From contig NZ_CP103289.1 in assembly GCF_024757985.1 (NCBI RefSeq), forward strand, positions 3,844,001-3,908,000: DNA of 64,000 nucleotides, given 5' to 3'. The notes beneath the pieces are model-generated. The model did no database searches, was not told where the DNA came from, and saw only the letters and a list, made by a program, of their open reading frames with translations. A program made the translations under genes and the position numbers. Origin of the DNA: Cellulomonas sp. NS3. GTDB lineage: Bacteria; Actinomycetota; Actinomycetes; Actinomycetales; Cellulomonadaceae. Shown here piece by piece: positions 1 through 64,000 of this stretch (positions are counted from its first letter, which is position 1; each line of letters begins with the position of its first letter).

Positions 1-488
1 CGGCGACGAACCCGATCACCACCCAGGAGCCGTACGCGCCGTCCGACGGCGTGCGGGTCACGCTCGGCGACCTCACGGCCGAGAACCTGCTGGTCCTCAC
101 GGCCGGCGCTGGCGAGGCGGCCAGCCTCCAGGGCGCCCTGTCGAACGACGGTGCCGAGACGCTCGAGGTCACCTTCGCGCTCGAGGACGGCACCGAGGTG
201 GGCACGGTCGAGGTCAGCGCGGGCGACGGGGTGCTGCTGGGCGGCACCGACGGCGAGGAGCTGCTCTTCACGTCCGCCGACGCGCCGGGCGCGACGACCG
301 ACGTGACGATCTCGACCGCCGCGGGCGGCTCCGAGACGATCGCGGTCCCCGTGCTGGACGGCACCCTGCCCGAGTACGAGGACCTCGTCCCGACCTCGCT
401 GCCGACGACGACCCCCTCCGCGCCGACCGGCGTCGACCCGACGCTCGAGCCGACCCCCACGCCGACCGAGACGGCGTCCGAGGGCTGA
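1..488 (+). CDS. Putative actinobacterial lipoprotein, C-terminal part (5' end outside window)
   Basis: An open frame enters from the left edge (codons in phase with base 3) and stops with TGA at 486-488, so the N-terminus and any signal peptide are missing. The visible ~160 residues form a small beta-rich domain with the pattern ITTQEPYAPSDGV, then NLLVLTAGAGE, then VLDGTLPEYEDLVP. I recognise this pattern from a family of actinobacterial lipoproteins loosely related to PCu(A)C/DUF461 copper-chaperone-like folds, sometimes misannotated as DNA modification methylase. The last ~30 residues are a Pro/Thr-rich tail (PTPTPTETASEG). It converges on the pst operon and ends at a strong shared terminator. 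A GTG at 51 is only an internal codon. The function is unknown; copper or redox chaperoning is a guess from the fold family. Confidence 0.7.
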   Translation, partial: ATNPITTQEPYAPSDGVRVTLGDLTAENLLVLTAGAGEAASLQGALSNDGAETLEVTFALEDGTEVGTVEVSAGDGVLLGGTDGEELLFTSADAPGATTDVTISTAAGGSETIAVPVLDGTLPEYEDLVPTSLPTTTPSAPTGVDPTLEPTPTPTETASEG

Positions 489-514
489 CCGCCGCCCGCA
501 GGCACCACGCACGA

Positions 515-545
515 ACGGCCCCCGGGGACTCCCCCCGGGGGCCGT
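515..545. terminator. Bidirectional terminator between lipoprotein gene and pstS2
   Basis: A perfect 13-bp inverted repeat (acggcccccgggg, 515-527, with ccccgggggccgt, 533-545) and a 5-nt loop lie between two convergent genes. There is no U-tract, as is common in GC-rich actinomycetes. Confidence 0.8.
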
Positions 546-597
546 CGTGCTGTGCGGGCGCTCAGGCGGTGGCGCGGGGACGCTCGGGCGGTCCCGC

Positions 598-1734
598 TCA
601 GCCGAGCGACCCGATCGCGTCGAGCACGTCCGCCCGCACGGACGAGGGCAGCGGTGCGTAGCCGATGTCGACGAGGCTCTGCTGGACCGCGGGCGACGCG
701 AGGTGCCGCAGGAACGCCCGGACCGCGGCGGTCGTCGGGGCGTCGAGCCCCGTCGAGCACACGACCTCGTAGGTCACGAGCACGATCGGGTACGCGCCGG
801 GCTCACGCGTCGCGTGGTCGAGCTTCAGCGTGAGGTCGTCGCCCTCCCCGGTGCGCTCGGCGGTGGCGACGGTCGCGGCGGCGCTCTCCGTCGTGAGCTC
901 GACCGGGCCCGAGCCGTTGTCGATCTTCGCGACGCCGAGGCGGTTCTCCTTCGCGTAGGACCACTCGACGTAGGTGAGGCTCCCGGGGGTCGTGGCGACG
1001 GCCTCGGCGACGCCCGCCGACTTCTCCCGGCCCTCCCCGACGCCCTCGACGGGCCAGGTCTTCGCCGGCGCGTCCGTCCACACGTCGCCCGCCGCAGCCG
1101 CGAGGTAGCGCGTGACGTTCTCGGTGGTGCCCGACTCGTCGGACCGGAACAGCACCTGGATCTCCTCGGCGGGCAGCAGCTCGCCGGGGTTGAGCGCAGC
1201 GATCGCCGGGTCGTCCCAGGACGTGATCTCGCCCCGGAAGACGCGTGCGAGCGTCGGCGCGTCGAGCACGAGCTGGCTGACGGTGTCGAGGTGGTACGCG
1301 ATCGCGACCGGGCCGGTGACCATGGGCAGGTTCCACGCGGGCGACCCGGCGCAGCGCGCCGCCGCCGCGTCGACCTCGCCCTTCGCCGGGTTCAGCGCCG
1401 AGTCGGTGCCCGCGAACGCGACCTCGCCGGCCGTGAAGCGGGTGATGCCCGCGCCGGAGCCGCTCGCGTCGTAGTTCACGACGACGTCGGGGCACACTGT
1501 CGAGAAGGTGATGATCGCCTGCTCGACGGCGTTGCGCTGCGCCGAGGAGCCCGCGGCCTCGAGGGTGCCCGCGCCGCACTCCTCCACGGCGTCGACGGAC
1601 GCCGTCGCCGACGCGGACGCCCCCACCGGCTCGTCGCCCCCGGAGCCCGGCTGCGACGCGCAGCCTCCGAGCACCCCGAGGACGAGCGCGAGGCCGACCG
1701 GGCCGACGATCCGTGCGAGCTGGCGTACCGCCAC
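598..1734 (-). CDS. pstS: Phosphate-binding lipoprotein PstS, second paralogue
   Basis: Captures inorganic phosphate outside the membrane and hands it to PstCA. The 378-residue product has a lipoprotein signal (lipobox LGGC near residue 25) and PstS signatures: EAAGSSAQRNAVEQ, GSGAGITRFTAGEVAFAG, FRSDESGTTENVTRYL and NGSGPVELT. It is the same length as the PstS encoded at 4848-5984 and alignable along its whole length with no obvious gaps. The GTG start at 1734 is chosen because GGGGAGG lies 8 nt upstream and because it matches the paralogue's VRQLAR start; an in-frame extension to 1815 is Pro/Ala-rich and has no signal. It is the last gene of the operon, 175 nt after pstB, behind two hairpins and with no PHO box of its own. 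Transcription probably depends on read-through or an unseen promoter. Confidence 0.93.
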   Translation of the reverse strand: MAVRQLARIVGPVGLALVLGVLGGCASQPGSGGDEPVGASASATASVDAVEECGAGTLEAAGSSAQRNAVEQAIITFSTVCPDVVVNYDASGSGAGITRFTAGEVAFAGTDSALNPAKGEVDAAAARCAGSPAWNLPMVTGPVAIAYHLDTVSQLVLDAPTLARVFRGEITSWDDPAIAALNPGELLPAEEIQVLFRSDESGTTENVTRYLAAAAGDVWTDAPAKTWPVEGVGEGREKSAGVAEAVATTPGSLTYVEWSYAKENRLGVAKIDNGSGPVELTTESAAATVATAERTGEGDDLTLKLDHATREPGAYPIVLVTYEVVCSTGLDAPTTAAVRAFLRHLASPAVQQSLVDIGYAPLPSSVRADVLDAIGSLG

Positions 1735-1811
1735 GTGAGGTTCCTCCCCTGCAGACGTCGCCCCCGCTGCACCGGCCGGTGGCGGCGGTGCGCGGGGACG
1801 CGGACATGACG

Positions 1812-1893
1812 GCACCAGGACCGGGCGCTGTCGCCTGGCCCTGGTGCGGCGGCCGGAGCCGCGCGGTCGGCCTTCCGGGGCGGGACGCCCCGG
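1812..1893 (-). other. Two hairpins in the pstB-pstS2 gap
   Basis: Hairpin A (1875-1893): ccggggcg, 3-nt loop, cgccccgg. Hairpin B (1812-1847): an 8-bp outer stem gcaccagg/cctggtgc plus a 7-bp inner stem with one G-T pair. Read leftward, both lie just after the pstB stop. They could partly terminate transcription or protect the 3' end of the pstB message. Neither has a U-tract. Confidence 0.5.
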
Positions 1894-1909
1894 CGGACCG
1901 GCCGGTGGA

Positions 1910-2686
1910 TCAGCCGAAGCGGCCGGAGATGTAGTCCTCGGTGGCCTGCTCGCGCGGCGAGGAGAACATCGTCGCGGTCTGGTCGACCTCGATGAGCTTG
2001 CCGGGAGCCCCGGTGCCGGCGATGTTGAAGAAGGCCGTCCGGTCGGAGACGCGCGCGGCCTGCTGCATGTTGTGGGTCACGATGACGATCGTGAAGTCGT
2101 TCTTGAGCTCGGAGATGAGGTCCTCGATCGCCAGCGTCGAGATCGGGTCGAGCGCCGAGCACGGCTCGTCCATGAGGAGCACCTGCGGGCGCACGGCGAT
2201 CGCGCGCGCGATGCACAGGCGCTGCTGCTGACCGCCCGAGAGGCCGGCGCCGGGCTTGTCGAGCCGGTCCTTGACCTCCTTCCAGAGGTTCGCGCCCTGC
2301 AGCGCGTTCTCGACCGTGTCCTGCAGCTCGCTCTTCTTCTTCACGCCGTTCAGGCGCAGGCCCGCGGCGACGTTGTCGAAGATCGACATCGTCGGGAACG
2401 GGTTGGGGCGCTGGAACACCATGCCGATCGTGCGGCGGACCGCAACCGGGTCGACGTTCTTGTCGTACAGGTCGGCGCCGTCGAGCAGCACCTCGCCGTC
2501 GACGCGCCCGATCGGGAGCACCTCGTGCATGCGGTTGAGCGTCCGCAGGAACGTCGACTTGCCGCAGCCGGACGGGCCGATGAAGGCGGTCACGGAGCGG
2601 GCGTCGATCCCCATCGTGACTCCCTCGACCGCGCGGAAGTCCCCGTAGTAGACATTCAGGTCCTTGACGTCGATGCGCTTGGCCAC
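1910..2686 (-). CDS. pstB: Phosphate ABC transporter ATP-binding protein PstB
   Basis: ATPase subunit of the high-affinity phosphate transporter on the inner membrane face, probably also relaying phosphate status through PhoU. The 258 residues contain Walker [11 protein letters not shown]-loop [11 protein letters not shown], signature [14 protein letters not shown], Walker B VLLMDEP and the switch histidine in [13 protein letters not shown], all typical of PstB (~250-260 aa). It starts with GTG at 2686. The nearest purine-rich site (GAGGAG) is about 12 nt upstream, a rather long spacing. It follows pstA by 58 nt, a gap mostly filled by an 18-codon reading frame that overlaps the pstA stop. 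Confidence 0.97.
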
Positions 2687-2744
2687 GGCCCTCAGCGCTC
2701 CTCTCGTGGCAGTGCGGTGGGGGTGACGGGTGCGGCGGCGGCCG

Positions 2745-3686
2745 TCATGACTTGACCTTGCTGAAGTGCCCGATCGCGCGGCCCGCGATGTTCAGGGCCA
2801 TGACGATGAGGATCAGCGTGAGCGCCGCACCCCACGTGCGCTGGACCGCGGCGTCGAGGAACTCGGTGCGGTCCTGGTTGATCATCGTGGGCAGCGACGC
2901 CATGTTGCCGTTGAACAGGTCCATGTTGATCGACTTGGTGTACGGCCCGAGGATGAGCAGCGGCGCGGTCTCGCCCATGACGCGCGCGAGCCCGAGCAGG
3001 ACGCCGGTGATGATCCCGGAGAAGGCCGTCGGGAGGACGATCTTGACGATCGTCTTCCACTTGGGCACACCGAGCGCGTAGCTGGCCTCGCGGAGCTCGT
3101 TGGGGACGAGCTTGAGCATCTCCTCGGTCGACCGCACGATCGTCGGGACCATGAGCAGGACGAGCGACAGGCTCACCGCGAAGCCGACGCGGGAGAACCC
3201 GAACGTCGAGATCCACAGCGCGTAGACGGTCAGCGCGGCGACGATCGACGGGATGCCCGTGAGGATGTCGACCATGAAGCTCACGGCCCGCGCGACGCGG
3301 CCGCGGCCGTACTCGACGAGGTAGATCGCGGTGAAGATGCCGAGCGGGACCGAGATGAGCGCGGTCACGGCGGCCTGCATCACGGTGCCGGCCATCGCGT
3401 GGTACGCGCCGCCACCGAAGTCGCGCACGGTGATCCCGCGCTGCGAGTTCGTCCACCACGACGACTCGAGGAGCATGTGGTAGCCCTGCGAGACGACCGT
3501 CCACAGGATCCAGACGAGCGGGATCACGGCGACCAGGAACGCGAGGTGCATGACGACCGTCGCGATGCGGTCCTTCACGCGGCGCGACCCGGAGCCGCCG
3601 CCGTTCAGGCTGCGCAGCTCGTCGCCCGGCGAGGCGTCGCCCGGGTCGGCTGCGGCGAGGCTCGGGGTCAGGGACGTGGCGCTCAC
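2745..3686 (-). CDS. pstA: Phosphate ABC transporter permease PstA
   Basis: One of the two membrane channel subunits for phosphate import. The 313 residues have a ~40-residue Gly/Ser-rich cytoplasmic N-terminus, then six hydrophobic segments, and the permease EAA loop ([19 protein letters not shown]) that contacts PstB. The GTG start at 3686 is set by the 4-nt GTGA overlap with the pstC stop, implying translational coupling. A much longer frame running to 4499 is only an out-of-frame shadow of pstC. Confidence 0.96.
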
Positions 3687-4672
3687 TCGGTGAACCCCTT
3701 CCGGCGGTCGATGATGACCCGGGCGATCGCGTTGACGGCGAACGTCAGGAGGAACAGCACGAGCCCGGCGGCGATGTAGGCGCCGGTCTTCGAGGGGCTG
3801 TCGAACTCGGACGCGGCGTTCGCGATCTTCGAGGCGAACGTCTCGCCGCCGAAGAACAGCGACCAGCTGAAGGCGCCCGTCGTGGTCGACAGGATGATCG
3901 TCACGGCGATGGTCTCGCCGAGCGCCCGGCCGAGGCCGAGCATCGCGGCGGACACGACGCCGGGCCGGCCGAACGGGAGCACCGCGGTGCGGATCATCTC
4001 CCAGCGCGTCGCGCCGAGCGCGAGCGCAGCCTCCATGTGCCCGACGGGCGTCTGCCGGAAGACCTCGCGCGAGAGCGCGGTGATGATCGGCAGGATCATG
4101 ATCGCGAGCACGATCGACGCGAGGAAGATCGTGCCGGCCTGGACGGCGGTGGGCGCGAAGAGCGGGAACCAGCCGAACGCGCTCTTGAGCGCGTCCTGGA
4201 AGGGCTGCACGTACGGCATGAGCACGCGCGCGCCCCAGAGGCCGAACACGATCGACGGCACCGCGGCGAGCAGGTCCACGAGGTACGCGAACGGCTTGGC
4301 GACGCGGGCCGGGGCGTAGTGCGTGAGGTAGAGCGCGACGCCCATGGCGATGGGCACGGCGATCGCCATGGCGACCACCGACGAGATGATCGTGACCCAG
4401 AGCAGCGGCGCGATGCCGAAGCGCAGGGCGTCCGGGTCGGCGACGCTCCACTCCCGGGACGTCAGGAAGCTCGCGCCGTTCGCGGCGAGGGACGGCCACG
4501 CCTTGCTGATGAGGTAGACGCCGACGATGACGACGAGCGCGACGACGACGGCGCTCGACCCCCCGGCGAGCAGCTTGAAGGCGCGGTCGGGACCGCGCGA
4601 GAGACCCTGCTTCAGGCCCTCGGGGCCCGGCGGCGCGCCGGGAACGCGCGGCGTGCTGGTGGTCGTGGCCAT
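3683..4672 (-). CDS. pstC: Phosphate ABC transporter permease PstC
   Basis: Partner permease of PstA. The 329 residues comprise a Pro/Gly-rich N-terminal tail, a first membrane span (VVVALVVIVGVYLI), a large external loop, five further spans and the EAA loop (EAALALGATRWEMIRTAVLP). It sits 175 nt downstream of pstS, separated from it by an 11-bp hairpin, and overlaps pstA by 4 nt. Length and topology are normal for the family. Confidence 0.96.
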   Translation of the reverse strand: MATTTSTPRVPGAPPGPEGLKQGLSRGPDRAFKLLAGGSSAVVVALVVIVGVYLISKAWPSLAANGASFLTSREWSVADPDALRFGIAPLLWVTIISSVVAMAIAVPIAMGVALYLTHYAPARVAKPFAYLVDLLAAVPSIVFGLWGARVLMPYVQPFQDALKSAFGWFPLFAPTAVQAGTIFLASIVLAIMILPIITALSREVFRQTPVGHMEAALALGATRWEMIRTAVLPFGRPGVVSAAMLGLGRALGETIAVTIILSTTTGAFSWSLFFGGETFASKIANAASEFDSPSKTGAYIAAGLVLFLLTFAVNAIARVIIDRRKGFTE

Positions 4673-4805
4673 CGGCGTCCTTCAGTCGGTGCTGGGCGGT
4701 GCTGGGGTGTGCGTCGGGCTCCGCGGCGGTGCGCCCCGAGTCGTGCGTGCCGTCGTCCCGGCCCTCCCTCGTGGGGTGGACCGGGACGACGACGACCCGT
4801 CCGGT

Positions 4806-4833
4806 GCTGCCGGGCCGGGTGCGGCCCGGCAGC
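4806..4833 (-). other. Intercistronic hairpin between pstS and pstC
   Basis: A perfect 11-bp stem (gctgccgggcc 4806-4816, ggcccggcagc 4823-4833) with a 6-nt loop lies 15 nt after the pstS stop, with no U-tract. The position fits an attenuator or 3'-end stabiliser that yields more PstS than permease. Confidence 0.6.
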
Positions 4834-4847
4834 GTGTGGAGGTCAGG

Positions 4848-5984
4848 TCAGGCGATGGCCTCGATCGCGGCCAGGACGTCGGTCTGCACGTCCTCCGGCA
4901 GCGGCGCGTAGCCGATCTCGACGAGGCCCTCCTGGACCTCGGGCGAGGCGAAGTGCGTCAGGAACGCCTTGACGCCGGCCGTGGCGGCCTCGTCGAGACC
5001 CGCCGAGCAGACGATCTCGTAGGTCACGAGGACGATCGGGTAGGCGCCCTCCTCCTGCGTCGCGTAGTCGAGCTTGAGGGCGAGGTCGTTGCCCTCGCCG
5101 ACGCGCTCGGCGGTGGCGACGGAAGTGGCGACCGTCTCGGCCGTGAGCTCGATCGGGCCGGAGCCGTTGTCGATCTGCGCGATGCCGAGGTCGTTGTCCT
5201 TCGCGTAGGACCACTCGACGTAGGTGATGCCGCCGGCCGTCGTCGCGACGCCCTCGGACACGCCGGCCGACTTCTCGCGGCCCTCACCGACACCAGACGA
5301 CGGCCACGACTTGCCGGCCTCGTCGGTCCACACGCCACCCGAGGCCGCGTTGAGGTACTTGGTGAAGTTGTCGGTCGTGCCCGACTCGTCCGAGCGGAAG
5401 AACACGTGGATCTCGTCGGCCGGGAGCGTCGCGCCCTCGTTGAGCGCCGCGATCGCCGCGTCGTCCCAGGTCGTGATCTCGCCGCGGAAGATCTTGGCCG
5501 TCGTGGCCGCGTCGAGCACGAGCTCGTCGACGCCCTCGAGGTTGTAGGCCACCGCGATCGGGCCCGTCACCATGGGGATGTTCCACGCCGGGCCGGCCTC
5601 GCAGCGCGCCTCGGCCGCCTCGACCTCGCCCTTGTCGGCGTTGAGCGCCGAGTCCGAGCCCGCGAACTCGACCTGGCCGGCCGTGAACTGCGTGATGCCC
5701 GCGCCGGAACCGGTCGGGTTGTAGTTCACGGTGATGTCGGGGCAGACCTCCTCGAACGAGGCGATGGCCTGCTCGATCGCGTTCTTCTGTGCGGACGACC
5801 CCTCGGCGTTGAGCGTTCCACCCTCGCCGCAGTCGATGTCGCTGCCCCCCGCGGTCACAGCGGCGGAGTCCGCCGTCCCCTCGCCACCGGCGTTGTTGTC
5901 GGACCCGCAGGCCGCGAGCGCCAGAGACGAGACGAGCACGACACCGACCAGACCGGTCTGTCGTGCGAGCTGCCGAACCTTCAC
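4848..5984 (-). CDS. pstS: Phosphate-binding lipoprotein PstS
   Basis: High-affinity periplasm-side phosphate receptor and first gene of the pst operon. 378 residues with lipobox LAAC near residue 26, NAEGSSAQKNAIEQ, GSGAGITQFTAGQ, FRSDESGTTDNFTKYL and GEGREKSAGVSEGV, the standard PstS phosphate-loop motifs. It starts with GTG at 5984 with AGGAGAGGG 6 nt upstream. The 162-nt gap to regX3 carries a PHO box, so it is predicted to be induced by phosphate limitation through the RegX3 encoded just upstream. Confidence 0.97.
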   Translation of the reverse strand: MKVRQLARQTGLVGVVLVSSLALAACGSDNNAGGEGTADSAAVTAGGSDIDCGEGGTLNAEGSSAQKNAIEQAIASFEEVCPDITVNYNPTGSGAGITQFTAGQVEFAGSDSALNADKGEVEAAEARCEAGPAWNIPMVTGPIAVAYNLEGVDELVLDAATTAKIFRGEITTWDDAAIAALNEGATLPADEIHVFFRSDESGTTDNFTKYLNAASGGVWTDEAGKSWPSSGVGEGREKSAGVSEGVATTAGGITYVEWSYAKDNDLGIAQIDNGSGPIELTAETVATSVATAERVGEGNDLALKLDYATQEEGAYPIVLVTYEIVCSAGLDEAATAGVKAFLTHFASPEVQEGLVEIGYAPLPEDVQTDVLAAIEAIA

Positions 5985-6050
5985 GGGAATCCCTCTCCTG
6001 ATGCTTTCGTCGTAGACCCACCGGACCCCGGGGGCCTCGGTGCGCCACTG

Positions 6051-6056
6051 ACGCTA
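6051..6056 (-). promoter_or_regulatory. Possible -10 element of the pst operon
   Basis: TAGCGT (TANNNT type) on the minus strand, 27 bp downstream of the PHO box and about 67 nt before the pstS start. No recognisable -35 lies 17 bp upstream, as expected for an activator-dependent Pho promoter. Confidence 0.45.
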
Positions 6057-6083
6057 AGGAGAGGAAGTGACCGCGTGGCCCGC

Positions 6084-6105
6084 CGGAGGTGAACCCCCGG
6101 TGAAC
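6084..6105 (-). promoter_or_regulatory. PHO box (RegX3/PhoP site) of the pst operon
   Basis: Two abutting 11-nt direct repeats on the minus strand: GTTCACCGGGG (6095-6105) and GTTCACCTCCG (6084-6094). They match the actinobacterial PhoP/RegX3 repeat (GTTCACC core, 11-nt period). They lie in the regX3-pstS gap, upstream of pstS. Confidence 0.85.
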
Positions 6106-6146
6106 GGTGGTCGACGACTACCGGCCAGGCCTTGCGGCGCGGACCG

Positions 6147-6866
6147 TCAGGACGCTTCGTCCGTGTCCGCGATCTTGTACCCGAGGCCGCGCACGGTCTG
6201 CAGCATCGTCGGGTTGGCCGGGTCGTCCTCGATCTTGGCGCGCACGCGCTTGACGTGCACGTCGAGCGTCTTGGTGTCGCCGACGTAGTCGGAGCCCCAG
6301 ATGCGGTCGATGAGCTGGCCGCGGGTGAGCACGCGGCCGGCGTTGCGCAGCAGCAGCTCGAGCAGCTCGAACTCCTTGAGCGGGAAGGCGACGAGCGTGC
6401 CGCGCACGTGCACGGTGTGCCGCTCGACGTCGAGGCGGACGGGGCCGACCTCGAGCGTGCCGTCGTCGAGCTCGTCGTCGGCCGGTGAGCCCGCGGCGGC
6501 CGGTGCCCCGCGGCGACGCAGCACCGCGCGGACGCGCGCGAGCAGCTCGCGGAACGAGTACGGCTTGGTGACGTAGTCGTCGGCGCCGATCTCCAGCCCG
6601 ACGACCTTGTCGATCTCGCCGTCCTTGGCGGTCAGCATGATCACCGGGACGTCGCTCGTGCGGCGCAGCTCGCGGCACACCTCGGTGCCGGAGAGCCCGG
6701 GGAGCATGAGGTCGAGCAGCACGAGGTCGGCGCCGCCGTCGGCGAACCGCTCGAGCGCCTCGGGGCCCGTCGCGGCCGTCACCACCTCGAAGCCCTCGCG
6801 CTCGAGCTGGTACGTGAGCGGGTCGCGGTAGGACTCCTCGTCCTCGACCAGCAGGATCCGGGTCAC
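6147..6866 (-). CDS. regX3: Response regulator RegX3 (PhoP-type)
   Basis: OmpR/PhoB-family transcription factor for phosphate starvation. 239 residues: a receiver domain with acidic pocket EDEE, phospho-acceptor Asp in LVLLDLMLPG, switch Thr in IMLTAK and Lys in YVTKPYS, a short Ala/Asp linker, then a winged-helix effector domain (FPLKEFELLELLLRN, RGLGYKI). The GTG start at 6866 is fixed by a GTGA overlap with the senX3 stop. The senX3-regX3 pair beside gpm and mshA is the arrangement known from mycobacteria. The PHO boxes on both sides are its likely targets. Confidence 0.95.
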   Translation of the reverse strand: MTRILLVEDEESYRDPLTYQLEREGFEVVTAATGPEALERFADGGADLVLLDLMLPGLSGTEVCRELRRTSDVPVIMLTAKDGEIDKVVGLEIGADDYVTKPYSFRELLARVRAVLRRRGAPAAAGSPADDELDDGTLEVGPVRLDVERHTVHVRGTLVAFPLKEFELLELLLRNAGRVLTRGQLIDRIWGSDYVGDTKTLDVHVKRVRAKIEDDPANPTMLQTVRGLGYKIADTDEAS

Positions 6867-8206
6867 CGGGCGGCTCCTTCGTGCGCGGGGTCGTCCCCGC
6901 CGGCGGCGGGGGCCTGCGCGGGTGCGGGGGTGGTGGTGGCGGCCGCGGGCGCGGGTGCGCCGGGTGCGGCCGTACCGGAGTCGGGCTGCGGGGTCGGCAG
7001 CGTGCCGATCGTGCGGGCGGCGGGCGGCGCGGCGAGCAGCTGGTCCGGCACCGCGCCCACGGGCAGCCGCAGCGTGAACGTCGAGCCCTTGCCGGGGCGC
7101 GACCACACCGTGACCTCGCCGCCGTGGTCGGCCGCGACGTGCTTGACGATGCTCAGGCCGAGCCCGGTGCCGCCCGTGTCGCGCGAGCGTGCGGGGTCGA
7201 CGCGGTAGAACCGCTCGAACACGCGGTCCTGCTCGTCGGACGCGATGCCGATGCCCTGGTCGACGACCGCGACCTCCACGAGCCCCTCGACCGCCCGGAC
7301 CCCGATGCCGACGTGCGCCCCGTCCGGGGAGTACGCGACGGCGTTGTCGAGCAGGTTGCGCACCGCGGTGACGAGCAGCGCGTGGTCGCCGTACACGGTC
7401 AGGCCGCGCTCCCCGCCGACGTCGAGCCGGATCTGCTTGGCGCTCGCCGCGGTGCGCGCACGGTCGACGGACTCCTCGATCACCGCGTCGACGTCGACGA
7501 CCGCGATGTCCTGCAGCGCGCCCGCGACCTGCAGCCGGGACAGCTCGATGATCTCGTGGACGAGCGCCGAGAGCCGTGCGGCCTCACCGCGCATGCGCCC
7601 CGCGAAGCGGCGGACCGCCTCGGGGTCGTTCGCGGCGTCCTGCACGGTCTCCGCGAGCAGCGACAGCGCACCGACCGGGGTCTTGAGCTCGTGCGAGACG
7701 TTGACGACGAAGTCGCGCCGGATCGCCTCGAGGCGCCGGGCCTGCGTGCGGTCCTCCGCGAGCACGAGCAGGTGCCGCGGGCCGACCTGCGCCACGCGGA
7801 CCTGGAGCATGAGGGTGCCGGGGCCGACGGGCCCGCGCGGCAGCTCCAGCTCCTCGTCGCGGATCACCCCGGAGCGGCGCACGTCCGCGATGAGGTCCCG
7901 GATCGCCGCGTGCACCACCTGCCCCTCGCGCACGACGCCGAGCGCGTACGCGGGCGGGCTCGCGCGGACCACGCGGTCGTCGTCGTCGAGCACCACGGCC
8001 GCCGAGCGGAGCACCGCCAGCACGCGCACGAGCCCCTCGTCGAGCTCGCGCTCGGGCTGCGCGGGGACGCTGTACTGCGAGCGCTCGCTCCACCGGAACG
8101 CCGCCACGGCGACGACCCCGACCACGAGGCCGAGCAGGCCGGCGACGACCGCCACGAAACCACCAGGACCATCCACGTCAGCCAGCGTACGGTCGTCCCA
8201 GGACAC
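6863..8206 (-). CDS. senX3: Phosphate sensor histidine kinase SenX3 (PhoR-type)
   Basis: Membrane sensor that phosphorylates RegX3. One strong N-terminal span (GFVAVVAGLLGLVVGVVAVA), a PAS-like region, HisKA with phospho-His in NVSHELKTPVGAL, and HATPase boxes N (RNLLDNAVAYSP), G1 (DQGIGIA) and G2 (GTGLGLSIVKH). The start is uncertain: GTG at 8206 (GGGG directly upstream), GTG at 8176 leading straight into the span, or GTG at 8254, which lies inside a PHO repeat and is least likely. After the G2 box it carries an unusual Ala/Pro/Thr-rich tail of ~70 residues. It overlaps regX3 by 4 nt. Confidence 0.93.
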   Translation of the reverse strand: MSWDDRTLADVDGPGGFVAVVAGLLGLVVGVVAVAAFRWSERSQYSVPAQPERELDEGLVRVLAVLRSAAVVLDDDDRVVRASPPAYALGVVREGQVVHAAIRDLIADVRRSGVIRDEELELPRGPVGPGTLMLQVRVAQVGPRHLLVLAEDRTQARRLEAIRRDFVVNVSHELKTPVGALSLLAETVQDAANDPEAVRRFAGRMRGEAARLSALVHEIIELSRLQVAGALQDIAVVDVDAVIEESVDRARTAASAKQIRLDVGGERGLTVYGDHALLVTAVRNLLDNAVAYSPDGAHVGIGVRAVEGLVEVAVVDQGIGIASDEQDRVFERFYRVDPARSRDTGGTGLGLSIVKHVAADHGGEVTVWSRPGKGSTFTLRLPVGAVPDQLLAAPPAARTIGTLPTPQPDSGTAAPGAPAPAAATTTPAPAQAPAAGGDDPAHEGAAR

Positions 8207-8248
8207 CCCCGCACGACCACCGCCCGGGCGGCCCGATGGCCTCCCGAT

Positions 8249-8281
8249 GTTCACCTGGGGGCGGGAGACCGTTCACCTCCG
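8249..8281 (+). promoter_or_regulatory. PHO box between senX3 and phoU
   Basis: GTTCACCTGGG (8249-8259) and GTTCACCTCCG (8271-8281) start exactly 22 bp apart, i.e. two 11-nt units flanking a degenerate middle unit (8260-8270). The box lies in the divergent senX3/phoU gap, 48 bp before the phoU ATG, so it can serve phoU and possibly autoregulation of senX3-regX3. Confidence 0.8.
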
Positions 8282-8329
8282 GGTGCGAACGTGACGGTCG
8301 CGCGCACCAGCACGCAGGAAGTAGGGACC

Positions 8330-8989
8330 ATGCGGCAGATCTTCGAGGCCGAGCTCACGCAGCTCGGCGACGACCTCGCGGCGATGAGCCGCCTGGTCGA
8401 GCACGCCATCACCAACGCGGGGATCGCGCTGCTCACGGCAGACCTCCAGCTCGCCGAGACCGTCATCGCGGACGACGTCGCGATCGACGCGATCGAGCGG
8501 GACCTCGACGAGCGCTGCGTGCACCTCCTCGCGCAGCAGCAGCCCGTCGCGACGGACCTGCGCGTCGTCGTCTCCGCGCTGCGCATGAGCGCGACGCTCG
8601 AGCGCATGGGTGACCTGGCCCGGCACATCGCCCAGGTCGCGCGGCGCAGCTACCCGCGCGTCGCCGTCCCGAACTCGCTGTCGGGGACCTTCACGGAGAT
8701 GCACGAGGCCGCGACGCGGGTCGCGAAGCGGACCACGGCCGTGCTCACGACGCGTGACCTCGAGGTCGCGCAGAGCATCGAGCGCGACGACGACCTGCTC
8801 GACTCGCTGCACGCCGACACGTTCACCGCGCTGCTCGGCGTCGGGTGGAACGGCAACCCGCAGGAGACGGTCGACGTCACGCTGCTCGGCCGGTACTACG
8901 AGCGCTTCGGCGACCACGGGGTCTCGGTCGCCCGCCGCGTCACGTACCTCGTCACGGGGGCGTTCGAGGACACGCGCGCCGGACGGTAG
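8330..8989 (+). CDS. phoU: Phosphate signalling protein PhoU
   Basis: Negative regulator linking PstB activity to SenX3/RegX3. 219 residues form two PhoU three-helix repeats, each with the metal-binding E/DxxxD pattern (RMGDLARHIAQ in the first, YYERFGDHGVSVARR in the second). ATG at 8330 is preceded by AGGAAGTAGGG. It is divergent from senX3 behind its own PHO box rather than at the end of the pst operon. A large frame extending upstream from this gene is the antisense shadow of senX3. Confidence 0.95.
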   Translation: MRQIFEAELTQLGDDLAAMSRLVEHAITNAGIALLTADLQLAETVIADDVAIDAIERDLDERCVHLLAQQQPVATDLRVVVSALRMSATLERMGDLARHIAQVARRSYPRVAVPNSLSGTFTEMHEAATRVAKRTTAVLTTRDLEVAQSIERDDDLLDSLHADTFTALLGVGWNGNPQETVDVTLLGRYYERFGDHGVSVARRVTYLVTGAFEDTRAGR

Positions 8990-9076
8990 GACCGCTCGAC
9001 CCTGCCCGACCCCCGGGGGTCGGGACCCGTCACGAGGCGCTGGGGGGCGGGCGCCGGCGAGGCCAGGACCCCGGGT

Positions 9077-9124
9077 ACGACGAACGCCGCGGAGCACCGG
9101 ACGGTGCACCGCGGCGTTCGTCGT
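9077..9124. terminator. Bidirectional terminator phoU/gpmA
   Basis: A 22-bp stem with a single mismatch (9077-9098 with 9103-9124) and a 4-nt loop ggac lies between convergent phoU and gpmA. Confidence 0.85.
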
Positions 9125-9155
9125 GCTCCGCCGCCGCTCGGGCCGCCCGACCCCG

Positions 9156-9192
9156 CCCGCCCCGCCCGGCGACGTGCACCGGGCGGGGCGGG
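9156..9192 (-). terminator. gpmA terminator
   Basis: A perfect 14-bp stem (cccgccccgcccgg 9156-9169, ccgggcggggcggg 9179-9192) with a 9-nt loop, 24 nt beyond the gpmA stop. Confidence 0.75.
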
Positions 9193-9215
9193 TGGTGCGG
9201 GCGTGCGGGTCGGAC

Positions 9216-9956
9216 CTACTTGCCCTGGTTCGCCACCGCGGCGATGGCTGCCGCCGCCGCGTCGGGGTCGAGGTACTCGCCACCGCGCGTCACGGGCGTG
9301 AGGGTGTCCTCGTCGAGCTCGTAGCGCAGCGGGATGCCGGTCGGGATGTTGATGCCGGCGATCGTCGCGTCGTCGACGTCGTCGAGGTACTTCACGATCG
9401 CGCGGATCGAGTTGCCGTGCGCCGCGACGAGCACCGTCTTGCCCGACTGCAGGTCCGGGACGATGTCGCTGTGCCAGTACGGCAGCGCGCGGTCGAGGAC
9501 GTGCGTGAGCGCCTCGGCGCGCGGGATCGGCTCACCGGCGTAGCGCGCGTCGGCGTCCTGCGAGAACTCCGAGCCCAGCTCGATGTCCGGCGGCGGGACG
9601 TCGTACGAGCGGCGCCACAGCATGAACTGGTCGTCGCCGTACTCGTCGCGGATCTGCTTCTTGTCCTTGCCCTGGAGCGCGCCGTAGTGGCGCTCGTTCA
9701 GGCGCCAGGAGCGCTTGACGGGGATCCAGTGGCGGTCGGCGGCGTCGAGCGCGAGGTTCGCGGTGGTGATCGCGCGGCGCAGGAGCGACGTGTGCACGAC
9801 GTCGGGCAGCACGCCCGCGTTCGTCAGCAGCGTCCCGCCGCGCCTGGCCTCCTCGACCCCCTTCTCGGAGAGCTGGACGTCGACCCAGCCGGTGAAGAGG
9901 TTCTTGGCGTTCCACTCGCTCTCGCCGTGGCGGAGCAGCACGAGGGTGTAGGTCAT
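9216..9956 (-). CDS. gpmA: 2,3-bisphosphoglycerate-dependent phosphoglycerate mutase
   Basis: Interconverts 3- and 2-phosphoglycerate in glycolysis. 246 residues with the catalytic His in [18 protein letters not shown], the catalytic Glu in [10 protein letters not shown], and the second His in [12 protein letters not shown] at 9956 is preferred (AGGA 8 nt upstream) over an in-frame GTG at 9974. It lies 60 nt downstream of mshA. The mshA-gpm-senX3-regX3 order is conserved in actinobacteria, but the YbjN-family gene usually found between mshA and gpm is absent here. Confidence 0.96.
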
Positions 9957-10016
9957 GGGTTCATCCTGCCGCACCCGCGCGGGAGCGCACCGGGGACGTT
10001 CGGCCCGTGAGCAGCG

Positions 10017-11360
10017 TCAGGACCGGCGGCGCGCCGCCGCGAGCGCGTAGACCTTGAGCACCTGCTCGGCGGCGCCGTCCCACCCGAAGTGCTCGGCGTG
10101 GCGCCGCGCACCGAGCCCGAGCGTCGCGCGCACGGCGTCGTCGGCCAGCACGTCCTCGATCGCGTCGGCCCACACCGCGGGGTCGTGCCCGTGCACGAGC
10201 CGCCCCGACACCCCGTCGGTCACGACCGAGCGCAGGCCGCCCACCGCGGACGCCAGGACCGGCGTGCCCGACGCCTGCGCCTCGACCGCGACGAGCCCGA
10301 ACGACTCGCTGCGCGACGGCATCGCGACGACGTCGGCGGCCCGGTACCAGCGCGCGAGCTCGGCGCGCGGGACGGGCGGGCGGAACAGGACGTGGTCGGC
10401 GAGGCCCGTCGTCGCGGCGAGGGCCTCGAGCTCGCGGACCGCCGTCGGGCGACCGCTGGGGCCACCGAGCACGACGAGCAGCGGGACCCCGCTGCCGTCC
10501 CCCGCGCGCAGGGCGAGCACGCCGAGGGCGCGCACCAGCACGTCCGGTGCCTTGAGCGGCTGGACGCGGCCGGCGAACAGCACGACCCGCCGGTCGAGCG
10601 GCAGCCCGAGCGCGCGGCGGGCCTCGGCGCGGCCGTCGGGGCCGCCCGGCGCGAACAGCTCGAGGTCGACGCCCGGGGCCACGACGTGCACGCGCTCGGG
10701 GTCCGCGTCGTAGAGCGCCACGAGGTCGTCGCTCTCCTCCGCGGTGCTCGCGACGAGCGCGTCCGCCTCCGCCACGACCTGCTCCTCGCCGATGATCCGG
10801 CCCGTGGGCTCCGCGGTGTCGCCCGGCGCGAGCGACGCGTTCTTCACGCGCGCCATCGTGTGCATCGTGTGGACGAGCGGGACCTCCCAGCGGTCCGCCG
10901 CGAGCCAGCCGACCTGGCCGGAGAGCCAGTAGTGCGAGTGCACGACGTCGTACCAGCCGGGCCGGCGCGCGGCCTCCGAGCGCAGCACCCCCGCGGTCAT
11001 CGCGCAGAGCTGGCCGGGCAGGTCGTTCTTGTCGAGCCCCTCGAACGGGCCCGCGGGCACGTGGTGGACGAGCACGGGCGGCATGACGCCGGGCTCGACG
11101 TGCTCGGCGAGCAGCACGCGGCGCGAGTCCTCCCGGGAGAGGGTGTCGCCGCGCGCGTCGGTCCCGGGCAGCACGACGGTCTCGGGCAGGGCCGACGAGG
11201 TGGCGCGCGTGAAGATCTCGACGCGGGCACCCCGGCGTGCGAGCGCACGCGACAGCTCCGAGACGTAGACGTTCATGCCGCCCGCGTCGCCCGTGCCCGG
11301 CTGGTCGAGCGGCGAGGTGTGCACCGAGAGCATCGCGACGCGCGGCAGCTCGGTGGTCAC
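10017..11360 (-). CDS. mshA: D-inositol-3-phosphate glycosyltransferase MshA
   Basis: First step of mycothiol synthesis: transfers GlcNAc from UDP-GlcNAc to 1D-myo-inositol 3-phosphate. 447 residues, GT4 fold: N-terminal [22 protein letters not shown] region, [23 protein letters not shown], nucleotide-binding half with [24 protein letters not shown] and the catalytic [16 protein letters not shown] motif. GTG at 11360 has GGAG 7 nt upstream. A longer in-frame start at 11522 would add a Pro/Arg-rich stretch lacking family similarity. Presence of mshA supports an actinobacterial host that uses mycothiol as its main thiol. Confidence 0.95.
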
Positions 11361-11585
11361 GGGCGCTCCAGGGTCGGGTCGGGCGGGCTCGGGGATCGGG
11401 TCACCGGGGTCGGGCCTGTCCCCAGCGTGCACCCGCACCATGGCGGAGGCCCGTCGTGCGCCCATTGTCTCGCGTCTCGGACGCCCGGTCGTCGCCGCGG
11501 GCAACCGGCCGGGCAGGATCACCCGCGCGGCGGCAGCGCGGCGCGTCCGCGGGAACCGCGCGGACGAGCCCGCACCGACGGGGCG

Positions 11586-12854
11586 TCAGCGGACGGGGAC
11601 CACGCACGCCGGCGCGGGCAGCGGGAGGACGTCCGACGGGGCCTCCGCACCCGGCCCGAACGTCGTCAGGGCGCCGCCGACCTGCTCCGCGACGACCGCC
11701 CAGCCGTCGACGACCGCGTGGTGGCGCGGCCAGCCGCCCGCGCCGAGGGGAAGGTCCCGGACGTGCGTCAGGAGGCCGTCGGCGCCGACCGCGAGCTCGG
11801 CGAGCACGCCGGCCGCGCGCACCCCGACGAGCAGCCGGTCGCCGTCGAGCGTCACGTGCGAGGGCAGGACGCGCGGCGCGACGCCCGTCGCCTCGTCGAC
11901 CGGCGCGGCCGTGCCGCCCGCGGGCAGGACCTGCACCGGCTCGCCGGTCGCCGTCGCCGCGTCCCACGCGAGCACGTGCACCGTGACGTCGAGCTCGCCC
12001 ACGACGTACGCGAGGCGCCCGTCGGCGGAGAAGACGAGGTGGCGCGGGCCGGTGCCGGGCGGGAAGGTCGCCGCGACGCCGTCCTCCGCGAGCCGCCCGT
12101 CGGCCTCGACGCGGTAGCGCCGCAGCTCGTCGGTCCCGAGGTCGCACACGAGCACGTGCGCCGCCCCGGGTGCGAGCGCGACAAAGTGGGCGTGCGGCGA
12201 CTCCTGCCGGCTCGCGTCGGGACCGCTGCCCTCGTGCCCGAGCACCTGCGCCGGCGCGCCGGACGCAAGCACCTCGGGCGCGAAGGCGCCGTCCGCGTCG
12301 AGCGGCAGCACCGCGAGCGTGCCCGACGAGTAGTTGGCGACGTACAGGGTGCGCGCGTCCGGGCTCAGCAGGAGGTGGCACGGGTCGGCGCCGCCCGACG
12401 CGACCGTCGCGACCGGGTCGAGCCACCCGGGCCCGGCGCTGCCGGACGTGTGCCCGCCGTCGGAGGTGCCGCCGTGGGACGGGTGACCGCCGGCGGCCTC
12501 GTCGTCGACGGACCGAGGACCCGAGCCGTCGTCGCTCCCCCCGCCCCCCACCGCGAACGCCGTGACCGTGCCCTCGGACCGCTCCCCCACCGCGTACAGC
12601 ACGCGCCCCGACGGGTGCGCCGCGACGAACGACGGCGCGGGGGTCGCGACGACCTGGCGTGCGTCGACGAGCCCGCCCGTCGCGAGGTCGAGCGTCACGC
12701 GCCAGACCCCCTCGCCCAGCCCGGCGGGAGTGCCTGCCCCCGCGGCGGGGTACGTGCCGACCCACAGGTCGCGCGACCCGGCGGATGGGGCGGACGCCGG
12801 CGCGGAGCCGGTCGACGGCGTGGTCGTGGGACGGGTGCGCGGCTGGTCGGTCAC
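11586..12854 (-). CDS. 6-phosphogluconolactonase-like beta-propeller (lactonase family)
   Basis: Belongs to the YbhE/Pgl type lactonase family (seven-bladed propeller), expected to hydrolyse 6-phosphogluconolactone in the pentose phosphate path, though some members act on other lactones. 422 residues: WVGTYP start of the first blade, repeated blades of the type LYAVGE, DPCHLLLSPDARTLYVANYSSG, ESPHAHFVALAPG, GPRHLVFSADGRLAYVVGEL and PSHVTLDGDRLLVGVR. A Gly/Ser-rich insertion (~residues 100-145) separates two blades. GTG start at 12854 has a weak ribosome site. It stands alone between mshA and the next gene. Confidence 0.82.
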   Translation of the reverse strand: MTDQPRTRPTTTPSTGSAPASAPSAGSRDLWVGTYPAAGAGTPAGLGEGVWRVTLDLATGGLVDARQVVATPAPSFVAAHPSGRVLYAVGERSEGTVTAFAVGGGGSDDGSGPRSVDDEAAGGHPSHGGTSDGGHTSGSAGPGWLDPVATVASGGADPCHLLLSPDARTLYVANYSSGTLAVLPLDADGAFAPEVLASGAPAQVLGHEGSGPDASRQESPHAHFVALAPGAAHVLVCDLGTDELRRYRVEADGRLAEDGVAATFPPGTGPRHLVFSADGRLAYVVGELDVTVHVLAWDAATATGEPVQVLPAGGTAAPVDEATGVAPRVLPSHVTLDGDRLLVGVRAAGVLAELAVGADGLLTHVRDLPLGAGGWPRHHAVVDGWAVVAEQVGGALTTFGPGAEAPSDVLPLPAPACVVPVR

Positions 12855-12917
12855 GGGAGCCGAGCGTAGGCGGTGCGCCGGTCCGGGGCCCGGCGCGTCC
12901 GCGGAGCACGCCGGGGC

Positions 12918-13454
12918 TCAGGACGTCCGCAGCGCCGTGAGCCGCTGGAGGCGGTACCGCGTCGTGCGCTGGAGGAGGACCGGGTACACGTGGAAGGGCA
13001 CCGCGAGCGCGGCGGACCACGCCGCCACCGCCGGGCGTCCGAGCACGAGGCCGGCCGCGGCGAGCAGCGCCGTCAGCCCGAGCAGCAGCACGTGCGCGCC
13101 CTCCGACCGGCGCGTCCCGGTCTCGAGCGCGTCGAGCGTCGCGCGCGAGCCGTCGAACCCCCGCCCGGCGTCGACCGACCGGTTCCAGCCCACGGCGCCG
13201 AGCGCGCGCCGGAACACCTCGACGCCGCACCGGCGGTACCAGCGGAGCTCGGCGCGCCGCACCGGCGTCCAGCGCCGCGGCAGCCACCGCTCGGGCTCGC
13301 GCAGGACCACGGCCGCCCAGCACAGCCCCGTCCACTGGGCGCCCCACGCGAGCACGCCCGCGTCGACGACCCGCCACGCGAGGACGAGCAGCGCGAGCAC
13401 GGCCGACGTCACGGCGACGTCGACGACGACGCGCAGCGGGGTCCGGGGAGGCAT
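12918..13454 (-). CDS. Small membrane protein, possibly CrtO-type acyltransferase family
   Basis: 178 residues with four hydrophobic segments: two near the N-terminus (VAVTSAVLALLVLAW, then a Trp-rich one, WGAQWTGLCWAAVVL) and two near the C-terminus (HVLLLGLTALLAAAGLVLG and AVAAWSAALAVPFHVYPVLL). The ending HVYPVLLQRTTRYRLQRL resembles the conserved end of small membrane proteins related to glycosyl-diaponeurosporenoate acyltransferase CrtO. The similarity is from memory and weak, and no carotenoid genes are nearby. ATG at 13454 follows an AGGG-like site. It lies downstream of the xylose transporter operon, behind a strong terminator, so it is probably a separate unit. Confidence 0.55.
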   Translation of the reverse strand: MPPRTPLRVVVDVAVTSAVLALLVLAWRVVDAGVLAWGAQWTGLCWAAVVLREPERWLPRRWTPVRRAELRWYRRCGVEVFRRALGAVGWNRSVDAGRGFDGSRATLDALETGTRRSEGAHVLLLGLTALLAAAGLVLGRPAVAAWSAALAVPFHVYPVLLQRTTRYRLQRLTALRTS

Positions 13455-13496
13455 GCCCTGTTCTACCGCGACCGCACCCCGCGCCGTCCCCGGACG

Positions 13497-13549
13497 CGAC
13501 GCACCCGCGCCGACCGGACCCGGCAGGGCCGGTCGACGCGGGTGCGTCG
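13497..13549 (-). terminator. Terminator of the xylose transporter operon
   Basis: A 21-bp stem with one G-T pair (13497-13517 with 13529-13549) and an 11-nt loop, 22 nt past the mmsB stop. Confidence 0.82.
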
Positions 13550-13570
13550 GGTGAGCGGGACGCCGGTGGC

Positions 13571-14794
13571 TCAGCGCGCGCCGCCCGCGCGGCGCTTGTT
13601 GATGAGGTCGAACGCGACGGCGAGCAGGAGCACGAAGCCCTTGATCGCCTGCTGCACGGCCGGGTCGACCGAGAGGATCGACAGGCCCATGTTGAGCACG
13701 CCCATGATGAGCGCCCCGATGATGGCCCCGGAGATCCGGCCGACGCCGCCCGTGACCGCCGCGCCGCCGATGAAGCACGCGGCGATCGCGTCGAGCTCGT
13801 AGTTCTGGCCGGCGGCCGCGACCGCCGCACCGGCGCGCGAGGTCACGACGACCGACGCGACACCGGCGAGGAAGCCCATGTTGACGAAGATCCAGAAGTT
13901 CACGTTGCGCGTGTTGACCCCGGACAGGACCGCCGCCTGGACGTTGCCGCCGATCGCGTAGATGTGCCGGCCGAACACCGTGCGGCCCATGAGGAACGTG
14001 TACGCGAGGATCAGCACGCCGACGATGATGAGCACGATCGGGGTGCCGCCCGCGCTCTGCGAGAGCACCCACGTCACCGCCCCGATGCCGACCGTGATGA
14101 GCACGATCTTCGTCAGGAACAGCGGGACGGCCTCGGTCTTCAGGTCGTGCTTCTTCAGCACCGAGCGCGCCCGGACCTGGCTGCCGACGAGCGCGGCGAT
14201 CACGATCGCGCCGAGCACGAGCGTCACGGCGTCCGCGTTCCCCGCGAAACCGAGGAAGTTCGGGATCGAGCCGCCCGAGATGTCGATGAACGGCGCGGGG
14301 AAACCGGCGACCGTGACGCCGACGAGAAGGATCGCGAAACCGCGGAAGATGAGCATCCCCGCGAGCGTGACGATGAACGCCGGGATCCCGATGTAGGCGA
14401 TCCAGAATCCCTGCCAGGCGCCGACCACCGCCCCGATCGCGAGCCCGAGCAGGACCGCGACGAGCCACGGGAGGCCGAAGTCCTTCATCATCAGCGCGAC
14501 GAGGCCGCCGATGAATGCGACCTGCGAGCCGACCGACAGGTCGATGTGCCCGGCCACGATCACCATGACCATGCCGATCGCGAGGATCATGACGTACGCG
14601 TTCTGCTGGATGAGGCTCGCGACGTTGTTGGGCAGCAGGAGCTTGCCGTCGGTGAGGACCTGGAACAGCGCGACGATCACGACGAGCGCGCCGAAGATGC
14701 CGTACTGGCGCATGTTGCCGCCCATGCCCTGGAGGCGCGCGAGCGGCGAGACCCGGGCCTGCGCCGGCGTCTCGGGTGTCATGGTGGTGCTCAT
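13571..14794 (-). CDS. mmsB: Monosaccharide (xylose-type) ABC transporter permease
   Basis: Membrane channel of a carbohydrate CUT2-type importer (MmsB/GguB/XylH family). 407 residues with about ten hydrophobic segments. Family motifs include [16 protein letters not shown] near residue 80, [11 protein letters not shown], and [30 protein letters not shown] near the C-terminus. ATG at 14794 is set by an ATGA overlap with the mmsA stop. It forms one operon with chvE and mmsA. Xylose as substrate is inferred from the adjacent ROK regulator, xylA and xylB. Confidence 0.93.
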
Positions 14795-16341
14795 CGGGCG
14801 GCCCCGTCCTTCTCCATGGTCATGTAGTGCATGAGGGTCTCCTGGGTCGCGTCCTCGCGGGACACCTCACCCGTGATGCGCCCCTGCGAGAGCGCGTAGA
14901 TGCGGTCGCAGGTCCCGAGGAGCTCGGGGAGCTCGGAGGAGATGACGATGATCGCCTTCCCCTGGGCCGCGAGCGCGTTCATGATCGTGTAGATCTCGTA
15001 CTTGGCGCCGACGTCGATCCCGCGGGTCGGCTCGTCGAGGATGAGCACGTCGGGGTCCGCGAAGATCCACTTGCTCAGCACGACCTTCTGCTGGTTGCCG
15101 CCCGAGAGCTTGCCGACGAGGGCCTCGACCGTGGGGGTCTTGACGTTGAGGTCCTTGCGGTACTGCTCGGCGATCTTCGTCTCGCCCTCGCGGTCGACGA
15201 CGCCCAGGCGGGCCACCTTGTCGAGCGCGGCCGACGAGACGTTGCGCTTGATCGTGTCGATGAGGTTGAGGCCGTACCGCTTGCGGTCCTCGGTCGCGTA
15301 CGCGATGCCGTGGCGGATCGCCTCGCGCACCGAGCCGACCTGGATCGGCTTGCCGTCCTTGAGGATGCGGCCCGAGATGTTGGCGCCGTACGCGCGGCCG
15401 AACACGCTCATGGCCAGCTCGGTGCGGCCCGCACCCATGAGGCCCGCGATGCCGACGATCTCGCCCCGGCGCACGAAGAGGTTGGCGTTGTCGACGACGA
15501 CGCGGCCGTGGTCCACGGGGTGGTGGACGGTCCAGTCCTCGATGCGCAGGACCTCCTCGCCGATCACGGGCTCCCGGTCGGGGAACCGTGCGTCGAGCGA
15601 GCGCCCGACCATCGCGCGGATGATCCGCTCCTCGGAGACCGGCTCGGCGCCGTGCATCTCCATCGTCTCGATCGTGCGGCCGTCGCGGATGACGGTCGTG
15701 GTGTCGGCGATGGCGTGGATCTCGTTGAGCTTGTGGCTGATGATGATCGACGTGATGCCCTGGCCCCGGAGGCTGCGGAGCAGGTCGAGCAGGTGCGCGC
15801 TGTCGTCGTCGTTGAGCGCGGCCGTGGGCTCGTCGAGGATGAGCAGCTTGACGCGCTTGGACAGCGCCTTGGCGATCTCGACGAGCTGCTGCTTGCCGAC
15901 GCCGATGTCCATGATCTTGGTGTCGGGGCTCTCGGTGAGCCCCACGCGGGCCAGCAGCTTGGCGGCCTCCGCGTTCGTGGAGTTCCAGTCGATGACGCCG
16001 CGCTTCGAGCGCTCGTTGCCGAGGAAGATGTTCTCGGCGATCGACAGGAACGGGCTCAGCGCGAGCTCCTGGTGGATGATGACGATCCCGCGCTCCTCGG
16101 AGTCGCGGATGCCCTTGAACTCGCAGGGCTCGCCCTCGAAGAGGATGTCGCCCTCGTAGGTCCCGTGCGGGTACACCCCCGAGAGGACCTTCATCAGGGT
16201 CGACTTGCCGGCCCCGTTCTCCCCGCAGATCGCGTGGACCTCGCCGCGCCTGACCTCGAGGGTGACGTCCTGCAGCGCCTTGACGCCCGGGAACGTCTTG
16301 GTGATGCCCCGCATCTCGAGGATCGTGTGATCGCCTGTCAT
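14791..16341 (-). CDS. mmsA: Monosaccharide ABC transporter ATP-binding protein, two fused ATPase domains
   Basis: Energises the CUT2 sugar importer. 516 residues with two ABC domains: the first with Walker [10 protein letters not shown], signature [13 protein letters not shown] and Walker [12 protein letters not shown]; the second with a degenerate Walker A (GLMGAGRTE), signature [14 protein letters not shown] and [16 protein letters not shown] degenerate second nucleotide site is normal for this family (AraG/RbsA/GguA). It follows chvE by 111 nt with a strong hairpin in between, and overlaps mmsB by 4 nt. Confidence 0.95.
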
Positions 16342-16402
16342 GTCTGCTCGCAGTCGTGTGCTGGTCGGTGGACCGCCGGACGCCCGGCGTGGTCCCGGCG
16401 GA

Positions 16403-16438
16403 GGCCGGCCGGGGCGGCGTGCGCCACCCCGACCGGCC
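16403..16438 (-). other. Intercistronic hairpin between chvE and mmsA
   Basis: A 16-bp stem with two G-T pairs (16403-16418 with 16423-16438) and a 4-nt loop gtgc, 14 nt after the chvE stop. Same position and likely role as the pstS-pstC hairpin: partial termination or message protection favouring the binding protein. Confidence 0.6.
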
Positions 16439-16452
16439 GACGGGACCTCGGG

Positions 16453-17589
16453 TCAGAGACCGAGGTCGCTGGCCTTATAGAAGCCGGACTCGACGAGCAC
16501 CGACTCGACGTCGTCCTTCGTCACGACCTGCGGGGGCAGCAGGTAGGTCGGGACGACCTTGTTGCCGTTGTCGTAGGTCTCCTCGTCGTTGACCTCGACC
16601 TCGTCGCCCTTGACGATCTGGTCGACCATCTTGGCGACCTGGTCACCGAGCGTGCGGGTGTCCTTCCAGACCGACATGGACTGCTTGTCGGCGAGCATGT
16701 TCTGGACGTTGGCCTTGTCGGCGTCCTGGCCCGTGATGAGCGGCCAGTCGCTGCCCGGCGTGTAGCCGGCGCCCTCGAGCGCCTGCTCGATGCCGAGCGC
16801 GAGCGAGTCGTTCGGGGAGAGCACGACGTCGACCTTGGTGCCGCCCGCGTAGAACGAGTTCAGGCGGTTCTCCATCTCGGACTGGGCGTCGTCGGAGCCC
16901 CAGCCCTGGATGCCGATGCTGGTCCACTCGTCGTTGCTCTTCGGGGCCTTGCCCGACGGCGTGACGAGCTTGCCCTCGTCGACGTACGGCTTGAGGACGT
17001 CCCACGCGCCGGAGAAGAAGAACTTGGCGTTGTTGTCGTCCGGCGAGCCGGCGAACGGCTCGAGGTTGAACGGGCCCGCCTCGGTCTCGAGGCCGAGCTG
17101 CTCGACGATGAACTCGCCCTGGAGCTGGCCGACCTTGTAGTTGTCGAACGTCGCGTAGTAGTCGACGTCGTCCGTGCCGTTGATCAGGCGGTCGTAGGCG
17201 ATGACCGCGATGTCCTTCTCCTTCGCCTGCGCGAGCACCGGGCCGAGCGCGGTGCCGTCGATCGAGGCGACGACGAGGACCTCGGGGTCCTGGTTGATCA
17301 TGTTCTGGAGCTGCGTGATCTGCTGGTCGACCTGGTTGTCGGCGTACTGCAGCGTGGTCTCGTAGCCCGCCTCCTGGAGGAGCTCCTCGAGGTGCGCGCC
17401 GTCCTTGTTCCAGCGCTCCAGGCTCTTCGTCGGCATCGCGATGCCGATGAGGCCGCCCTCGGCGGCGGCGGTGCCGCCGTCGCCCTCGGGGGTGTCGCCC
17501 GCCCGCTCGGTGCTGCACGCCGCGAGGCCGCCGACGAGCAGTGCCGCGCCGGCGAACGCCGCGACGACCTTGGTGTTTCTGAGAGACAT
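16453..17589 (-). CDS. chvE: Sugar-binding lipoprotein of the ChvE family
   Basis: Extracellular receptor of the sugar importer. 378 residues: lipoprotein signal with lipobox LAAC (residues ~22-25), then a periplasmic-binding type 1 fold with LIGIAMPTKSLERWNKDG, VVASIDGTALGPVL, AVIAYDRLINGTDDVDYYATFDNYKVG and VLSPNDSLALGIEQAL, all typical of ChvE-like multiple-monosaccharide receptors (xylose, arabinose, glucose). ATG at 17589 has AAGGG upstream; an in-frame extension to 17775 crosses the promoter and is rejected. The predicted promoter and ROK operator lie ~150 nt upstream, giving a long 5' leader with several small hairpins. Confidence 0.94.
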   Translation of the reverse strand: MSLRNTKVVAAFAGAALLVGGLAACSTERAGDTPEGDGGTAAAEGGLIGIAMPTKSLERWNKDGAHLEELLQEAGYETTLQYADNQVDQQITQLQNMINQDPEVLVVASIDGTALGPVLAQAKEKDIAVIAYDRLINGTDDVDYYATFDNYKVGQLQGEFIVEQLGLETEAGPFNLEPFAGSPDDNNAKFFFSGAWDVLKPYVDEGKLVTPSGKAPKSNDEWTSIGIQGWGSDDAQSEMENRLNSFYAGGTKVDVVLSPNDSLALGIEQALEGAGYTPGSDWPLITGQDADKANVQNMLADKQSMSVWKDTRTLGDQVAKMVDQIVKGDEVEVNDEETYDNGNKVVPTYLLPPQVVTKDDVESVLVESGFYKASDLGL

Positions 17590-17731
17590 CGTTGTCGACC
17601 CTTCGTCCGACCGCCGGACTGCCCGGCGGTGAGGTGACGCGTCCTCGCGTCGGGTTCGGGGTACCCCGTGACGACCTGCGGTCGCCGTCAGGCACCCTCG
17701 CCTGATGTGCACCCGGGCCAGCCGACCCGGG

Positions 17732-17752
17732 TTTGTTGTCGCGATGAATTTA
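17732..17752. promoter_or_regulatory. Predicted ROK (XylR-like) operator at chvE
   Basis: 21-bp imperfect palindrome: half-site TTTGTTGT, 5-nt spacer CGCGA, half-site TGAATTTA. It shares half-site TTTGTTGT exactly, and TGAA-Y-TTA with one change, with the site in front of xylA. It overlaps the predicted -10 of chvE. Confidence 0.75.
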
Positions 17753-17775
17753 GGATGTGAAGCCATCCTGCGCAA
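17747..17775 (-). promoter_or_regulatory. Predicted chvE promoter
   Basis: On the minus strand TTGCGC (17770-17775), a 17-bp spacer, then TAAATT (17747-17752). Spacing and -10 type are the same as at xylA (TTGACC, 17 bp, TAAGTT). Confidence 0.6.
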
Positions 17776-17849
17776 GGACAGTACAACTGTTGAAGGTCAC
17801 GATTCCACAACGGCGGGATCACATCCCGGTGACGATGCCCGGATGCGCA

Positions 17850-17867
17850 CATGTGAACGATCACATG
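17850..17867. promoter_or_regulatory. LacI-family-type palindrome upstream of chvE
   Basis: CATGTGA-ACGA-TCACATG: 7-bp perfect arms around a central CG, the geometry of LacI/GalR operators (TGTGAnCGnTCACA). It is 75 bp upstream of the chvE -35. The 4-nt centre argues against a Crp site, which needs 6. Confidence 0.5.
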
Positions 17868-17940
17868 GACGAATCGGGCACCCGACTGCCCGACGGCGTC
17901 ACCCGAACGTGCGAAGCGCCCCCTCGACGGCCCCGTGCCG

Positions 17941-19329
17941 TCACACGCGCGCGCGTCCGTTCCCCGCTCCCGCGCCGGCGCCGTCGCCGGTCCCGAACCA
18001 GCCGATCGGGTCCGCGGCGACCGCCCGCAGCACCGCGAGGGCGCCCCCCGTCATCGCCGGGTACTCCCCCGCCCGGGCCTCGCTCAGCTCGACGGGTGAC
18101 CACCCCCCGAAGATGACACAGCGGTCGAGCTGCTCCGCGACCGCGTCGCGCACGTGCGGGTAGATCTGCCCGAACGTGCCGCCGAGCACGACGAGCCCCA
18201 CGTCGACCACGTTGACCACGTTCGCGAGCGCGACGCCGAGCGCGGTGCCGCCCCGGTGCAGCGAGTCGAGCGCCGCCCGGTCCCCCGCGCCGGCCGCCGC
18301 GACGAGGCTCGCGAGCGGGGCACCGGGCTCGAGCCCCGCCCCGCGCACGAGCGCGTCCAGCCCCGCGTACTCCTCGAGCGTCCCGCGGCCCGGGCCGAAC
18401 GGGTCGAGCACGGTGTGCCCGAGCTCGCCGCTCCACCCGTGCCGGCCCAGGAAGATCTCGCCGTCGAGCACGATCGCTCCGCCGATGCCGACCTCGCCGG
18501 AGACGTACACGAAGCTCGGGCGGCCCGCCGACCTGCGCGCATGGGCCTCGGCGCGCGCGGCCAGGTTCGCCTCGTTGGCCAGTCGCGGCGGGAACCCCGC
18601 GAGCACCGGGTGCCTCGTCAGGTGCGCGACGACATCGACGTCGCGCCACCCCAGGTTCGGCGCGACGCGCAGCGGGCCGGTCACGCGGTCGACCAGCCCG
18701 GGCAGCGCGAGCGCCGTGCCCGCGACCCGGACCCCGTCGGCGCTGAGGTTCGCGGCGACCCGGCCCGCCATCTGGGCGAGCCGGTCGAGCACGGCCTCGG
18801 GCCGGCTGCCGCGCAGGTCCCCGAGCTCGACGCGCTCCGTCAGGACGCGCCCCGCGAGGTCGAGCGCGCGCACGCCGACGTAGTCGACGTTGACCTCCAT
18901 GCCGAGCGCCGCGACGGTGCCGCGTGCGGGCGCGAGCGGGACCGCCGGCCGGCCCGCGCGCTGCGAGACGAGCGGCTCGAGCTCCACGACGAGCTGCGCC
19001 GCGATGAGCTGGTCGACGAGCCCCGAGACGGTCGCACGGGCGAGGCCGGTGGCGGACGCGATGTCGGCGCGCGAGAGCGGCGCGTGCGCGTCGAGGACGT
19101 GCTGGAGCGTGAGGCTCAGGTTGTGCTCGCGCAGCGACGCCTGACCCGCGGCCCGGCCCGGTGCGCGCACGCGGGTCGCCGACGGGCGGCCGCGTGCCGG
19201 GAGCGCGCCGGACGGCCGGGTGCCCCGAGCGGCGCGGCCCGTCGGCGCGACGGCGGGCGGGGCGACGGGCGCGTCGGCCTGCGCCGACGCCCCGGGCGGC
19301 GCGGCGGCGGCGGACCGGTCGGGCGTCAT
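17941..19329 (-). CDS. ROK-family transcriptional repressor (XylR-like)
   Basis: Predicted repressor of xylose uptake and catabolism. 462 residues: a ~60-residue Ala/Pro/Arg-rich N-terminal tail, a winged helix ([27 protein letters not shown]), then a ROK sugar-kinase-like domain with [17 protein letters not shown] and GHGW-type [11 protein letters not shown]. The usual zinc motif CxCGxxGCxE after the GH is absent; the loop reads [13 protein letters not shown] with no Cys. ATG at 19329 is 76 nt from divergent xylA. A TAGGGT -10 element (19337-19342, minus strand) would give an almost leaderless message. The shared operator overlaps this start region, suggesting autoregulation. Confidence 0.9.
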
Positions 19330-19332
19330 GAC

Positions 19333-19361
19333 TTGACCCTAGCCGCTCCCGCGGATAAGTT
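19333..19361 (+). promoter_or_regulatory. Predicted xylA promoter
   Basis: TTGACC (19333-19338), 17-bp spacer, TAAGTT (19356-19361). The ROK operator starts at the -10, so bound repressor would block polymerase. Confidence 0.65.
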
Positions 19362-19376
19362 CACTCATACAACAAA
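19356..19376. promoter_or_regulatory. Predicted ROK (XylR-like) operator at xylA
   Basis: 21-bp imperfect palindrome TAAGTTCA-CTCAT-ACAACAAA. The reverse-strand half-site TTTGTTGT is identical to that at 17732. Common form of the two sites: TWWRTTSW-N5-WSAACWWA, AT-rich in a very GC-rich genome. Confidence 0.78.
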
Positions 19377-19405
19377 TCCCGCCGGCTCTCGTGGAGGAGA
19401 ACCCG

Positions 19406-20593
19406 ATGGCGCCCAAGGCCACCCCCGCAGACAAGTTCTCGTTCGGTCTCTGGACCGTCGGGTGGGAGGCGCGCGACCAGTTCGGCGACGCGACCCGCCC
19501 GTGGCTCGACCCGGTCGAGTCCGTGCACCAGCTCGCCAAGCTCGGCGTCGCGCACGTGACGTTCCACGACGACGACGTCGTCCCGTTCGGTTCCGACGCG
19601 ACGACGCGCGACGAGATCCTCGCCCGCTTCAAGGGCGCGCTCGACGAGACCGGCATCACCGTCGAGATGGTCACGACGAACACGTTCACGCACCCGATGT
19701 TCAAGGACGGCGCGTTCACCTCGAACGACCGCCGCGTGCGCCGCTACGCGCTGCGCAAGATCGTCCGCAACGTCGACCTCGCCGCCGAGCTCGGTGCCGA
19801 CACCTTCGTCATGTGGGGTGGCCGCGAGGGCGCGGAGTACGACTCCGCGAAGGACCTCAACGCCGCGCACGACCGCTACGCCGAGGGCATCGACACCGTT
19901 GCCGCGTACATCAAGGAGAAGGGCTACGGGCTGAAGATCGCCATCGAGCCCAAGCCCAACGAGCCCCGCGGCGACATCATCCTCCCGACGATCGGGCACG
20001 CGATCGGCTTCATCGCCAAGCTCGAGCACGGCGACATCGTCGGCCTCAACCCGGAGACGGGCCACGAGCAGATGGCCGGCCTCAACTACACGTCGGGCAT
20101 CGCCCAGGCGCTGTGGGCGGGCAAGCTGTTCCACATCGACCTCAACGGCCAGCGGTCCATCAAGTACGACCAGGACCTCGTCTTCGGTCACGGCGACCTG
20201 TTCTCCGCGTTCGCCACGGTCGACCTCGTCGAGAACGGCTTCCCGAGCGGCGGCCCGCGCTACGACGGCCCCCGCCACTTCGACTACAAGCCGTCGCGCA
20301 CCGAGAGCATGGAGGGTGTCTGGGCGTCCGCCGAGGCGAACATCCGCACCTACCTGCTGCTCAAGGAGCGTGCGCTCGCGTTCCGCGCGGACCCCGAGGT
20401 CCAGGCGGCGCTCGAGGCGTCCGGCGTGCTCGAGCTCGCGCAGCCCACGCTCGGCGAGGGCGAGACCCTGGCCGACCTCCTGGCCGACCGCTCCGCGTAC
20501 GAGGACCTCGACGTCGACGCCGTCGCGGCGCGCGGCTTCGACTTCGTGCACCTCAACCAGCTCGCGCTCGAGCACGCCATCGGCGCGCGCTGA
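19406..20593 (+). CDS. xylA: Xylose isomerase, actinomycete type
   Basis: Converts D-xylose to D-xylulose in the cytoplasm with two divalent metals. 395 residues, the shorter actinomycete class (~388). Visible motifs: [15 protein letters not shown] near residue 14, [12 protein letters not shown] with the catalytic His, [25 protein letters not shown] (metal/substrate Glu and Lys), [15 protein letters not shown] and [12 protein letters not shown] at 19406 with GGAGGAGA 6 nt upstream is preferred over the in-frame start at 19391. First gene of xylA-xylB, controlled by the operator at its -10. Confidence 0.97.
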
Positions 20594-20635
20594 CCGCTGC
20601 TGACCCCGCACCACCGCACGACCCGAGAAACCCCG

Positions 20636-20676
20636 GCCGGGCCCGGCGACCGCACCCCGCGGACGCCGGGCCCGGC
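20636..20676 (+). other. Hairpin between xylA and xylB
   Basis: A perfect 13-bp stem (gccgggcccggcg 20636-20648, cgccgggcccggc 20664-20676) with a 15-nt loop lies in the 107-nt xylA-xylB gap. It may lower xylB expression relative to xylA or protect the xylA 3' end. Confidence 0.55.
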
Positions 20677-20700
20677 TCCTCGCACGAAGGGCACACGCAC

Positions 20701-22185
20701 ATGACGCTCGTCGCCGGGGTGGACTCCTCCACCCAGTCCTGCAAGGTCGTCGTCCGCGACGCGCAGACGGGGGCGCTCGTCCGCTCCGGGCGCGCCTCGC
20801 ACCCCGACGGCACCGAGATCGACCCCGCCCGCTGGTGGGACGCGCTCCAGGCCGCGATCGCGGACGCGGGCGGGCTCGACGACGTCGACGCGATCGCCGT
20901 CGGCGGTCAGCAGCACGGCATGGTCGCGCTCGACGCGGACGGGAACGTGGTCCGCGACGCGCTGCTGTGGAACGACACGCGCTCCGCGCAGGCCGCCCTC
21001 GACCTCATCGGCGAGCTCGACGGCACGCCGCGCGACGGCGCCGTCGGTGCGGCCGAGGGGGCCCCGCTGCTGGACGGCGCGAGCGCCTGGGCGCAGGCCA
21101 CCGGGTCGGTGCCCGTCGCCTCGCTCACCGTCACGAAGCTGCGCTGGCTGCGCGACGCCGAGCCGGAGAACGCCGCGCGCGTCGCCGCCGTCGCCCTCCC
21201 CCATGACTGGCTCACGTGGCGCCTCGCGGGCCACGGGCCGGGCTCCGGCCGCACCGGGCTGGAGGCGCTCACGACGGACCGCTCCGACGCCTCCGGCACC
21301 GGCTACTGGTCGCCCTTCACCGACGACTACCGCCGCGACCTCCTCGAGCTCGCGCTCGGCCACGACGCGGTGCTGCCGCGGGTCGTGCGTCCGGGCGATC
21401 CCGCCGGGACCTCGACGGTCGGCGCGCGCGGTCCGCTGCTGGGCGCCGGCGCGGGCGACAACGCCGCCGCGGCCCTCGGCCTCGGGCTCGTGCCCGGCGA
21501 CGTCGCGATCTCGATCGGCACGTCCGGTGTCGTCTCGGCGATCGCCTCCGCGCCCAGCGCCGACGGCTCGGGCCTCGTCACCGGCTTCGCCGACGCGACC
21601 GGTGCGTTCCTGCCGCTGGCCTGCACGCTCAACGCCTCGCGCGTGCTCGACGCCGCGGCGCGCATGCTCGGGGTCGACCACGCGGGCCTCTCGGAGCTCG
21701 CGCTCTCCGCGCCCGCCGGCGCCGACGGCCTCGTCCTCGTGCCCTACCTCGAGGGCGAGCGCACGCCCAACAAGCCGGACGCCACCGGGGCGCTGCACGG
21801 CCTGCGACTCGCGAACACGACCCCGGCGCACCTCGCCCGGGCGGCCGTCGAGGGCATGCTGTGCGCGCTCGCCGACGGGCTCGACGCGCTGCGGGCGCAG
21901 GGCGTCCAGGTCGAGCGCGTGTTCCTCATCGGCGGCGGCGCGCAGTCGCAGGCCGTCCGGGAGATCGCGCCGAGCGTCCTCGGGCTCGACGTGACCGTGC
22001 CGACGCCCGGCGAGTACGTGGCCGACGGGGCCGCGCGCCAGGCGGCGTGGGTCCTCTCGGGCGAGCCCACGCCGCCCGCGTGGACCGGCGCCGGCGAGTC
22101 GACGGTCTACCGCGCGGAGCCCGCGCCGCACGTGCGCGCGCAATACGCGGCGGTGCGCGAGCTCACCGGGACCCGTCCCGCCTGA
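20701..22185 (+). CDS. xylB: Xylulokinase
   Basis: Phosphorylates D-xylulose to xylulose 5-phosphate for the pentose phosphate pathway. FGGY kinase, 494 residues: N-terminal phosphate loop [18 protein letters not shown], substrate region [16 protein letters not shown] and [11 protein letters not shown]-binding [20 protein letters not shown] and SIGTSGVV, C-terminal [18 protein letters not shown] at 20701 begins directly after a GC-rich spacer (cacgaagggcacacgcac), with an AAGGG site. A 1343-codon frame that includes this gene is an antisense frame of the ROK gene joined to it and is not a real fusion. Confidence 0.95.
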
Positions 22186-22266
22186 GCCGACCGACGCGCG
22201 TCCGCCCGGTGCGGGGTGGGCGCGCGTCCCGCCCGGCCCGGGTGCCCTCCCACCCGGTCCGGACGC

Positions 22267-22306
22267 ACGAGTGCCCGGCACCCATGGGGTGGTGCCGGGC
22301 ACTCGT
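22267..22306. terminator. Bidirectional terminator xylB/lsr2
   Basis: A perfect 16-bp stem (acgagtgcccggcacc 22267-22282, ggtgccgggcactcgt 22291-22306) with an 8-nt loop lies between convergent genes. Confidence 0.85.
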
Positions 22307-22350
22307 CACGTTCCGTGCACCGCGGGCGACCGCGGCAGGGTCGGGCTGGG

Positions 22351-22701
22351 TCAGTGCGCAGCCTCGTAGGCGGCCTTGACGTCCGCCGAGATGCGACCGC
22401 GCTCCGAGACCGGGTGGCCGTTCGCCTTGGCCCAGTCGCGGATGGCGCCTGCGTCACCGCTCGACGACGAGCCGGACGTGCGACGCGTGCTGCGCCCGCC
22501 GCGGCCGGCCGACGAGGACGCCCGCCCGCCCGTCTTGCGCGCGTGACCCACCCACGTCGCGAGCGACTCGCGCAGCTCGTTCGCGTGCGCCGACGTCAGG
22601 TCGATCTCGTAGGAGACGCCGTCGATCGAGAAAGAGACGGTCTCGTCGGCGGTTCCGCCGTCAATGTCGTCGACGAGCAGGACCTGGACCTTCTGGGCCA
22701 T
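22351..22701 (-). CDS. lsr2: Lsr2-family nucleoid-associated protein
   Basis: DNA-bridging xenogeneic silencer that coats AT-rich DNA. 116 residues: an N-terminal dimerisation domain (MAQKVQVLLVDDIDGG, VSYEIDLTSAHANELRESL), a Ser/Gly/Arg-rich linker, and a C-terminal DNA-binding domain with IRDWAKANGHPVSERGRIS, containing the RGR motif that inserts in the minor groove. ATG at 22701 with AGGAGAAG upstream; an in-frame extension to 22761 is not needed. It follows lysS and a small membrane protein, the same neighbourhood as in mycobacteria. Confidence 0.96.
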   Translation of the reverse strand: MAQKVQVLLVDDIDGGTADETVSFSIDGVSYEIDLTSAHANELRESLATWVGHARKTGGRASSSAGRGGRSTRRTSGSSSSGDAGAIRDWAKANGHPVSERGRISADVKAAYEAAH

Positions 22702-22811
22702 TGTTCTTCTCCTGGTGCGAGGGGGGATTCTCACGGGGTGTTGAACGCAGCATCGCACCATTCGAAAGTCGCGTCAAAGGGGACGCGGGCGCACCGCCCG
22801 AACAGCGAGTG

Positions 22812-23000
22812 TCAGATATCTGATTCAGCCCGGGCGGATTTGGCCTTCGCGGCGCGCTCCGCATCCTGCGCATCCATGCGCGCCAATGCGGCGCGTTCCG
22901 TGCGGTCGGCATTCACGAGCGCCCGCATCACATACCAGAAGATCGCGCCGACGCCCACCGAGGGCAGCAGCGCGGCGAGGGCGAGAAGGAAGCCGTTCAT
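22812..23000 (-). CDS. Small membrane protein, function unknown
   Basis: 62 residues: one N-terminal membrane span (FLLALAALLPSVGVGAIFWYVM) followed by a charged, Ala-rich helix (NADRTERAALARMDAQDAERA). It lies between lysS and lsr2 in the same direction, 54 nt after lysS. The amphipathic charged tail and low-bias composition suggest a real gene, and I recall similar short proteins at this place in related actinomycetes. No function can be given. Confidence 0.75.
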   Translation of the reverse strand: MNGFLLALAALLPSVGVGAIFWYVMRALVNADRTERAALARMDAQDAERAAKAKSARAESDI

Positions 23001-23054
23001 CGCGACAAGTCTACGCCCGGCGATCTCACCGGGTGCCCGACCGCGCTTTTCCGC

Positions 23055-24572
23055 TCAGACCTGCGGCTTCACGAGCGGGAACAGGATCGTCTCGCGGACG
23101 CCGAGCCCCGTCAGCGCCATGAGCAGGCGGTCGACACCCATCCCCATGCCCCCCGCGGGCGGCATCGCGTACTCGACCGCGGTGAGGAAGTCCTCGTCGA
23201 GCTGCATCGCCTCGTCGTCGCCCGCGGCCGCGAGCAGGGCCTGCGCCTCGAAACGCTGGCGCTGGATCACCGGGTCGACGAGCTCGGAGTAGGCGGTCGC
23301 GAGCTCGAAACCGCGCACGTACAGGTCCCACTTCTCGACGAGCCCGCGCCTGGTGCGGTGGTCGCGCGTGAGCGGGCTGGTCTCGACCGGGAAGTCGCGC
23401 ACGAACGTCGGCGCCCACAGGTCGTTCCCGACGTGGTGCTCCCACAGCTCCTCGACGAGCTTGCCGTGGTTCTGCCGGCGGGGGTCGATCTGGATGTCGA
23501 ACTTCTCCACGAGAGCCGTGAGCCGCTCGTCGGGCGTGTCGTGCGTGATCTCCTCGCCGAGCGCCTCCGAGAGCGACTCGTACATCGACAGCTGCGTCCA
23601 CTGCCCGCCGAGGTCGTACTCCTCGCCGTTCGGGAGCGTCACGACCGTGCCGCCGAGCGCGTCGTTCGCGGCGGTCTGCACGAGGTCCTGCGTGAGGACC
23701 GCCATCGTGTCGTAGTCGCCGTAGGCCTCGTACGCCTCGAGCATCGCGAACTCGGGCGAGTGCGTGGAGTCGGCGCCCTCGTTGCGGAAGTTCCGGTTGA
23801 TCTCGAAGACGCGCTCGATCCCGCCCACGACGGCGCGCTTGAGGAACAGCTCGGGGGCGATCCGCAGGTACAGCTCGATGTCGAACGCATTCATGTGCGT
23901 GACGAACGGGCGCGCCGCGGCGCCGCCGGCCTGCGTCTGCAGCATCGGCGTCTCGATCTCGAGGAACTCGCGCCCGTGCAGGTTGTCGCGCAGCGAGCGC
24001 ACGACGGCGGCGCGCAGGCGGGCGGCGTCGCGCGCGGCCGGGCGGGCGATGAGGTCGACGTAGCGCTGGCGGACGCGGGCCTCCTCCGAGAGGTCCTTGT
24101 GCAGCACCGGGAGCGGGCGCAGCGCCTTCGCCGCGACCTGCCACTCGTCCGCGAACACCGAGAGCTCGCCGCGGCGCGAGGAGATGACGCGCCCGTGCAC
24201 GAACAGGTGGTCGCCGAGGTCGACGAGCGCCTTGAACCGGCTCAGCGACTCCTCGCCCACCTCGGCGAGGCTCAGCATGACCTGCAGGCGGGTGCCCTCG
24301 CCGTCCTGGAGCGTCGCGAAGCACAGCTTGCCGGTGTTGCGCAGGAACACGACGCGCGCCGCGACGCCCACGAGGTCGTCCGTCTCGGTGCCCGGCTCGA
24401 GGTCCGGGTGCGCCGCGCGGACCTGCGCGAGCGTGTGCGTGCGCGGCACCGAGACCGGGTACGCCTCGCCCTCGGCGAGCAGGCGCTCACGCTTCTCGCG
24501 GCGGACCCGCATCTGCTCGGGGAGGTCCTCGGTCTGCTCGTCGTCCGCCCCGGCGGGCACGCTGTCGGTCAC
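23055..24572 (-). CDS. lysS: Lysyl-tRNA synthetase, class II
   Basis: Charges tRNA-Lys. 505 residues: an N-terminal OB-fold anticodon-binding domain ([24 protein letters not shown]), then the class II core with motif 2 [16 protein letters not shown] and motif 3 [15 protein letters not shown]. Length is normal. GTG at 24572 has an AGGA site 8 nt upstream. It is 40 nt after nadC in the same direction, so the two may be cotranscribed. Confidence 0.97.
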
Positions 24573-24612
24573 TGGACGATCCTACCGACCGGCGCACGCC
24601 TGCCCGTCGGCG

Positions 24613-25551
24613 TCAGGCCGTCCCGGCGGGCGTCAGGTCGAGCGCGACGTCCAGGATCGGGCTCGAGTGCGTCAGGGCCCCGACCGAGAGGTAGTCGACG
24701 CCGGTGCGCGCGACGTCGGCGGCGACGTCGAGCGTCAGGTTGCCCGTCGCCTCGAGCTCGACCCTGCCGGTGCGCGCCTCGCCCGCGCGCACCGCGGCGA
24801 CGACCTCGGTCAGCACCGCGGGCGGCATGTTGTCGAGCAGCAGGAACCGGGCCCCGACCTCGACCGCCTCGAGCGCCTGCGCGAGCGTGTCGGCCTCGAC
24901 CTGGATCGTCACGTCGGGGAAGCGCGTGCGCACCGCGTCGACCGCCGCGGCGACCGAGCCCGCGGCCACGACGTGGTTGTCCTTGACCATCGCGACGTCG
25001 TACAGGCCCATGCGCTTGTTCGTGCCGCCGCCGCAGCGCACCGCGTACTTCTCGAGCGCGCGCAGGCCCGGCGTCGTCTTGCGGGTGTCGAGCACCTGGG
25101 CGCCCGTGCCGTCGAGCGCGTCGGCCCAGCGGCGCGTGTGGGTCGCGACGCCCGACGCGCGCGAGACGAGGTTGAGCAGCGTCCGCTCGGCGACGAGCAG
25201 GACCTGGACGGGTCCGGTGAGCGTCGCGAGCACGTCGCCGCGGCGCACGCGCGTGCCGTCGGGGACGCGCAGGTCGACCGTCGCCGGCGCGAGGGCAAGC
25301 CGCGTCGCGACCTGGCCGAGCACCTCGGCGACGACGACGAGCCCCGCGACCACCCCGTCGGCGCGCGCGACGACGTCCGCCGTCCCGGTCTCGTGCGCCG
25401 GGACGGTCGCCTGCGTCGTCACGTCGCGGCCCGGGGCCGGGCCGAGGTCCTCGTCGAGCGCGATGCCCACGAGCCGCGCGAGCCACGCGGCGTCGGGCGC
25501 GTCGTGCGGTGCGGCGGGGGTCGGGGCGTCGGGCGGGGTCTGCGCGGTCAC
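24613..25551 (-). CDS. nadC: Nicotinate-nucleotide pyrophosphorylase (carboxylating)
   Basis: Converts quinolinate and PRPP to nicotinate mononucleotide with loss of CO2, the third step of NAD synthesis. 312 residues: ALDEDLGPAPGRDVTTQA N-terminal signature, AERTLLNLVSRASGVAT, LDTRKTTPGLRALEKYAVRCGG and MVKDNHV quinolinate/PRPP motifs, LLLDNMPP, and SVGALTHSSPILDVALD at the end. GTG at 25551 keeps a short Pro/Ala-rich N-terminus; a longer frame to 25689 runs into the rhodanese promoter region. nadB is nearby but separated by a rhodanese gene on the opposite strand; nadA is not in the window. Confidence 0.95.
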   Translation of the reverse strand: MTAQTPPDAPTPAAPHDAPDAAWLARLVGIALDEDLGPAPGRDVTTQATVPAHETGTADVVARADGVVAGLVVVAEVLGQVATRLALAPATVDLRVPDGTRVRRGDVLATLTGPVQVLLVAERTLLNLVSRASGVATHTRRWADALDGTGAQVLDTRKTTPGLRALEKYAVRCGGGTNKRMGLYDVAMVKDNHVVAAGSVAAAVDAVRTRFPDVTIQVEADTLAQALEAVEVGARFLLLDNMPPAVLTEVVAAVRAGEARTGRVELEATGNLTLDVAADVARTGVDYLSVGALTHSSPILDVALDLTPAGTA

Positions 25552-25715
25552 GGCGCCACGGTAGCCGCGCCGCACGGGGCACGTGGACCGGCGCCCGTCC
25601 GTGCCCCACGTGGGTCGTGTCGCTTCCGTTCGGGGCGCGGGCACCCCATCCTGGGACGCGGCCGCCCGCCGTCGGCCCCGGCGCACCACCGCCGTCCCAC
25701 CCGAGGAGGACCCGC

Positions 25716-26036
25716 GTGAACGAGATCGACGTCGCCCGGCTGCACGCGCTGCTGAGCGAAGACCCCACCGCGACGGTCGTGGACGTGCGCGAGGCCGACG
25801 AGTACGCCGGCGGCCACGTCCCCGGGGCGCTGTCGGTGCCGCTGTCGGAGCTCGTCGCGCGCGCGCCCGAGGTCCTCGGCCTGCCGACGCCCGTGCACCT
25901 CGTGTGCGAGTCGGGCGGGCGCTCGGCGCAGGCCGCGGGGTGGCTCGAGGCGCAGGGCGTCGAGTCCGTCAACGTCGTGGGCGGGACGAGCGCGTGGCGC
26001 CGCGCCGGGCTCCCGGTGGAGGTGCCGGGGCGCTGA
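25716..26036 (+). CDS. Rhodanese-like domain protein
   Basis: Single-domain sulfurtransferase of 106 residues. Motifs: VVDVREADEYAGGHVPGALSV (the CH2A-like region) and active-site loop VCESGGRSAQAA with the persulfide Cys, then VVGGTSAWRRAGLPV. GTG at 25716 has GAGGAGGA 6 nt upstream. It stands alone, divergent from nadC and convergent with nadB, breaking an otherwise leftward block of more than 20 kb. Substrate unknown; GlpE-like thiosulfate sulfurtransferase activity is the default guess. A weak hairpin (cgacgg 26045-26050 / ccgtcg 26055-26060) follows the stop. Confidence 0.88.
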   Translation: MNEIDVARLHALLSEDPTATVVDVREADEYAGGHVPGALSVPLSELVARAPEVLGLPTPVHLVCESGGRSAQAAGWLEAQGVESVNVVGGTSAWRRAGLPVEVPGR

Positions 26037-26120
26037 CGTCCGGCCGACGGCTCGCCGTCGTCGGGGCCGGGGGCGGACACGGCTGACGTGCCCCTGACGT
26101 CCGGCACGGTCCTGCCGTCG

Positions 26121-27893
26121 TCAGGCCGGCGGGACGTCCCCCGCGAGCGGCACCCGCTCGGTCACCAGCCGCCCCTCCGCGTCGAGGCGCACCTCGATCC
26201 GCAGGCGCCACGCGTCGTCGGGCACCGGGAAGTCGGTGCGGGTGTGCCCGCCGCGGCTCTCCTCGCGCTCGAGCGCCGTCGCGGTGAGCGCGGTCGCGAC
26301 CTGGTGCACGTTCGTCGTCTCCCACTCGGCGGTCTGCGGGTCGGCGACGACGCCCGAGGAGCCGTGCGAGACGACGTGCGCGTCGGTCCGGACGCCCGCG
26401 AGCCCCTCGGCGGCCGCCCGCAGCCCCTCGCCGGAGCGCAGGACCCCCGGGCCCGACGACGCGAGCCGCTGGATGCGCGAACGGCTCGCACCCGCCACCA
26501 GCGCGGCGCGTCCCGGGCGCTGCTCGGGGTCTTCGGGGACCAGGTCCCCGGCGCCGACCCGCTCGGCGATGTCCCGCGCGGCGCGGTGGGCGAACACGAG
26601 GCCCTCGAGGAGCGAGTTCGAGGCCAGCCGGTTCGCGCCGTGCACGCCCGTGCACGCGACCTCGCCGACCGCGTAGAGCCCGCGCAGCGACGACCGGCCC
26701 ACGAGGTCGGTGACGATGCCGCCCGAGTGGTAGTGCTGCGCGGGGGCGACCGGCACGAGGTCGGTCGTCAGGTCGATGCCGTGCTGGAGCAGGCGGTCGT
26801 GGATCGTCGGGAAGCGCCGGCGCAGGAACTCGGCGCCGAGGTGCCGCGCGTCGAGCAGGACGTGCTCGGAGCCGGTGCGGGCCATCTGCGTGACGATCGC
26901 GTGCGCGACGACGTCCCGCGGCGCGAGCTCGGCCATCGGGTGCACCGCGGGCATGAAGCGCACGCCGTCGGTGTCGAGCAGGTACGCGCCCTCACCGCGG
27001 ACGGCCTCCGAGACGAGCGTGAGCTGCCCGCGCACGCCCGAGCCGAGCCACAGCACCGTCGGGTGGAACTGCACGAACTCGAGGTCGCCGAGGCGGGCAC
27101 CGGCCCGCAGCGCCGCGGCGATCCCGTCGCCCGTCGCCTGCACCGGGTTCGTCGACGAGCGGAACACCTGCCCGATGCCGCCGGTCGCGAGCACGACCGC
27201 GGGGGCCAGCGCCGCGCCCACGCCGTCGCGCGTGCCCTCGCCGATCACGTGCAGCGTCACGCCGCACACCGCGCCGGGCTCGCCGCCCGGTCCGCGCGGG
27301 CCGGTGAGCAGGTCGAGCACGAGCGCGTGCTCGACGACCTCGATGCCCGGGTCGGCGCGCACGGCGTCGAGCTGGGCGACGAGCGCGCGGGAGATCTCGG
27401 CACCGGTCGCGTCCCCACCGGCGTGCGCGATCCGGTCGGCGTGGTGGCCGCCCTCGCGGGTCAGCGCGATCTCGCCGTCCGCCGCGCGGTCGAACACGGC
27501 CCCGCCCGCGACGAGCTCGCGCACGCGCGCCGGCCCCTCGGTCACGAGCACCTCGACCGCGCGCGGGTCGCACACACCGGCCCCGGCGACGAGCGTGTCG
27601 GTCAGGTGCGCCGAGGGCGAGTCCGTCGGGTCGAGCGCGGCCGCGATGCCGCCCTGCGCCCACAGCGTCGACCCCGACGCCAGCACCCCCTTCGTCACGA
27701 GCAGGACGCGCGGGACGCGGGTGCGCAGCTCGAGCGCGGCCGTGAGGCCGGCGATGCCCGAGCCGACGACGACCGCGTCGGCCCGCACGGTCCACCCCGG
27801 CTCCGGCGCCGCGAGGTGCGAGGCGAGGACGACGCCCTCCCCCTCGCGCGCCTCGAGCCCCTGCGGGTTCGCCGGCGCCGGGGCGAGGGTCAT
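26121..27893 (-). CDS. nadB: L-aspartate oxidase
   Basis: FAD enzyme that oxidises L-aspartate to iminoaspartate for quinolinate synthesis. 590 residues: dinucleotide-binding [60 protein letters not shown], catalytic-domain [13 protein letters not shown] and [25 protein letters not shown]. Start ATG at 27893 overlaps the panD stop (ATGA), so it is translationally coupled to the pantothenate genes. Somewhat longer than the E. coli enzyme (540) because of a Gly/Pro insertion and a longer C-terminal helix region. Confidence 0.95.
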
Positions 27894-28381
27894 CGCGCCG
27901 TGCCGGGGATCGCCGGGTGCGGGCCCTGCACGAGCGAGCGGCCCTGCGCGAACGGCACGCCGCTCGGCTCGAGCCCCGAGAGCTCGGTCCACTCGGGCGG
28001 CACCTGGCCCGGGTCGTCGCCCGCGCCGACGATGCGGTTGTCCGCGTCGACGAGCACGACGTGCGGGGAGTACGTGCGTGCCTCGGCGTCCGAGAGCATG
28101 CCGTAGGCGATGAGGATCACGACGTCGCCGGGGTGCACGAGGTGCGCCGCGGCCCCGTTGATGCACACCTGGCCCGAGCCGGCCTCGCCCGCGATCGCGT
28201 ACGTCGTCAGCCGCGCGCCGTTGGTGACGTCGACGACGTCGACCTGCTGGCCGGGGAGCAGGTCCGCGGCGGCGAGCAGGTCGGCGTCCACCGTGATCGA
28301 CCCGACGTAGTGCAGGTCGGCCTGCGTCACGGTCGCACGGTGGATCTTGCCGATCATCATCGGTCGCTGGAGCGAGGTCAT
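27890..28381 (-). CDS. panD: Aspartate 1-decarboxylase precursor
   Basis: Makes beta-alanine from aspartate, using a pyruvoyl group formed by self-cleavage. 163 residues: [20 protein letters not shown] contains the Gly27-Ser28 cleavage site; [10 protein letters not shown] and [21 protein letters not shown]-like core follow. The C-terminus is ~35 residues longer than the E. coli protein, as in many actinobacteria. ATG at 28381 overlaps the panC stop by 4 nt; MMIGKIH further in is an alternative start. Confidence 0.95.
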
Positions 28382-29316
28382 CGGGTCCCCTCGGGTCGGT
28401 CGGGCCCGGCCTGCTCGGGGTCTCCGAGGGTCAGCCGGACGTTGTCGATGAGCCGGGTGGAGCCTACGCGGGCGGCGACCGCGAGGACCGCGGTGCCGGC
28501 GAACCCGGGTCGTACGTCCTCGAAGCCTGCCGCGTCGACGAGCGCCACGTAGTCGACGTCCACGACCCCGGCCTGGGCGAGCGCGGCGTGCACCGCGTGC
28601 ACGACGTCGCTGGGGTCCTTGCCGGCCTCCGCGAGCTCCCGGCCGGCAGCGAGCCCCCGCGAGAGCGACAGCGCCTGCGTGCGCTCCCCGGGGCTCAGGT
28701 AGGCGTTGCGCGACGACAGCGCCAGGCCGTCGGCGTCACGCACGGTGGGGACCCCGCGCACCTCGACGGGCACGTCGAGGTCGTGGACCATGCGGCGCAC
28801 CGCGCTGAGCTGCTGCGCGTCCTTCTCGCCGAACAAGGCTACCGACGGCCGCGTGAGGTGCAGCAGCTTGAGCACGACCGTCAGGACGCCGTCGAGGTGG
28901 CCCGGACGCGAGCGCCCCTCGAGCACCTCGCCGATCCGCCCGGCGGCGACGCGCACCACGGGGTCGCCGCCCGGGTAGACGACGTCCGGGGTCGGCGCGA
29001 ACACCACGTCGCCGGGGCCGAGCAGGCCGTCGCCCGCGAGCAGCGCGAGGTCGCCGTCGAGGTCGCGCGGGTAGCGGTCGAGGTCCTCGCCGGCGCCGAA
29101 CTGCAGCGGGTTGACGAAGATCGTCACGACGACGTGCCGGGCGGCCGCGCGGGCGGCGCGCACGAGCTCGAGGTGCCCGGCGTGCAGGGCGCCCATCGTC
29201 ATGACGACGGCACGCCCGGGGAGGTCGCCCGCGCCGTCCTGCGCCACGAGGGCCGCGGCCAGGTCCTCGCGCGTGCGGACCAGGGCGGGTCCGCTGCGGT
29301 GCTCGTGCGCGGTCAT
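28378..29316 (-). CDS. panC: Pantothenate synthetase
   Basis: Joins pantoate and beta-alanine using ATP. 312 residues with [18 protein letters not shown] (nucleotide-binding HxGH), [63 protein letters not shown] (KMSKS-like region). ATG at 29316 overlaps the upstream DUF2520 gene (ATGA). With panD it makes an operon, so beta-alanine and its condensing enzyme are made together; panB is not in the window. Confidence 0.96.
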
Positions 29317-30392
29317 GCGTCGTCCTCCTGCGTGCGGTCGTCGTCGGGGTCCGGCGCGTCCTGCGCGGCCCCGGGTCCGGGGCCGGTGGGTCCCACCCCG
29401 TCCAACGCTGCCGGACCGCCCGGCATGCCCGCCACCGGGGGCGGCTCGGTCAGCACGTCGAGCAGCGTCTGGGCCGCGCCGGCGTCGAGCAGCCCCGCCG
29501 CGAGCCCGCGCGACGTCGCCGCCCGCGCGAGGGTCCGGTAGCTCAGCGGGACGTCGACCGCGCCCGTGCCCGCCCCGAGGGCCCCGAGCACCTCGACGTG
29601 GTCGCGCACCGTGCCGGCGTCCCCGCGCCGCACCGGTCCCGTGAGCGCGGTGATCGCGCCCGGTCCGCCGCCGGACGGACCGCCGGCGCCCGCCGCTGCG
29701 CCTGCGGACGCCGCGCGCAGCGACCCGTCGAGCGCCGCCGAGAGGAGCGGCCCGAGCACCCGGCCCGGGTCGTCGACCCCGGCCGCCGCGAGCGCCTGCG
29801 CGGCCTGCGCGACGAGCACGACGAGGTGGTTCGCGCCGTGCGCGAGGGCCGCGTGGTAGAGCGGGCGGGCCTCCTCGGCGACGACGACCGGCTCGCCGCC
29901 GACCTCGACGACGAGCGCCTGGCCGATCGGCAGCACCGGGCCGGGCGCGGTCACGGCGAACGTGCAACCGACCAGCCGGGCGAGGTCCAGGGACGTGCCC
30001 GTGAACGTCATCGCGGGGTGCAGCGCGAGCGGGATCACGCCGGCGGGGCGCGCCGCGGCGAGCACCCCCACGCCGTACCGCCCGGAGGTGTGCGCGACGA
30101 TCTGGCCCATCTGCCACGCACCGACGTCCGCGAGTCCGGTCACGAGCCCCTCGAGCGCGTCGTCGGGCACCGCGAGCAGCACGAGCTCGGAGCGGCGCAC
30201 GACCTCGGGGACATCGACGACCGGCACGCCGGGCAGCAGCTGCTCGGCGCGCTCCCGCGACTCCGCCGAGATCGCGCTGACGGCCACGACGGGGTGCCCC
30301 GCCGCGCGCAGCGCGCTGCCGAGCACGGCACCGACGCGGCCCGCGCCCACCACCCCGACCCCGAGCCGCCCCGGCCGGCTCGCACCGCTCAC
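29313..30392 (-). CDS. Rossmann-like / DUF2520 oxidoreductase
   Basis: 359 residues: an N-terminal NAD(P)-binding fold ([20 protein letters not shown]) and a helical C-terminal DUF2520 domain ([43 protein letters not shown]), then a ~60-residue Pro/Asp-rich tail. The fold is that of 6-phosphogluconate/ketopantoate reductase-like enzymes. Overlaps panC by ATGA and the PH-domain gene by GTGA. The fixed position before panC in actinobacteria suggests a role in pantothenate synthesis, possibly ketopantoate reduction, but that is inference. Confidence 0.88.
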
Positions 30393-32152
30393 GCCGTGCC
30401 CTCGCGCCGCATCCACTGCTCGGGTCCCGCGTTCGCGCGGGCCGTGCGGGCACGCTCCGACTGCTCGTCGAGCAGCGCGGCCGCGACCCCCGCGTCGAGG
30501 TGGTCGACGCGCGGGCTGACCGGGCCGGGCGTCGAGTGCACGACGAGCGACGCGACCCCGAACCGCCGCTGGAGCGGGCCCTGGTCGAGCTGCAGGGACT
30601 GCGTGCGCTCGTGCGGGACGACGACGAGCCGCCGGATGAACCGCCCCGAGCGCACGAGCAGCGCGCGCTCGGTCACGAGGACCCCGCGCCGGTTCCACGC
30701 GAGCAGGTCGAGCAGGCGCGCGCGGCGCGGGACGGTCAGGAAGCCGAACGCGTCGTCCTCCGCCGAGCCCGAGAGCCCCGCCTCGACGACCGCGCGCGGG
30801 TCGGCCACCCCGAGGTCCGGGAGGACGAGCCACAGGGCCAGCACCGCGTCGTCGCGCGTCCCGACGGGGAGCAGCACGTTCTCCGTCTGCTGCTCGCTGG
30901 CTCCGCCGTAGCCCGCGACGTTCATCTGCACGCGCCACCAGTCCTTGCGCCGCCACATCGGGCCCTGCGTGATCGCCAGCGCCTGGACGCGACCCGGCGG
31001 GACCGTCTGGGCGCGTGCCTCCGTGAGGCCGTGGCGCAGCCGGATGCCGTCGGGCGAGATCGCGGCGCGGAAGTTCGCGCCCTGGTTGACCGACGACCAG
31101 ATCGCGCCGGCGACCCCGAACAGCGCGGGCACGACGATGAACACGGCGCCCGGCTCGCGCGTCCAGGCGACGCCCACGATCACGGGCACGATGAAGACAC
31201 CCGCCCAGACGGTCACGCCCGAGCGCAGCACCGACTGCACGAGCCGCGCCATCGGCACCTCGAACACCTGGTGCTCGGGCGCCGCCTCGACCACGGGACC
31301 GCCCTGCGGCGCGCCGGCCTCGACGTGCAGGCCCGCGGCGCGCGCGAGCAGCTCCGAGCGCAGCGCCTCGGCCTCGTCCTGCTTGAGGAACGCCAGCGAG
31401 ACCGCGGAGCCCGAGCCGCCGGCGACCTCGAGCTTGAGCTCGGCGAGGCCGGTGATCCGGGCGAGCAGCGGCTGCACGACGTCGACGGCCTGGAGCCGGT
31501 CGAGCCGCGCCTGGCGCTGCTGGCGGAACAGCACGCCCGTGTGCAGGTGCACGGCCTGGTCGGTCACCGCGAACCGGGTCATGCGCCACGCGAGCAGCGC
31601 GTACACGAACCCGATCGCGGCGACGAGCACGAGCCCCCCGACGACGAACCGCCAGCGCCCGTCGCCCACGAGCTCGGCGGCGTTCCGCAGGTCGTCCCCG
31701 AACTGGTAGCCGAGCACCGCGATCGCGCCGACGAGCACGCGCCAGCCCTTGATCGCCGGGGTGACGGGGTGCATGCGCCGCCAGACGCGCGAGTCCGCGG
31801 CGGGCTCGGGGAGCGTCGCGCCGTCGGCGGGCGCGGCGTCCCCAGGCGTGGCGTCGGCGGGCGCGGCGTCCCCGGTCGCGACCGCACCAGGCGTGACGTC
31901 CCCAGGCACGACGGCACCGGGTGCGACGGCACCAGGTGCGACGTCACCACCCACGGCGGTCGCCGCCGGCTCGGCGTCGGGACCGGCGGCCGCCTGCTTC
32001 ACGAGGTCGGGGCGTGCCGGGACGCGCCCGGCGGAGACGGCACCCTCCCCTGGCGCGCGCGGCCCGTGCCGGTCCGGGACCGCGGTCGTCGACACCGGCC
32101 CGCCCTCGGCCGGCTCGGTCGGGCGGTCCACGTCGCTGCCGCGCTCGCTCAC
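30389..32152 (-). CDS. Large membrane protein with bacterial PH domains (YdbT-like)
   Basis: 587 residues. An N-terminal ~130-residue disordered Ala/Gly/Pro/Asp stretch of imperfect [14 protein letters not shown]-type repeats, then paired membrane spans each followed by a bPH_2 domain (signatures [33 protein letters not shown] cut by motif: [61 protein letters not shown]). The three PH-like repeats resemble B. subtilis YdbT. GTG at 32152 overlaps the preceding YdbS-like gene by 4 nt. Function unknown; in Bacillus the ydbS-ydbT pair protects against some antimicrobial peptides. Confidence 0.85.
31820..31950 (-). repeat. Degenerate 15-18 bp tandem repeats inside the PH-domain gene
   Basis: Imperfect units coding for (A/G)(D/A)(V/A)(A/T)PG, e.g. 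[20 protein letters not shown]. The spacing suggests slipped-strand expansion of a linker. Confidence 0.6.
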
Positions 32153-32658
32153 AGCCCCGCCAGCTGCGCCTCGCCGCGCGACGCGAGCTGGTCGCGCAGG
32201 CGCGCGGCCTCCTCGGGCGGCAGGCCGTCGATGGTCGCGTTCGTGTTCGGCGACGCGGTGTGGAGCTGCACGGACGCGATCCGGAACCGCCGCGCGAGAG
32301 GGCCCGCGGTCACGTCGACGTACTGCATGCGCCCGTAGGGGACGACGACCAGCTGGCGGAACAGGATCCCCTTGCGCACGAGCAGGTCGTCGGCGCGCTC
32401 GGCGTACGCGTGCGCGCGCACCTGCCGCGGGACGAGCAGGGCGGCCCACAGCATCGGGAGGACGACCACCGCGGGGAACACCCACGTCCACGCGGCGCCC
32501 GTGAGCAGCGGGATCGGCACGAGGACCAGGAGCACGATCGCGGTGGTGATCCCCAGGGCCGTGAGCCGCGCCCCGGCGAGCCGGCTCGACACGGGGGTCC
32601 AGGTCACGCCGGTCGGGTCGAACGGGCCGCCGGGTGCTCGTTCGGGTGCAGTCGTCAT
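32149..32658 (-). CDS. Membrane protein with one PH domain (YdbS-like)
   Basis: 169 residues: a Pro/Gly N-terminus, two adjacent membrane spans (LTALGITTAIVLLVLVPIPLL and WTWVFPAVVVLPMLWAALLV), then a single bPH_2 domain with LVRKGILFRQLVVVPYGRMQYVDV and RRFRIASVQLHTASPNTNATI. ATG at 32658. It overlaps the larger PH-domain gene by 4 nt; the two are likely partners in one membrane complex. The 222-nt gap upstream probably holds the promoter for this part of the block; I see no clear site in it. Confidence 0.88.
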   Translation of the reverse strand: MTTAPERAPGGPFDPTGVTWTPVSSRLAGARLTALGITTAIVLLVLVPIPLLTGAAWTWVFPAVVVLPMLWAALLVPRQVRAHAYAERADDLLVRKGILFRQLVVVPYGRMQYVDVTAGPLARRFRIASVQLHTASPNTNATIDGLPPEEAARLRDQLASRGEAQLAGL

Positions 32659-32880
32659 GCGCTCATCCTTCCACCGTGGCCGGACGTACCGGATCGGTCG
32701 TGCGGTGGACCCCGGCCCGACCCAGGGACACGCCGGCGCGGCCGAAGGTCGGGCGGCGGCGGGGCGCGCGCGGCGGGGCCCGGGTGCCGCCGGCGACGAC
32801 CGCGACAGGAGGTCCCGTCGGCCGGGACGCGCACCCCCCGAGCGGCCGCCGGGGCCGTCGGCCGGGAGCCGACGTCGGCG

Positions 32881-33381
32881 TCAGCCGGCCGCCGGGTCGG
32901 GCGCGGGCTCGCGCGGGCGCGACGGGTCGTCCTTCGCCCCGTCCTCGGGCGGCGGGACGCGGCAGAACCACTCGACGACGAGGCCGACGACCGCCATGAC
33001 CAGCGCACCGACCACCGCGAGCCCGGCCGCTGCGGCACGGGCGCGCTGCGGCTCGATGTCGAGGTCACCGAGCACCGCGAGGACCTGGCCGCCGTACCAG
33101 CCGACGAGCACCGCGCCGGTGTAGCAGGACGCCTTCGCGAGCACCGCGGTCCGCGCCGCCCGGATCGGCGACAGGTCGGGCCGCTTGCCCTGCAGGAACT
33201 GCCGCACGGCCCAGCCCATCGAGAGCACGACGGCCGCGATGACGAGCTCGACGCCGACCACGAGCCACGGGACCTCGGGCACCTGGATGCCGCGGCTCGC
33301 GAGCGCCCGGACCAGCAGCGCGCTCAGAGCGGTGGTGGCGAACGCCCAGAGCGCGAGCGTCTGCCATCGCGTGCGGTGCAT
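32881..33381 (-). CDS. DUF3180 membrane protein
   Basis: 166 residues with four predicted membrane spans (LALWAFATTALSALLVRAL; WLVVGVELVIAAVVLSMGW; AVLAKASCYTGAVLVGWYGG; AAGLAVVGALVMAVVGLVV) and the DUF3180 stretch RTAVLAKASCYTGAVL. Start ATG 33381 shares one base with the folBK stop. Found directly after folK in many actinobacteria (compare the gene after folK in M. tuberculosis). No known function; the genomic link suggests a tie to folate or membrane physiology only loosely. Confidence 0.88.
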   Translation of the reverse strand: MHRTRWQTLALWAFATTALSALLVRALASRGIQVPEVPWLVVGVELVIAAVVLSMGWAVRQFLQGKRPDLSPIRAARTAVLAKASCYTGAVLVGWYGGQVLAVLGDLDIEPQRARAAAAGLAVVGALVMAVVGLVVEWFCRVPPPEDGAKDDPSRPREPAPDPAAG

Positions 33382-34994
33382 CACGGGTGCGGCCCGGTCC
33401 CCGGGTCGCCGGCGGGCTCGGGCTGCACGGCCGGCACCGGGACCGTGAGCCAGTCGAGCGCGAGCCAGCGGATCCCGTCGCGGTCCGGCGCGGTCGCGGC
33501 GAGCGCTCCGACCGGTCCGCCGCCGAGCCCGGGCAGCACCGCGTCGGGAGCGACCTGGGCCCACGGCTGCAGCACGAACGCGCGCTCGTGCGCGCGGGGG
33601 TGCGGCAGCTCGAGGTCCTCGGTCACGGCGAGCGTCGCGCCGTAGACGATGATGTCGACGTCGAGCGTCCGCGGCCCCCAGTGCTCGTGCCGCTCGCGCC
33701 CGTGGAGCTGCTCGACGGCCTGCGTCGCGCGCAGCAGGTCGCGCGCCGAGAGCGTCGTGCGGGCCAGGACGACCGCGTTGAGGAAGTCGGGCTGGTCGGG
33801 GCCGCCGACGGGCGCGGTGCGGGCGAGCGGCGAGACGTCCACGACCTCGATGCCCGCGACCTCGGCGAGGTCGTACACCGCGTCGCGCAGCGTCTCCTGC
33901 GCGGCGCCGAGGTTCGAGCCGAGCGCCAGGACCACGTCGACCGCGCCGCGCGGCGCCTCGTCGAGCGCGTCGGTCATGAGCTCGCCGTCGACCACGTCGT
34001 CGTCCGCGTCGCCGGGACCGCCGAGGAGCTCGGGCCGGGTCGAGCGGACGTGCGGCGCGGGCTCTGGGGCGGGCGGCGCCGGGTGGCCCGCCGCGCCGTG
34101 ACGGGCGACCGTGGCGCCGTCGACGCGCACGGGCCCGGAGTGGTGCGTCCCGGGCGTCTCGTCGGGCTCCGCGTACGGCTCGGCCGCGAGGACCTCGGGC
34201 CGGTACGGCAGCGGCTGGTAGGGGCCCTCGTCGTAGGGGAACGGGGTCGCGCGCCCGAGCGGGTCGGTCGGGTCCGCGGGAGACGGCGCGCCGGGGTGCG
34301 GCCCGGTCGGGACCGGCGGGAGGGGTGCCGGTGGGTGCGGGGCGGGCGGGTGCGGGGTCGGCGGGTGCGGGTCGGGCACCGGCTCGGCGGCACGCGGCCC
34401 CGACGCCGCCCCGCCGACCGTGGCTGCGGCGATCGTGGGCAGCTGCGCGGTGACCGTCCGCACCGGGGCCGACGTCACCGCGGCGCGCTCGCGGCCGTCC
34501 TCGTCCGCGGGGCGCCACGGCTCGGCCGCGGGGAGCTTGGCGCGGTCGCGGTAGATCTCGACGACGACGTCGTCGAACGGCACCGGGATCGGGGCGCGCG
34601 GCTTGTGCAGCGCGACGTCGACGGCGACCGCCTGCGGGAACGCGAGGACGGTCGCGGCGATCCGCTCGGCGACCGTCTCGATCAGGTCGGCCGGGTCGCT
34701 CGAGAGCACCCCGGCGACGTGCTGCGACAGCGTCCCGTAGTCGAGCGTGAGCGCGAGCTCGTCGCGGGCCGCCGCCCGGCGGGTGTCGAGGTGCACGACG
34801 ACGTCCGCGACGAACTCCTGGCCGTCGCGGCGCTCGTGCTCGAAGACCCCGTGGTAGCCGATCGCGGAGATCCCGAGCACCCGGATGCGGTCGAGCCGCC
34901 GGCCCGACGCGTCGTGGGCGACCGCCGCGCTGAGCGCGTACGGGTCCCGGCCGCGTGCCGGCTGGCCACCCTCACCGTTCGCGTGCACGTTCAC
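33381..34994 (-). CDS. folBK: Fused dihydroneopterin aldolase - HPPK (FolB-FolK)
   Basis: Two consecutive folate steps on one chain. Residues ~35-155 are FolB (GISAIGYHGVFEHERRDGQEF without its last residues, i.e. the catalytic Tyr/Glu region, and Lys in VALHKPRAPIP). Residues ~350-537 are FolK (VVLALGSNLG, HEHWGPRTLDVDIIVYG, PHPRAHERAFVLQPW). Between them lies a ~195-residue disordered, Pro-rich linker with repeats such as PHPPTPHPPAPHPPAP. GTG at 34994 overlaps folP by GTGA. Both domains keep their catalytic residues, so a working bifunctional enzyme is expected. M. tuberculosis has separate folB and folK in the same order. Confidence 0.93.
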   Translation of the reverse strand: MNVHANGEGGQPARGRDPYALSAAVAHDASGRRLDRIRVLGISAIGYHGVFEHERRDGQEFVADVVVHLDTRRAAARDELALTLDYGTLSQHVAGVLSSDPADLIETVAERIAATVLAFPQAVAVDVALHKPRAPIPVPFDDVVVEIYRDRAKLPAAEPWRPADEDGRERAAVTSAPVRTVTAQLPTIAAATVGGAASGPRAAEPVPDPHPPTPHPPAPHPPAPLPPVPTGPHPGAPSPADPTDPLGRATPFPYDEGPYQPLPYRPEVLAAEPYAEPDETPGTHHSGPVRVDGATVARHGAAGHPAPPAPEPAPHVRSTRPELLGGPGDADDDVVDGELMTDALDEAPRGAVDVVLALGSNLGAAQETLRDAVYDLAEVAGIEVVDVSPLARTAPVGGPDQPDFLNAVVLARTTLSARDLLRATQAVEQLHGRERHEHWGPRTLDVDIIVYGATLAVTEDLELPHPRAHERAFVLQPWAQVAPDAVLPGLGGGPVGALAATAPDRDGIRWLALDWLTVPVPAVQPEPAGDPGTGPHP

Positions 34995-35896
34995 CGCTCG
35001 CCTCCCGTCGTCCGACCCGTCCCACGCGCGTCGCCGCCCGCGTGCCGCCACGCCGCCGCGACGCGCACGGCGTCCGCCGAGCCTGCCACCTCGTGCACGC
35101 GCACGCACCAGGCTCCCGCGGCGGCCGCGAGCGCCGAGACCGCCGCCGTCGCGCCGTCCCGCGCGAGGGGCGGCGCGGGCGTGCCGTCCGGGCGGGCGAG
35201 CAGGTGCCCGAGGAAGCGCTTGCGGGACGCCCCGACGAGCACCGGGAAGCCGTCCGCGACGAGCTCGGGGAGCCGCGCGAGGAGCGGCCAGTTGCTCGCG
35301 CCCGGCTTCGCGAAGCCGAGGCCCGGGTCGAGCACGACCTGCTCGTCGCGCACCCCCGCGGCGCGCAGCGCGTCGACCCGCTGGGCGAGCTCGCGCCGCA
35401 CGTCGGCCACCACGTCGTCGTAGTCGTCGCGCGCGTCCATGACGTCCGCGTGCCCGCGCCAGTGCATCGCGACGTACACCGCACCGGTCTCCGCGACCGT
35501 CGCGAGCATCGCGTCGTCCGCCAGGCCGCCCGAGACGTCGTTGACGATCGACGCGCCGCGCGCCACGGCCTCGCGGGCCACGACCGCGCGCGTCGTGTCG
35601 ACGCTCACCGTCGCGCCGCGCTCGACGAGCTCCGCGACGACCGGCAGCACGCGCTCGAGCTCGTCCTCGACCGCGACGCGGCGCGCACCCGGCCGGGTCG
35701 ACTCGCCACCCACGTCGAGCAGGTCCGCACCGGCCTCGACCAGCGTCAGGCCGTGCGCGACCGCCGCCGCGGGCGCGAACCACCGACCGCCGTCCGAGAA
35801 CGAGTCGGGGGTCACGTTCACGACCCCCATCACCAGCGTGCGCCCCGCGCCCGTGAGGTGCTCGGGCAGGGGGGCGGGACGTGCTCCGGTGCTCAC
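34991..35896 (-). CDS. folP: Dihydropteroate synthase
   Basis: Joins p-aminobenzoate to dihydropterin pyrophosphate; target of sulfonamides. 301 residues: MGVVNVTPDSFSDGGRW, LLDVGGESTRPGA, IVNDVSGG, VVLDPGLGFAKPGASNW and LVGASRKRFLGHLL motifs are intact. GTG at 35896. It overlaps folBK by 4 nt and follows folE by 20 nt. Confidence 0.96.
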   Translation of the reverse strand: MSTGARPAPLPEHLTGAGRTLVMGVVNVTPDSFSDGGRWFAPAAAVAHGLTLVEAGADLLDVGGESTRPGARRVAVEDELERVLPVVAELVERGATVSVDTTRAVVAREAVARGASIVNDVSGGLADDAMLATVAETGAVYVAMHWRGHADVMDARDDYDDVVADVRRELAQRVDALRAAGVRDEQVVLDPGLGFAKPGASNWPLLARLPELVADGFPVLVGASRKRFLGHLLARPDGTPAPPLARDGATAAVSALAAAAGAWCVRVHEVAGSADAVRVAAAWRHAGGDARGTGRTTGGER

Positions 35897-35916
35897 GGGC
35901 CGAGCCTAGGCCCCGG

Positions 35917-36561
35917 TCAGCGTCCCAGGACGAGGCTCATCGCCTCGGCCCGCGTGGCCACGTCGCGCATCTGCCCGCGCACCGCCGACGTGACCGTGCG
36001 CGAGCCCGGCTTGCGGACGCCGCGCATGGACATGCACAGGTGCTCGCACTCGATGACGACGAGCACGCCCTTGGGGTCGAGGTTCTCGACGAGCGCGTCC
36101 GCGATCTGCGACGTGAGCCGCTCCTGGACCTGCGGGCGGCGCGCGAACACCTCGACGAGCCGCGCGAGCTTGCTCAGCCCCGTGATGCGGCCCGCAGCGC
36201 TCGGGATGTACCCGACGTGGGCCACCCCGTGGAACGGCACGAGGTGGTGCTCGCACGTCGAGTACACCTCGATGTCCTTGACCAGGATCATCTCCTCGTG
36301 GCCGAGGTCGAACGTCGTGGTCAGCACGTCCTCCGGCTCCTGGCGCAGGCCCGCGAAGATCTCCCGGTAGGCCCGGGCGACCCGGGCCGGCGTCTCGCGC
36401 AGCCCCTCGCGCTCGGGGTCCTCGCCGACCGCGAGCAGGAGCTCGCGGATCGCTGCCTCCGCCCGCACGGCGTCGTACTCCGGCACCACGCGACGCTCCG
36501 GGGCGGCGAGCGGCGCGGGCAGGAGCTCGGGCAGCGCGTCGTCGTGCTCGTCGACGGTCAT
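35917..36561 (-). CDS. folE: GTP cyclohydrolase I
   Basis: First folate step, GTP to dihydroneopterin triphosphate. 214 residues: zinc ligands in [20 protein letters not shown] and [12 protein letters not shown], plus [23 protein letters not shown] at 36561, 5 nt after the ftsH stop. The N-terminal ~25 residues are variable. Part of ftsH-folE-folP-folBK. Confidence 0.97.
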
Positions 36562-36566
36562 CGCGG

Positions 36567-38612
36567 TCAGCCCCGGGCGTTCGGGTCGGGGGTGCCGTCC
36601 CACGGGAGCTGGACCGGGATCTCGGCCGGGTGCTCCGGCTTGGCGTCGGCCGCGACGTCCTCGGGGATGATCGGCGCGCCGTTCTGCTCGGCCCGCTCGC
36701 CCTTCGTGAGCACCGGCGGCCGCTTCGAGACCGCGCGCTCCTCGCTCGACAGCCACACCTGGCGCGGCTCGCGCTTGACGACCGGCGCGAAGATCTCCGC
36801 GAGCTCGGCCTGGTTGAGCGTCTCGCGCTCGAGCAGCTCGAGCACGAGGTGGTCGAGCACGTCGCGGTACTGGACCAGGATCTCCCACGCCTCGTCGTGC
36901 GCGGCGTCCATGAGCTTGCGGACCTCGACGTCGACCGTCGCGGCGACCGACTCGGAGTAGTCGCGCCCGTGGCCCATGTCGCGGCCCATGAAGACCTCGC
37001 CCGAGTCCTGGCCGAGCTTCACGGCGCCGATGCGCTCGCTCATGCCGAACTGCGTGACCATCTTGCGGGCCGTCGCGGTGGCCTTCTCGATGTCGTTGCT
37101 CGCACCCGTCGTCGGGTCGTGGAACACGAGCTCCTCGGCGACGCGCCCACCCATCGCGTACGCGAGCTGGTCGAGCAGCTCGTTGCGCGTCGTGGAGTAC
37201 TTGTCCTCGAGCGGCATGACCATCGTGTACCCGAGGGCACGGCCGCGCGGGAGGATCGTGACCTTGGTGACCGGGTCGGTGTAGCGCAGCGCCGCCGCGA
37301 CGAGCGCGTGCCCGCCCTCGTGGTACGCGGTGATCTTCTGCTCGGAGACCTTCATGATCCGGGTGCGCTTCTGCGGCCCCGCGATGACGCGGTCGATCGC
37401 CTCGTCGAGCTCGTGGTCGCCGATCGTCTGGCCGCCCGTGCGCGCGGTCAGCAGCGCGGCCTCGTTGAGCACGTTCGCGAGGTCCGCACCGGTGAAGCCG
37501 GGGGTGCGGCGCGCGACGGCGTCGAGGTCGACGTGCGGGGCCATCGGCTTGCCCTGCGCGTGCACCTGCAGGATCCGGGAGCGGCCCTTGAGGTCGGGCG
37601 GGTCGACCGAGACCTGGCGGTCGAAGCGGCCCGGGCGCAGCAGCGCGGGGTCGAGGATGTCGGGGCGGTTCGTCGCGGCGATGAGGATGACGTTCGTCTT
37701 GACGTCGAACCCGTCCATCTCGACGAGCATCTGGTTGAGCGTCTGCTCGCGCTCGTCGTGCCCGCCGCCCATGCCGGCGCCGCGGTGGCGGCCCACCGCG
37801 TCGATCTCGTCGATGAAGATGATCGCCGGGGCGTTCTGCTTGGCCTGGTCGAACAGGTCGCGCACGCGGCTCGCGCCGACGCCCACGAACATCTCGACGA
37901 AGTCCGAGCCGGAGATCGAGTAGAACGGTACGCCCGCCTCGCCGGCGACGGCCCGCGCGAGCAGCGTCTTGCCGGTACCGGGCTGGCCGTAGAGCAGCAC
38001 GCCCTTGGGGATCTTGGCGCCGACCGCCTGGAACTTGGCGGGCTCCGCGAGGAACTCCTTGATCTCGTGGAGCTCCTCGACCGCCTCGTCGACGCCCGCG
38101 ACGTCCGCGAACGTGACCTGCGGGGACTCCTTGCTCACGAGCTTGGCCTTGGACTTGCCGAAGCTCATGACGCGCGAGCCGCCGCCCTGCATGTTCGACA
38201 TGAGGAACCAGAAGACGGCCAGGATGATGATGAACGGGACGATCAGCGTCAGCAGGCTGCCCCACCACGACTGGCGCGGGACCTCGGACGTGAAGCCCTT
38301 CTCCGGGTCGGCGTCCGCGATGGCGTTCACGACCGTCTCGCCCTGCGGCACGACGTAGTAGAACTCGACGTTCTTGCCGAGGTTGTCGTCGCCCTGCACG
38401 TAGTCCTCGGACAGCGTCAGCTGGACGCGCTGCTCACCCTCCGTGACCTTGACCTGCTCGACCTTGCCCTCGTCGAGGAGCTCGAGCCCGACGGACGTGT
38501 CGACCCGCTGGGTGCGCGGGGAGCCGAAGATGGTGCCGAGACCGATCCAGACGATGACGGCGGCCAGCACGATCCACACGGCGGGGCCGCGGGTGAGTCG
38601 CTTGAGATTCAT
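36567..38612 (-). CDS. ftsH: Membrane-bound ATP-dependent zinc protease FtsH
   Basis: Degrades misassembled membrane proteins and regulators. 681 residues: span 1 ([20 protein letters not shown]), external domain, span 2 ([19 protein letters not shown]), AAA domain with [29 protein letters not shown] and [19 protein letters not shown], then metalloprotease with HEGGH zinc motif. The ~50-residue C-terminus is Pro/Glu-rich and unstructured. ATG at 38612; promoter presumably in the 117-nt gap to hpt. Confidence 0.97.
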
Positions 38613-38729
38613 GGGCAGCGGGGGTGGCGCCCCCTCATCCCTCCGGGTTGCAGGGCAGCAGGTGGCGTCGAAGTTACACGCTGGACCTGGGATCGACGGG
38701 GTCTGTTCGCCCAGGGCAGGAAGGGCGCC

Positions 38730-39293
38730 TCAGCTGGAGTAGACGTGCGGCGCGAGCGTGCCGACGAACGGCAGGTTGCGGTACTTCTCCGCGTAGTCCA
38801 GCCCGTAGCCGACGACGAACTCGTTCGGGATGTCGAAGCCGACGTAGCGCACGTCCACGTCGACCTTCGCGGCCTCGGGCTTGCGCAGCATCGTCGCGAT
38901 CTCGACGCTCTCCGGCCCGCGGCTGCGCAGGTTCGCGAGCAGCCACGACAGCGTGAGCCCGGAGTCGATGATGTCCTCGACGACGAGCACGTGCCGACCG
39001 GTCAGGTCGGTGTCGAGGTCCTTGAGGATCCGCACGACGCCCGAGGACTTGGTGCCCGAGCCGTACGACGACACGGCCATCCAGTCCATCTGCACCGTGG
39101 AGTGCAGGCGGCGCACGAGGTCGGCCATCACCATGACCGCACCCTTGAGCACCCCCACGACCAGGAGCTCCTTGCCCGCGTAGTCCGCGTCGATCTGCGC
39201 CGCCAGCTCGTCGAGGCGCGCACCGAGCTGGGCCTCCGTGAGCAGCACGCGCTCGAGGTCGTCACCCATGTCCGCAGGATCCACGGTCGTCAT
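38730..39293 (-). CDS. hpt: Hypoxanthine phosphoribosyltransferase
   Basis: Purine salvage: hypoxanthine or guanine plus PRPP to IMP or GMP. 187 residues with [36 protein letters not shown] motif [14 protein letters not shown] and [21 protein letters not shown] at 39293 overlaps the tilS stop (ATGA); an alternative ATG lies at 39269. The tilS-hpt-ftsH order is widely conserved in bacteria. Confidence 0.96.
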
Positions 39294-40393
39294 TCTCCTT
39301 CGTGCGTTCGGGGGTGGAGCCTCAGCCTGCCACACGCGCGGGACGCGACGACGGGACCTGGTAGGGCCGCCGGGCCCTGCCCGTGCCACGCCGTCACGAG
39401 GGCGTCGACCGCGAGGACGTGCGCCCGGGTCAGGCTCCCGGGCGGGCAGCCGGCGTCCACCGCGGCCCGGCGCAGCGCGCGGCGGCGCACGGCCGGGAGG
39501 GCCCGCGCGAGGGTCGCGACGTCGAGCGCGACGCCGGGGGCCGGGCCGTCGGGCGCCGGGTCGCGCGGTGGACCGTCGGGCGCCGGGTCGGGAACCGGGC
39601 CGTCGGGCGTGTCGCGGGTCGCCGCGGCCAGCAGCTCGGCCGCGAGCGCGTCGAGCGCGTCCGCGTCCTCGCGCAGCAGCTCGGCGGTCCGGGCCAGCGC
39701 GACGGCGACCCCCGGACCGAGCGTGTCCTCGAGCACCGGCAGGACCGCGGCGCGCACGCGGGAGCGGACGGGCGCCGCGCGGTCGTCCGGCGCCGGGGTG
39801 TTGGTCGGGTCGTGCCACGGCGTGAGCCCGTGCGCCGCGCAGACCGCCTCGGTGTCCGTGCGGCGGAGCCCGAGGAACGGGCGCCGCAGCAGGTCCCGGC
39901 GTGGCGCCATGCCCGCGAGCGAGCGGGCGCCCGACCCGCGCGCGAGCCCGAGCAGGACGCCCTCGGCCTGGTCGTCGAGCGTGTGGCCCAGCAGCACGGC
40001 CGCCGCGCCCAGCCGCCGCGCGGTCGCGTCGAGCGCCGTGTACCGCGCGTCGCGGGCCGCCGCCTCGGGACCGCCCGGGCCGCCGACGTCGGCACGTACC
40101 ACCTCGACCGGGTCGAGGCCGAGCCGCCGGCACGCGGCGGCCGCCCCGGCCGCGACGTCGGCGCTGCCGGGCTGCAGGCCGTGGTCGACGACCACCGCGC
40201 CGGCGCGCACGGGACGCACCGGGCGCGGGGAGCGGGCGCTGCGCCCGGCGACGAAGGCCGTCGCCGCGGCGAGCGCGAGGGAGTCGGCGCCGCCCGAGCA
40301 CGCGACGAGCACGAGGGACCCGGCGGGCAGGTCGTCGAGCGCGTGCGTGACCGCGGTGCGGGCGGCCGCCACGGCGGGCGCGGGTCCGGTCAC
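39290..40393 (-). CDS. tilS: tRNA(Ile)-lysidine synthase
   Basis: Modifies the CAU anticodon of a tRNA-Ile with lysine so that it reads AUA. 367 residues: PP-loop [63 protein letters not shown] followed by [15 protein letters not shown] Pro/Asp repeat (DPAPDGP units, ~residues 270-295) is inserted before the short C-terminal domain. GTG at 40393 is 5 nt after the metalloprotease stop. Confidence 0.94.
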
Positions 40394-40398
40394 GCGGG

Positions 40399-41544
40399 TC
40401 AGCCGTGCACGCGACGCACCCAGGCGCCGGGCTCGGCGATCTCGCGCGCCGACGGCAGGTGCTCGGGTGCGGCCCACACCGCGTTGAGCCCCTCGGTCCC
40501 GACCGCGGTGCGGACCGCGCGCACGAACGCCGCGCCGTCCCGGTACTGCGCGAGCTTGGCGTCGAGGCCCAGGAGCCGGCGCACGACGCGCTCGGGCCCG
40601 CGGGACCGCGCGCCCGCGTCGCGGCGGGCCTCGAACCGGGCGCGGATGCGGCGCACCGACGGCACGACCGAGCGGCCGACGGCGTCCATCGCGACGTCCG
40701 CGTGCCCCTCGAGCAGCGCCATGACCGCGCCGACCTCGTCGACGAGCACCCGCTGGTCCGCGGGCAGCAGGTCGAGGATGCCGCGCCCGTCGTCCGGGCC
40801 GCCCAGCGCTCCGGCGACGCCCTGCACCAGGTCCAGCAGGGTCGGGCCGTCGTCGTCGCCCGCGCCGCGGTCCCGGCGTCCGTGGGCCCGCCCGGCGTCG
40901 CCCGAGAGGCCCGCGAGCAGCGCCCCCGAGCGCGCGCGGAGGTGGTCGGCGAGCCAGGGCGCCGCCGCGAACTGGAGCGCGTGCGTCTGCTCGTGCAGGC
41001 ACACCCAGAGCCGGAAGTCGGCGGGGTCGAGCCGCATCGCGCGCTCGGCCTGGAGCACGTTGGGCGCGACCAGCAGGAGGCGGCCGGCGGGTGCGTGCGC
41101 GTCGGCGGTGAAGGGGTCGAACTGCCCGAGCACCTTGCCGGACAGCAGCGCGAGCACCGCCCCCACCTGCGTCGCGGCGGCGAGACGCGCGGCGGGGGGC
41201 ACCGGCCGGGGCACGGGGACGTCGTGCGTCATGCTCGCCATGAGCCGGGTGTTGGCCCGGGCCCAGGCGGGGCGGTCGACGACGTGCACGGTCGCGGGCA
41301 CGCGTCCGTCGGCGGGCGTCAGGCCGGTGATCCGGGCGACGTGCTCCGGTGCGGCGGCCGCTGCGGAGCGCAGTCCCTCGACGAGCGCGGCGGCCTCGTC
41401 GCGCGTCGCGCGCGGGCCCGGCGTCGCGAGCCGTCCCGCGAGCCGCGCGGCGACGTCCCAGTCGACGAGCGGGCGCGCACCGGTCCCGGTCGCGCCGGGC
41501 TCGGCGTCGACGCGGTCCGGGTGTGCTGCTCGACGCGGTGCCAC
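40399..41544 (-). CDS. Zinc-dependent metalloprotease, DUF2342 family
   Basis: 381 residues: N-terminal [48 protein letters not shown], zinc motif HEQTHALQF (HExxH) with further acidic region [14 protein letters not shown]. Members were once described as F420-biosynthesis-associated hydrolases, but the role is not established. An Asp/Gly-rich insertion (~residues 222-240) is variable. GTG at 41544. Lies between dacB and tilS as in other actinobacteria (e.g. the Rv3626c position). Confidence 0.9.
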
Positions 41545-41586
41545 GCGCCCACCGTAGCCGCCACCGCCGCCGGCCCCGCCCCGCCG

Positions 41587-42999
41587 TCAGCGGCAGCCGC
41601 ACTCCGCGAGGCGCGCCACGAACCCGTCGATCGCCGCGCGCGGCGCCGGCTGCCCGCCGCCGGGAGTCTGGTCCGCGAGCACCGCGAACAGCAGCTGGCG
41701 GCCGTCCGCGTCGACCACGGTGCCGGCGAGCGACGTGACGCCCGGCAGGCTCCCGGTCTTCGCGCGCACGAGGCCCCGCGCCGAGGTGGTCGTGTACCGC
41801 TCGGCCAGGGTGCCGGTGAGCCCGGCCACCGGCATCCCGGTCGCGATCTCCCGGAGCTCGGGGCGCGCCGGGTCCGTCACGAGCCGCAGGAGGCCGAGGA
41901 GCAGGTCCGGGGTCAGCTGCGAGCCCGTGCCGAGGCCCGAGGCGTCGACGAGCTGCGCCCCGGCCGTGTCGACGCCGAGCTGCGCGACCTCCCGCAGGAC
42001 CGCCTGCGACGCCCCGTCGAAGCTGCCCGGCAGGCCGGAGTCGACCGCGACGAGCCGCGCGACGACCTCGGTGATCGTGTTGTCCGACGTGTCGAGGAAG
42101 TAGTGCACGACGTCGGAGAGGGGCGCCGACCGCACGAGGCCGAGCTGCTCGGCGCCCGCGGGGGCCGGCCCGACGGGGCCGACGCCGGTCACCGTGATCC
42201 CGTTCTCCGCCAGCCGCTGCGCGAGCACCTGGGCCGCGTTCGCCTCGGGGTCGGCGTGCCGGGGCGGGTACTCCCCCGGGCGGATCTTCGCGATGTCGAC
42301 CGCGAAGCTCGTCACAGGCGCGACGAACCCCTGGTTGACGTCGGCCGGCTTCCACGTCGGGCTCAGCGCCGGGCCGGAGAACAGGGACCCGTCGTAGCCG
42401 AGCCGCACGCTCGTCGTCCCCGTGGACGCCAGCACGCCCGCGACCTGCGTCGCGAGGTCGCCCAGGCCCGCGTGCCCGACGACCGCGTCGGCGTCGCCCT
42501 CGGCCGGCGCGAGCATCATGTCGCCGCCGCCGACGAGCACGATCTCGTCGCCCTCGCCGCGGACGACCCGCGTGTCGAGCGTCGACGCCGGGTCGAGCGC
42601 CGCGAGCGCGGCCACGCCGGTGACGAGCTTCGCGGTCGACGCCGGGACGCGCGGCTGGTCGGAGGCGTGCGAGGCGAGCACCTCGCCGGTGATCTGGTCC
42701 GCCACGACGACGCCCACCGCCGGGCCGATCCGTCCGTCCGTCACGAGGCCCTGCACGAGCGCGGCCACCTGCGCGGCGTCGGGGACGGGTGCCGCGGCGT
42801 CGAGCGGGCCGAGCGCCGGGGCGACGGCGGGCGGCTCGGCGACGCCCGGGACGGCGGGGAACGGCTCGGGGTCGGGCGGCACCGGTGCGAGCGTGACGAC
42901 GCCCGGGACGACGTCGTACGCGTCGGCCGTCCCGTACGCGCCACCGCCCAGGACGAGCACGAGCAGGCTCACCCCGACCACGCGCGCGCCTGTCGACAT
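41587..42999 (-). CDS. dacB: D-alanyl-D-alanine carboxypeptidase/endopeptidase (PBP4 type)
   Basis: Trims or cuts peptidoglycan cross-links outside the membrane. 470 residues: signal/anchor ([19 protein letters not shown]), Pro-rich stretch, then peptidase S13 fold with SxxK in [10 protein letters not shown], SxN in [10 protein letters not shown] and KTG in [12 protein letters not shown] at 42999 has GGGAGGG upstream. Divergent from ppa. Three copies of a 9-bp unit (cgtgtcgcg, 43017-43043) lie in its leader. Confidence 0.94.
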
Positions 43000-43016
43000 G
43001 CGCCCTCCCGTCCGTG

Positions 43017-43043
43017 CGTGTCGCGCGTGTCGCGCGTGTCGTT
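43017..43043. repeat. 9-bp tandem repeat upstream of dacB
   Basis: cgtgtcgcg x2 plus a third, partly changed copy (cgtgtcgtt). It lies 18 nt upstream of the dacB ATG, next to its ribosome site. Confidence 0.6.
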
Positions 43044-43108
43044 GGTCTCAGTCGGCTGCTCGACCGGGCACGCTCGGCGGCGCGCGCGGGAGCAAGTCGT
43101 CCCGGTGC

Positions 43109-43123
43109 GTCACACTAGGTCAC
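43109..43123. promoter_or_regulatory. GTCAC direct repeat near the dacB promoter
   Basis: GTCAC at 43109 and 43119 (10-bp period). The minus strand shows TAGTGT (43112-43117) as a possible dacB -10. A weak resemblance to the GTCAC repeats upstream of the NlpC/P60 gene. Confidence 0.3.
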
Positions 43124-43229
43124 GTACCAGGGGGGCGTCCCACGTCGGCACGCCGCCACAGGCATGTTGGAGACACGTGTGGACAGGTCGCGCCCACCGG
43201 CGCTCCCGCCGCACGGGCGGAGGAGAGCT

Positions 43230-43727
43230 GTGGAGTTCGACGTCACGATCGAGATCCCCAAGGGGCAGCGCAACAAGTACGAGGTCGACCACGCGACGGG
43301 GCGCATCCGCCTCGACCGCATGCTCTTCACCTCGACTCGCTACCCCGACGACTACGGCTTCATCGAGGGCACCCTCGGTGAGGACGGCGACCCGCTCGAC
43401 GCCCTCGTGCTCCTCGAGGAGCCGACGTTCCCGGGCTGCCTGATCCGGTGCCGTGCGCTCGGCATGTTCCGGATGCGCGACGAGGCGGGCGGTGACGACA
43501 AGGTGCTGTGCGTCCCGACGGGCGACCAGCGCGCCGCGTGGCGGCAGGACATCGACGACGTCTCCGACTTCCACCGTCTCGAGATCCAGCACTTCTTCGA
43601 GGTCTACAAGGACCTCGAGCCCGGCAAGTCGGTCGAGGGCGCGCACTGGACCGGCCGCCAGGAGGCCGAGGACGAGATCGAGCGCTCGCGCCAGCGGGCC
43701 ATCGACGCGGGGTACGACCACCACTGA
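43230..43727 (+). CDS. ppa: Inorganic pyrophosphatase (family I)
   Basis: Hydrolyses pyrophosphate. 165 residues: [19 protein letters not shown], metal site [47 protein letters not shown] (catalytic acidic and Lys residues, quoted here only as landmarks DIDDVSDFH and VYKDLEPGK). GTG at 43230 with GGAGGAGAG upstream is preferred over an in-frame start at 43164. Divergent from dacB, as in mycobacteria. Confidence 0.96.
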
Positions 43728-43730
43728 GCC

Positions 43731-43764
43731 GGACGCGGGCCGCCCCCTGGGGGGCGGCCCGTCC
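43731..43764. terminator. Bidirectional terminator ppa/NlpC
   Basis: A perfect 10-bp core stem (gggccgcccc 43737-43746, ggggcggccc 43751-43760), loop ctgg, extended by a gapped gga/tcc pairing, lies between convergent genes. Confidence 0.82.
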
Positions 43765-43813
43765 TGCTCGTGGGGTCGCCGGTCCCCCTCGTGCTGCGCG
43801 GCAGGGCCTCGCG

Positions 43814-45250
43814 TCAGGGACGCCCGGCGTACGGCATCGTGCCCGACCAGCGCATCGACGCCAGGCGCACCGGCACACCCTCGCGTGCGGCCTCCATGAT
43901 CTGCCCGCCGCCGACGTACATCGCGACGTGGTGGATCTTGTCGGGGTTGTTCGGGTCGGTCGACCAGAACACGAGGTCGCCCGGGCGCAGCGAGTCGTAG
44001 CTGATCTTGAGCACCTGCTTGTACTGGTCGCGCGACGTGCGGTTGAGGTTGACTCCCGCGCTGCGCCACGCACCCCCGGTGAGCCCCGAGCAGTCGTAGC
44101 CGCTCGGGCCCGTGCCGCCCCACAGGTACGGGATGCCGGTCTGCGCGCGCGCCCACGCCGAGGCGGCGTCGCCCTGGGCCGCGCTGCCACGCGAGCGGCC
44201 GGTGCCGAGGCCGTACGGGTTGCTCGGCGCCGGGGCCGGCGCGGGGACGACCGGGGCGGGCGCGGGGGCGGGCGCCGCCGGAGCCGGGGCCGCGGGTGCC
44301 GGGGCCGCGGGGGCGGGTGCGGCCGGGGCGGGAGCCGCGGGGGCCGGTGCCGCCGGAGCCGGAGCCGCCGGGGCCTGCGCCGCCGGCGCCTGGGAGGCGG
44401 GGGCCTGCGCCGCCGGGGCCGTCGCGACGGACGCGGCGGGAGGCGCGGTGCGGCGCGCCTGGGCGGCGGCGTTCTCGCGGGCCTGTCGCTCGACGTCGAG
44501 GGCGTCCTGGCGCGCGCGCTCGACCTCCGCGCTCGTGCTGCGCGCGGCGGCGAGCTGGGCGATGAGGCCCTCGCGCTCGACCGTGGCGGCCGCGACGGCC
44601 TCGTCCGCCTCCTCCTGGACCTGCTTGGCCTCGGCGAGAGCGTCCTGCGCGGCTGCGGCCGCTTCCTTGCGGGCGGCGACGGCCTCGTCGGCGCGCTTCT
44701 TGAGCGTCGTCGCGACGAGCTGCGCGGCGCGGAACTCCTGGACGGCCGCGTCGGCCTTGGTTCTGACCCGGGCGAGCGCGGTGCTGCGCTCGACGACCTG
44801 GTCGAACCCGTCGGCCGAGAGGAACGCCTGGACCGAGTCCATCGAGCCGCCCGAGCGGGCGCTCTGCCGGGCGATGGCGACGAGCGTGCGGCGGGCGGCC
44901 TCGGCCTGCTCCTGGGCGACGCGGTGGCTCTCGGCGGCGGTGGTCGCGGCGGCGGCCGCGGTCTCGCTGTCGACCTGCGCCTGCGTGTACGCCTCGGCGG
45001 CCTGCTGCACGCGCACGAGGGCGGCCTCGCGCTCGGCGCTCTGCTGCGCGAGGCGCACCTCGATCGCGGCGACGGACGACTCGGCCCCGCCGACCGCCCG
45101 GCGAGCGTCGCGCACGTCCTGGTCGCTCGGCGCGGCGGGGACGGCGGTCGCCGCCACCGGAGTCAGCACGAGCAGCGCGGCGGCGAGCGAGGCCGCCGCG
45201 GCACGCCGGAGGCGGGGTGCCGTGCGGCTGCGCGGGTGGGGGTGCGTCAC
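43814..45250 (-). CDS. Secreted NlpC/P60 peptidoglycan endopeptidase (RipA-like)
   Basis: Cuts the peptide stems of peptidoglycan, probably in daughter-cell separation. 478 residues: signal peptide (LAAALLVLTPVAATAVPA), a long coiled-coil of Ala/Glu/Gln-rich helices (residues ~45-265), an ~75-residue (AP)AAP repeat region, and a C-terminal NlpC/P60 domain with catalytic Cys in SGYDCSGLTG, His in KIHHVAMYVGGG. GTG at 45250 has AAGGA 7 nt upstream. Its promoter is preceded by three GTCACAC repeats, which suggests control by MtrA, known to regulate cell-wall hydrolases. Confidence 0.93.
   Translation of the reverse strand: MTHPHPRSRTAPRLRRAAAASLAAALLVLTPVAATAVPAAPSDQDVRDARRAVGGAESSVAAIEVRLAQQSAEREAALVRVQQAAEAYTQAQVDSETAAAAATTAAESHRVAQEQAEAARRTLVAIARQSARSGGSMDSVQAFLSADGFDQVVERSTALARVRTKADAAVQEFRAAQLVATTLKKRADEAVAARKEAAAAAQDALAEAKQVQEEADEAVAAATVEREGLIAQLAAARSTSAEVERARQDALDVERQARENAAAQARRTAPPAASVATAPAAQAPASQAPAAQAPAAPAPAAPAPAAPAPAAPAPAAPAPAAPAPAAPAPAPAPVVPAPAPAPSNPYGLGTGRSRGSAAQGDAASAWARAQTGIPYLWGGTGPSGYDCSGLTGGAWRSAGVNLNRTSRDQYKQVLKISYDSLRPGDLVFWSTDPNNPDKIHHVAMYVGGGQIMEAAREGVPVRLASMRWSGTMPYAGRP
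44230..44420 (-). repeat. Pro/Ala minisatellite within the NlpC/P60 gene
   Basis: Imperfect ~15-bp units (gccggggcc/gccgcgggg type) encode repeats of AAPAP and AQAPA separating the coiled-coil and catalytic domains. Confidence 0.7.
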
Positions 45251-45307
45251 GTGATGTCCTTCGTCGTCCGAGGGCGCGACCTCGAGCCGTCGGGGGCGCC
45301 GTTCGGC

Positions 45308-45336
45308 ACGCTACCGGCGTGATTCTCAGAAGTGAA
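45308..45336 (-). promoter_or_regulatory. Predicted promoter of the NlpC/P60 gene
   Basis: On the minus strand TTCACT (45331-45336), 17-bp spacer, TAGCGT (45308-45313). The -10 hexamer is the same as at pstS. Confidence 0.55.
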
Positions 45337-45341
45337 CACCA

Positions 45342-45368
45342 GTCACACCCGTCACACGAGTCACACCC
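45342..45368. promoter_or_regulatory. Triple GTCACAC direct repeat (MtrA-like site)
   Basis: GTCACACCC, GTCACACGA, GTCACACCC at 45342, 45351 and 45360: exact 9-bp period, ending 5 bp upstream of the predicted -35. Tandem GTCACA 9-mers are the described binding element of mycobacterial MtrA. Confidence 0.65.
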
Positions 45369-45458
45369 GTGTCGTTCGGGAGGGATGCGGACGAACCGAC
45401 CGGGTGAAGCTGCCCGAACGGGCGACGGCGACGCCCGGCACCGGCAGCGGGGTGAAGT

Positions 45459-45497
45459 CGTCCCGTATCGCGAGACCGCCGTTTCACATACGGGACG
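45459..45497. promoter_or_regulatory. Long dyad upstream of metY
   Basis: CGTCCCGTAT (45459-45468) and its exact complement ATACGGGACG (45488-45497), 19 nt apart. The right arm overlaps the end of the putative -35 and the spacer. Confidence 0.55.
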
Positions 45498-45510
45498 GCG
45501 CTCGTACTGT
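45483..45510 (+). promoter_or_regulatory. Possible metY promoter
   Basis: TTCACA (45483-45488), 16-bp spacer, TACTGT (45505-45510), in the least GC-rich part of the gap. The leader to metY would be ~230 nt. Confidence 0.4.
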
Positions 45511-45745
45511 TCGTGACATGTCCCGCCGAATGTGTCGCTGACCAGCGCACGCTCGGCTGTGCCCGGTGACCGGTCACCTGAGCCCCTCCCCGTCCCCGCC
45601 TGACCGTGCGGCCGACGAGGACCCGGGCTCCCGGTCCTGATCGGGCCGCTCCCGGCACCGCGGCAGCGTGCGCCCCTCCCCCGCCCCCGCGCACCCCCGC
45701 CCGCCGCGTCCTCCGGACGCCGGGCCCGCCCCCGAGGAGAGCCCC

Positions 45746-47062
45746 ATGAACAACGCCTGGTCCTTCGAGACCCGCCAGGTCCACGCCGGTCAGACCCCGG
45801 ACGCCGCGACCGGCGCCCGCGCGCTGCCGATCTACCAGACGACGTCCTTCGTCTTCCCGGACGCGGGCGTCGCCGCCGACCGCTTCGCCCTGAAGGACCT
45901 CGGCCCGATCTACACGCGCATCGGCAACCCGACGCAGCAGGCCGTCGAGGACCGGATCGCCTCGCTCGAGGGCGGCGTCGGCGCGCTGCTGCTCGCCTCG
46001 GGCCAGGCCGCCGAGACGCTCGCGATCCTCAACGTCGCCGAGGCCGGCGACCACGTCGTCGCGAGCCCGAGCCTCTACGGCGGCACGTACAACCTGCTGC
46101 ACCACACCCTGCCGCGGTACGGCATCGAGACGACGTTCGTCTCCGACCCGCACGACGCGCAGGCGTGGCGCGACGCGGTGCGCCCGAACACCAAGCTGTT
46201 CTTCGCGGAGTCCATCCCCAACCCGCGCGCCGACGTCCTCGACATCGAGCTCGTCGCCGGCATCGCGCACGAGAGCGGCGTGCCGCTGGTCGTCGACAAC
46301 ACCGTCGCGACGCCGTACCTGATCCGCCCGTTCGAGCACGGCGCCGACGTCGTCGTCCACTCGGCGACCAAGTACCTCGGCGGCCACGGCACCGCGATCG
46401 GCGGCGTGATCGTCGACGCGGGCACGTTCGACTACGCGCAGCACCCCGAGCGGTTCCCGAACTACAACCAGCCGGACCCGAGCTACCACGGGCTCGTCTA
46501 CGCGCGGGACCTCGGCGTCGGCAGCGCGTTCGGGGCGAACCTCTCCTTCATCCTGAAGGCCCGCGTGCAGCTCCTGCGCGACCTCGGCGCCGCGATCTCG
46601 CCGTTCAACGCGTTCCTGATCGCCCAGGGCATCGAGACGCTGTCGCTGCGCGTCGAGCGCCACGTCGAGAACGCGCAGAAGGTCGCCGAGTGGCTCGAGG
46701 CGCGCGAGGACGTGCTCGGCGTGCACTACGCCGGGCTGGCCTCGAGCCCGTGGAACGCGAACGCCCGCAGGTACGCCCCGCGCGGCGCGGGCGCGGTGCT
46801 GGCCTTCGAGCTCGACGGCGGCGCGGCGGCCGGCCAGGCGTTCGTGTCCGCCCTCGAGCTGCACTCGAACGTCGCGAACATCGGCGACGTCCGCTCGCTC
46901 GTCATCCACCCGGCCTCGACGACGCACAGCCAGCTCACGCCCGAGGAGCAGGCGCTCTCCGGCGTGACGCCCGGGCTCGTGCGGCTCGCGGTCGGGATCG
47001 AGCACATCGACGACATCCTCGCCGACCTCGAGGCGGGCTTCCGCGCCGCGAAGGGCGCCTGA
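45746..47062 (+). CDS. metY: O-acetylhomoserine sulfhydrylase
   Basis: Forms homocysteine from O-acetylhomoserine and sulfide (PLP enzyme). 438 residues: TTSFVFPDAGVAADRFAL, YTRIGNPTQQAVEDRIASLE, ASGQAAETLAI, VVDNTVATPYLIRPFEHGAD, PLP Lys in HSATKYLGGHGTAIGG, and HPASTTHSQL near the C-terminus. ATG at 45746 with GAGGAGA upstream. Pairs with metX downstream; a hairpin separates the two, so they may be separate transcripts. Confidence 0.96.
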   Translation: MNNAWSFETRQVHAGQTPDAATGARALPIYQTTSFVFPDAGVAADRFALKDLGPIYTRIGNPTQQAVEDRIASLEGGVGALLLASGQAAETLAILNVAEAGDHVVASPSLYGGTYNLLHHTLPRYGIETTFVSDPHDAQAWRDAVRPNTKLFFAESIPNPRADVLDIELVAGIAHESGVPLVVDNTVATPYLIRPFEHGADVVVHSATKYLGGHGTAIGGVIVDAGTFDYAQHPERFPNYNQPDPSYHGLVYARDLGVGSAFGANLSFILKARVQLLRDLGAAISPFNAFLIAQGIETLSLRVERHVENAQKVAEWLEAREDVLGVHYAGLASSPWNANARRYAPRGAGAVLAFELDGGAAAGQAFVSALELHSNVANIGDVRSLVIHPASTTHSQLTPEEQALSGVTPGLVRLAVGIEHIDDILADLEAGFRAAKGA

Positions 47063-47067
47063 CCGCA

Positions 47068-47105
47068 CGGCCCCGGGCGCGCCACGCACGTCGCGCCCGG
47101 GGCCG
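47068..47105 (+). terminator. Terminator after metY
   Basis: A perfect 14-bp stem (cggccccgggcgcg 47068-47081, cgcgcccggggccg 47092-47105) and a 10-nt loop. Confidence 0.78.
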
Positions 47106-47169
47106 CACCGCGCTCGCACCGGGTGCACGCCCCGCGGTCGACCCACGCGCGCCGCGCGGGACGCCCCCG

Positions 47170-47175
47170 TAGATT
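47170..47175 (+). promoter_or_regulatory. Possible -10 of a leaderless metX transcript
   Basis: TAGATT ends 8 nt before the metX ATG, placing transcription start at or next to the start codon. No clear ribosome site is present, and the -35 region is not recognisable. Confidence 0.45.
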
Positions 47176-47183
47176 GGACAGCC

Positions 47184-48434
47184 ATGCCCACCGACCGGCC
47201 GACCGACCGGCCCACGACCGCCAGCGACCGGGACCTCCCGGTCGCCGCCGCGGAGCCCTCCCCGCGCCGGGCGGCCCCCGCAGGCCCCCGCCGGGTCGCC
47301 GCACCGCCCGCTCCCGTGCCGGCGAGCGCCGCGTGGCGCGAGGGCGACCCCGTGGGCCGGCGGCAGTTCGCCGACCTCGGGCCGCTGCGCCTCGAGGCGG
47401 GCGGGCGGCTCGGTGCCGTCCGGCTCGCGTACGAGACGTGGGGCTCGCTGAACGCGGCCGGCGACAACGCCGTGCTCGTGCTGCACGCGCTGACCGGCGA
47501 CTCCCACGTGACCGGCGACGCCGGCCCCGGTCACCCGACGCCGGGCTGGTGGCGCTCGCTCGTCGGGCCCGGCGCACCGATCGACACCGACCGGTGGTTC
47601 GTCGTGGCGCCCAACGCGCTCGGCGGCTGCCAGGGCTCGACCGGCCCGGCGTCGACCGCGCCCGACGGCCGGCCCTGGGGCGGGCGGTTCCCCCACATCA
47701 CGGTGCGCGACCAGGTCGCCGCCGAGACGCGGCTGACCGACGCGCTCGGAATCGACTCGTGGGCGCTCGTCGTGGGGGCGTCGATGGGCGGCCAGCGCGT
47801 GCTCGAGTGGGGCGTGAGCGCGCGCGACCGGGTCCGGTCCCTCGCGGCGATCGCCACGGCGGCGCAGACGTCGGGCGACCAGATCGCGAGCTTCCACACG
47901 CAGCTCGCCGCGATCCACGCCGACCCTCGGTTCCGCGGCGGGGACTACTACGACGCGCCCGACGGCGAGGGCCCGCACGTGGGCCTCGGCATCGCGCGGC
48001 AGATCGCGCACCAGACCTACCGCAGCGCCCGCGAGCTCGACGTGCGGTTCGGGCGGATCCCGCAGGGCGGGGAGGACCCGCTCGAGGGCGGGCGCTTCGC
48101 GGTGCAGTCCTACCTCGACCACCACGGCGACAAGCTCGCGCGGCGGTTCGACGCGAACACCTACGTCGCGCTGACCCGGACGATGATCACGCACGACCTG
48201 GGCCGGGACCGTGGCGGGGTCGAGGCGGCGCTCGCGAGCATCACGGCGCGCTCGCTCGTCGTCGCGGTCGACTCCGACCGGCTGTTCCTGCCCGCGCAGT
48301 CCGAGCGCATCGCGGCGGGGATCCCCGGCTCGGGCCCGGTGCGGACCATCCGCTCGGAGTTCGGGCACGACGGGTTCCTCATCGAGGCCGAGCAGGTCGG
48401 CGGGATCGTGAGCGAGTTCCTCGCGGAGGGCTGA
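47184..48434 (+). CDS. metX: Homoserine O-acetyltransferase
   Basis: Activates homoserine with acetyl-CoA, supplying metY. 416 residues: a ~50-residue Pro/Arg N-terminal extension, then an alpha/beta hydrolase fold with VLHALTGDSHVTGD, ALGGCQGSTGP, nucleophile Ser in VVGASMGGQRVLEW, Asp in VAVDSDRLFLP and His in SEFGHDGFLIE. ATG at 47184 has no ribosome site but a -10 element 9 nt upstream, which fits leaderless translation. Acetyl versus succinyl specificity is assigned from the MetX signatures and the metY partner. Confidence 0.94.
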   Translation: MPTDRPTDRPTTASDRDLPVAAAEPSPRRAAPAGPRRVAAPPAPVPASAAWREGDPVGRRQFADLGPLRLEAGGRLGAVRLAYETWGSLNAAGDNAVLVLHALTGDSHVTGDAGPGHPTPGWWRSLVGPGAPIDTDRWFVVAPNALGGCQGSTGPASTAPDGRPWGGRFPHITVRDQVAAETRLTDALGIDSWALVVGASMGGQRVLEWGVSARDRVRSLAAIATAAQTSGDQIASFHTQLAAIHADPRFRGGDYYDAPDGEGPHVGLGIARQIAHQTYRSARELDVRFGRIPQGGEDPLEGGRFAVQSYLDHHGDKLARRFDANTYVALTRTMITHDLGRDRGGVEAALASITARSLVVAVDSDRLFLPAQSERIAAGIPGSGPVRTIRSEFGHDGFLIEAEQVGGIVSEFLAEG

Positions 48435-48462
48435 TCCCCGTCGCGCCGGCGACGACGTTCGG

Positions 48463-48474
48463 CGAAACGTTTCG
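48463..48474. promoter_or_regulatory. LacI-type operator upstream of the glucosidase gene
   Basis: CGAAACGTTTCG, a perfect 12-bp palindrome with central CG, ~90 nt before the GH3 ATG. Typical form of LacI-family sites controlling sugar genes in actinobacteria. Confidence 0.65.
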
Positions 48475-48561
48475 GCTGTGGTGGGCACGCGCCCGCGGCC
48501 GGAGGATCGGGGCAGCCGCTGCCCGACGACGGGCCCGGCGCACCGACGAAGGAGTCGACCG

Positions 48562-51087
48562 ATGCCCCGCTCCGCGCTGCCCGACCGTCCCGCGGGCACC
48601 CCGTCCGGCCGCACGACGGGAACCGCGCAGCGGCGCGGGCGCGGGGCGGCCCTGCTCCTCGCGGTGACCCTCACCGCCTCCGGGCTCGGCGTCGCCGCCA
48701 CCGCGTCCAGCCCGAGCACGGCCCCCGCGCAGGCCGCCGTGCTGCCGTACCTCGACCCGGCGCTCCCCGTCGCGACCCGCGTCGAGGACCTGCTCGGGCG
48801 CATGACGCTCGACGACAAGATCGGCCAGATGACGCAGGCCGAGCGCGCCGTCGTCACGCCGGCGGACCTGACGACGTACCGGCTCGGCTCGGTGCTCTCG
48901 GGCGGCGGGTCGGCGCCCTCCCCGAACACGACCGCGGGCTGGGCCGACCTCTACGACCGGCTCCAGCGCGGCGCCCTCGCGACTCCGCTGCAGATCCCGA
49001 TGCTCTACGGGATCGACGCCGTGCACGGCAACAACAACGCGCTCGGCGCGACGATCTACCCGCACAACATCGGCCTGGGGGCGACGCGTGACCCGCAGCT
49101 CGCGCAGGACGTGGCGCGGGCCGTCGCCGAGGAGGTCGCCGCGACCGGGGTCGACTGGACGTTCGCGCCGTGCCTGTGCGTCGTCCGCGACGACCGGTGG
49201 GGCCGCACGTACGAGTCGTTCGGCGAGGATCCCGCGATCGTGTCCTCGATGGCCACGACCGTCACCGGCTTCCAGGGCGAGCGGCTCGGCGGTCCCGCGT
49301 CGGTGCTCGCGACGGCCAAGCACTTCATCGGCGACGGCGGCACCGTGGGCGGCGACGACCAGGGCGACGTCCGGATCACCGAGGCCGAGCTCCGCGCGGT
49401 GCACCTGCCCCCGTTCGAGGCGGCGATCGACCGGGGCGTCGGGTCGGTCATGGTGTCCTACAGCAGCTGGAACGGCGTGAAGATGCACGGCAACCGGTAC
49501 CTGCTCACGGACGTGCTCAAGGGCGAGCTCGGGTTCGACGGCTTTGTGGTGTCCGACTGGGCGGCGATCGACCAGCTCGACGGCGCGCGCGGCTTCACCG
49601 CGCAGGAGGTCGCGGCGTCGGTCAACGCGGGCATCGACATGGTGATGGTGCCGAACGACTACCGGACGTTCCTCACGTACCTGCGGCAGGGCGTGCAGAG
49701 CGGCGCGATCCCGGCGGCGCGGGTCGACGACGCGGTGCGCCGGATCCTCACGAAGAAGGTCGAGCTCGGCCTGTTCGAGCGGCCGCTCGCCGACCGGTCG
49801 ACCGCCTCGACGGTCGGCAGCGCGACGCACCGGGCGCTCGCGCGGACCGCGGTGCAGAGGTCGCAGGTGGTCCTCAAGAACACCGGCGTCCTGCCGCTCG
49901 CGACGACGGGCGGCACGGTCTGCGTCGCCGGGAAGAACGCGCACGACATCGGCAACCAGAGCGGCGGCTGGACGCTGAGCTGGCAGGGCGCGAGCGGCGC
50001 GACGGTGCCCGGGACGACGATCCTGCAGGGCGTCCAGGAGGTGCTCGGCGGCGGCCGGTCGGTGACGCACGCGCGCGACGCGAGCAACGTCGACGCCTCG
50101 TGCGCGGTCGCGGTCGCCGTGCTCGGCGAGACCCCGTACGCGGAGGGCGAGGGCGACCGGCCCGGCGGGCTCGCCCTCGACGCCGCCGACACCGCGGTGC
50201 TCGAGCGGATCCGGTCGACGGGCGTCCCCACGGTCGTCGTGCTCGTGTCCGGCCGTCCGCTCGACGTCTCAGGGTTCCTGCCCTGGGTCGAGGCGCTCGA
50301 CGTCGCGTGGCTCCCCGGCAGCGAGGGAGCGGGCGTCGCGGACGTCCTGTTCGGGAAGGTCGCCCCGACCGGGACGCTCCCGGTCTCCTGGCCCGCGTCC
50401 GCGACGCAGCAGCCGGTCAACGCCGGCGACGGCCGCACGCCGCTGTTCCCGCTCGGGGCGGGCCTCACGTGGACGCCCGACGACGGCGGCGGCGTCGTGC
50501 AGCCGCCGGACGCGCCCACGGGCCTGACCGCCGGCCGGACGACGACGAGCACCGTCCCCCTCGCCTGGTCGGCGCCGGCCGGCGGGACCGCCGTCACCGG
50601 CTACGAGGTGCACCGCGGCGGCCTGCGCGTCGCGACGACCGCCGGCACGGCGTACACCGACACCGGGCTCACGGCCCGCACCGCGTACACGTACACGGTC
50701 CGCGCGGTCGACGCCGCGGGGAACGTGTCGCCGCCCTCGGCCGCCGTGACGGCGACGACCCAGCCCGGGACGTCGGGCCCTGCCACGGGGTGCACCGCGA
50801 CCTGGCGGACCGAGAACAGCTGGGGCAGCGGGTTCACGGCGTCGGTCACGGTGACCGCGACCGGCACCCAGCCGCTGCGGTCGTGGCGCGTGACGTGGGT
50901 GTGGCCCGACGGCGTGCAGCTCGCGGGCGGCTGGAACGCGGCGTTCGCACGCACCGGGGCCACGCAGACCGCGTCGAGCCTGGCCTACAACGGCGCGCTC
51001 GCACCGGCGGCCTCGACGTCGTTCGGCCTGCAGGGCACGACGGCGGGCGGCGCGCCCGCGCCGACGCTCACGTGCGTCGGCGGCTGA
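48562..51087 (+). CDS. Secreted GH3 beta-glucosidase with FnIII and CBM2
   Basis: Hydrolyses terminal beta-linked glucose (or xylose) from oligosaccharides. 841 residues: Arg-rich signal peptide ending near residue 58; GH3 N-domain with GRMTLDDKIGQMTQAER, LYGIDAVHGNN, FAPCLCVVRDDRWGRTYESF, ATAKHFIGDGG and nucleophile Asp in GFVVSDWAAIDQ; GH3 C-domain with QRSQVVLKNTGVLPL, VLGETPYAEGEGDR, WLPGSEGAGVADVLFG; a fibronectin III module (~residues 652-740) and a C-terminal CBM2 cellulose-binding module (~745-841, CTATWRTENSWGSGFTASVT, AGGWNA, bounding Cys pair). ATG at 48562 with AAGGAG 8 nt upstream. Predicted LacI-type control. A cell-free enzyme anchored to cellulose is an informed inference. Confidence 0.94.
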   Translation: MPRSALPDRPAGTPSGRTTGTAQRRGRGAALLLAVTLTASGLGVAATASSPSTAPAQAAVLPYLDPALPVATRVEDLLGRMTLDDKIGQMTQAERAVVTPADLTTYRLGSVLSGGGSAPSPNTTAGWADLYDRLQRGALATPLQIPMLYGIDAVHGNNNALGATIYPHNIGLGATRDPQLAQDVARAVAEEVAATGVDWTFAPCLCVVRDDRWGRTYESFGEDPAIVSSMATTVTGFQGERLGGPASVLATAKHFIGDGGTVGGDDQGDVRITEAELRAVHLPPFEAAIDRGVGSVMVSYSSWNGVKMHGNRYLLTDVLKGELGFDGFVVSDWAAIDQLDGARGFTAQEVAASVNAGIDMVMVPNDYRTFLTYLRQGVQSGAIPAARVDDAVRRILTKKVELGLFERPLADRSTASTVGSATHRALARTAVQRSQVVLKNTGVLPLATTGGTVCVAGKNAHDIGNQSGGWTLSWQGASGATVPGTTILQGVQEVLGGGRSVTHARDASNVDASCAVAVAVLGETPYAEGEGDRPGGLALDAADTAVLERIRSTGVPTVVVLVSGRPLDVSGFLPWVEALDVAWLPGSEGAGVADVLFGKVAPTGTLPVSWPASATQQPVNAGDGRTPLFPLGAGLTWTPDDGGGVVQPPDAPTGLTAGRTTTSTVPLAWSAPAGGTAVTGYEVHRGGLRVATTAGTAYTDTGLTARTAYTYTVRAVDAAGNVSPPSAAVTATTQPGTSGPATGCTATWRTENSWGSGFTASVTVTATGTQPLRSWRVTWVWPDGVQLAGGWNAAFARTGATQTASSLAYNGALAPAASTSFGLQGTTAGGAPAPTLTCVGG

Positions 51088-51119
51088 CCGCACCACCGGC
51101 TGTGGCGTGGTCAGCGGCC

Positions 51120-51154
51120 GCCCGGTGCGCCGCTCGCCGGGCGGCGCACCGGGC
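51120..51154 (+). terminator. Terminator after the glucosidase gene
   Basis: A perfect 13-bp stem (51120-51132 with 51142-51154) with a 9-nt loop, 32 nt after the stop. Confidence 0.8.
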
Positions 51155-51254
51155 CGGTCGCCGGGCGAGCGTCGGGGCCCCGGGACGCCCGCACGTGCGC
51201 GGACCCGTCCCGGACACCTGCCCGACTTCGCCCGGTCTGGGGCACGATGGGCGC

Positions 51255-51992
51255 ATGACGCACCCCTCGTCGACCGACCTCGCCGCCGCCTCGACCGCGC
51301 TGCACGCCCAGTGGGACGTCCTGCGGCGGTGGGTCGGGACCGTGGTCGACCCCCGTGCGGCACGCGCCGAGAGCGTGCTCGACGGCTGGACCGTGGGCGA
51401 CCTCGTCGCGCACCTCGGACGCGCGATGGACTCGCTCACCGCGGTCGAGGTCGCCCCGGCCGGGACGGTCCCGCTCACGCTCGCCGAGTACCTCGGGCAG
51501 TACGCCGACCGGGCGTCGGAGACCGCGGAGACGACGCGGCAGCTCGCGGCCGAGCTCGGCGACGACCCGCTCCCCGCGGTCGACGCGCTCGCCCGCGCCG
51601 CATTCGCCCGCCTCGACGCGCTCGGCACCTCGGACGCCGTCGTGCTCGCCCGCCGCGGGCCCGTGCTGCTCTCCGACATGGTGGCGTCGCGCGTGCTCGA
51701 GCTCGTGGTGCACGCCGACGACCTCGCGCGCTCGCTGCGCGGGAGCGGCCGCGTCGACCCGTCCGGCGCCGGTCCCGTCGACCGCGACGCGCTCGACCTC
51801 GTCGCCGGGGTCCTGCTGCGCATCGTCGTCGCGCGCGGCGGGTGGAGCCTCGAGGTCGCCCGGCCGCTCACGTGGGTCCGGCTCGCCGCGGGCCGCGTCC
51901 CGTACGACGTCGACGTCCTCGCCGAGGCGCTGAGCCCGCAGTACACGTCGGAAGCCGTGCCCGACCTCGGCCGGATGCTGCCGCTGCTCTGA
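51255..51992 (+). CDS. Maleylpyruvate isomerase-family (mycothiol-dependent / DinB-like) protein
   Basis: 245 residues. N-terminal four-helix DinB-like domain with metal-ligand His in WTVGDLVAHLGRAM and the family's ELVVHADDLARSL (second/third ligands), then a small C-terminal MDMPI-like domain. Such proteins are metal- and mycothiol-dependent isomerases or transferases; the substrate cannot be told. ATG at 51255. Lies alone between two terminators. The presence of mshA in the window makes a mycothiol cofactor plausible. Confidence 0.82.
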   Translation: MTHPSSTDLAAASTALHAQWDVLRRWVGTVVDPRAARAESVLDGWTVGDLVAHLGRAMDSLTAVEVAPAGTVPLTLAEYLGQYADRASETAETTRQLAAELGDDPLPAVDALARAAFARLDALGTSDAVVLARRGPVLLSDMVASRVLELVVHADDLARSLRGSGRVDPSGAGPVDRDALDLVAGVLLRIVVARGGWSLEVARPLTWVRLAAGRVPYDVDVLAEALSPQYTSEAVPDLGRMLPLL

Positions 51993-52002
51993 CACGACCA
52001 CC

Positions 52003-52027
52003 CGGTCGGGCCCTCACGGCCCGACCG
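52003..52027 (+). terminator. Terminator after the isomerase-family gene
   Basis: A perfect 10-bp stem (cggtcgggcc 52003-52012, ggcccgaccg 52018-52027) with a 5-nt loop. Confidence 0.75.
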
Positions 52028-52082
52028 TCCCTGCCGATCGTGCCGGGGACAGCCCAGGGACCGACGGGAAGGTGGCAGCGTC

Positions 52083-53651
52083 GTGCTCGCGCTCGTCTAC
52101 GCCCTCGTCGCGCTCGTCGCGCTCGTCCCCGCGCTGACGTCCTGGCGGCACCGCGAGCGAGGGCCCGCCGCCCGGCCGCTCGCGCTCCTGCACCTCGGGA
52201 TCGCGTACTGGAGCGCCTTCGACGCCGCCTCGGTCGCCGCCGCGGACCCTGCGCTCGCGTACGCGTTCAGCCTCGCGATCTACCCGGGCGTGTGCGCGGT
52301 GATCGCGGGCTTCCTGTGGCAGGCGCTCGTCGCCGCGGGGCACGCCGAGCAGCTGCGGCGCGAGCACGCCGTCCTGCTCGCGGTCGTCCCGGTCCTGACC
52401 GTCGTCGCCGCCGCGACCGACCCGTGGCACCACCTGTTCTACGCCTCGGTCGAGCGCGCGCCCGGCGCCGCCATGCCGCACGTCGACTTCGGCCCGCTGT
52501 TCTGGGTGCACAGCGCGTACAGCTACGCGCTCAGCGCCGCCGCGACCGTGCTGCTCGTGCAGGCGATGCGCCGGTCCATCGCCGGCCAGCGCCGCACGTT
52601 CGTCCTCCTCCTCGTCGCCGCGGCGGCACCGACCGTCGGCAACCTCGCGACGCTCACCGGCGTGGCGGGAGCCCAGACGGTCGACCTGACGCCCGTCCTG
52701 TTCCTCGTGACGGCGCTCTCGTGGTGGCTGCTCGACCGCCGCTGGGGACGGGGGCTGGCCCTGCCGTCGCTGTCCGCGCGCCAGGTCCTCGCCGCGCTCG
52801 GCGACGCCGCGATGGTCCTCGACCCGTGGGGCCGGTTCCTCGACCTGAACCCCGCCGCGGTCCGGCTGCTCGCGCGCGCCCCCGGGGCGGCCGGCTCCGC
52901 GCTCCTCGGCGCGCGGTGGCAGGACGTGCTGGGGCCCGAGCTGGCGGCCGCGCTGGGGAGCCGCGACCCCGTGACCGTCACGACCCGTGACGGCCAGGTG
53001 CTCGACGTGCGCGTCACCGAGATCCGGTCGCGGCAGGGGCGCCTGCTCGGGTTCGTCGCCGTCGCCCGGGACGTCACCGAGCTCGAGCACCTGCGCGCGG
53101 ACCTCGTCGACCAGGCGTCCCGCGACGCGCTCACGCACGTCCACAACCGGCGGCACCTCGCGCTCGCGCTCGCGACGGCGGTCACCCGGTCGGCGTCGGC
53201 GGGCACGCCGCTGACGGTCGTCATGGTCGACCTGGACCACTTCAAGCAGGTCAACGACACCCACGGGCACGCCGTCGGGGACGAGCTGCTCGTGTTCCTC
53301 GCGACCACGCTGGCGTCGAGCCTGCGGGGCACGGACGTCGTCGCGCGGTACGGCGGCGAGGAGTTCGTCGTCGTCATGCCCGGCGCGGACGTCGCGGTCG
53401 CGGCACGGCGCGCCGAGGAGTGGCGGGCGGCGTGCGCCGGCGCGACCGTGCAGGCCGCCGCCGGGCGGGTCGGGGTGACGATCAGTCTCGGCGTCGCGGA
53501 GGCCGCCCCCGGGGACACCCCCGAGAGCCTCCTGCACCGGGCCGACGACGCGCTGTACCGCGCGAAGAGCGACGGGCGCGACCGCGTGGTCGTCGCGGGA
53601 CCCGGGACGTCCTCGCGCGCGCTCGCCCCCGCACCGTCCGGGGCGCACTGA
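52083..53651 (+). CDS. Membrane diguanylate cyclase (7TM-PAS-GGDEF)
   Basis: Makes cyclic di-GMP from GTP. 522 residues: about seven N-terminal membrane segments of the type found in histidine-kinase 7TM sensors (residues 1-225), a PAS domain (~240-335, ALGDAAMVLDPWGRFLDLNP), and a GGDEF domain with DLDHFKQVNDTHGHAVGDEL, active-site RYGGEEFVVVMPG and ISLGVAEA. The inhibitory I-site RGTD lies directly before the active site, so product feedback is expected. No EAL domain. GTG at 52083 after GGGAAGGTGG. No ligand can be inferred. Confidence 0.93.
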   Translation: MLALVYALVALVALVPALTSWRHRERGPAARPLALLHLGIAYWSAFDAASVAAADPALAYAFSLAIYPGVCAVIAGFLWQALVAAGHAEQLRREHAVLLAVVPVLTVVAAATDPWHHLFYASVERAPGAAMPHVDFGPLFWVHSAYSYALSAAATVLLVQAMRRSIAGQRRTFVLLLVAAAAPTVGNLATLTGVAGAQTVDLTPVLFLVTALSWWLLDRRWGRGLALPSLSARQVLAALGDAAMVLDPWGRFLDLNPAAVRLLARAPGAAGSALLGARWQDVLGPELAAALGSRDPVTVTTRDGQVLDVRVTEIRSRQGRLLGFVAVARDVTELEHLRADLVDQASRDALTHVHNRRHLALALATAVTRSASAGTPLTVVMVDLDHFKQVNDTHGHAVGDELLVFLATTLASSLRGTDVVARYGGEEFVVVMPGADVAVAARRAEEWRAACAGATVQAAAGRVGVTISLGVAEAAPGDTPESLLHRADDALYRAKSDGRDRVVVAGPGTSSRALAPAPSGAH

Positions 53652-53814
53652 GCCCGCGCCCGGCACGGGTGTCGCGCCACCCGCGACCGACCGGCAGCGC
53701 CGGCCCTCCGACCTCGCCCGACGGGCAGCGACCCCCCACCGACCTCGCCCCGGTCCGGCACCGAGCGCAGCCCGGACGTCGGCGCCCCCGGACCCACCGG
53801 GCTACGGTGCTCGC

Positions 53815-54783
53815 ATGCTCGCTGCGTCCGTGACCCGCTTCGGCACCTCGCCCGACGACCTGCTCGACGGCCTCGAGGTAGGGGAGCGTCCCGAGCCCGA
53901 GCCGCGCGAGCACTGGACGACCGTCGACGTGCGCGCCGCCTCGCTCAACCACCACGACCTGTGGTCGCTGCGCGGCGTGGGCCTGCGCGCCGAGGCGCTG
54001 CCGATGGTCCTCGGGACGGACGCCGCCGGGGTCACGCCGGACGGGCGCGAGGTCGTCGTGCACGGCGTCGTCGGTGGTGCGCTCGGCCACGGCGTCGGGC
54101 CCGACGAGCCGCGCTCGCTGCTGTCCGAGCGGTACCCCGGGACGCTCGCGGAGCGCGTCGCGGTGCCGACGTGGAACCTCGTCGACAAGCCCGCGGGGCT
54201 CTCGTTCGTCGAGGCCGCCTGCGTGCCGACCGCGTGGCTGACCGCGTACACGATGCTGTTCACGCGCGGGCGCGCGACCCCGGGCCAGCGCGTGCTCGTG
54301 CAGGGCGCCGGCGGCGGGGTGGCGACCGCCGCGGTCCTGCTCGGTGCGGCGGCCGGGCTCGAGGTGCTCGTGACGAGCCGCGACGAGACGCGCCGGGCCC
54401 GCGCCGTCGAGCTCGGCGCCGCCGGGGCGTTCGAGACCGGCGGCCGGCTCCCCGGCAAGGTGGACCTCGTGCTCGAGACCGTCGGCGCGGCGACGTGGTC
54501 GCACTCGGTGCGCTCCGTGCGCCCCGGCGGCACGATCGTCGTCGCGGGCGCGACCTCGGGCGACGCGAGCCCCGCCGAGCTGCAGCGGCTGTTCTTCCTC
54601 GAGATCAGCGTCCTCGGCGTCACGATGGGCGCCAAGGAGGACCTCGTGCACCTGCTCGCGATGCTCGGGCGCACCGGGGTCCGCCCGCTCGTGGACGCGA
54701 CCTACCCGCTGACGCGTGCCCGCGACGGCCTCGACCGGCTCGCGCGCGGCGCCCAGTTCGGCAAGGTGGTCGTCGAGGTCTGA
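53815..54783 (+). CDS. MDR-family zinc-type alcohol dehydrogenase / quinone oxidoreductase
   Basis: 322 residues. GroES-like N-domain (VRAASLNHHDLWSLRGVGL, VLGTDAAGV), then NAD(P)-binding core VLVQGAGGGVATAAVLLGAA, VLVTSRDETRRARAVELGA, GGTIVVAGATSG. The catalytic zinc Cys is replaced (LNHHDLW) and no structural four-Cys loop is seen, so it is more like a zinc-free reductase. ATG at 53815. Substrate unknown; 54 nt upstream of the GTG of the next hydrolase gene region, possibly cotranscribed with it. Confidence 0.88.
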   Translation: MLAASVTRFGTSPDDLLDGLEVGERPEPEPREHWTTVDVRAASLNHHDLWSLRGVGLRAEALPMVLGTDAAGVTPDGREVVVHGVVGGALGHGVGPDEPRSLLSERYPGTLAERVAVPTWNLVDKPAGLSFVEAACVPTAWLTAYTMLFTRGRATPGQRVLVQGAGGGVATAAVLLGAAAGLEVLVTSRDETRRARAVELGAAGAFETGGRLPGKVDLVLETVGAATWSHSVRSVRPGGTIVVAGATSGDASPAELQRLFFLEISVLGVTMGAKEDLVHLLAMLGRTGVRPLVDATYPLTRARDGLDRLARGAQFGKVVVEV

Positions 54784-54861
54784 CGCGACCCACCCGCCGG
54801 GAGGTCCCGGGCCGGGCGGCACGACGAGCGGCCGGCGGTGCGCCGGCGGAGAGGCGGGCGC

Positions 54862-55839
54862 GTGGTCGGCCGGTGGGGACCCGACGTGCTGGGCGACGAC
54901 TTCCGGGCCCGCACCCTCGCGCTCGCGCCCGACGACGAGGGCGACGTCGTCGCGACCCTCGTGCGGTACGCACCCGCGACGCCCGAGCCGGTGCGGCCCG
55001 CCCGCGCGGTGCTCTACGTGCACGGGTGGTCCGACTACTTCTTCCAGACCGGGCTCGCCGCGTACTGGCACGCCCAGGGCGCCGCGTTCTACGCCCTCGA
55101 CCTGCGCAAGTACGGCCGCAGCCTGCGCCCGCACCAGACGCCCGGCTACGTCGACGACCTGCGCACGTACGACGAGGACCTCGACGCGGCGCTGACCCAG
55201 GTGCAGCGGGACCTCGGCACGAGAGCCCGGGTCATGGTCATGGGGCACTCGACGGGCGGCCTCGTCGCCGCGCTGTGGGCGGACCGCAACCCCGGGCGGA
55301 TCGCAGGTCTCGTCCTCAACAGCCCGTGGCTCGAGCTCCAGGGCTCCGCGGTGCTCCGGAACGTCAGCGCCCCGGCGATCGCGCGCATGGCCCAGCTCCA
55401 GCCGCGTGCGCCGCTGCCCAACATCGACCCCGGGTACTACGCGCGCACGATCCGCTCCGCCGACGGCGGCGAGTGGACCTACGAGGACCGCTGGCGCCCC
55501 GTGCCGTCGTTCCCGGTCCGCGCCGGGTGGCTCAGCGCGATCATGACGGGCCACGCGCAGGTCGCGCGCGGGCTCGCGATCGACGTCCCCGTGCTCACGC
55601 TCGTCTCCGCGCGGACGGTGATCAGCCGGCGCTGGAGCGAGGACATGCGGGCCGCGGACATCGTGCTCGACGTGGACCTCGTCGTGCGCCGCGCCGTGCA
55701 GCTCGGACCCGTCGTCACGGTCGTGCGCGTGCCCGGCGGGCTGCACGACCTCACACTGTCCCCCGCGCCGGTGCGCGCGCGGCTCTACGCCGAGATCTCC
55801 CGGTGGGCGGGCAGCTACGGGTGGGTCGCCGCGGGCTGA
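54862..55839 (+). CDS. Alpha/beta hydrolase, lysophospholipase-like
   Basis: 325 residues: LYVHGWSDYFFQTGLAAYW oxyanion region, DLRKYGRSLRPHQTPGYVDD, nucleophile Ser in VMVMGHSTGGLVAAL, acid region near LTLVSARTVISRRWSEDM, and His in VPGGLHDLTLS. This is the monoglyceride lipase/lysophospholipase (Hydrolase_4) pattern. GTG at 54862 is chosen for GGAGAGG 7 nt upstream; an in-frame GTG at 54838 lacks one. No signal peptide, so cytoplasmic. Confidence 0.87.
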   Translation: MVGRWGPDVLGDDFRARTLALAPDDEGDVVATLVRYAPATPEPVRPARAVLYVHGWSDYFFQTGLAAYWHAQGAAFYALDLRKYGRSLRPHQTPGYVDDLRTYDEDLDAALTQVQRDLGTRARVMVMGHSTGGLVAALWADRNPGRIAGLVLNSPWLELQGSAVLRNVSAPAIARMAQLQPRAPLPNIDPGYYARTIRSADGGEWTYEDRWRPVPSFPVRAGWLSAIMTGHAQVARGLAIDVPVLTLVSARTVISRRWSEDMRAADIVLDVDLVVRRAVQLGPVVTVVRVPGGLHDLTLSPAPVRARLYAEISRWAGSYGWVAAG

Positions 55840-55861
55840 CCCGCGGCGCGCCCCGGGCCGG

Positions 55862-57904
55862 TCAGCGGACGCCGGCCGCCTCGGCGAGCGTCGGACCGCC
55901 GTCGCCGACGCGCCACGAGCTCCACCCGTCGACGGCTCCCTCCGCGTTCGCGGCCTCCGCCGCCGCCTCGTCGGGGTCGGCGTGCACGCCGCCGTCGGGC
56001 AGCTCGATGAGGCCGTCGCCGCGCAGCGTCGCGACGAGGCGCTGACCCCGGCGCTCGCGGAACCACACGAGCGTCGCGACGGCGCCGCGCCCCTTGGCGA
56101 GCGCCGCGAGGGCGGGGTCGGGGCTGGGTGCGGAGGACGTGCCGGTCAACGCCGGCCGCAGGGACCCGGTGGGCGGCGTGGGCGGGACGTCGGCGCGCGA
56201 CCGGCGGTCACGCACGGGGAGGTCCTCGTCGGGCCCCGACGCGCGGCCGGGGACGCCCGCGGCCGGGGTCGTCGGGGCCGGGGTCGCGGCGGCCGGGGCC
56301 GTCGCGGCGGGACCGGTCGCGGGACGCGGGTGGTGCTCGTCCGCCGGGGCGGCCGCCCGGGGCGAGGTCGCTGCCGCACCGTGCGCCGGGGTCGGGACCC
56401 GGCGCTCGTCGGCGAGGAACGACGGCCGGTACGGCTCCGGGGTGGGGATCGGCGCGGGCGTCGACCCGGACGGGCTCCCGGTGCCGGGCGCGCCTGCCGC
56501 GGCCGTCGGGAGCGCGCCCGACGCGGCAGGGCTCGCCAGGGCCGGGCCCGACGGGGTCGCGGCTGACGCGGTCGGGGCCGACGCACCCCGGGGTGCCGGT
56601 CCGGAGGCCGCGGTGGACGGGCTCGCCCAGGCCGCGCTCGTCGCCTCGACGGCGGACGAGCCGGTGCCCGTGCCGCTCCGGCCGACGGGAGCCTGACCCA
56701 CCGGGCGGTCGGGCAGGAAGATCGGCGCCGTGAGCGGGCTCGGCTCCCGGCGGGCCGGGCGCAGCCGTGCGGCGTCGAACGCGCGCGCACGGGCGAGCGC
56801 CTCGTCCGCGGCCCGGAGCTCGGCGGCGTGCACCGCGGGGTCGCGCGGGAGGTCAGTCGTGGTGCTCTCGTCGGCACGCCGCCGGGCCGCGGCGCGCTCC
56901 TCGGCGGCGCGCTGCTCCTCGGGGCGCGGCGCGAACCCGCCGGAGCGCGTCGGGGGCTCGGGCAGCGCCTCGTCGTCGTCGAGCCGGACGGGCGCCATGC
57001 GCATGGTCAGCTCGACGTCCGCAGGGACTGCGAGGGCCGGGCGCGCGGCCGGCACGGGTGCGGGCGTGGGTGCCGGCGCAGTCGGCGCCAGGGCCCGCGT
57101 GAGCGCGGAGCCAGCGGCGGGCGCCGGGTCAGCGGTCGGCGCCGGGTCTCCGGCGCTCGGGGGCAGGTCCCACTCGTCCGCGGAGGGCCGCGGCACGGGC
57201 ACCGGCTCGGGCCGCGGGCGCTCCGCGGCGGCCGCTCGCGCCGAGACGCTCTCGTGCGCCGACGCCCCCGTCACGGTCAGGGGCGCGGGCACCGGGGCGG
57301 GGACGATCATCGCGGCGGGCTCGACGGGGCGCGGGGTGCGGTGCGGGCCGAGCTGGACGGGCGAGACGTCGACGTAGCGGCGCCCGTCACCGCCCTGCAC
57401 GACGCCCATCTGCAGGACCTCGACCTGGCGGCCCGGCTGGCGCAGGAACGCCAGGGCGTCGCTCACGTCCTCGTCGACCTCCGAGCACACGAGGACGAGG
57501 CGGGAGCCCGTGCGAGGTGCGTGCTGGGCGGTGAGCGGCGAGCGGTCGCGGAACACCGCGAGGTCCGCGTCGAACGCCTCGCGGCCGCCCTGGTAGGCGC
57601 GGGCGAGGTCCGAGCGGGTGAGCCGGGCGGCCTGGCCCGCGAAGCCCAGGGCGCGCACGAGCGCCTCGGCGTCGAGCAGGTGGACCACGTCGACGACGAC
57701 CGGCTGACCGCCCGCGTCGAGCGCGAGCAGGTGCGGCGCCTCGTCGTCCTCGTGCCGCACGCGCACCTGGAAGAGCTGCTCGCCGAGCAGCGCGGTGAGG
57801 TGGTCGGCGACGAGCGCGGAGGTGTCCGGCGCGAACGTCGAGCTCGCGGGCTGCATGGGCTGGACGAGGAGGGGTCGACCTTCGTCGAGCTCGAAGATCG
57901 GCAC
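55862..57904 (-). CDS. Protein with degenerate nuclease-like N-terminus and C-terminal RAMA-like domain
   Basis: 680 residues in three parts. (1) Residues ~1-180: alpha/beta domain with RVRHEDDEAPHLLALDAGGQ, PVVVDVVHLLDAEALVRAL and LVLVCSEVDEDVSDALAFLR. The D-x-GG-PVVV-D-x-V stretch recalls the PD-(D/E)XK core, with Val where the catalytic Lys should be. (2) ~410 residues of Ala/Pro-rich disordered linker. (3) Residues ~598-680: GAVATLVWFRERRGQRLVATL, DGLIELPDGGVHADPDEAA, and DGWSSWRVGDGGPTL, closely following the RAMA domain pattern (G..L.W...G..A.V..DG.I...G....P..AA....GW..W.V...L), a domain predicted to bind DNA near modified bases. GTG at 57904 with GGGAGGGAGAGG upstream. Function unknown. 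Monocistronic, 22 nt from the convergent hydrolase stop. Confidence 0.8.
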   Translation of the reverse strand: MPIFELDEGRPLLVQPMQPASSTFAPDTSALVADHLTALLGEQLFQVRVRHEDDEAPHLLALDAGGQPVVVDVVHLLDAEALVRALGFAGQAARLTRSDLARAYQGGREAFDADLAVFRDRSPLTAQHAPRTGSRLVLVCSEVDEDVSDALAFLRQPGRQVEVLQMGVVQGGDGRRYVDVSPVQLGPHRTPRPVEPAAMIVPAPVPAPLTVTGASAHESVSARAAAAERPRPEPVPVPRPSADEWDLPPSAGDPAPTADPAPAAGSALTRALAPTAPAPTPAPVPAARPALAVPADVELTMRMAPVRLDDDEALPEPPTRSGGFAPRPEEQRAAEERAAARRRADESTTTDLPRDPAVHAAELRAADEALARARAFDAARLRPARREPSPLTAPIFLPDRPVGQAPVGRSGTGTGSSAVEATSAAWASPSTAASGPAPRGASAPTASAATPSGPALASPAASGALPTAAAGAPGTGSPSGSTPAPIPTPEPYRPSFLADERRVPTPAHGAAATSPRAAAPADEHHPRPATGPAATAPAAATPAPTTPAAGVPGRASGPDEDLPVRDRRSRADVPPTPPTGSLRPALTGTSSAPSPDPALAALAKGRGAVATLVWFRERRGQRLVATLRGDGLIELPDGGVHADPDEAAAEAANAEGAVDGWSSWRVGDGGPTLAEAAGVR

Positions 57905-58133
57905 TGCCTCTCCCTCCCCGGGCGCGCGCAGCCGCCGTGCGCACCCGCGTCGATCGCCCCGGACGCTCCGCCCCCCGGCCGTCCGGCGAACACTCTCCCA
58001 TGCCCCGCTGTGAAGCCCAACCGGCCCTCACCCGAACGCTGCCGAGGCGCAGGCGGACGGCGTCAGCCCACGCTCTCACGGGCGCCGGCGTCCGCCCGAC
58101 GCGGCTCCCCGCCCCGCCCGGCCCGCCGGTCGG

Positions 58134-61079
58134 TCAGCCGGCCCCCGTGACCGCGTCCGCGCCGAGCGGCAGGTGCGCCGCGAGCAGCTCCGCGAGGTGC
58201 ACCCCCTGGACCCCGGCGAGCTGCTCGGCCTGCGTGCGGCACGAGAACCCGTCGGCGAGGTACACGTCGCCCGGCGCCGCGTCGCGCAGCGCGGGCAGCA
58301 GCGCGTGCTCGGCGACGGCCACCGACGTCTCGTAGTGGCCCTTCTCCATCCCGAAGTTCCCGGCGAGGCCGCAGCACCCGGCGAGCGTCGAGAACTGCGC
58401 GCCGGCCTCGGTCAGGAGCGTGCGGTCGGCGGTGTACGTCATCACGGAGTGGTGGTGGCAGTGCGGCTGGACGACGGCGGTCACGCCGGACAGGTCCGGG
58501 AGCTCCCAGCGCTCGCGCGGGCCGATCGGTGCGGGGGCGGTGAGCAGCTCCGCGAGGGTCCGGGTCTCGCGCGCGACCGCGACGGCGCGGGGGTCGTCGG
58601 GCAGCAGGTCGAGCAGGTCCGAGCGCAGGACGGCGGTGCACGACGGCTCGAGGCCGACGATCGGGATGCCGTTGACGGCGTACGGGCCGAGCACGCCGAG
58701 CAGGTGCGTGAGCCGGTCGCGCGCGCCGTCGAGCTGGCCCGTGGTGATCCACGTGAGCCCGCAGCACGCCTCGTCCTCGGGCACGATCACCTCGTAGCCG
58801 GCCGCCGTCAGCACCCGCACCGCGGCCTGCGCGACGGACGGCGCGAGGCCGTCGCTGAAGGAGTCGGTCCACAGCAGCACGCGCGGCTTCCGGGCACCCT
58901 CGGGCGCCTCGTCGTCCACCGCGCCCGCACCCCGCGTGACCTGCGCCGCGCCCGCACCGCGCGCCCACGCGCGGAACGGCGTGGGGGCGAACGTGACCAT
59001 CTTCCGGCGCGTGTCCATGCCGCCCGCGGCGAGCACGAGCTTCGCGACGGGGCGGATCCCGAGCGCCGCGTTGGCGAGCCGCGCGAGCCCGGGCACGCCC
59101 GTCACGAGCCGGGTCCAACGCGGGAGCCAGCCGAGCGCGTAGTGGCTCACGGGGCGCAGCCGCCCGCGATAGGTCCGGTGCAGCACCTCGGACTTGTACT
59201 GCGCCATGTCGACGCCCGCGGGGCAGTCGCTCGAGCAGGCCTTGCACGCGAGGCACAGGTCGAGCACCTCGTGGACCTCGGGCGCCGCCCAGCCCTGCGT
59301 GACGAACGTGCCGTTCGCCATCTCCTGGAGCACGCGGGCCCGGCCGCGGGTCGAGTCCTTCTCGTCGCGCGTCGCGAGGTACGACGGGCACATGAACCCG
59401 CCGGTCGCGGACGTGTCGGCGCGGCACTTGCCGACCCCGACGCAGCGGTGCACGGCCGTCGTGAAGTCCCCCGCGTCGTGCCCGAACGCGAACCCGCCCG
59501 AGCCCGCGAGCAGCGACCGGGCGTGCGGGCGGCGCAGGTCGGCGTCGAGCGGCCGCGGGCGCACCAGCACCCCGGGATTGAGCAGGTCGCGCGGGTCGAA
59601 CAGGTCCTTGACGGCCTCGAACGCCGCGATCGCCGTCGCGGAGTACATGACCGGCAGCAGCTCGCTGCGCGCGCGCCCGTCGCCGTGCTCGCCCGAGAGC
59701 GAGCCGCCGTGCGCGGCCACGAGGTGCGCGGCGTCGGTCATGAAGGCGCGCAGCGGGTCGCCCGAGCGCTCGAGCGGGACGTCGAGGCGCAGGTGCACGC
59801 ACCCGTCGCCGAAGTGCCCGTAGGCGAGCCCGTCGACCGCGTGCGTGGCCATGAGCGCCTCGAGCTCGCGCAGGTACGCGCCGAGCCGGGCGGGCGGCAC
59901 CGCGGAGTCCTCGAAGCCGGGCCAGGCCTGCTCGCCTGAGGGCGTGCGCCCGCCGAGCCCGGCGCCGTCCTCGCGGATCCGCCACATCGCAGCGGCCTGC
60001 GGTCCCGGCGGGAACACCCCCACCGCCTCGGTCCGCGCGTCGGCCGCGAGCGCGCGCGCCCGGGACATCGCCTCGTCGAGGTCCGCTCCCCCGACCTCGA
60101 CCATGAGCCAGCCCGCACCCGTCGGCAGCGGCGGCACCGCGCTCGCGCCCTTGACGCGGCGCACGACGTCGACGAGCCGGGCGTCCATCCCCTCGATCGC
60201 GAGCGGGGCGTGCGCCAGCAGCGCGGGCACGGCGTCGGCGGCCGTCGGCATGTCCGGGTAGCCGAGCACGACGAGCACGGGTGCGGCGGCGATCGGCACG
60301 AGGTTCACGGTCGCGCCGAGCAGGGTCACGAGGGTGCCCTCGGTGCCCACGAGCGCCTTCGCGAGGTCCGCGCCGTTCTCGGGCAGCAGGTGCTCGAGCG
60401 AGTACCCGGAGACCTGCCGGCCGAAGCGGCCCAGCTCGGTGCGGATCGTCTCGAGGTTCGCGCGCACCAGGGCGTCGAGGCCCGGCACGGGGTCGAGCCC
60501 GCGCGCGGCCTCGAAGCGCCGGCCCGTGCCGTCGACCACGTCGAGCGCGAGCACGTTGTCCGCGGTGCGTCCGTACGCCACCGCGCGCGGGCCGCACGCG
60601 TTGTTGCCGATCATGCCGCCGAGCGTGGCGCGGGCCTGCGTCGACGGGTCGGGGCCGAAGCGCAGCCCGTGCGGGGCTGCCTGGCGCTGGAGCTCGGACA
60701 TGACGACGCCGGGCTCGACGCGCGCGGTGCGGGCCTCGGGGTCGATCGCGAGCACGCGGTTCACGTGCCGGGAGAAGTCGAGCACGACGCCGGTGCCGAC
60801 GGCGTTGCCCGCGACGGACGTGCCCCCGCCGCGCGACGTCAGCGGGACCCCCGCCGCGCGCGTGACCTCGAGCGCGGCCAGCACGTCGTCGGTGTCCCGC
60901 GGGAACACGACGACCTGCGGCACGACGCGGTAGTTCGACGCGTCCGTGGAGTACTCGGCGCGACGCCGGGAGGAGTCGTCCACGGAGCCCCGGACCGCGG
61001 CGCGCAGCGCGGCGACGACGTCGGGGGTGGGCTGCGCGGCCGCGTCCGGGCGCTGCGCGGGATCCGTCACGGTCGACAC
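58134..61079 (-). CDS. FAD-linked D-2-hydroxyacid dehydrogenase fused to Fe-S (GlpC-like) subunit
   Basis: 981 residues, similar in size and layout to E. coli YdiJ (D-2-hydroxyglutarate dehydrogenase). Residues ~40-270: FAD-binding PCMH fold with TSRGGGTSVAGNAVGTGVV and GPDPSTQARATLGGMIGNNA. Then FAD-oxidase C-domain (YGHFGDGCVHLRLDVP, SGEHGDGRARSELL). Then two 4Fe-4S sites (CVGVGKCR..CPSY and CLACKACSSDCPAGVDM), and two CCG repeats (DEACCGLTW, AGCCGLAGNFGMEKGHYE). GTG at 61079; the frame upstream to 61910 is antisense to the divergent gene. Oxidises a D-2-hydroxy acid (D-lactate, glycolate or D-2-hydroxyglutarate; exact substrate unknown) and passes electrons to the membrane quinone pool or an unidentified acceptor. 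Confidence 0.92.
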   Translation of the reverse strand: MSTVTDPAQRPDAAAQPTPDVVAALRAAVRGSVDDSSRRRAEYSTDASNYRVVPQVVVFPRDTDDVLAALEVTRAAGVPLTSRGGGTSVAGNAVGTGVVLDFSRHVNRVLAIDPEARTARVEPGVVMSELQRQAAPHGLRFGPDPSTQARATLGGMIGNNACGPRAVAYGRTADNVLALDVVDGTGRRFEAARGLDPVPGLDALVRANLETIRTELGRFGRQVSGYSLEHLLPENGADLAKALVGTEGTLVTLLGATVNLVPIAAAPVLVVLGYPDMPTAADAVPALLAHAPLAIEGMDARLVDVVRRVKGASAVPPLPTGAGWLMVEVGGADLDEAMSRARALAADARTEAVGVFPPGPQAAAMWRIREDGAGLGGRTPSGEQAWPGFEDSAVPPARLGAYLRELEALMATHAVDGLAYGHFGDGCVHLRLDVPLERSGDPLRAFMTDAAHLVAAHGGSLSGEHGDGRARSELLPVMYSATAIAAFEAVKDLFDPRDLLNPGVLVRPRPLDADLRRPHARSLLAGSGGFAFGHDAGDFTTAVHRCVGVGKCRADTSATGGFMCPSYLATRDEKDSTRGRARVLQEMANGTFVTQGWAAPEVHEVLDLCLACKACSSDCPAGVDMAQYKSEVLHRTYRGRLRPVSHYALGWLPRWTRLVTGVPGLARLANAALGIRPVAKLVLAAGGMDTRRKMVTFAPTPFRAWARGAGAAQVTRGAGAVDDEAPEGARKPRVLLWTDSFSDGLAPSVAQAAVRVLTAAGYEVIVPEDEACCGLTWITTGQLDGARDRLTHLLGVLGPYAVNGIPIVGLEPSCTAVLRSDLLDLLPDDPRAVAVARETRTLAELLTAPAPIGPRERWELPDLSGVTAVVQPHCHHHSVMTYTADRTLLTEAGAQFSTLAGCCGLAGNFGMEKGHYETSVAVAEHALLPALRDAAPGDVYLADGFSCRTQAEQLAGVQGVHLAELLAAHLPLGADAVTGAG

Positions 61080-61178
61080 GGCTGCAGTCTCCCACCCACA
61101 GCCCAGCGTCCGCGCAGGGTGACCAGGTTCACCCTGGTGGCCGTGCATGCCGGCCCGCACCGTGCCGATATCTCTTGC

Positions 61179-61736
61179 ATGACAGGCACAGCACGGCACC
61201 CCCGCTCGCGGGAGCGTCGCAGCTTCGTGCCGTCCCCCCGCGGCACCGCGGGACGCGCGGCCCCCGACGTGCGTCCCGCGGTGCGCGGGCTGGATCCCGC
61301 CGAGGCCATGTGGCTCGCGGAGTCCCGCGAGCTCCTGCGCGGCCCCGGCCTGGACCTCACCGACGTCGACCGGCTCGGCGTCCTGCTCGACGAGCTCATG
61401 GGTGCCTGGCACGCCGTCGAGCCCCCGCTCCGCTGGGACCCGGTGCCCACGATCACCGCGCTGGGCCTCCTCGCCGGCGACGTGATCGTCGCCCGCGTGC
61501 CCGGGCTCACGTGGGTCCGCATCGAGGGCTCGCCGAGCATCGCGCTCGCACACCCCCGCACGACGACGCTCGAGCTGCCCCTCGACGCCGTCGCCGCCCT
61601 GTGGGAGGCCGGCGTCCCCGAGCAGCTCCCCACGCTCGTGCGCGAGGTCACCGACCGGACGCTCGCCCGCGTCACCCAGGTCGACGAGCCCCCGCGGCTC
61701 ACGGGCGCACTGCGGCTGCTCGCTCGCCTGCGCTGA
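61179..61736 (+). CDS. DUF3806-like protein
   Basis: 185 residues: a Arg/Pro N-terminus, then LLDELMGAWHAVEPPLRWDP, GLLAGDVIVARVPGLTWVRI, SPSIALAHPRTTTLELPLDAVAAL. The pattern of a short domain (cofactor-free, reading age, WVRI, polar end) recalls DUF3806, seen in small cytoplasmic proteins of unknown role. ATG at 61179 lies only a few bases after an AT-rich stretch (gatatctcttgc), consistent with a leaderless message. Divergent from the FAD dehydrogenase; function unknown. Confidence 0.7.
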   Translation: MTGTARHPRSRERRSFVPSPRGTAGRAAPDVRPAVRGLDPAEAMWLAESRELLRGPGLDLTDVDRLGVLLDELMGAWHAVEPPLRWDPVPTITALGLLAGDVIVARVPGLTWVRIEGSPSIALAHPRTTTLELPLDAVAALWEAGVPEQLPTLVREVTDRTLARVTQVDEPPRLTGALRLLARLR

Positions 61737-61938
61737 CGACCGGGTCGGCAGCACGCCGACCGGCACGCGTGCCGAGCACGCTCGGCGGGCGACCGGACGC
61801 CAGGACGTCGGCGGCTCCGCACGTCCGACCGCCGGGGCGTCCGCTCCGCCACCCCGGAACGACCCCCGCACCGACCGCCCCGCGCCGACGCACGCGCGCA
61901 CGTCGCGCACGCCGCCGGCCCGGGACGGACCGCGCGGG

Positions 61939-62376
61939 TCAGTCCAGCGCGGCGTCGAGCGTGATCTCGGTGCCCGTCAGGGCCTTGCTCACCGGGCACG
62001 TCGCCTTCGCGGCGTCGGCCGCCTTCACGAAGCCGTCGGCGTCGATGTTCTCGACCTCGCCGCGGACCTTCAGCGCGATCCCGCTGATGCGGAAGCCGCC
62101 GGCGGGGTCGGGGCTCAGCGTCACGTCCGCGGTGACCTCGAGCGCGACGGGCGTCGCCCCCGCCTCGCCGAGCAGCGCGGACAGCTGCATCGCGTAGCAG
62201 GACGAGTGCGCGGCCGCGACGAGCTCCTCGGGGCTCGTCACCCCGCCCGCCTCGTCGGCGGCGCGGCGCGGGAACGAGACGTCGTACGTGCCGACCTTCG
62301 AGCTCGTCAGCTCGACCTGGCCGCCCCCCTCCTGCAGGGTCCCGTTCCAAGCGGTGCGTGCGGTACGGATGGGCAT
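61939..62376 (-). CDS. OsmC-family peroxiredoxin
   Basis: Reduces organic hydroperoxides using a thiol. 145 residues: AWNGTLQEGGGQVELTSSKVG, first Cys in AAHSSCYAMQLSALLG, second Cys in KAADAAKATCPVSKALTG; both reactive Cys are present and spaced as in OsmC rather than Ohr by general sequence. ATG at 62376 with AAGGAG 4-5 nt upstream. Follows the AAA ATPase gene by 148 nt in the same direction; no clear promoter seen. Confidence 0.93.
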   Translation of the reverse strand: MPIRTARTAWNGTLQEGGGQVELTSSKVGTYDVSFPRRAADEAGGVTSPEELVAAAHSSCYAMQLSALLGEAGATPVALEVTADVTLSPDPAGGFRISGIALKVRGEVENIDADGFVKAADAAKATCPVSKALTGTEITLDAALD

Positions 62377-62524
62377 GGCGCTCCTTCGTCGTGGCGTGCG
62401 CGACGCCGGGCGACGCCGCCCGTCCACCGTAGGGTCGCGGCGCGGAGGCCGACACCCCAGTCGCGGTGCACGGGACGTCGACCCGCACGGCACGGCGGAG
62501 CGAGCGGTGCCGCACGCCGGACGC

Positions 62525-63718
62525 TCACACCGTCCGGTGCAGGTGCCGCTCCACCACGGCCGCCGGCGCCCCGGCCTCCTGCAGCGCCCGCGCCGCGCGC
62601 GCGTGCAGGTCGCGGCGCTCGGCGGGGTCGAGCCCGGCGTACAGCGCGGTGCGCACGAGGTCGTGCCGGAACGCGAGCCGGTCGCCGCGCGCGTGCACGA
62701 CGCCCGCCGCGAGCGCGTGCCGGAGGATCCGCCAGCAGTGCGCGACGGGCAGGTCGGCGAGCTCGGCGAGGTCCCCGACGACGAACGACGAGCCGAGCAC
62801 CGACGCCCGGGCGAGCAGCGCGGTGACCTCGGCGCCGAGGTAGTCGAGGCGGGCGACGACGAGGGCGTCGAGCGGCCCGACCCAGCCGTCGTGCGCGACG
62901 TCGACACCGCCCGGCGGCGTGGGCACGAGCGCGTCGGCCTCCTGGAGCGCCCGGACGAGGTCGGCGACGAACCGCGGGTTGCCGCCCGTGGTGGCGAGCG
63001 CGCCGCGCAGCGCCGGGCCGGCGGGGGCACCGAGGCGCGACTCCGCGAGCTCGACGACGGCGGCGGGCGCGAGCGGACGCAGCTCGACGTAGCGGGCGCC
63101 GGCGCGCGTCCAGGCGGCGACGACCGTCGCGAGCTCGGCGCCGCGCGGCACGGGCCGCATCGTCGCGAGCAGCAGTGCCCGCTCGACGGCGCCCTCGCGC
63201 GCGAGGCGGTAGAGCACCGCGAGCGACGCCTCGTCGGCGAGGTGCAGGTCGTCGAGCACGAGCAGCCAGGGTCCGGAGTCGCCGCGGCGGCGGACGAGCG
63301 CGGTGAACAGCTCCTCGGTGCGCGCGACGACGGCGGGCGCCGCGGGGGTGTCGCGCGCGCGGTCGAGCAGCGCCGCGAGCTCCTCCTCGACGGGCGAGGG
63401 CCCACGGGAGGGCCCCGGCCCCAGCGCGTCGTCGGCCCCGTGCACCGGCCGCGCCGGCAGCAGGGCCTCGGCGAGCAGCGCGAACGCGCGGCGCGGGACC
63501 CCGGACGCCGACGCGCCGCGGACCTCGAGGCCGAGCAGGTGCGCGGTCGTCCGGACCGCGTGCGCGATCGACGACTTGCCGACGCCTGCCTCGCCCTCGA
63601 GCAGCATGATCGAGCCGCTCCCGGCGGACACCGACGACAGCACGTCGTCCAGGTCGTCGAGCTCGGGCCCACGCCCGACGAGCGGCCGATCGCGACCGGG
63701 CTCGCCATGAGCACTCAT
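62525..63718 (-). CDS. Orphan AAA ATPase (LuxR/LAL-type domain without HTH)
   Basis: 397 residues. N-terminal VGRGPELDDLDDVLSS, Walker A LLEGEAGVGKSSIAHAV, Walker B WLLVLDDLHLADEASL, sensor region LATMRPVPRGAEL, GNPRFVADLVRAL, and a helical lid ending ERRDLHARAARALQEAGAP. This is the AAA_16 ATPase half of large LuxR-type (LAL) regulators, but it stops at VERHLHRTV without the TPR and LuxR DNA-binding halves, and no such domain follows in any frame before OsmC. Either a truncated regulator or a stand-alone ATPase. ATG at 63718; in-frame upstream extension has no RBS. Confidence 0.85.
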   Translation of the reverse strand: MSAHGEPGRDRPLVGRGPELDDLDDVLSSVSAGSGSIMLLEGEAGVGKSSIAHAVRTTAHLLGLEVRGASASGVPRRAFALLAEALLPARPVHGADDALGPGPSRGPSPVEEELAALLDRARDTPAAPAVVARTEELFTALVRRRGDSGPWLLVLDDLHLADEASLAVLYRLAREGAVERALLLATMRPVPRGAELATVVAAWTRAGARYVELRPLAPAAVVELAESRLGAPAGPALRGALATTGGNPRFVADLVRALQEADALVPTPPGGVDVAHDGWVGPLDALVVARLDYLGAEVTALLARASVLGSSFVVGDLAELADLPVAHCWRILRHALAAGVVHARGDRLAFRHDLVRTALYAGLDPAERRDLHARAARALQEAGAPAAVVERHLHRTV

Positions 63719-63840
63719 GGGGCCGATGGTAGGTCCTGCGCGCCCTCCCGGCCGGGCGGCGCGAGCGGGGTGGGCGTGCTGGTCAGCGGTCCGGGAGCCG
63801 CGCGCCCGGCGTGCCGGAGCAGGGCGGGCGGGCGGCCCGG

Positions 63841-64000
63841 TCAGCCGACGTACTCCCAGTGCCACGCCTCGGGCTTGCTGCCGGTCGCGCGGGCCCACTC
63901 GGGGAGCGTCCAGCCGTACTCGTCGGCGTTCGCGACGAGCCAGCGGTGCTGCCGCGTGCCGAACGTCTGGATGCCGCCGCCGAGGTCGACGGCCGTGCCG
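63841..64000 (-). CDS. D-alanyl-D-alanine carboxypeptidase (VanY/M15B), C-terminal fragment
   Basis: Frame enters from the right edge; 52 residues to a TGA at 63841-63843. GTAVDLGGG is the tail of the SxHxxGxAxD zinc motif, and WHWEYVG the final zinc-ligand motif. HRWLVANADEYGWTLPEWA is the usual helix of the family. N-terminus and signal not in the window. Confidence 0.9.
   Translation of the reverse strand, partial: GTAVDLGGGIQTFGTRQHRWLVANADEYGWTLPEWARATGSKPEAWHWEYVG

What the first reader, a model, noticed from the sequence alone, without database searches (positions are those of the whole stretch)
55862..57904. Nuclease-like domain joined by a 410-residue linker to a RAMA-type domain
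The C-terminus (~598-680) matches the pattern of RAMA domains, predicted from comparative genomics to recognise modified DNA and usually attached to methylases or restriction enzymes. Here it is on its own chain with an N-terminal alpha/beta domain recalling PD-(D/E)XK nucleases but with Val in place of the catalytic Lys. No methylase is nearby. This could be a modified-base reader or a restriction-derived housekeeping protein of actinomycetes.
Basis: partly seen in the sequence, partly recalled or inferred. Interest (0 to 1): 0.7.

Follow-up and report, generated by a model that had tools for sequence, protein, structure and literature searches.

The report
Retired DNA-cutting enzyme kept as housekeeper
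This gene makes a protein that appears to descend from a bacterial DNA-cutting defence enzyme, has lost its cutting residues, and has still been kept in nearly all sampled close relatives, so it probably does an unstudied non-cutting job in the cell.

Summary
The 680-aa ORF (minus strand, 57904 to 55862) ends in a RAMA domain (PF18755, E 1.2e-10, above cut-off). It begins with a NucS-like PD-(D/E)XK domain whose D-E-K triad reads His58-Asp72-Val74; a 407-residue Pro/Ala-rich linker joins them.

Relatives explain it. Short nuclease-RAMA proteins (four of five are 294-319 aa) keep D-E-K and have no long linker. One directly follows a Type ISP restriction-modification gene; two are on Dietzia plasmids after lsr2. 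The window form lacks the catalytic Lys in 115 of 115 clade members read. It occurs in 93 of 101 sampled genomes of its family, in a recurring gene neighbourhood, with both domains under purifying selection (dN/dS 0.11 and 0.13; linker 0.41). A quick tree needs one loss.

So it is a vertically inherited, catalytically dead descendant of a mobile defence nuclease. No association with three adenine-methylase families was seen (low power), and its RAMA differs from CcrM at four of five listed contact positions. Its job is unproven; I favour a non-cutting chromosome-associated adaptor. New variant of a known kind.

The parts
55862..57904 (-). whole CDS, 680 aa, GTG start, stop included
   Evidence: start matches close relatives
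57344..57904 (-). N-terminal dead PD-(D/E)XK (NucS-like / PADLOC PDC-S11-like) domain, residues 1-187
57731..57733 (-). His58 codon, at the place of the PD-motif catalytic Asp
57716..57718 (-). Asp63 codon, Asp in 121 of 123 homologues (window included)
57689..57691 (-). Asp72 codon, at the place of the catalytic Glu
57683..57685 (-). Val74 codon, at the place of the catalytic Lys
   Evidence: no Lys here in 115 of 123 homologues
56123..57343 (-). Pro/Ala-rich linker, residues 188-594; length 71-569 aa among 83 family members
55865..56122 (-). C-terminal RAMA domain, residues 595-680 (Pfam match 603-674)
58134..61910 (-). upstream neighbour on the same strand: ORF of an FAD/Fe-S oxidoreductase (about 1000 aa in relatives, so its true start is probably inside this ORF)
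   Evidence: Pfam domains read on its homologue L146; homologue in 27 of 37 dead-type neighbourhoods
54838..55839 (+). convergent downstream neighbour: alpha/beta hydrolase
53815..54783 (+). next downstream neighbour: zinc-type alcohol dehydrogenase / quinone oxidoreductase

Best explanation
Supported by the calls: the protein is a catalytically dead, vertically inherited descendant of a short NucS-like nuclease-RAMA protein of the defence kind. The triad was lost, a long linker separates the domains, and both end domains have been conserved as a core chromosomal gene in the window's family and some related families. Inferred: it works as a non-cutting adaptor on or near the chromosome. The dead nuclease fold is kept as a binding or dimerisation module, and the RAMA fold, on a flexible tether, engages a second site (DNA backbone or a protein) without reading methylation. 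I put the identity and history at about 0.9 and the adaptor mechanism at about 0.35.
For: RAMA by Pfam; low-confidence model with MPND 7ydt Z 6.7, 7ydw Z 6.5 and CcrM 6pbd Z 4.3 among its five best rows. N-domain homologous to intact nuclease-RAMA proteins (99.93%, E 1.5e-34; five control families at most 0.18%) and through intermediates to NucS. D-E-K complete in 0 of 115 dead-clade members and in 8 of 8 others. One change of the Lys on a quick tree. N-domain in 93 of 101 family genomes. FAD/Fe-S gene in 27 of 37 dead-type neighbourhoods and 0 of 4 others. Median dN/dS 0.11 (N-domain), 0.41 (linker), 0.13 (RAMA) over 73 non-independent pairs. Intact forms directly after a Type ISP gene and on two plasmids. 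The window's N-domain matches no plasmid but those two, which carry intact forms, and no phage record.
Against: The adaptor step is inference only. The protein is acidic (net -17, one Lys in 680 aa); its RAMA averages -1 in 83 family members against 0 in 3 intact forms and +3 in 11 other RAMA domains. At the CcrM positions it has D643, D645, D659, W661, A677, so DNA contact by the usual RAMA face is doubtful. The N-domain model had pLDDT 41. The direct hhalign of the dead profile to NucS is weak (0.74%), and the profile that finds NucS is mostly of intact rows. 8 of 101 family genomes show no match. Four family members have a frame that ends before RAMA, and two f3 members show no RAMA. The tree is quick, with long branches.
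Confidence: 0.5

Rival explanations
1. A protein-protein scaffold with no DNA contact: both the nuclease fold and the RAMA fold have been turned into protein-binding or DNA-mimicking acidic modules.
For: Acidic N-domain and RAMA; H317 position Asp in 66 of 83 and R350 position Arg in only 10 of 83, while the Trp is kept in 83 of 83.
Against: The three intact forms have equally acidic N-domains (median -11) and two of three already have Asp at the N330 position, so these do not by themselves show loss of DNA binding. Two Arg near the start of RAMA are kept in 79 and 78 of 83.
Confidence: 0.25
2. A regulator or antidote: a dead nuclease that pairs with and blocks intact nuclease-RAMA proteins, or modulates the host mismatch nuclease NucS.
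For: Homologous to both; a separate NucS match lies in this genome at C1:3341757.
Against: Intact nuclease-RAMA forms look rare: G147 and G394 gave the only two near-full-length matches among 394 class genomes at E 1e-8 (at most 5 candidates per genome scored); a third, G231, came from the order sample. That gives little reason to keep an antidote in 93 of 101 genomes. nucS is not in the window's neighbourhood.
Confidence: 0.15
3. A reader of modified DNA (for example N6-methyladenine).
For: RAMA domains were proposed as 6mA readers, and one study cited in PMC9963953 reported 6mA binding by MPND (passages).
Against: No association with PF01555, PF02384 or PF07669 (Fisher p 1.0, 1.0, 0.461; 15 of 93 holders have none of the three; only 8 non-holders). 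No 6mA effect for MPND in PMC9963953 itself. Changed contact positions.
Confidence: 0.1
4. Still an active nuclease with a catalytic residue moved elsewhere, as happens in some PD-(D/E)XK enzymes (recalled).
For: Asp63 position is Asp in 121 of 123, and the Glu position is E in 77 and D in 7 of the 93 family members.
Against: No Lys at all in the N-domain of 47 of 93 family members, the window's included; PD Asp lost in 89 of 93.
Confidence: 0.05

Closest known systems
Short nuclease-RAMA proteins (for example L036, L039, Dietzia XAU45155.1, annotated hypothetical protein)
   Same: Same two domains in the same order; N-domain homology probability 99.93% (profile of L036, L039, L071)
   Different: Intact D-E-K and no long linker; 294-319 aa in four of five (G394 has an open frame of 364); beside a Type ISP gene or on plasmids in three cases
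PADLOC candidate PDC-S11
   Same: N-domain match: window E 3.6e-5, three intact forms E 7.1e-21 to 2.8e-24
   Different: The five PDC-S11-like proteins read keep D-E-K and showed no RAMA by my profile
EndoMS/NucS mismatch endonuclease
   Same: Same nuclease superfamily by profile
   Different: No Pfam NucS match and no complete catalytic triad in the window protein
CcrM C-terminal domain and MPND RAMA
   Same: RAMA by sequence profile and by a low-confidence model
   Different: Four of five CcrM positions differ; some of these also differ in other RAMA domains
RAMA-fusion endonucleases noted in PMC11037411 (RAMA-Mrr-NTPase, GIY-YIG-RAMA)
   Same: RAMA joined to a nuclease fold
   Different: Other nuclease folds; the passages read do not describe a dead, core-genome form

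Membership tests
RAMA (PF18755) | Pfam gathering score | tested here: met
   41.7 bits against 35.2
RAMA (PF18755) | fold like MPND / CcrM C-terminal domain | tested here: inconclusive
   Model pLDDT 61; 7ydt Z 6.7, 7ydw Z 6.5, 6pbd Z 4.3, all below 8
RAMA (PF18755) | CcrM residues S315, H317, N330, W332, R350 (named for structure or phosphate binding in PMC6787082, passages) | tested here: not met
   D643, D645, D659, W661, A677: one of five kept. H317 is His in 0 of 11 other RAMA domains and N330 is not Asn in the 3 intact forms, so these are not strict marks of the family
RAMA (PF18755) | linked to a methylase or restriction system | tested here: not met
RAMA (PF18755) | recognition of modified DNA | not testable with these tools
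   needs binding assays; disputed even for MPND
PD-(D/E)XK nuclease superfamily, NucS-like | sequence homology | tested here: met
   hhalign to intact forms 99.93%; profile A3, 11 of 15 rows intact, finds 2vld E 6.7e-9
PD-(D/E)XK nuclease superfamily, NucS-like | catalytic D-E-K | tested here: not met
   His58, Asp72, Val74; complete in 0 of 115 clade members
PD-(D/E)XK nuclease superfamily, NucS-like | fold | tested here: inconclusive
   Single-sequence model pLDDT 41; EndoMS and other nucleases among rows with Z below 5, mixed with unrelated folds
EndoMS/NucS | Pfam NucS match | tested here: not met
   Only RAMA matched the window protein at E up to 1
PDC-S11 defence candidate (PADLOC) | profile match | tested here: inconclusive
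   E 3.6e-5 over 130 of 358 positions
PDC-S11 defence candidate (PADLOC) | anti-phage activity | not testable with these tools
   no assay

The most novel reading that the evidence does not exclude
A mobile anti-DNA weapon was disarmed once in an ancestor of several families of the window's order and became a permanent chromosome-organising or chromosome-surveillance protein: two remodelled DNA-recognition folds on a long flexible tether, a new class of nucleoid-associated pseudo-nuclease.
Probability: 0.2. Interest if true: 0.8.

Novelty: new variant of a known kind. Interest (0 to 1): 0.5.

Why it matters
It gives a countable case of a defence-type nuclease that lost its chemistry and became a core gene, with intact relatives still at hand to compare. 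It also warns that a RAMA domain need not mean a methylation reader: here the domain is nearly fixed in genomes without visible regard to adenine methylases, and its surface has changed at positions that CcrM uses.

Tried and rejected
Direct proof of the nuclease fold by structure prediction failed. The N-domain model, folded alone, had pLDDT 41, and its PDB neighbours (all Z below 5) mix nucleases with unrelated folds such as acetyl-CoA carboxylase, so I lean on sequence profiles. The RAMA model (two sequences, pLDDT 61) gave MPND first, but YopQ (Z 5.3) and SpeB (Z 4.8) rows come before CcrM (Z 4.3).

Direct hhalign of the dead profile to NucS was weak (0.74%) and Pfam gave no nuclease hit for the window protein. 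The link is only through intact intermediates.

NCBIfam found nothing; phmmer of the window protein against PDB found nothing. The two viral-contig scans confirmed no relative and phage records gave none. The class-wide profile search scored at most 8 first-look candidates per genome, so its 6 of 394 is a lower bound.

A V-E-P motif after the N-domain was found in only 22 of 83 and dropped. In one search three RAMA column labels (N330, G331, W332) were one column off; one search replaces them. The six diverged RAMA ends were scored in a set of only 8 sequences, so their E-values (2.6e-7 to 1.5e-4) are not comparable with whole-library ones.

Papers: a search for 'RAMA domain' found 4 papers. 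I read passages of three; the fourth (PMC12707154) was seen only in the listing. None of these passages describes this family. Of PMC6787082 and PMC5290159 I read passages. 'PDC-S11' gave two papers (listing only). Listings 62, 70, 99 and 102 showed nothing on this family in titles and abstract starts. NucS catalytic residue numbers were not found in the two NucS papers searched, so the Asp-Glu-Lys assignment rests on alignment and on the general PD-(D/E)XK motif (recalled).

Full report
1. The observation. The ORF at 55862-57904 lies on the minus strand: 680 aa, GTG start at 57904, with a GGAGG-type sequence just before it. Close relatives start at the same residue. The C-terminus is a RAMA domain by Pfam (PF18755, residues 603-674, E 1.2e-10, 41.7 bits, cut-off 35.2), the only RAMA match in the genome. 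A profile of 16 RAMA domains including it finds CcrM 6pbd (E 3e-7) and MPND 7ydt (E 7.8e-5) among solved structures. A model of the C-terminal 102 residues (pLDDT 61) has MPND 7ydt (Z 6.7) and 7ydw (Z 6.5) as its two best rows and CcrM (Z 4.3) fifth, after two unrelated proteins.

2. The N-terminal domain. Alone it matches no Pfam, NCBIfam or PDB entry at the thresholds used. The decisive evidence came from relatives. Two short proteins, L036 (319 aa, genome G231) and L039 (303 aa, G147), have the same N-domain and RAMA in the same order without a long linker. L036 reads IPDILALDEAGRVVVIEIKRD, an intact PD-(D/E)XK motif; the window reads APHLLALDAGGQPVVVDVVHL at the same place. Those intact forms match NucS_C weakly by Pfam (E 0.0044 and 0.0011, below the curated cut-off). 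A 15-row profile (3 nuclease-RAMA, 8 PDC-S11-like, 4 dead rows) finds NucS 2vld at E 6.7e-9 and EndoMS 5gke at E 8.4e-5. hhalign probabilities: dead to intact 99.93%, dead to PDC-S11-like 99.1%, PDC-S11-like to NucS 91%, intact to NucS 26%, dead to NucS 0.74%; five unrelated neighbour families at most 0.18%. PADLOC's PDC-S11 profile matches the window at E 3.6e-5 and three intact forms at E 7.1e-21 to 2.8e-24.

3. Loss of catalysis. Among 123 homologues read, the window included, the Lys position holds Lys in only 8: three nuclease-RAMA proteins (G147, G231, G394) and five PDC-S11-like nucleases without a RAMA hit. In the other 115 (93 of the window's family, 11 of f3, 10 of f13, 1 of f12) it is never Lys, and the complete D-E-K set occurs in 0 of 115 against 8 of 8. 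In the window's family the PD Asp is Asp in 4 of 93 and His in 60 of 93; the Glu position is still Glu in 77 of 93. The Asp63 position is Asp in 121 of 123 overall. In 47 of 93 family members, the window's included, the N-domain contains no Lys at all, which speaks against a displaced catalytic Lys. A quick maximum-likelihood tree of 122 rows (G062 left out as a fragment) puts the dead forms on one side of a branch with SH-aLRT 98 and needs one change of the Lys. It has long branches and no bootstrap, and the triad's own columns were left in.

4. Conservation. The N-domain is in 93 of 101 genomes of the family, drawn evenly from a larger group: one match each, except one genome with a second, weak and interrupted match. 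In the order, 39 of 198 genomes have an N-domain match, intact forms included. RAMA in the same frame was found in 83 of the 93. Of the other ten, six end at a contig edge (G018, G037, G064, G080, G081, G091) and four have a frame that ends before RAMA (G043, G051, G052, G074). In three of those four a RAMA lies in another frame; in G051 none was found in the stretch fetched. Five f13 members and one f3 member keep a diverged RAMA-like end, weakly scored, while two f3 members (G176, G189) show none. Median dN/dS over 73 pairs (N-domain identity 80-98.5%, not independent) is 0.11 for the N-domain, 0.13 for RAMA and 0.41 for the linker. Linker length runs from 71 to 569 aa (median 227, 83 members), 18% Pro and 18% Ala.

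5. Setting. I read 41 neighbourhoods (37 dead-type including the window, 4 others) with a simple gene caller; some are cut by contig ends. A gene for an FAD/Fe-S oxidoreductase occurs in 27 of 37 dead-type and 0 of 4 others. Where both genes were assigned (21 cases) they are on the same strand in 21 of 21 and next to each other in 12 of 21. Convergent genes downstream (dehydrogenase, hydrolases, Cys/Met enzyme, pyrophosphatase) recur as well. A recurring place in the window's family, f3 and f13 suggests vertical inheritance. By contrast the intact form of G147 starts within 5 bp of the last sense codon of a 1634-aa Type ISP restriction-modification gene. Two intact forms, 41% identical to L036, sit on Dietzia kunjamensis plasmids directly after an lsr2 gene. 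The G231 contig has a GntR/UTRA regulator gene nearby, as some integrative elements do (recalled). The window N-domain's only plasmid matches are those two Dietzia records, and phage records gave none.

6. Methylases. PF01555 occurs in 35 of 101 family genomes, PF02384 in 63 (many hits weak) and PF07669 in 56. Holders of the gene do not differ from the 8 non-holders (32 of 93 against 3 of 8; 58 of 93 against 5 of 8; 53 of 93 against 3 of 8; Fisher p 1.0, 1.0, 0.461), and 15 of 93 holders have none of the three. With only 8 non-holders this test has little power. The window's genome has no PF01555 or PF07669 match and one PF02384 match at its cut-off (20.1 bits, 20.5 with its neighbours, cut-off 20.4). 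PF02086 was not searched.

7. The RAMA surface. PMC6787082 names Ser315, His317, Asn330, Trp332 and Arg350 of CcrM as invariant residues for structure or phosphate binding (passages read). The window has Asp643, Asp645, Asp659, Trp661 and Ala677 there. Across 83 family members the five positions are His/Asp/Ser/Asn (38/29/11/5), Asp in 66, Asp in 78, Trp in 83, and Arg in 10. Eleven other RAMA domains have Ser/Thr in 11, Ser/Thr in 9 (His in none), Asn in 8, Trp in 8 and Arg in 6; the three intact nuclease-RAMA forms have Ser, Ser, Asp/Asp/Pro, Trp and Arg. So the changes special to the dead clade are at the S315, H317 and R350 positions; the N330 change is already present in intact forms. Median net charge is -1 (83 family members), 0 (3 intact), +3 (11 others). 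Against a total loss of DNA binding, two Arg near the start of the domain are kept in 79 and 78 of 83. MPND's RAMA bound double-stranded DNA without sequence preference or 6mA effect (PMC9963953, passages), although an earlier study cited there reported 6mA binding.

8. Reading. Supported: a once-active nuclease-RAMA pair was disarmed, acquired a long linker and is kept under purifying selection as a core gene. Inferred: the protein does a non-cutting job as an adaptor between two sites. I cannot say from sequence whether it touches DNA directly. A methylation reader and a still-active enzyme are less likely. The kind (nuclease joined to RAMA) is mentioned in PMC11037411 (passages). The dead, core-genome form was in none of the passages I read nor in the titles and abstract starts listed by searches.

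Noticed in passing
L164:1520-7334 (genome G147): Intact nuclease-RAMA gene directly after a 1634-aa Type ISP restriction-modification gene, same strand, a few bases apart; it may be a further component of that system.
   Followed up: partly
L258:7507-8897 and L259:2217-3607 (Dietzia kunjamensis plasmids): Intact nuclease-RAMA gene directly after an lsr2 gene on two plasmids: a possible pairing of a silencer with a nuclease.
   Followed up: partly
L259:5530-6291: An erm 23S rRNA methyltransferase gene is annotated about 2 kb from the nuclease-RAMA gene on plasmid pDK313-83.
   Followed up: no
L037, L047, L057: RAMA domains on 309-394-aa proteins whose other half looks like a GIY-YIG nuclease (read by eye), a fusion noted in PMC11037411.
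   Followed up: no
L001, L002: In Cellulomonas cellasea NBRC 3753 the assembly breaks inside this gene: its two ends lie at the ends of two contigs.
   Followed up: no
window 1-64000: GATC occurs 338 times against 272.6 expected (0 of 100 shuffles as high); may be only codon usage.
   Followed up: no
window 55865-56122: The RAMA profile also weakly matches the anti-CRISPR AcrIF5 (E 0.023), perhaps chance.
   Followed up: no
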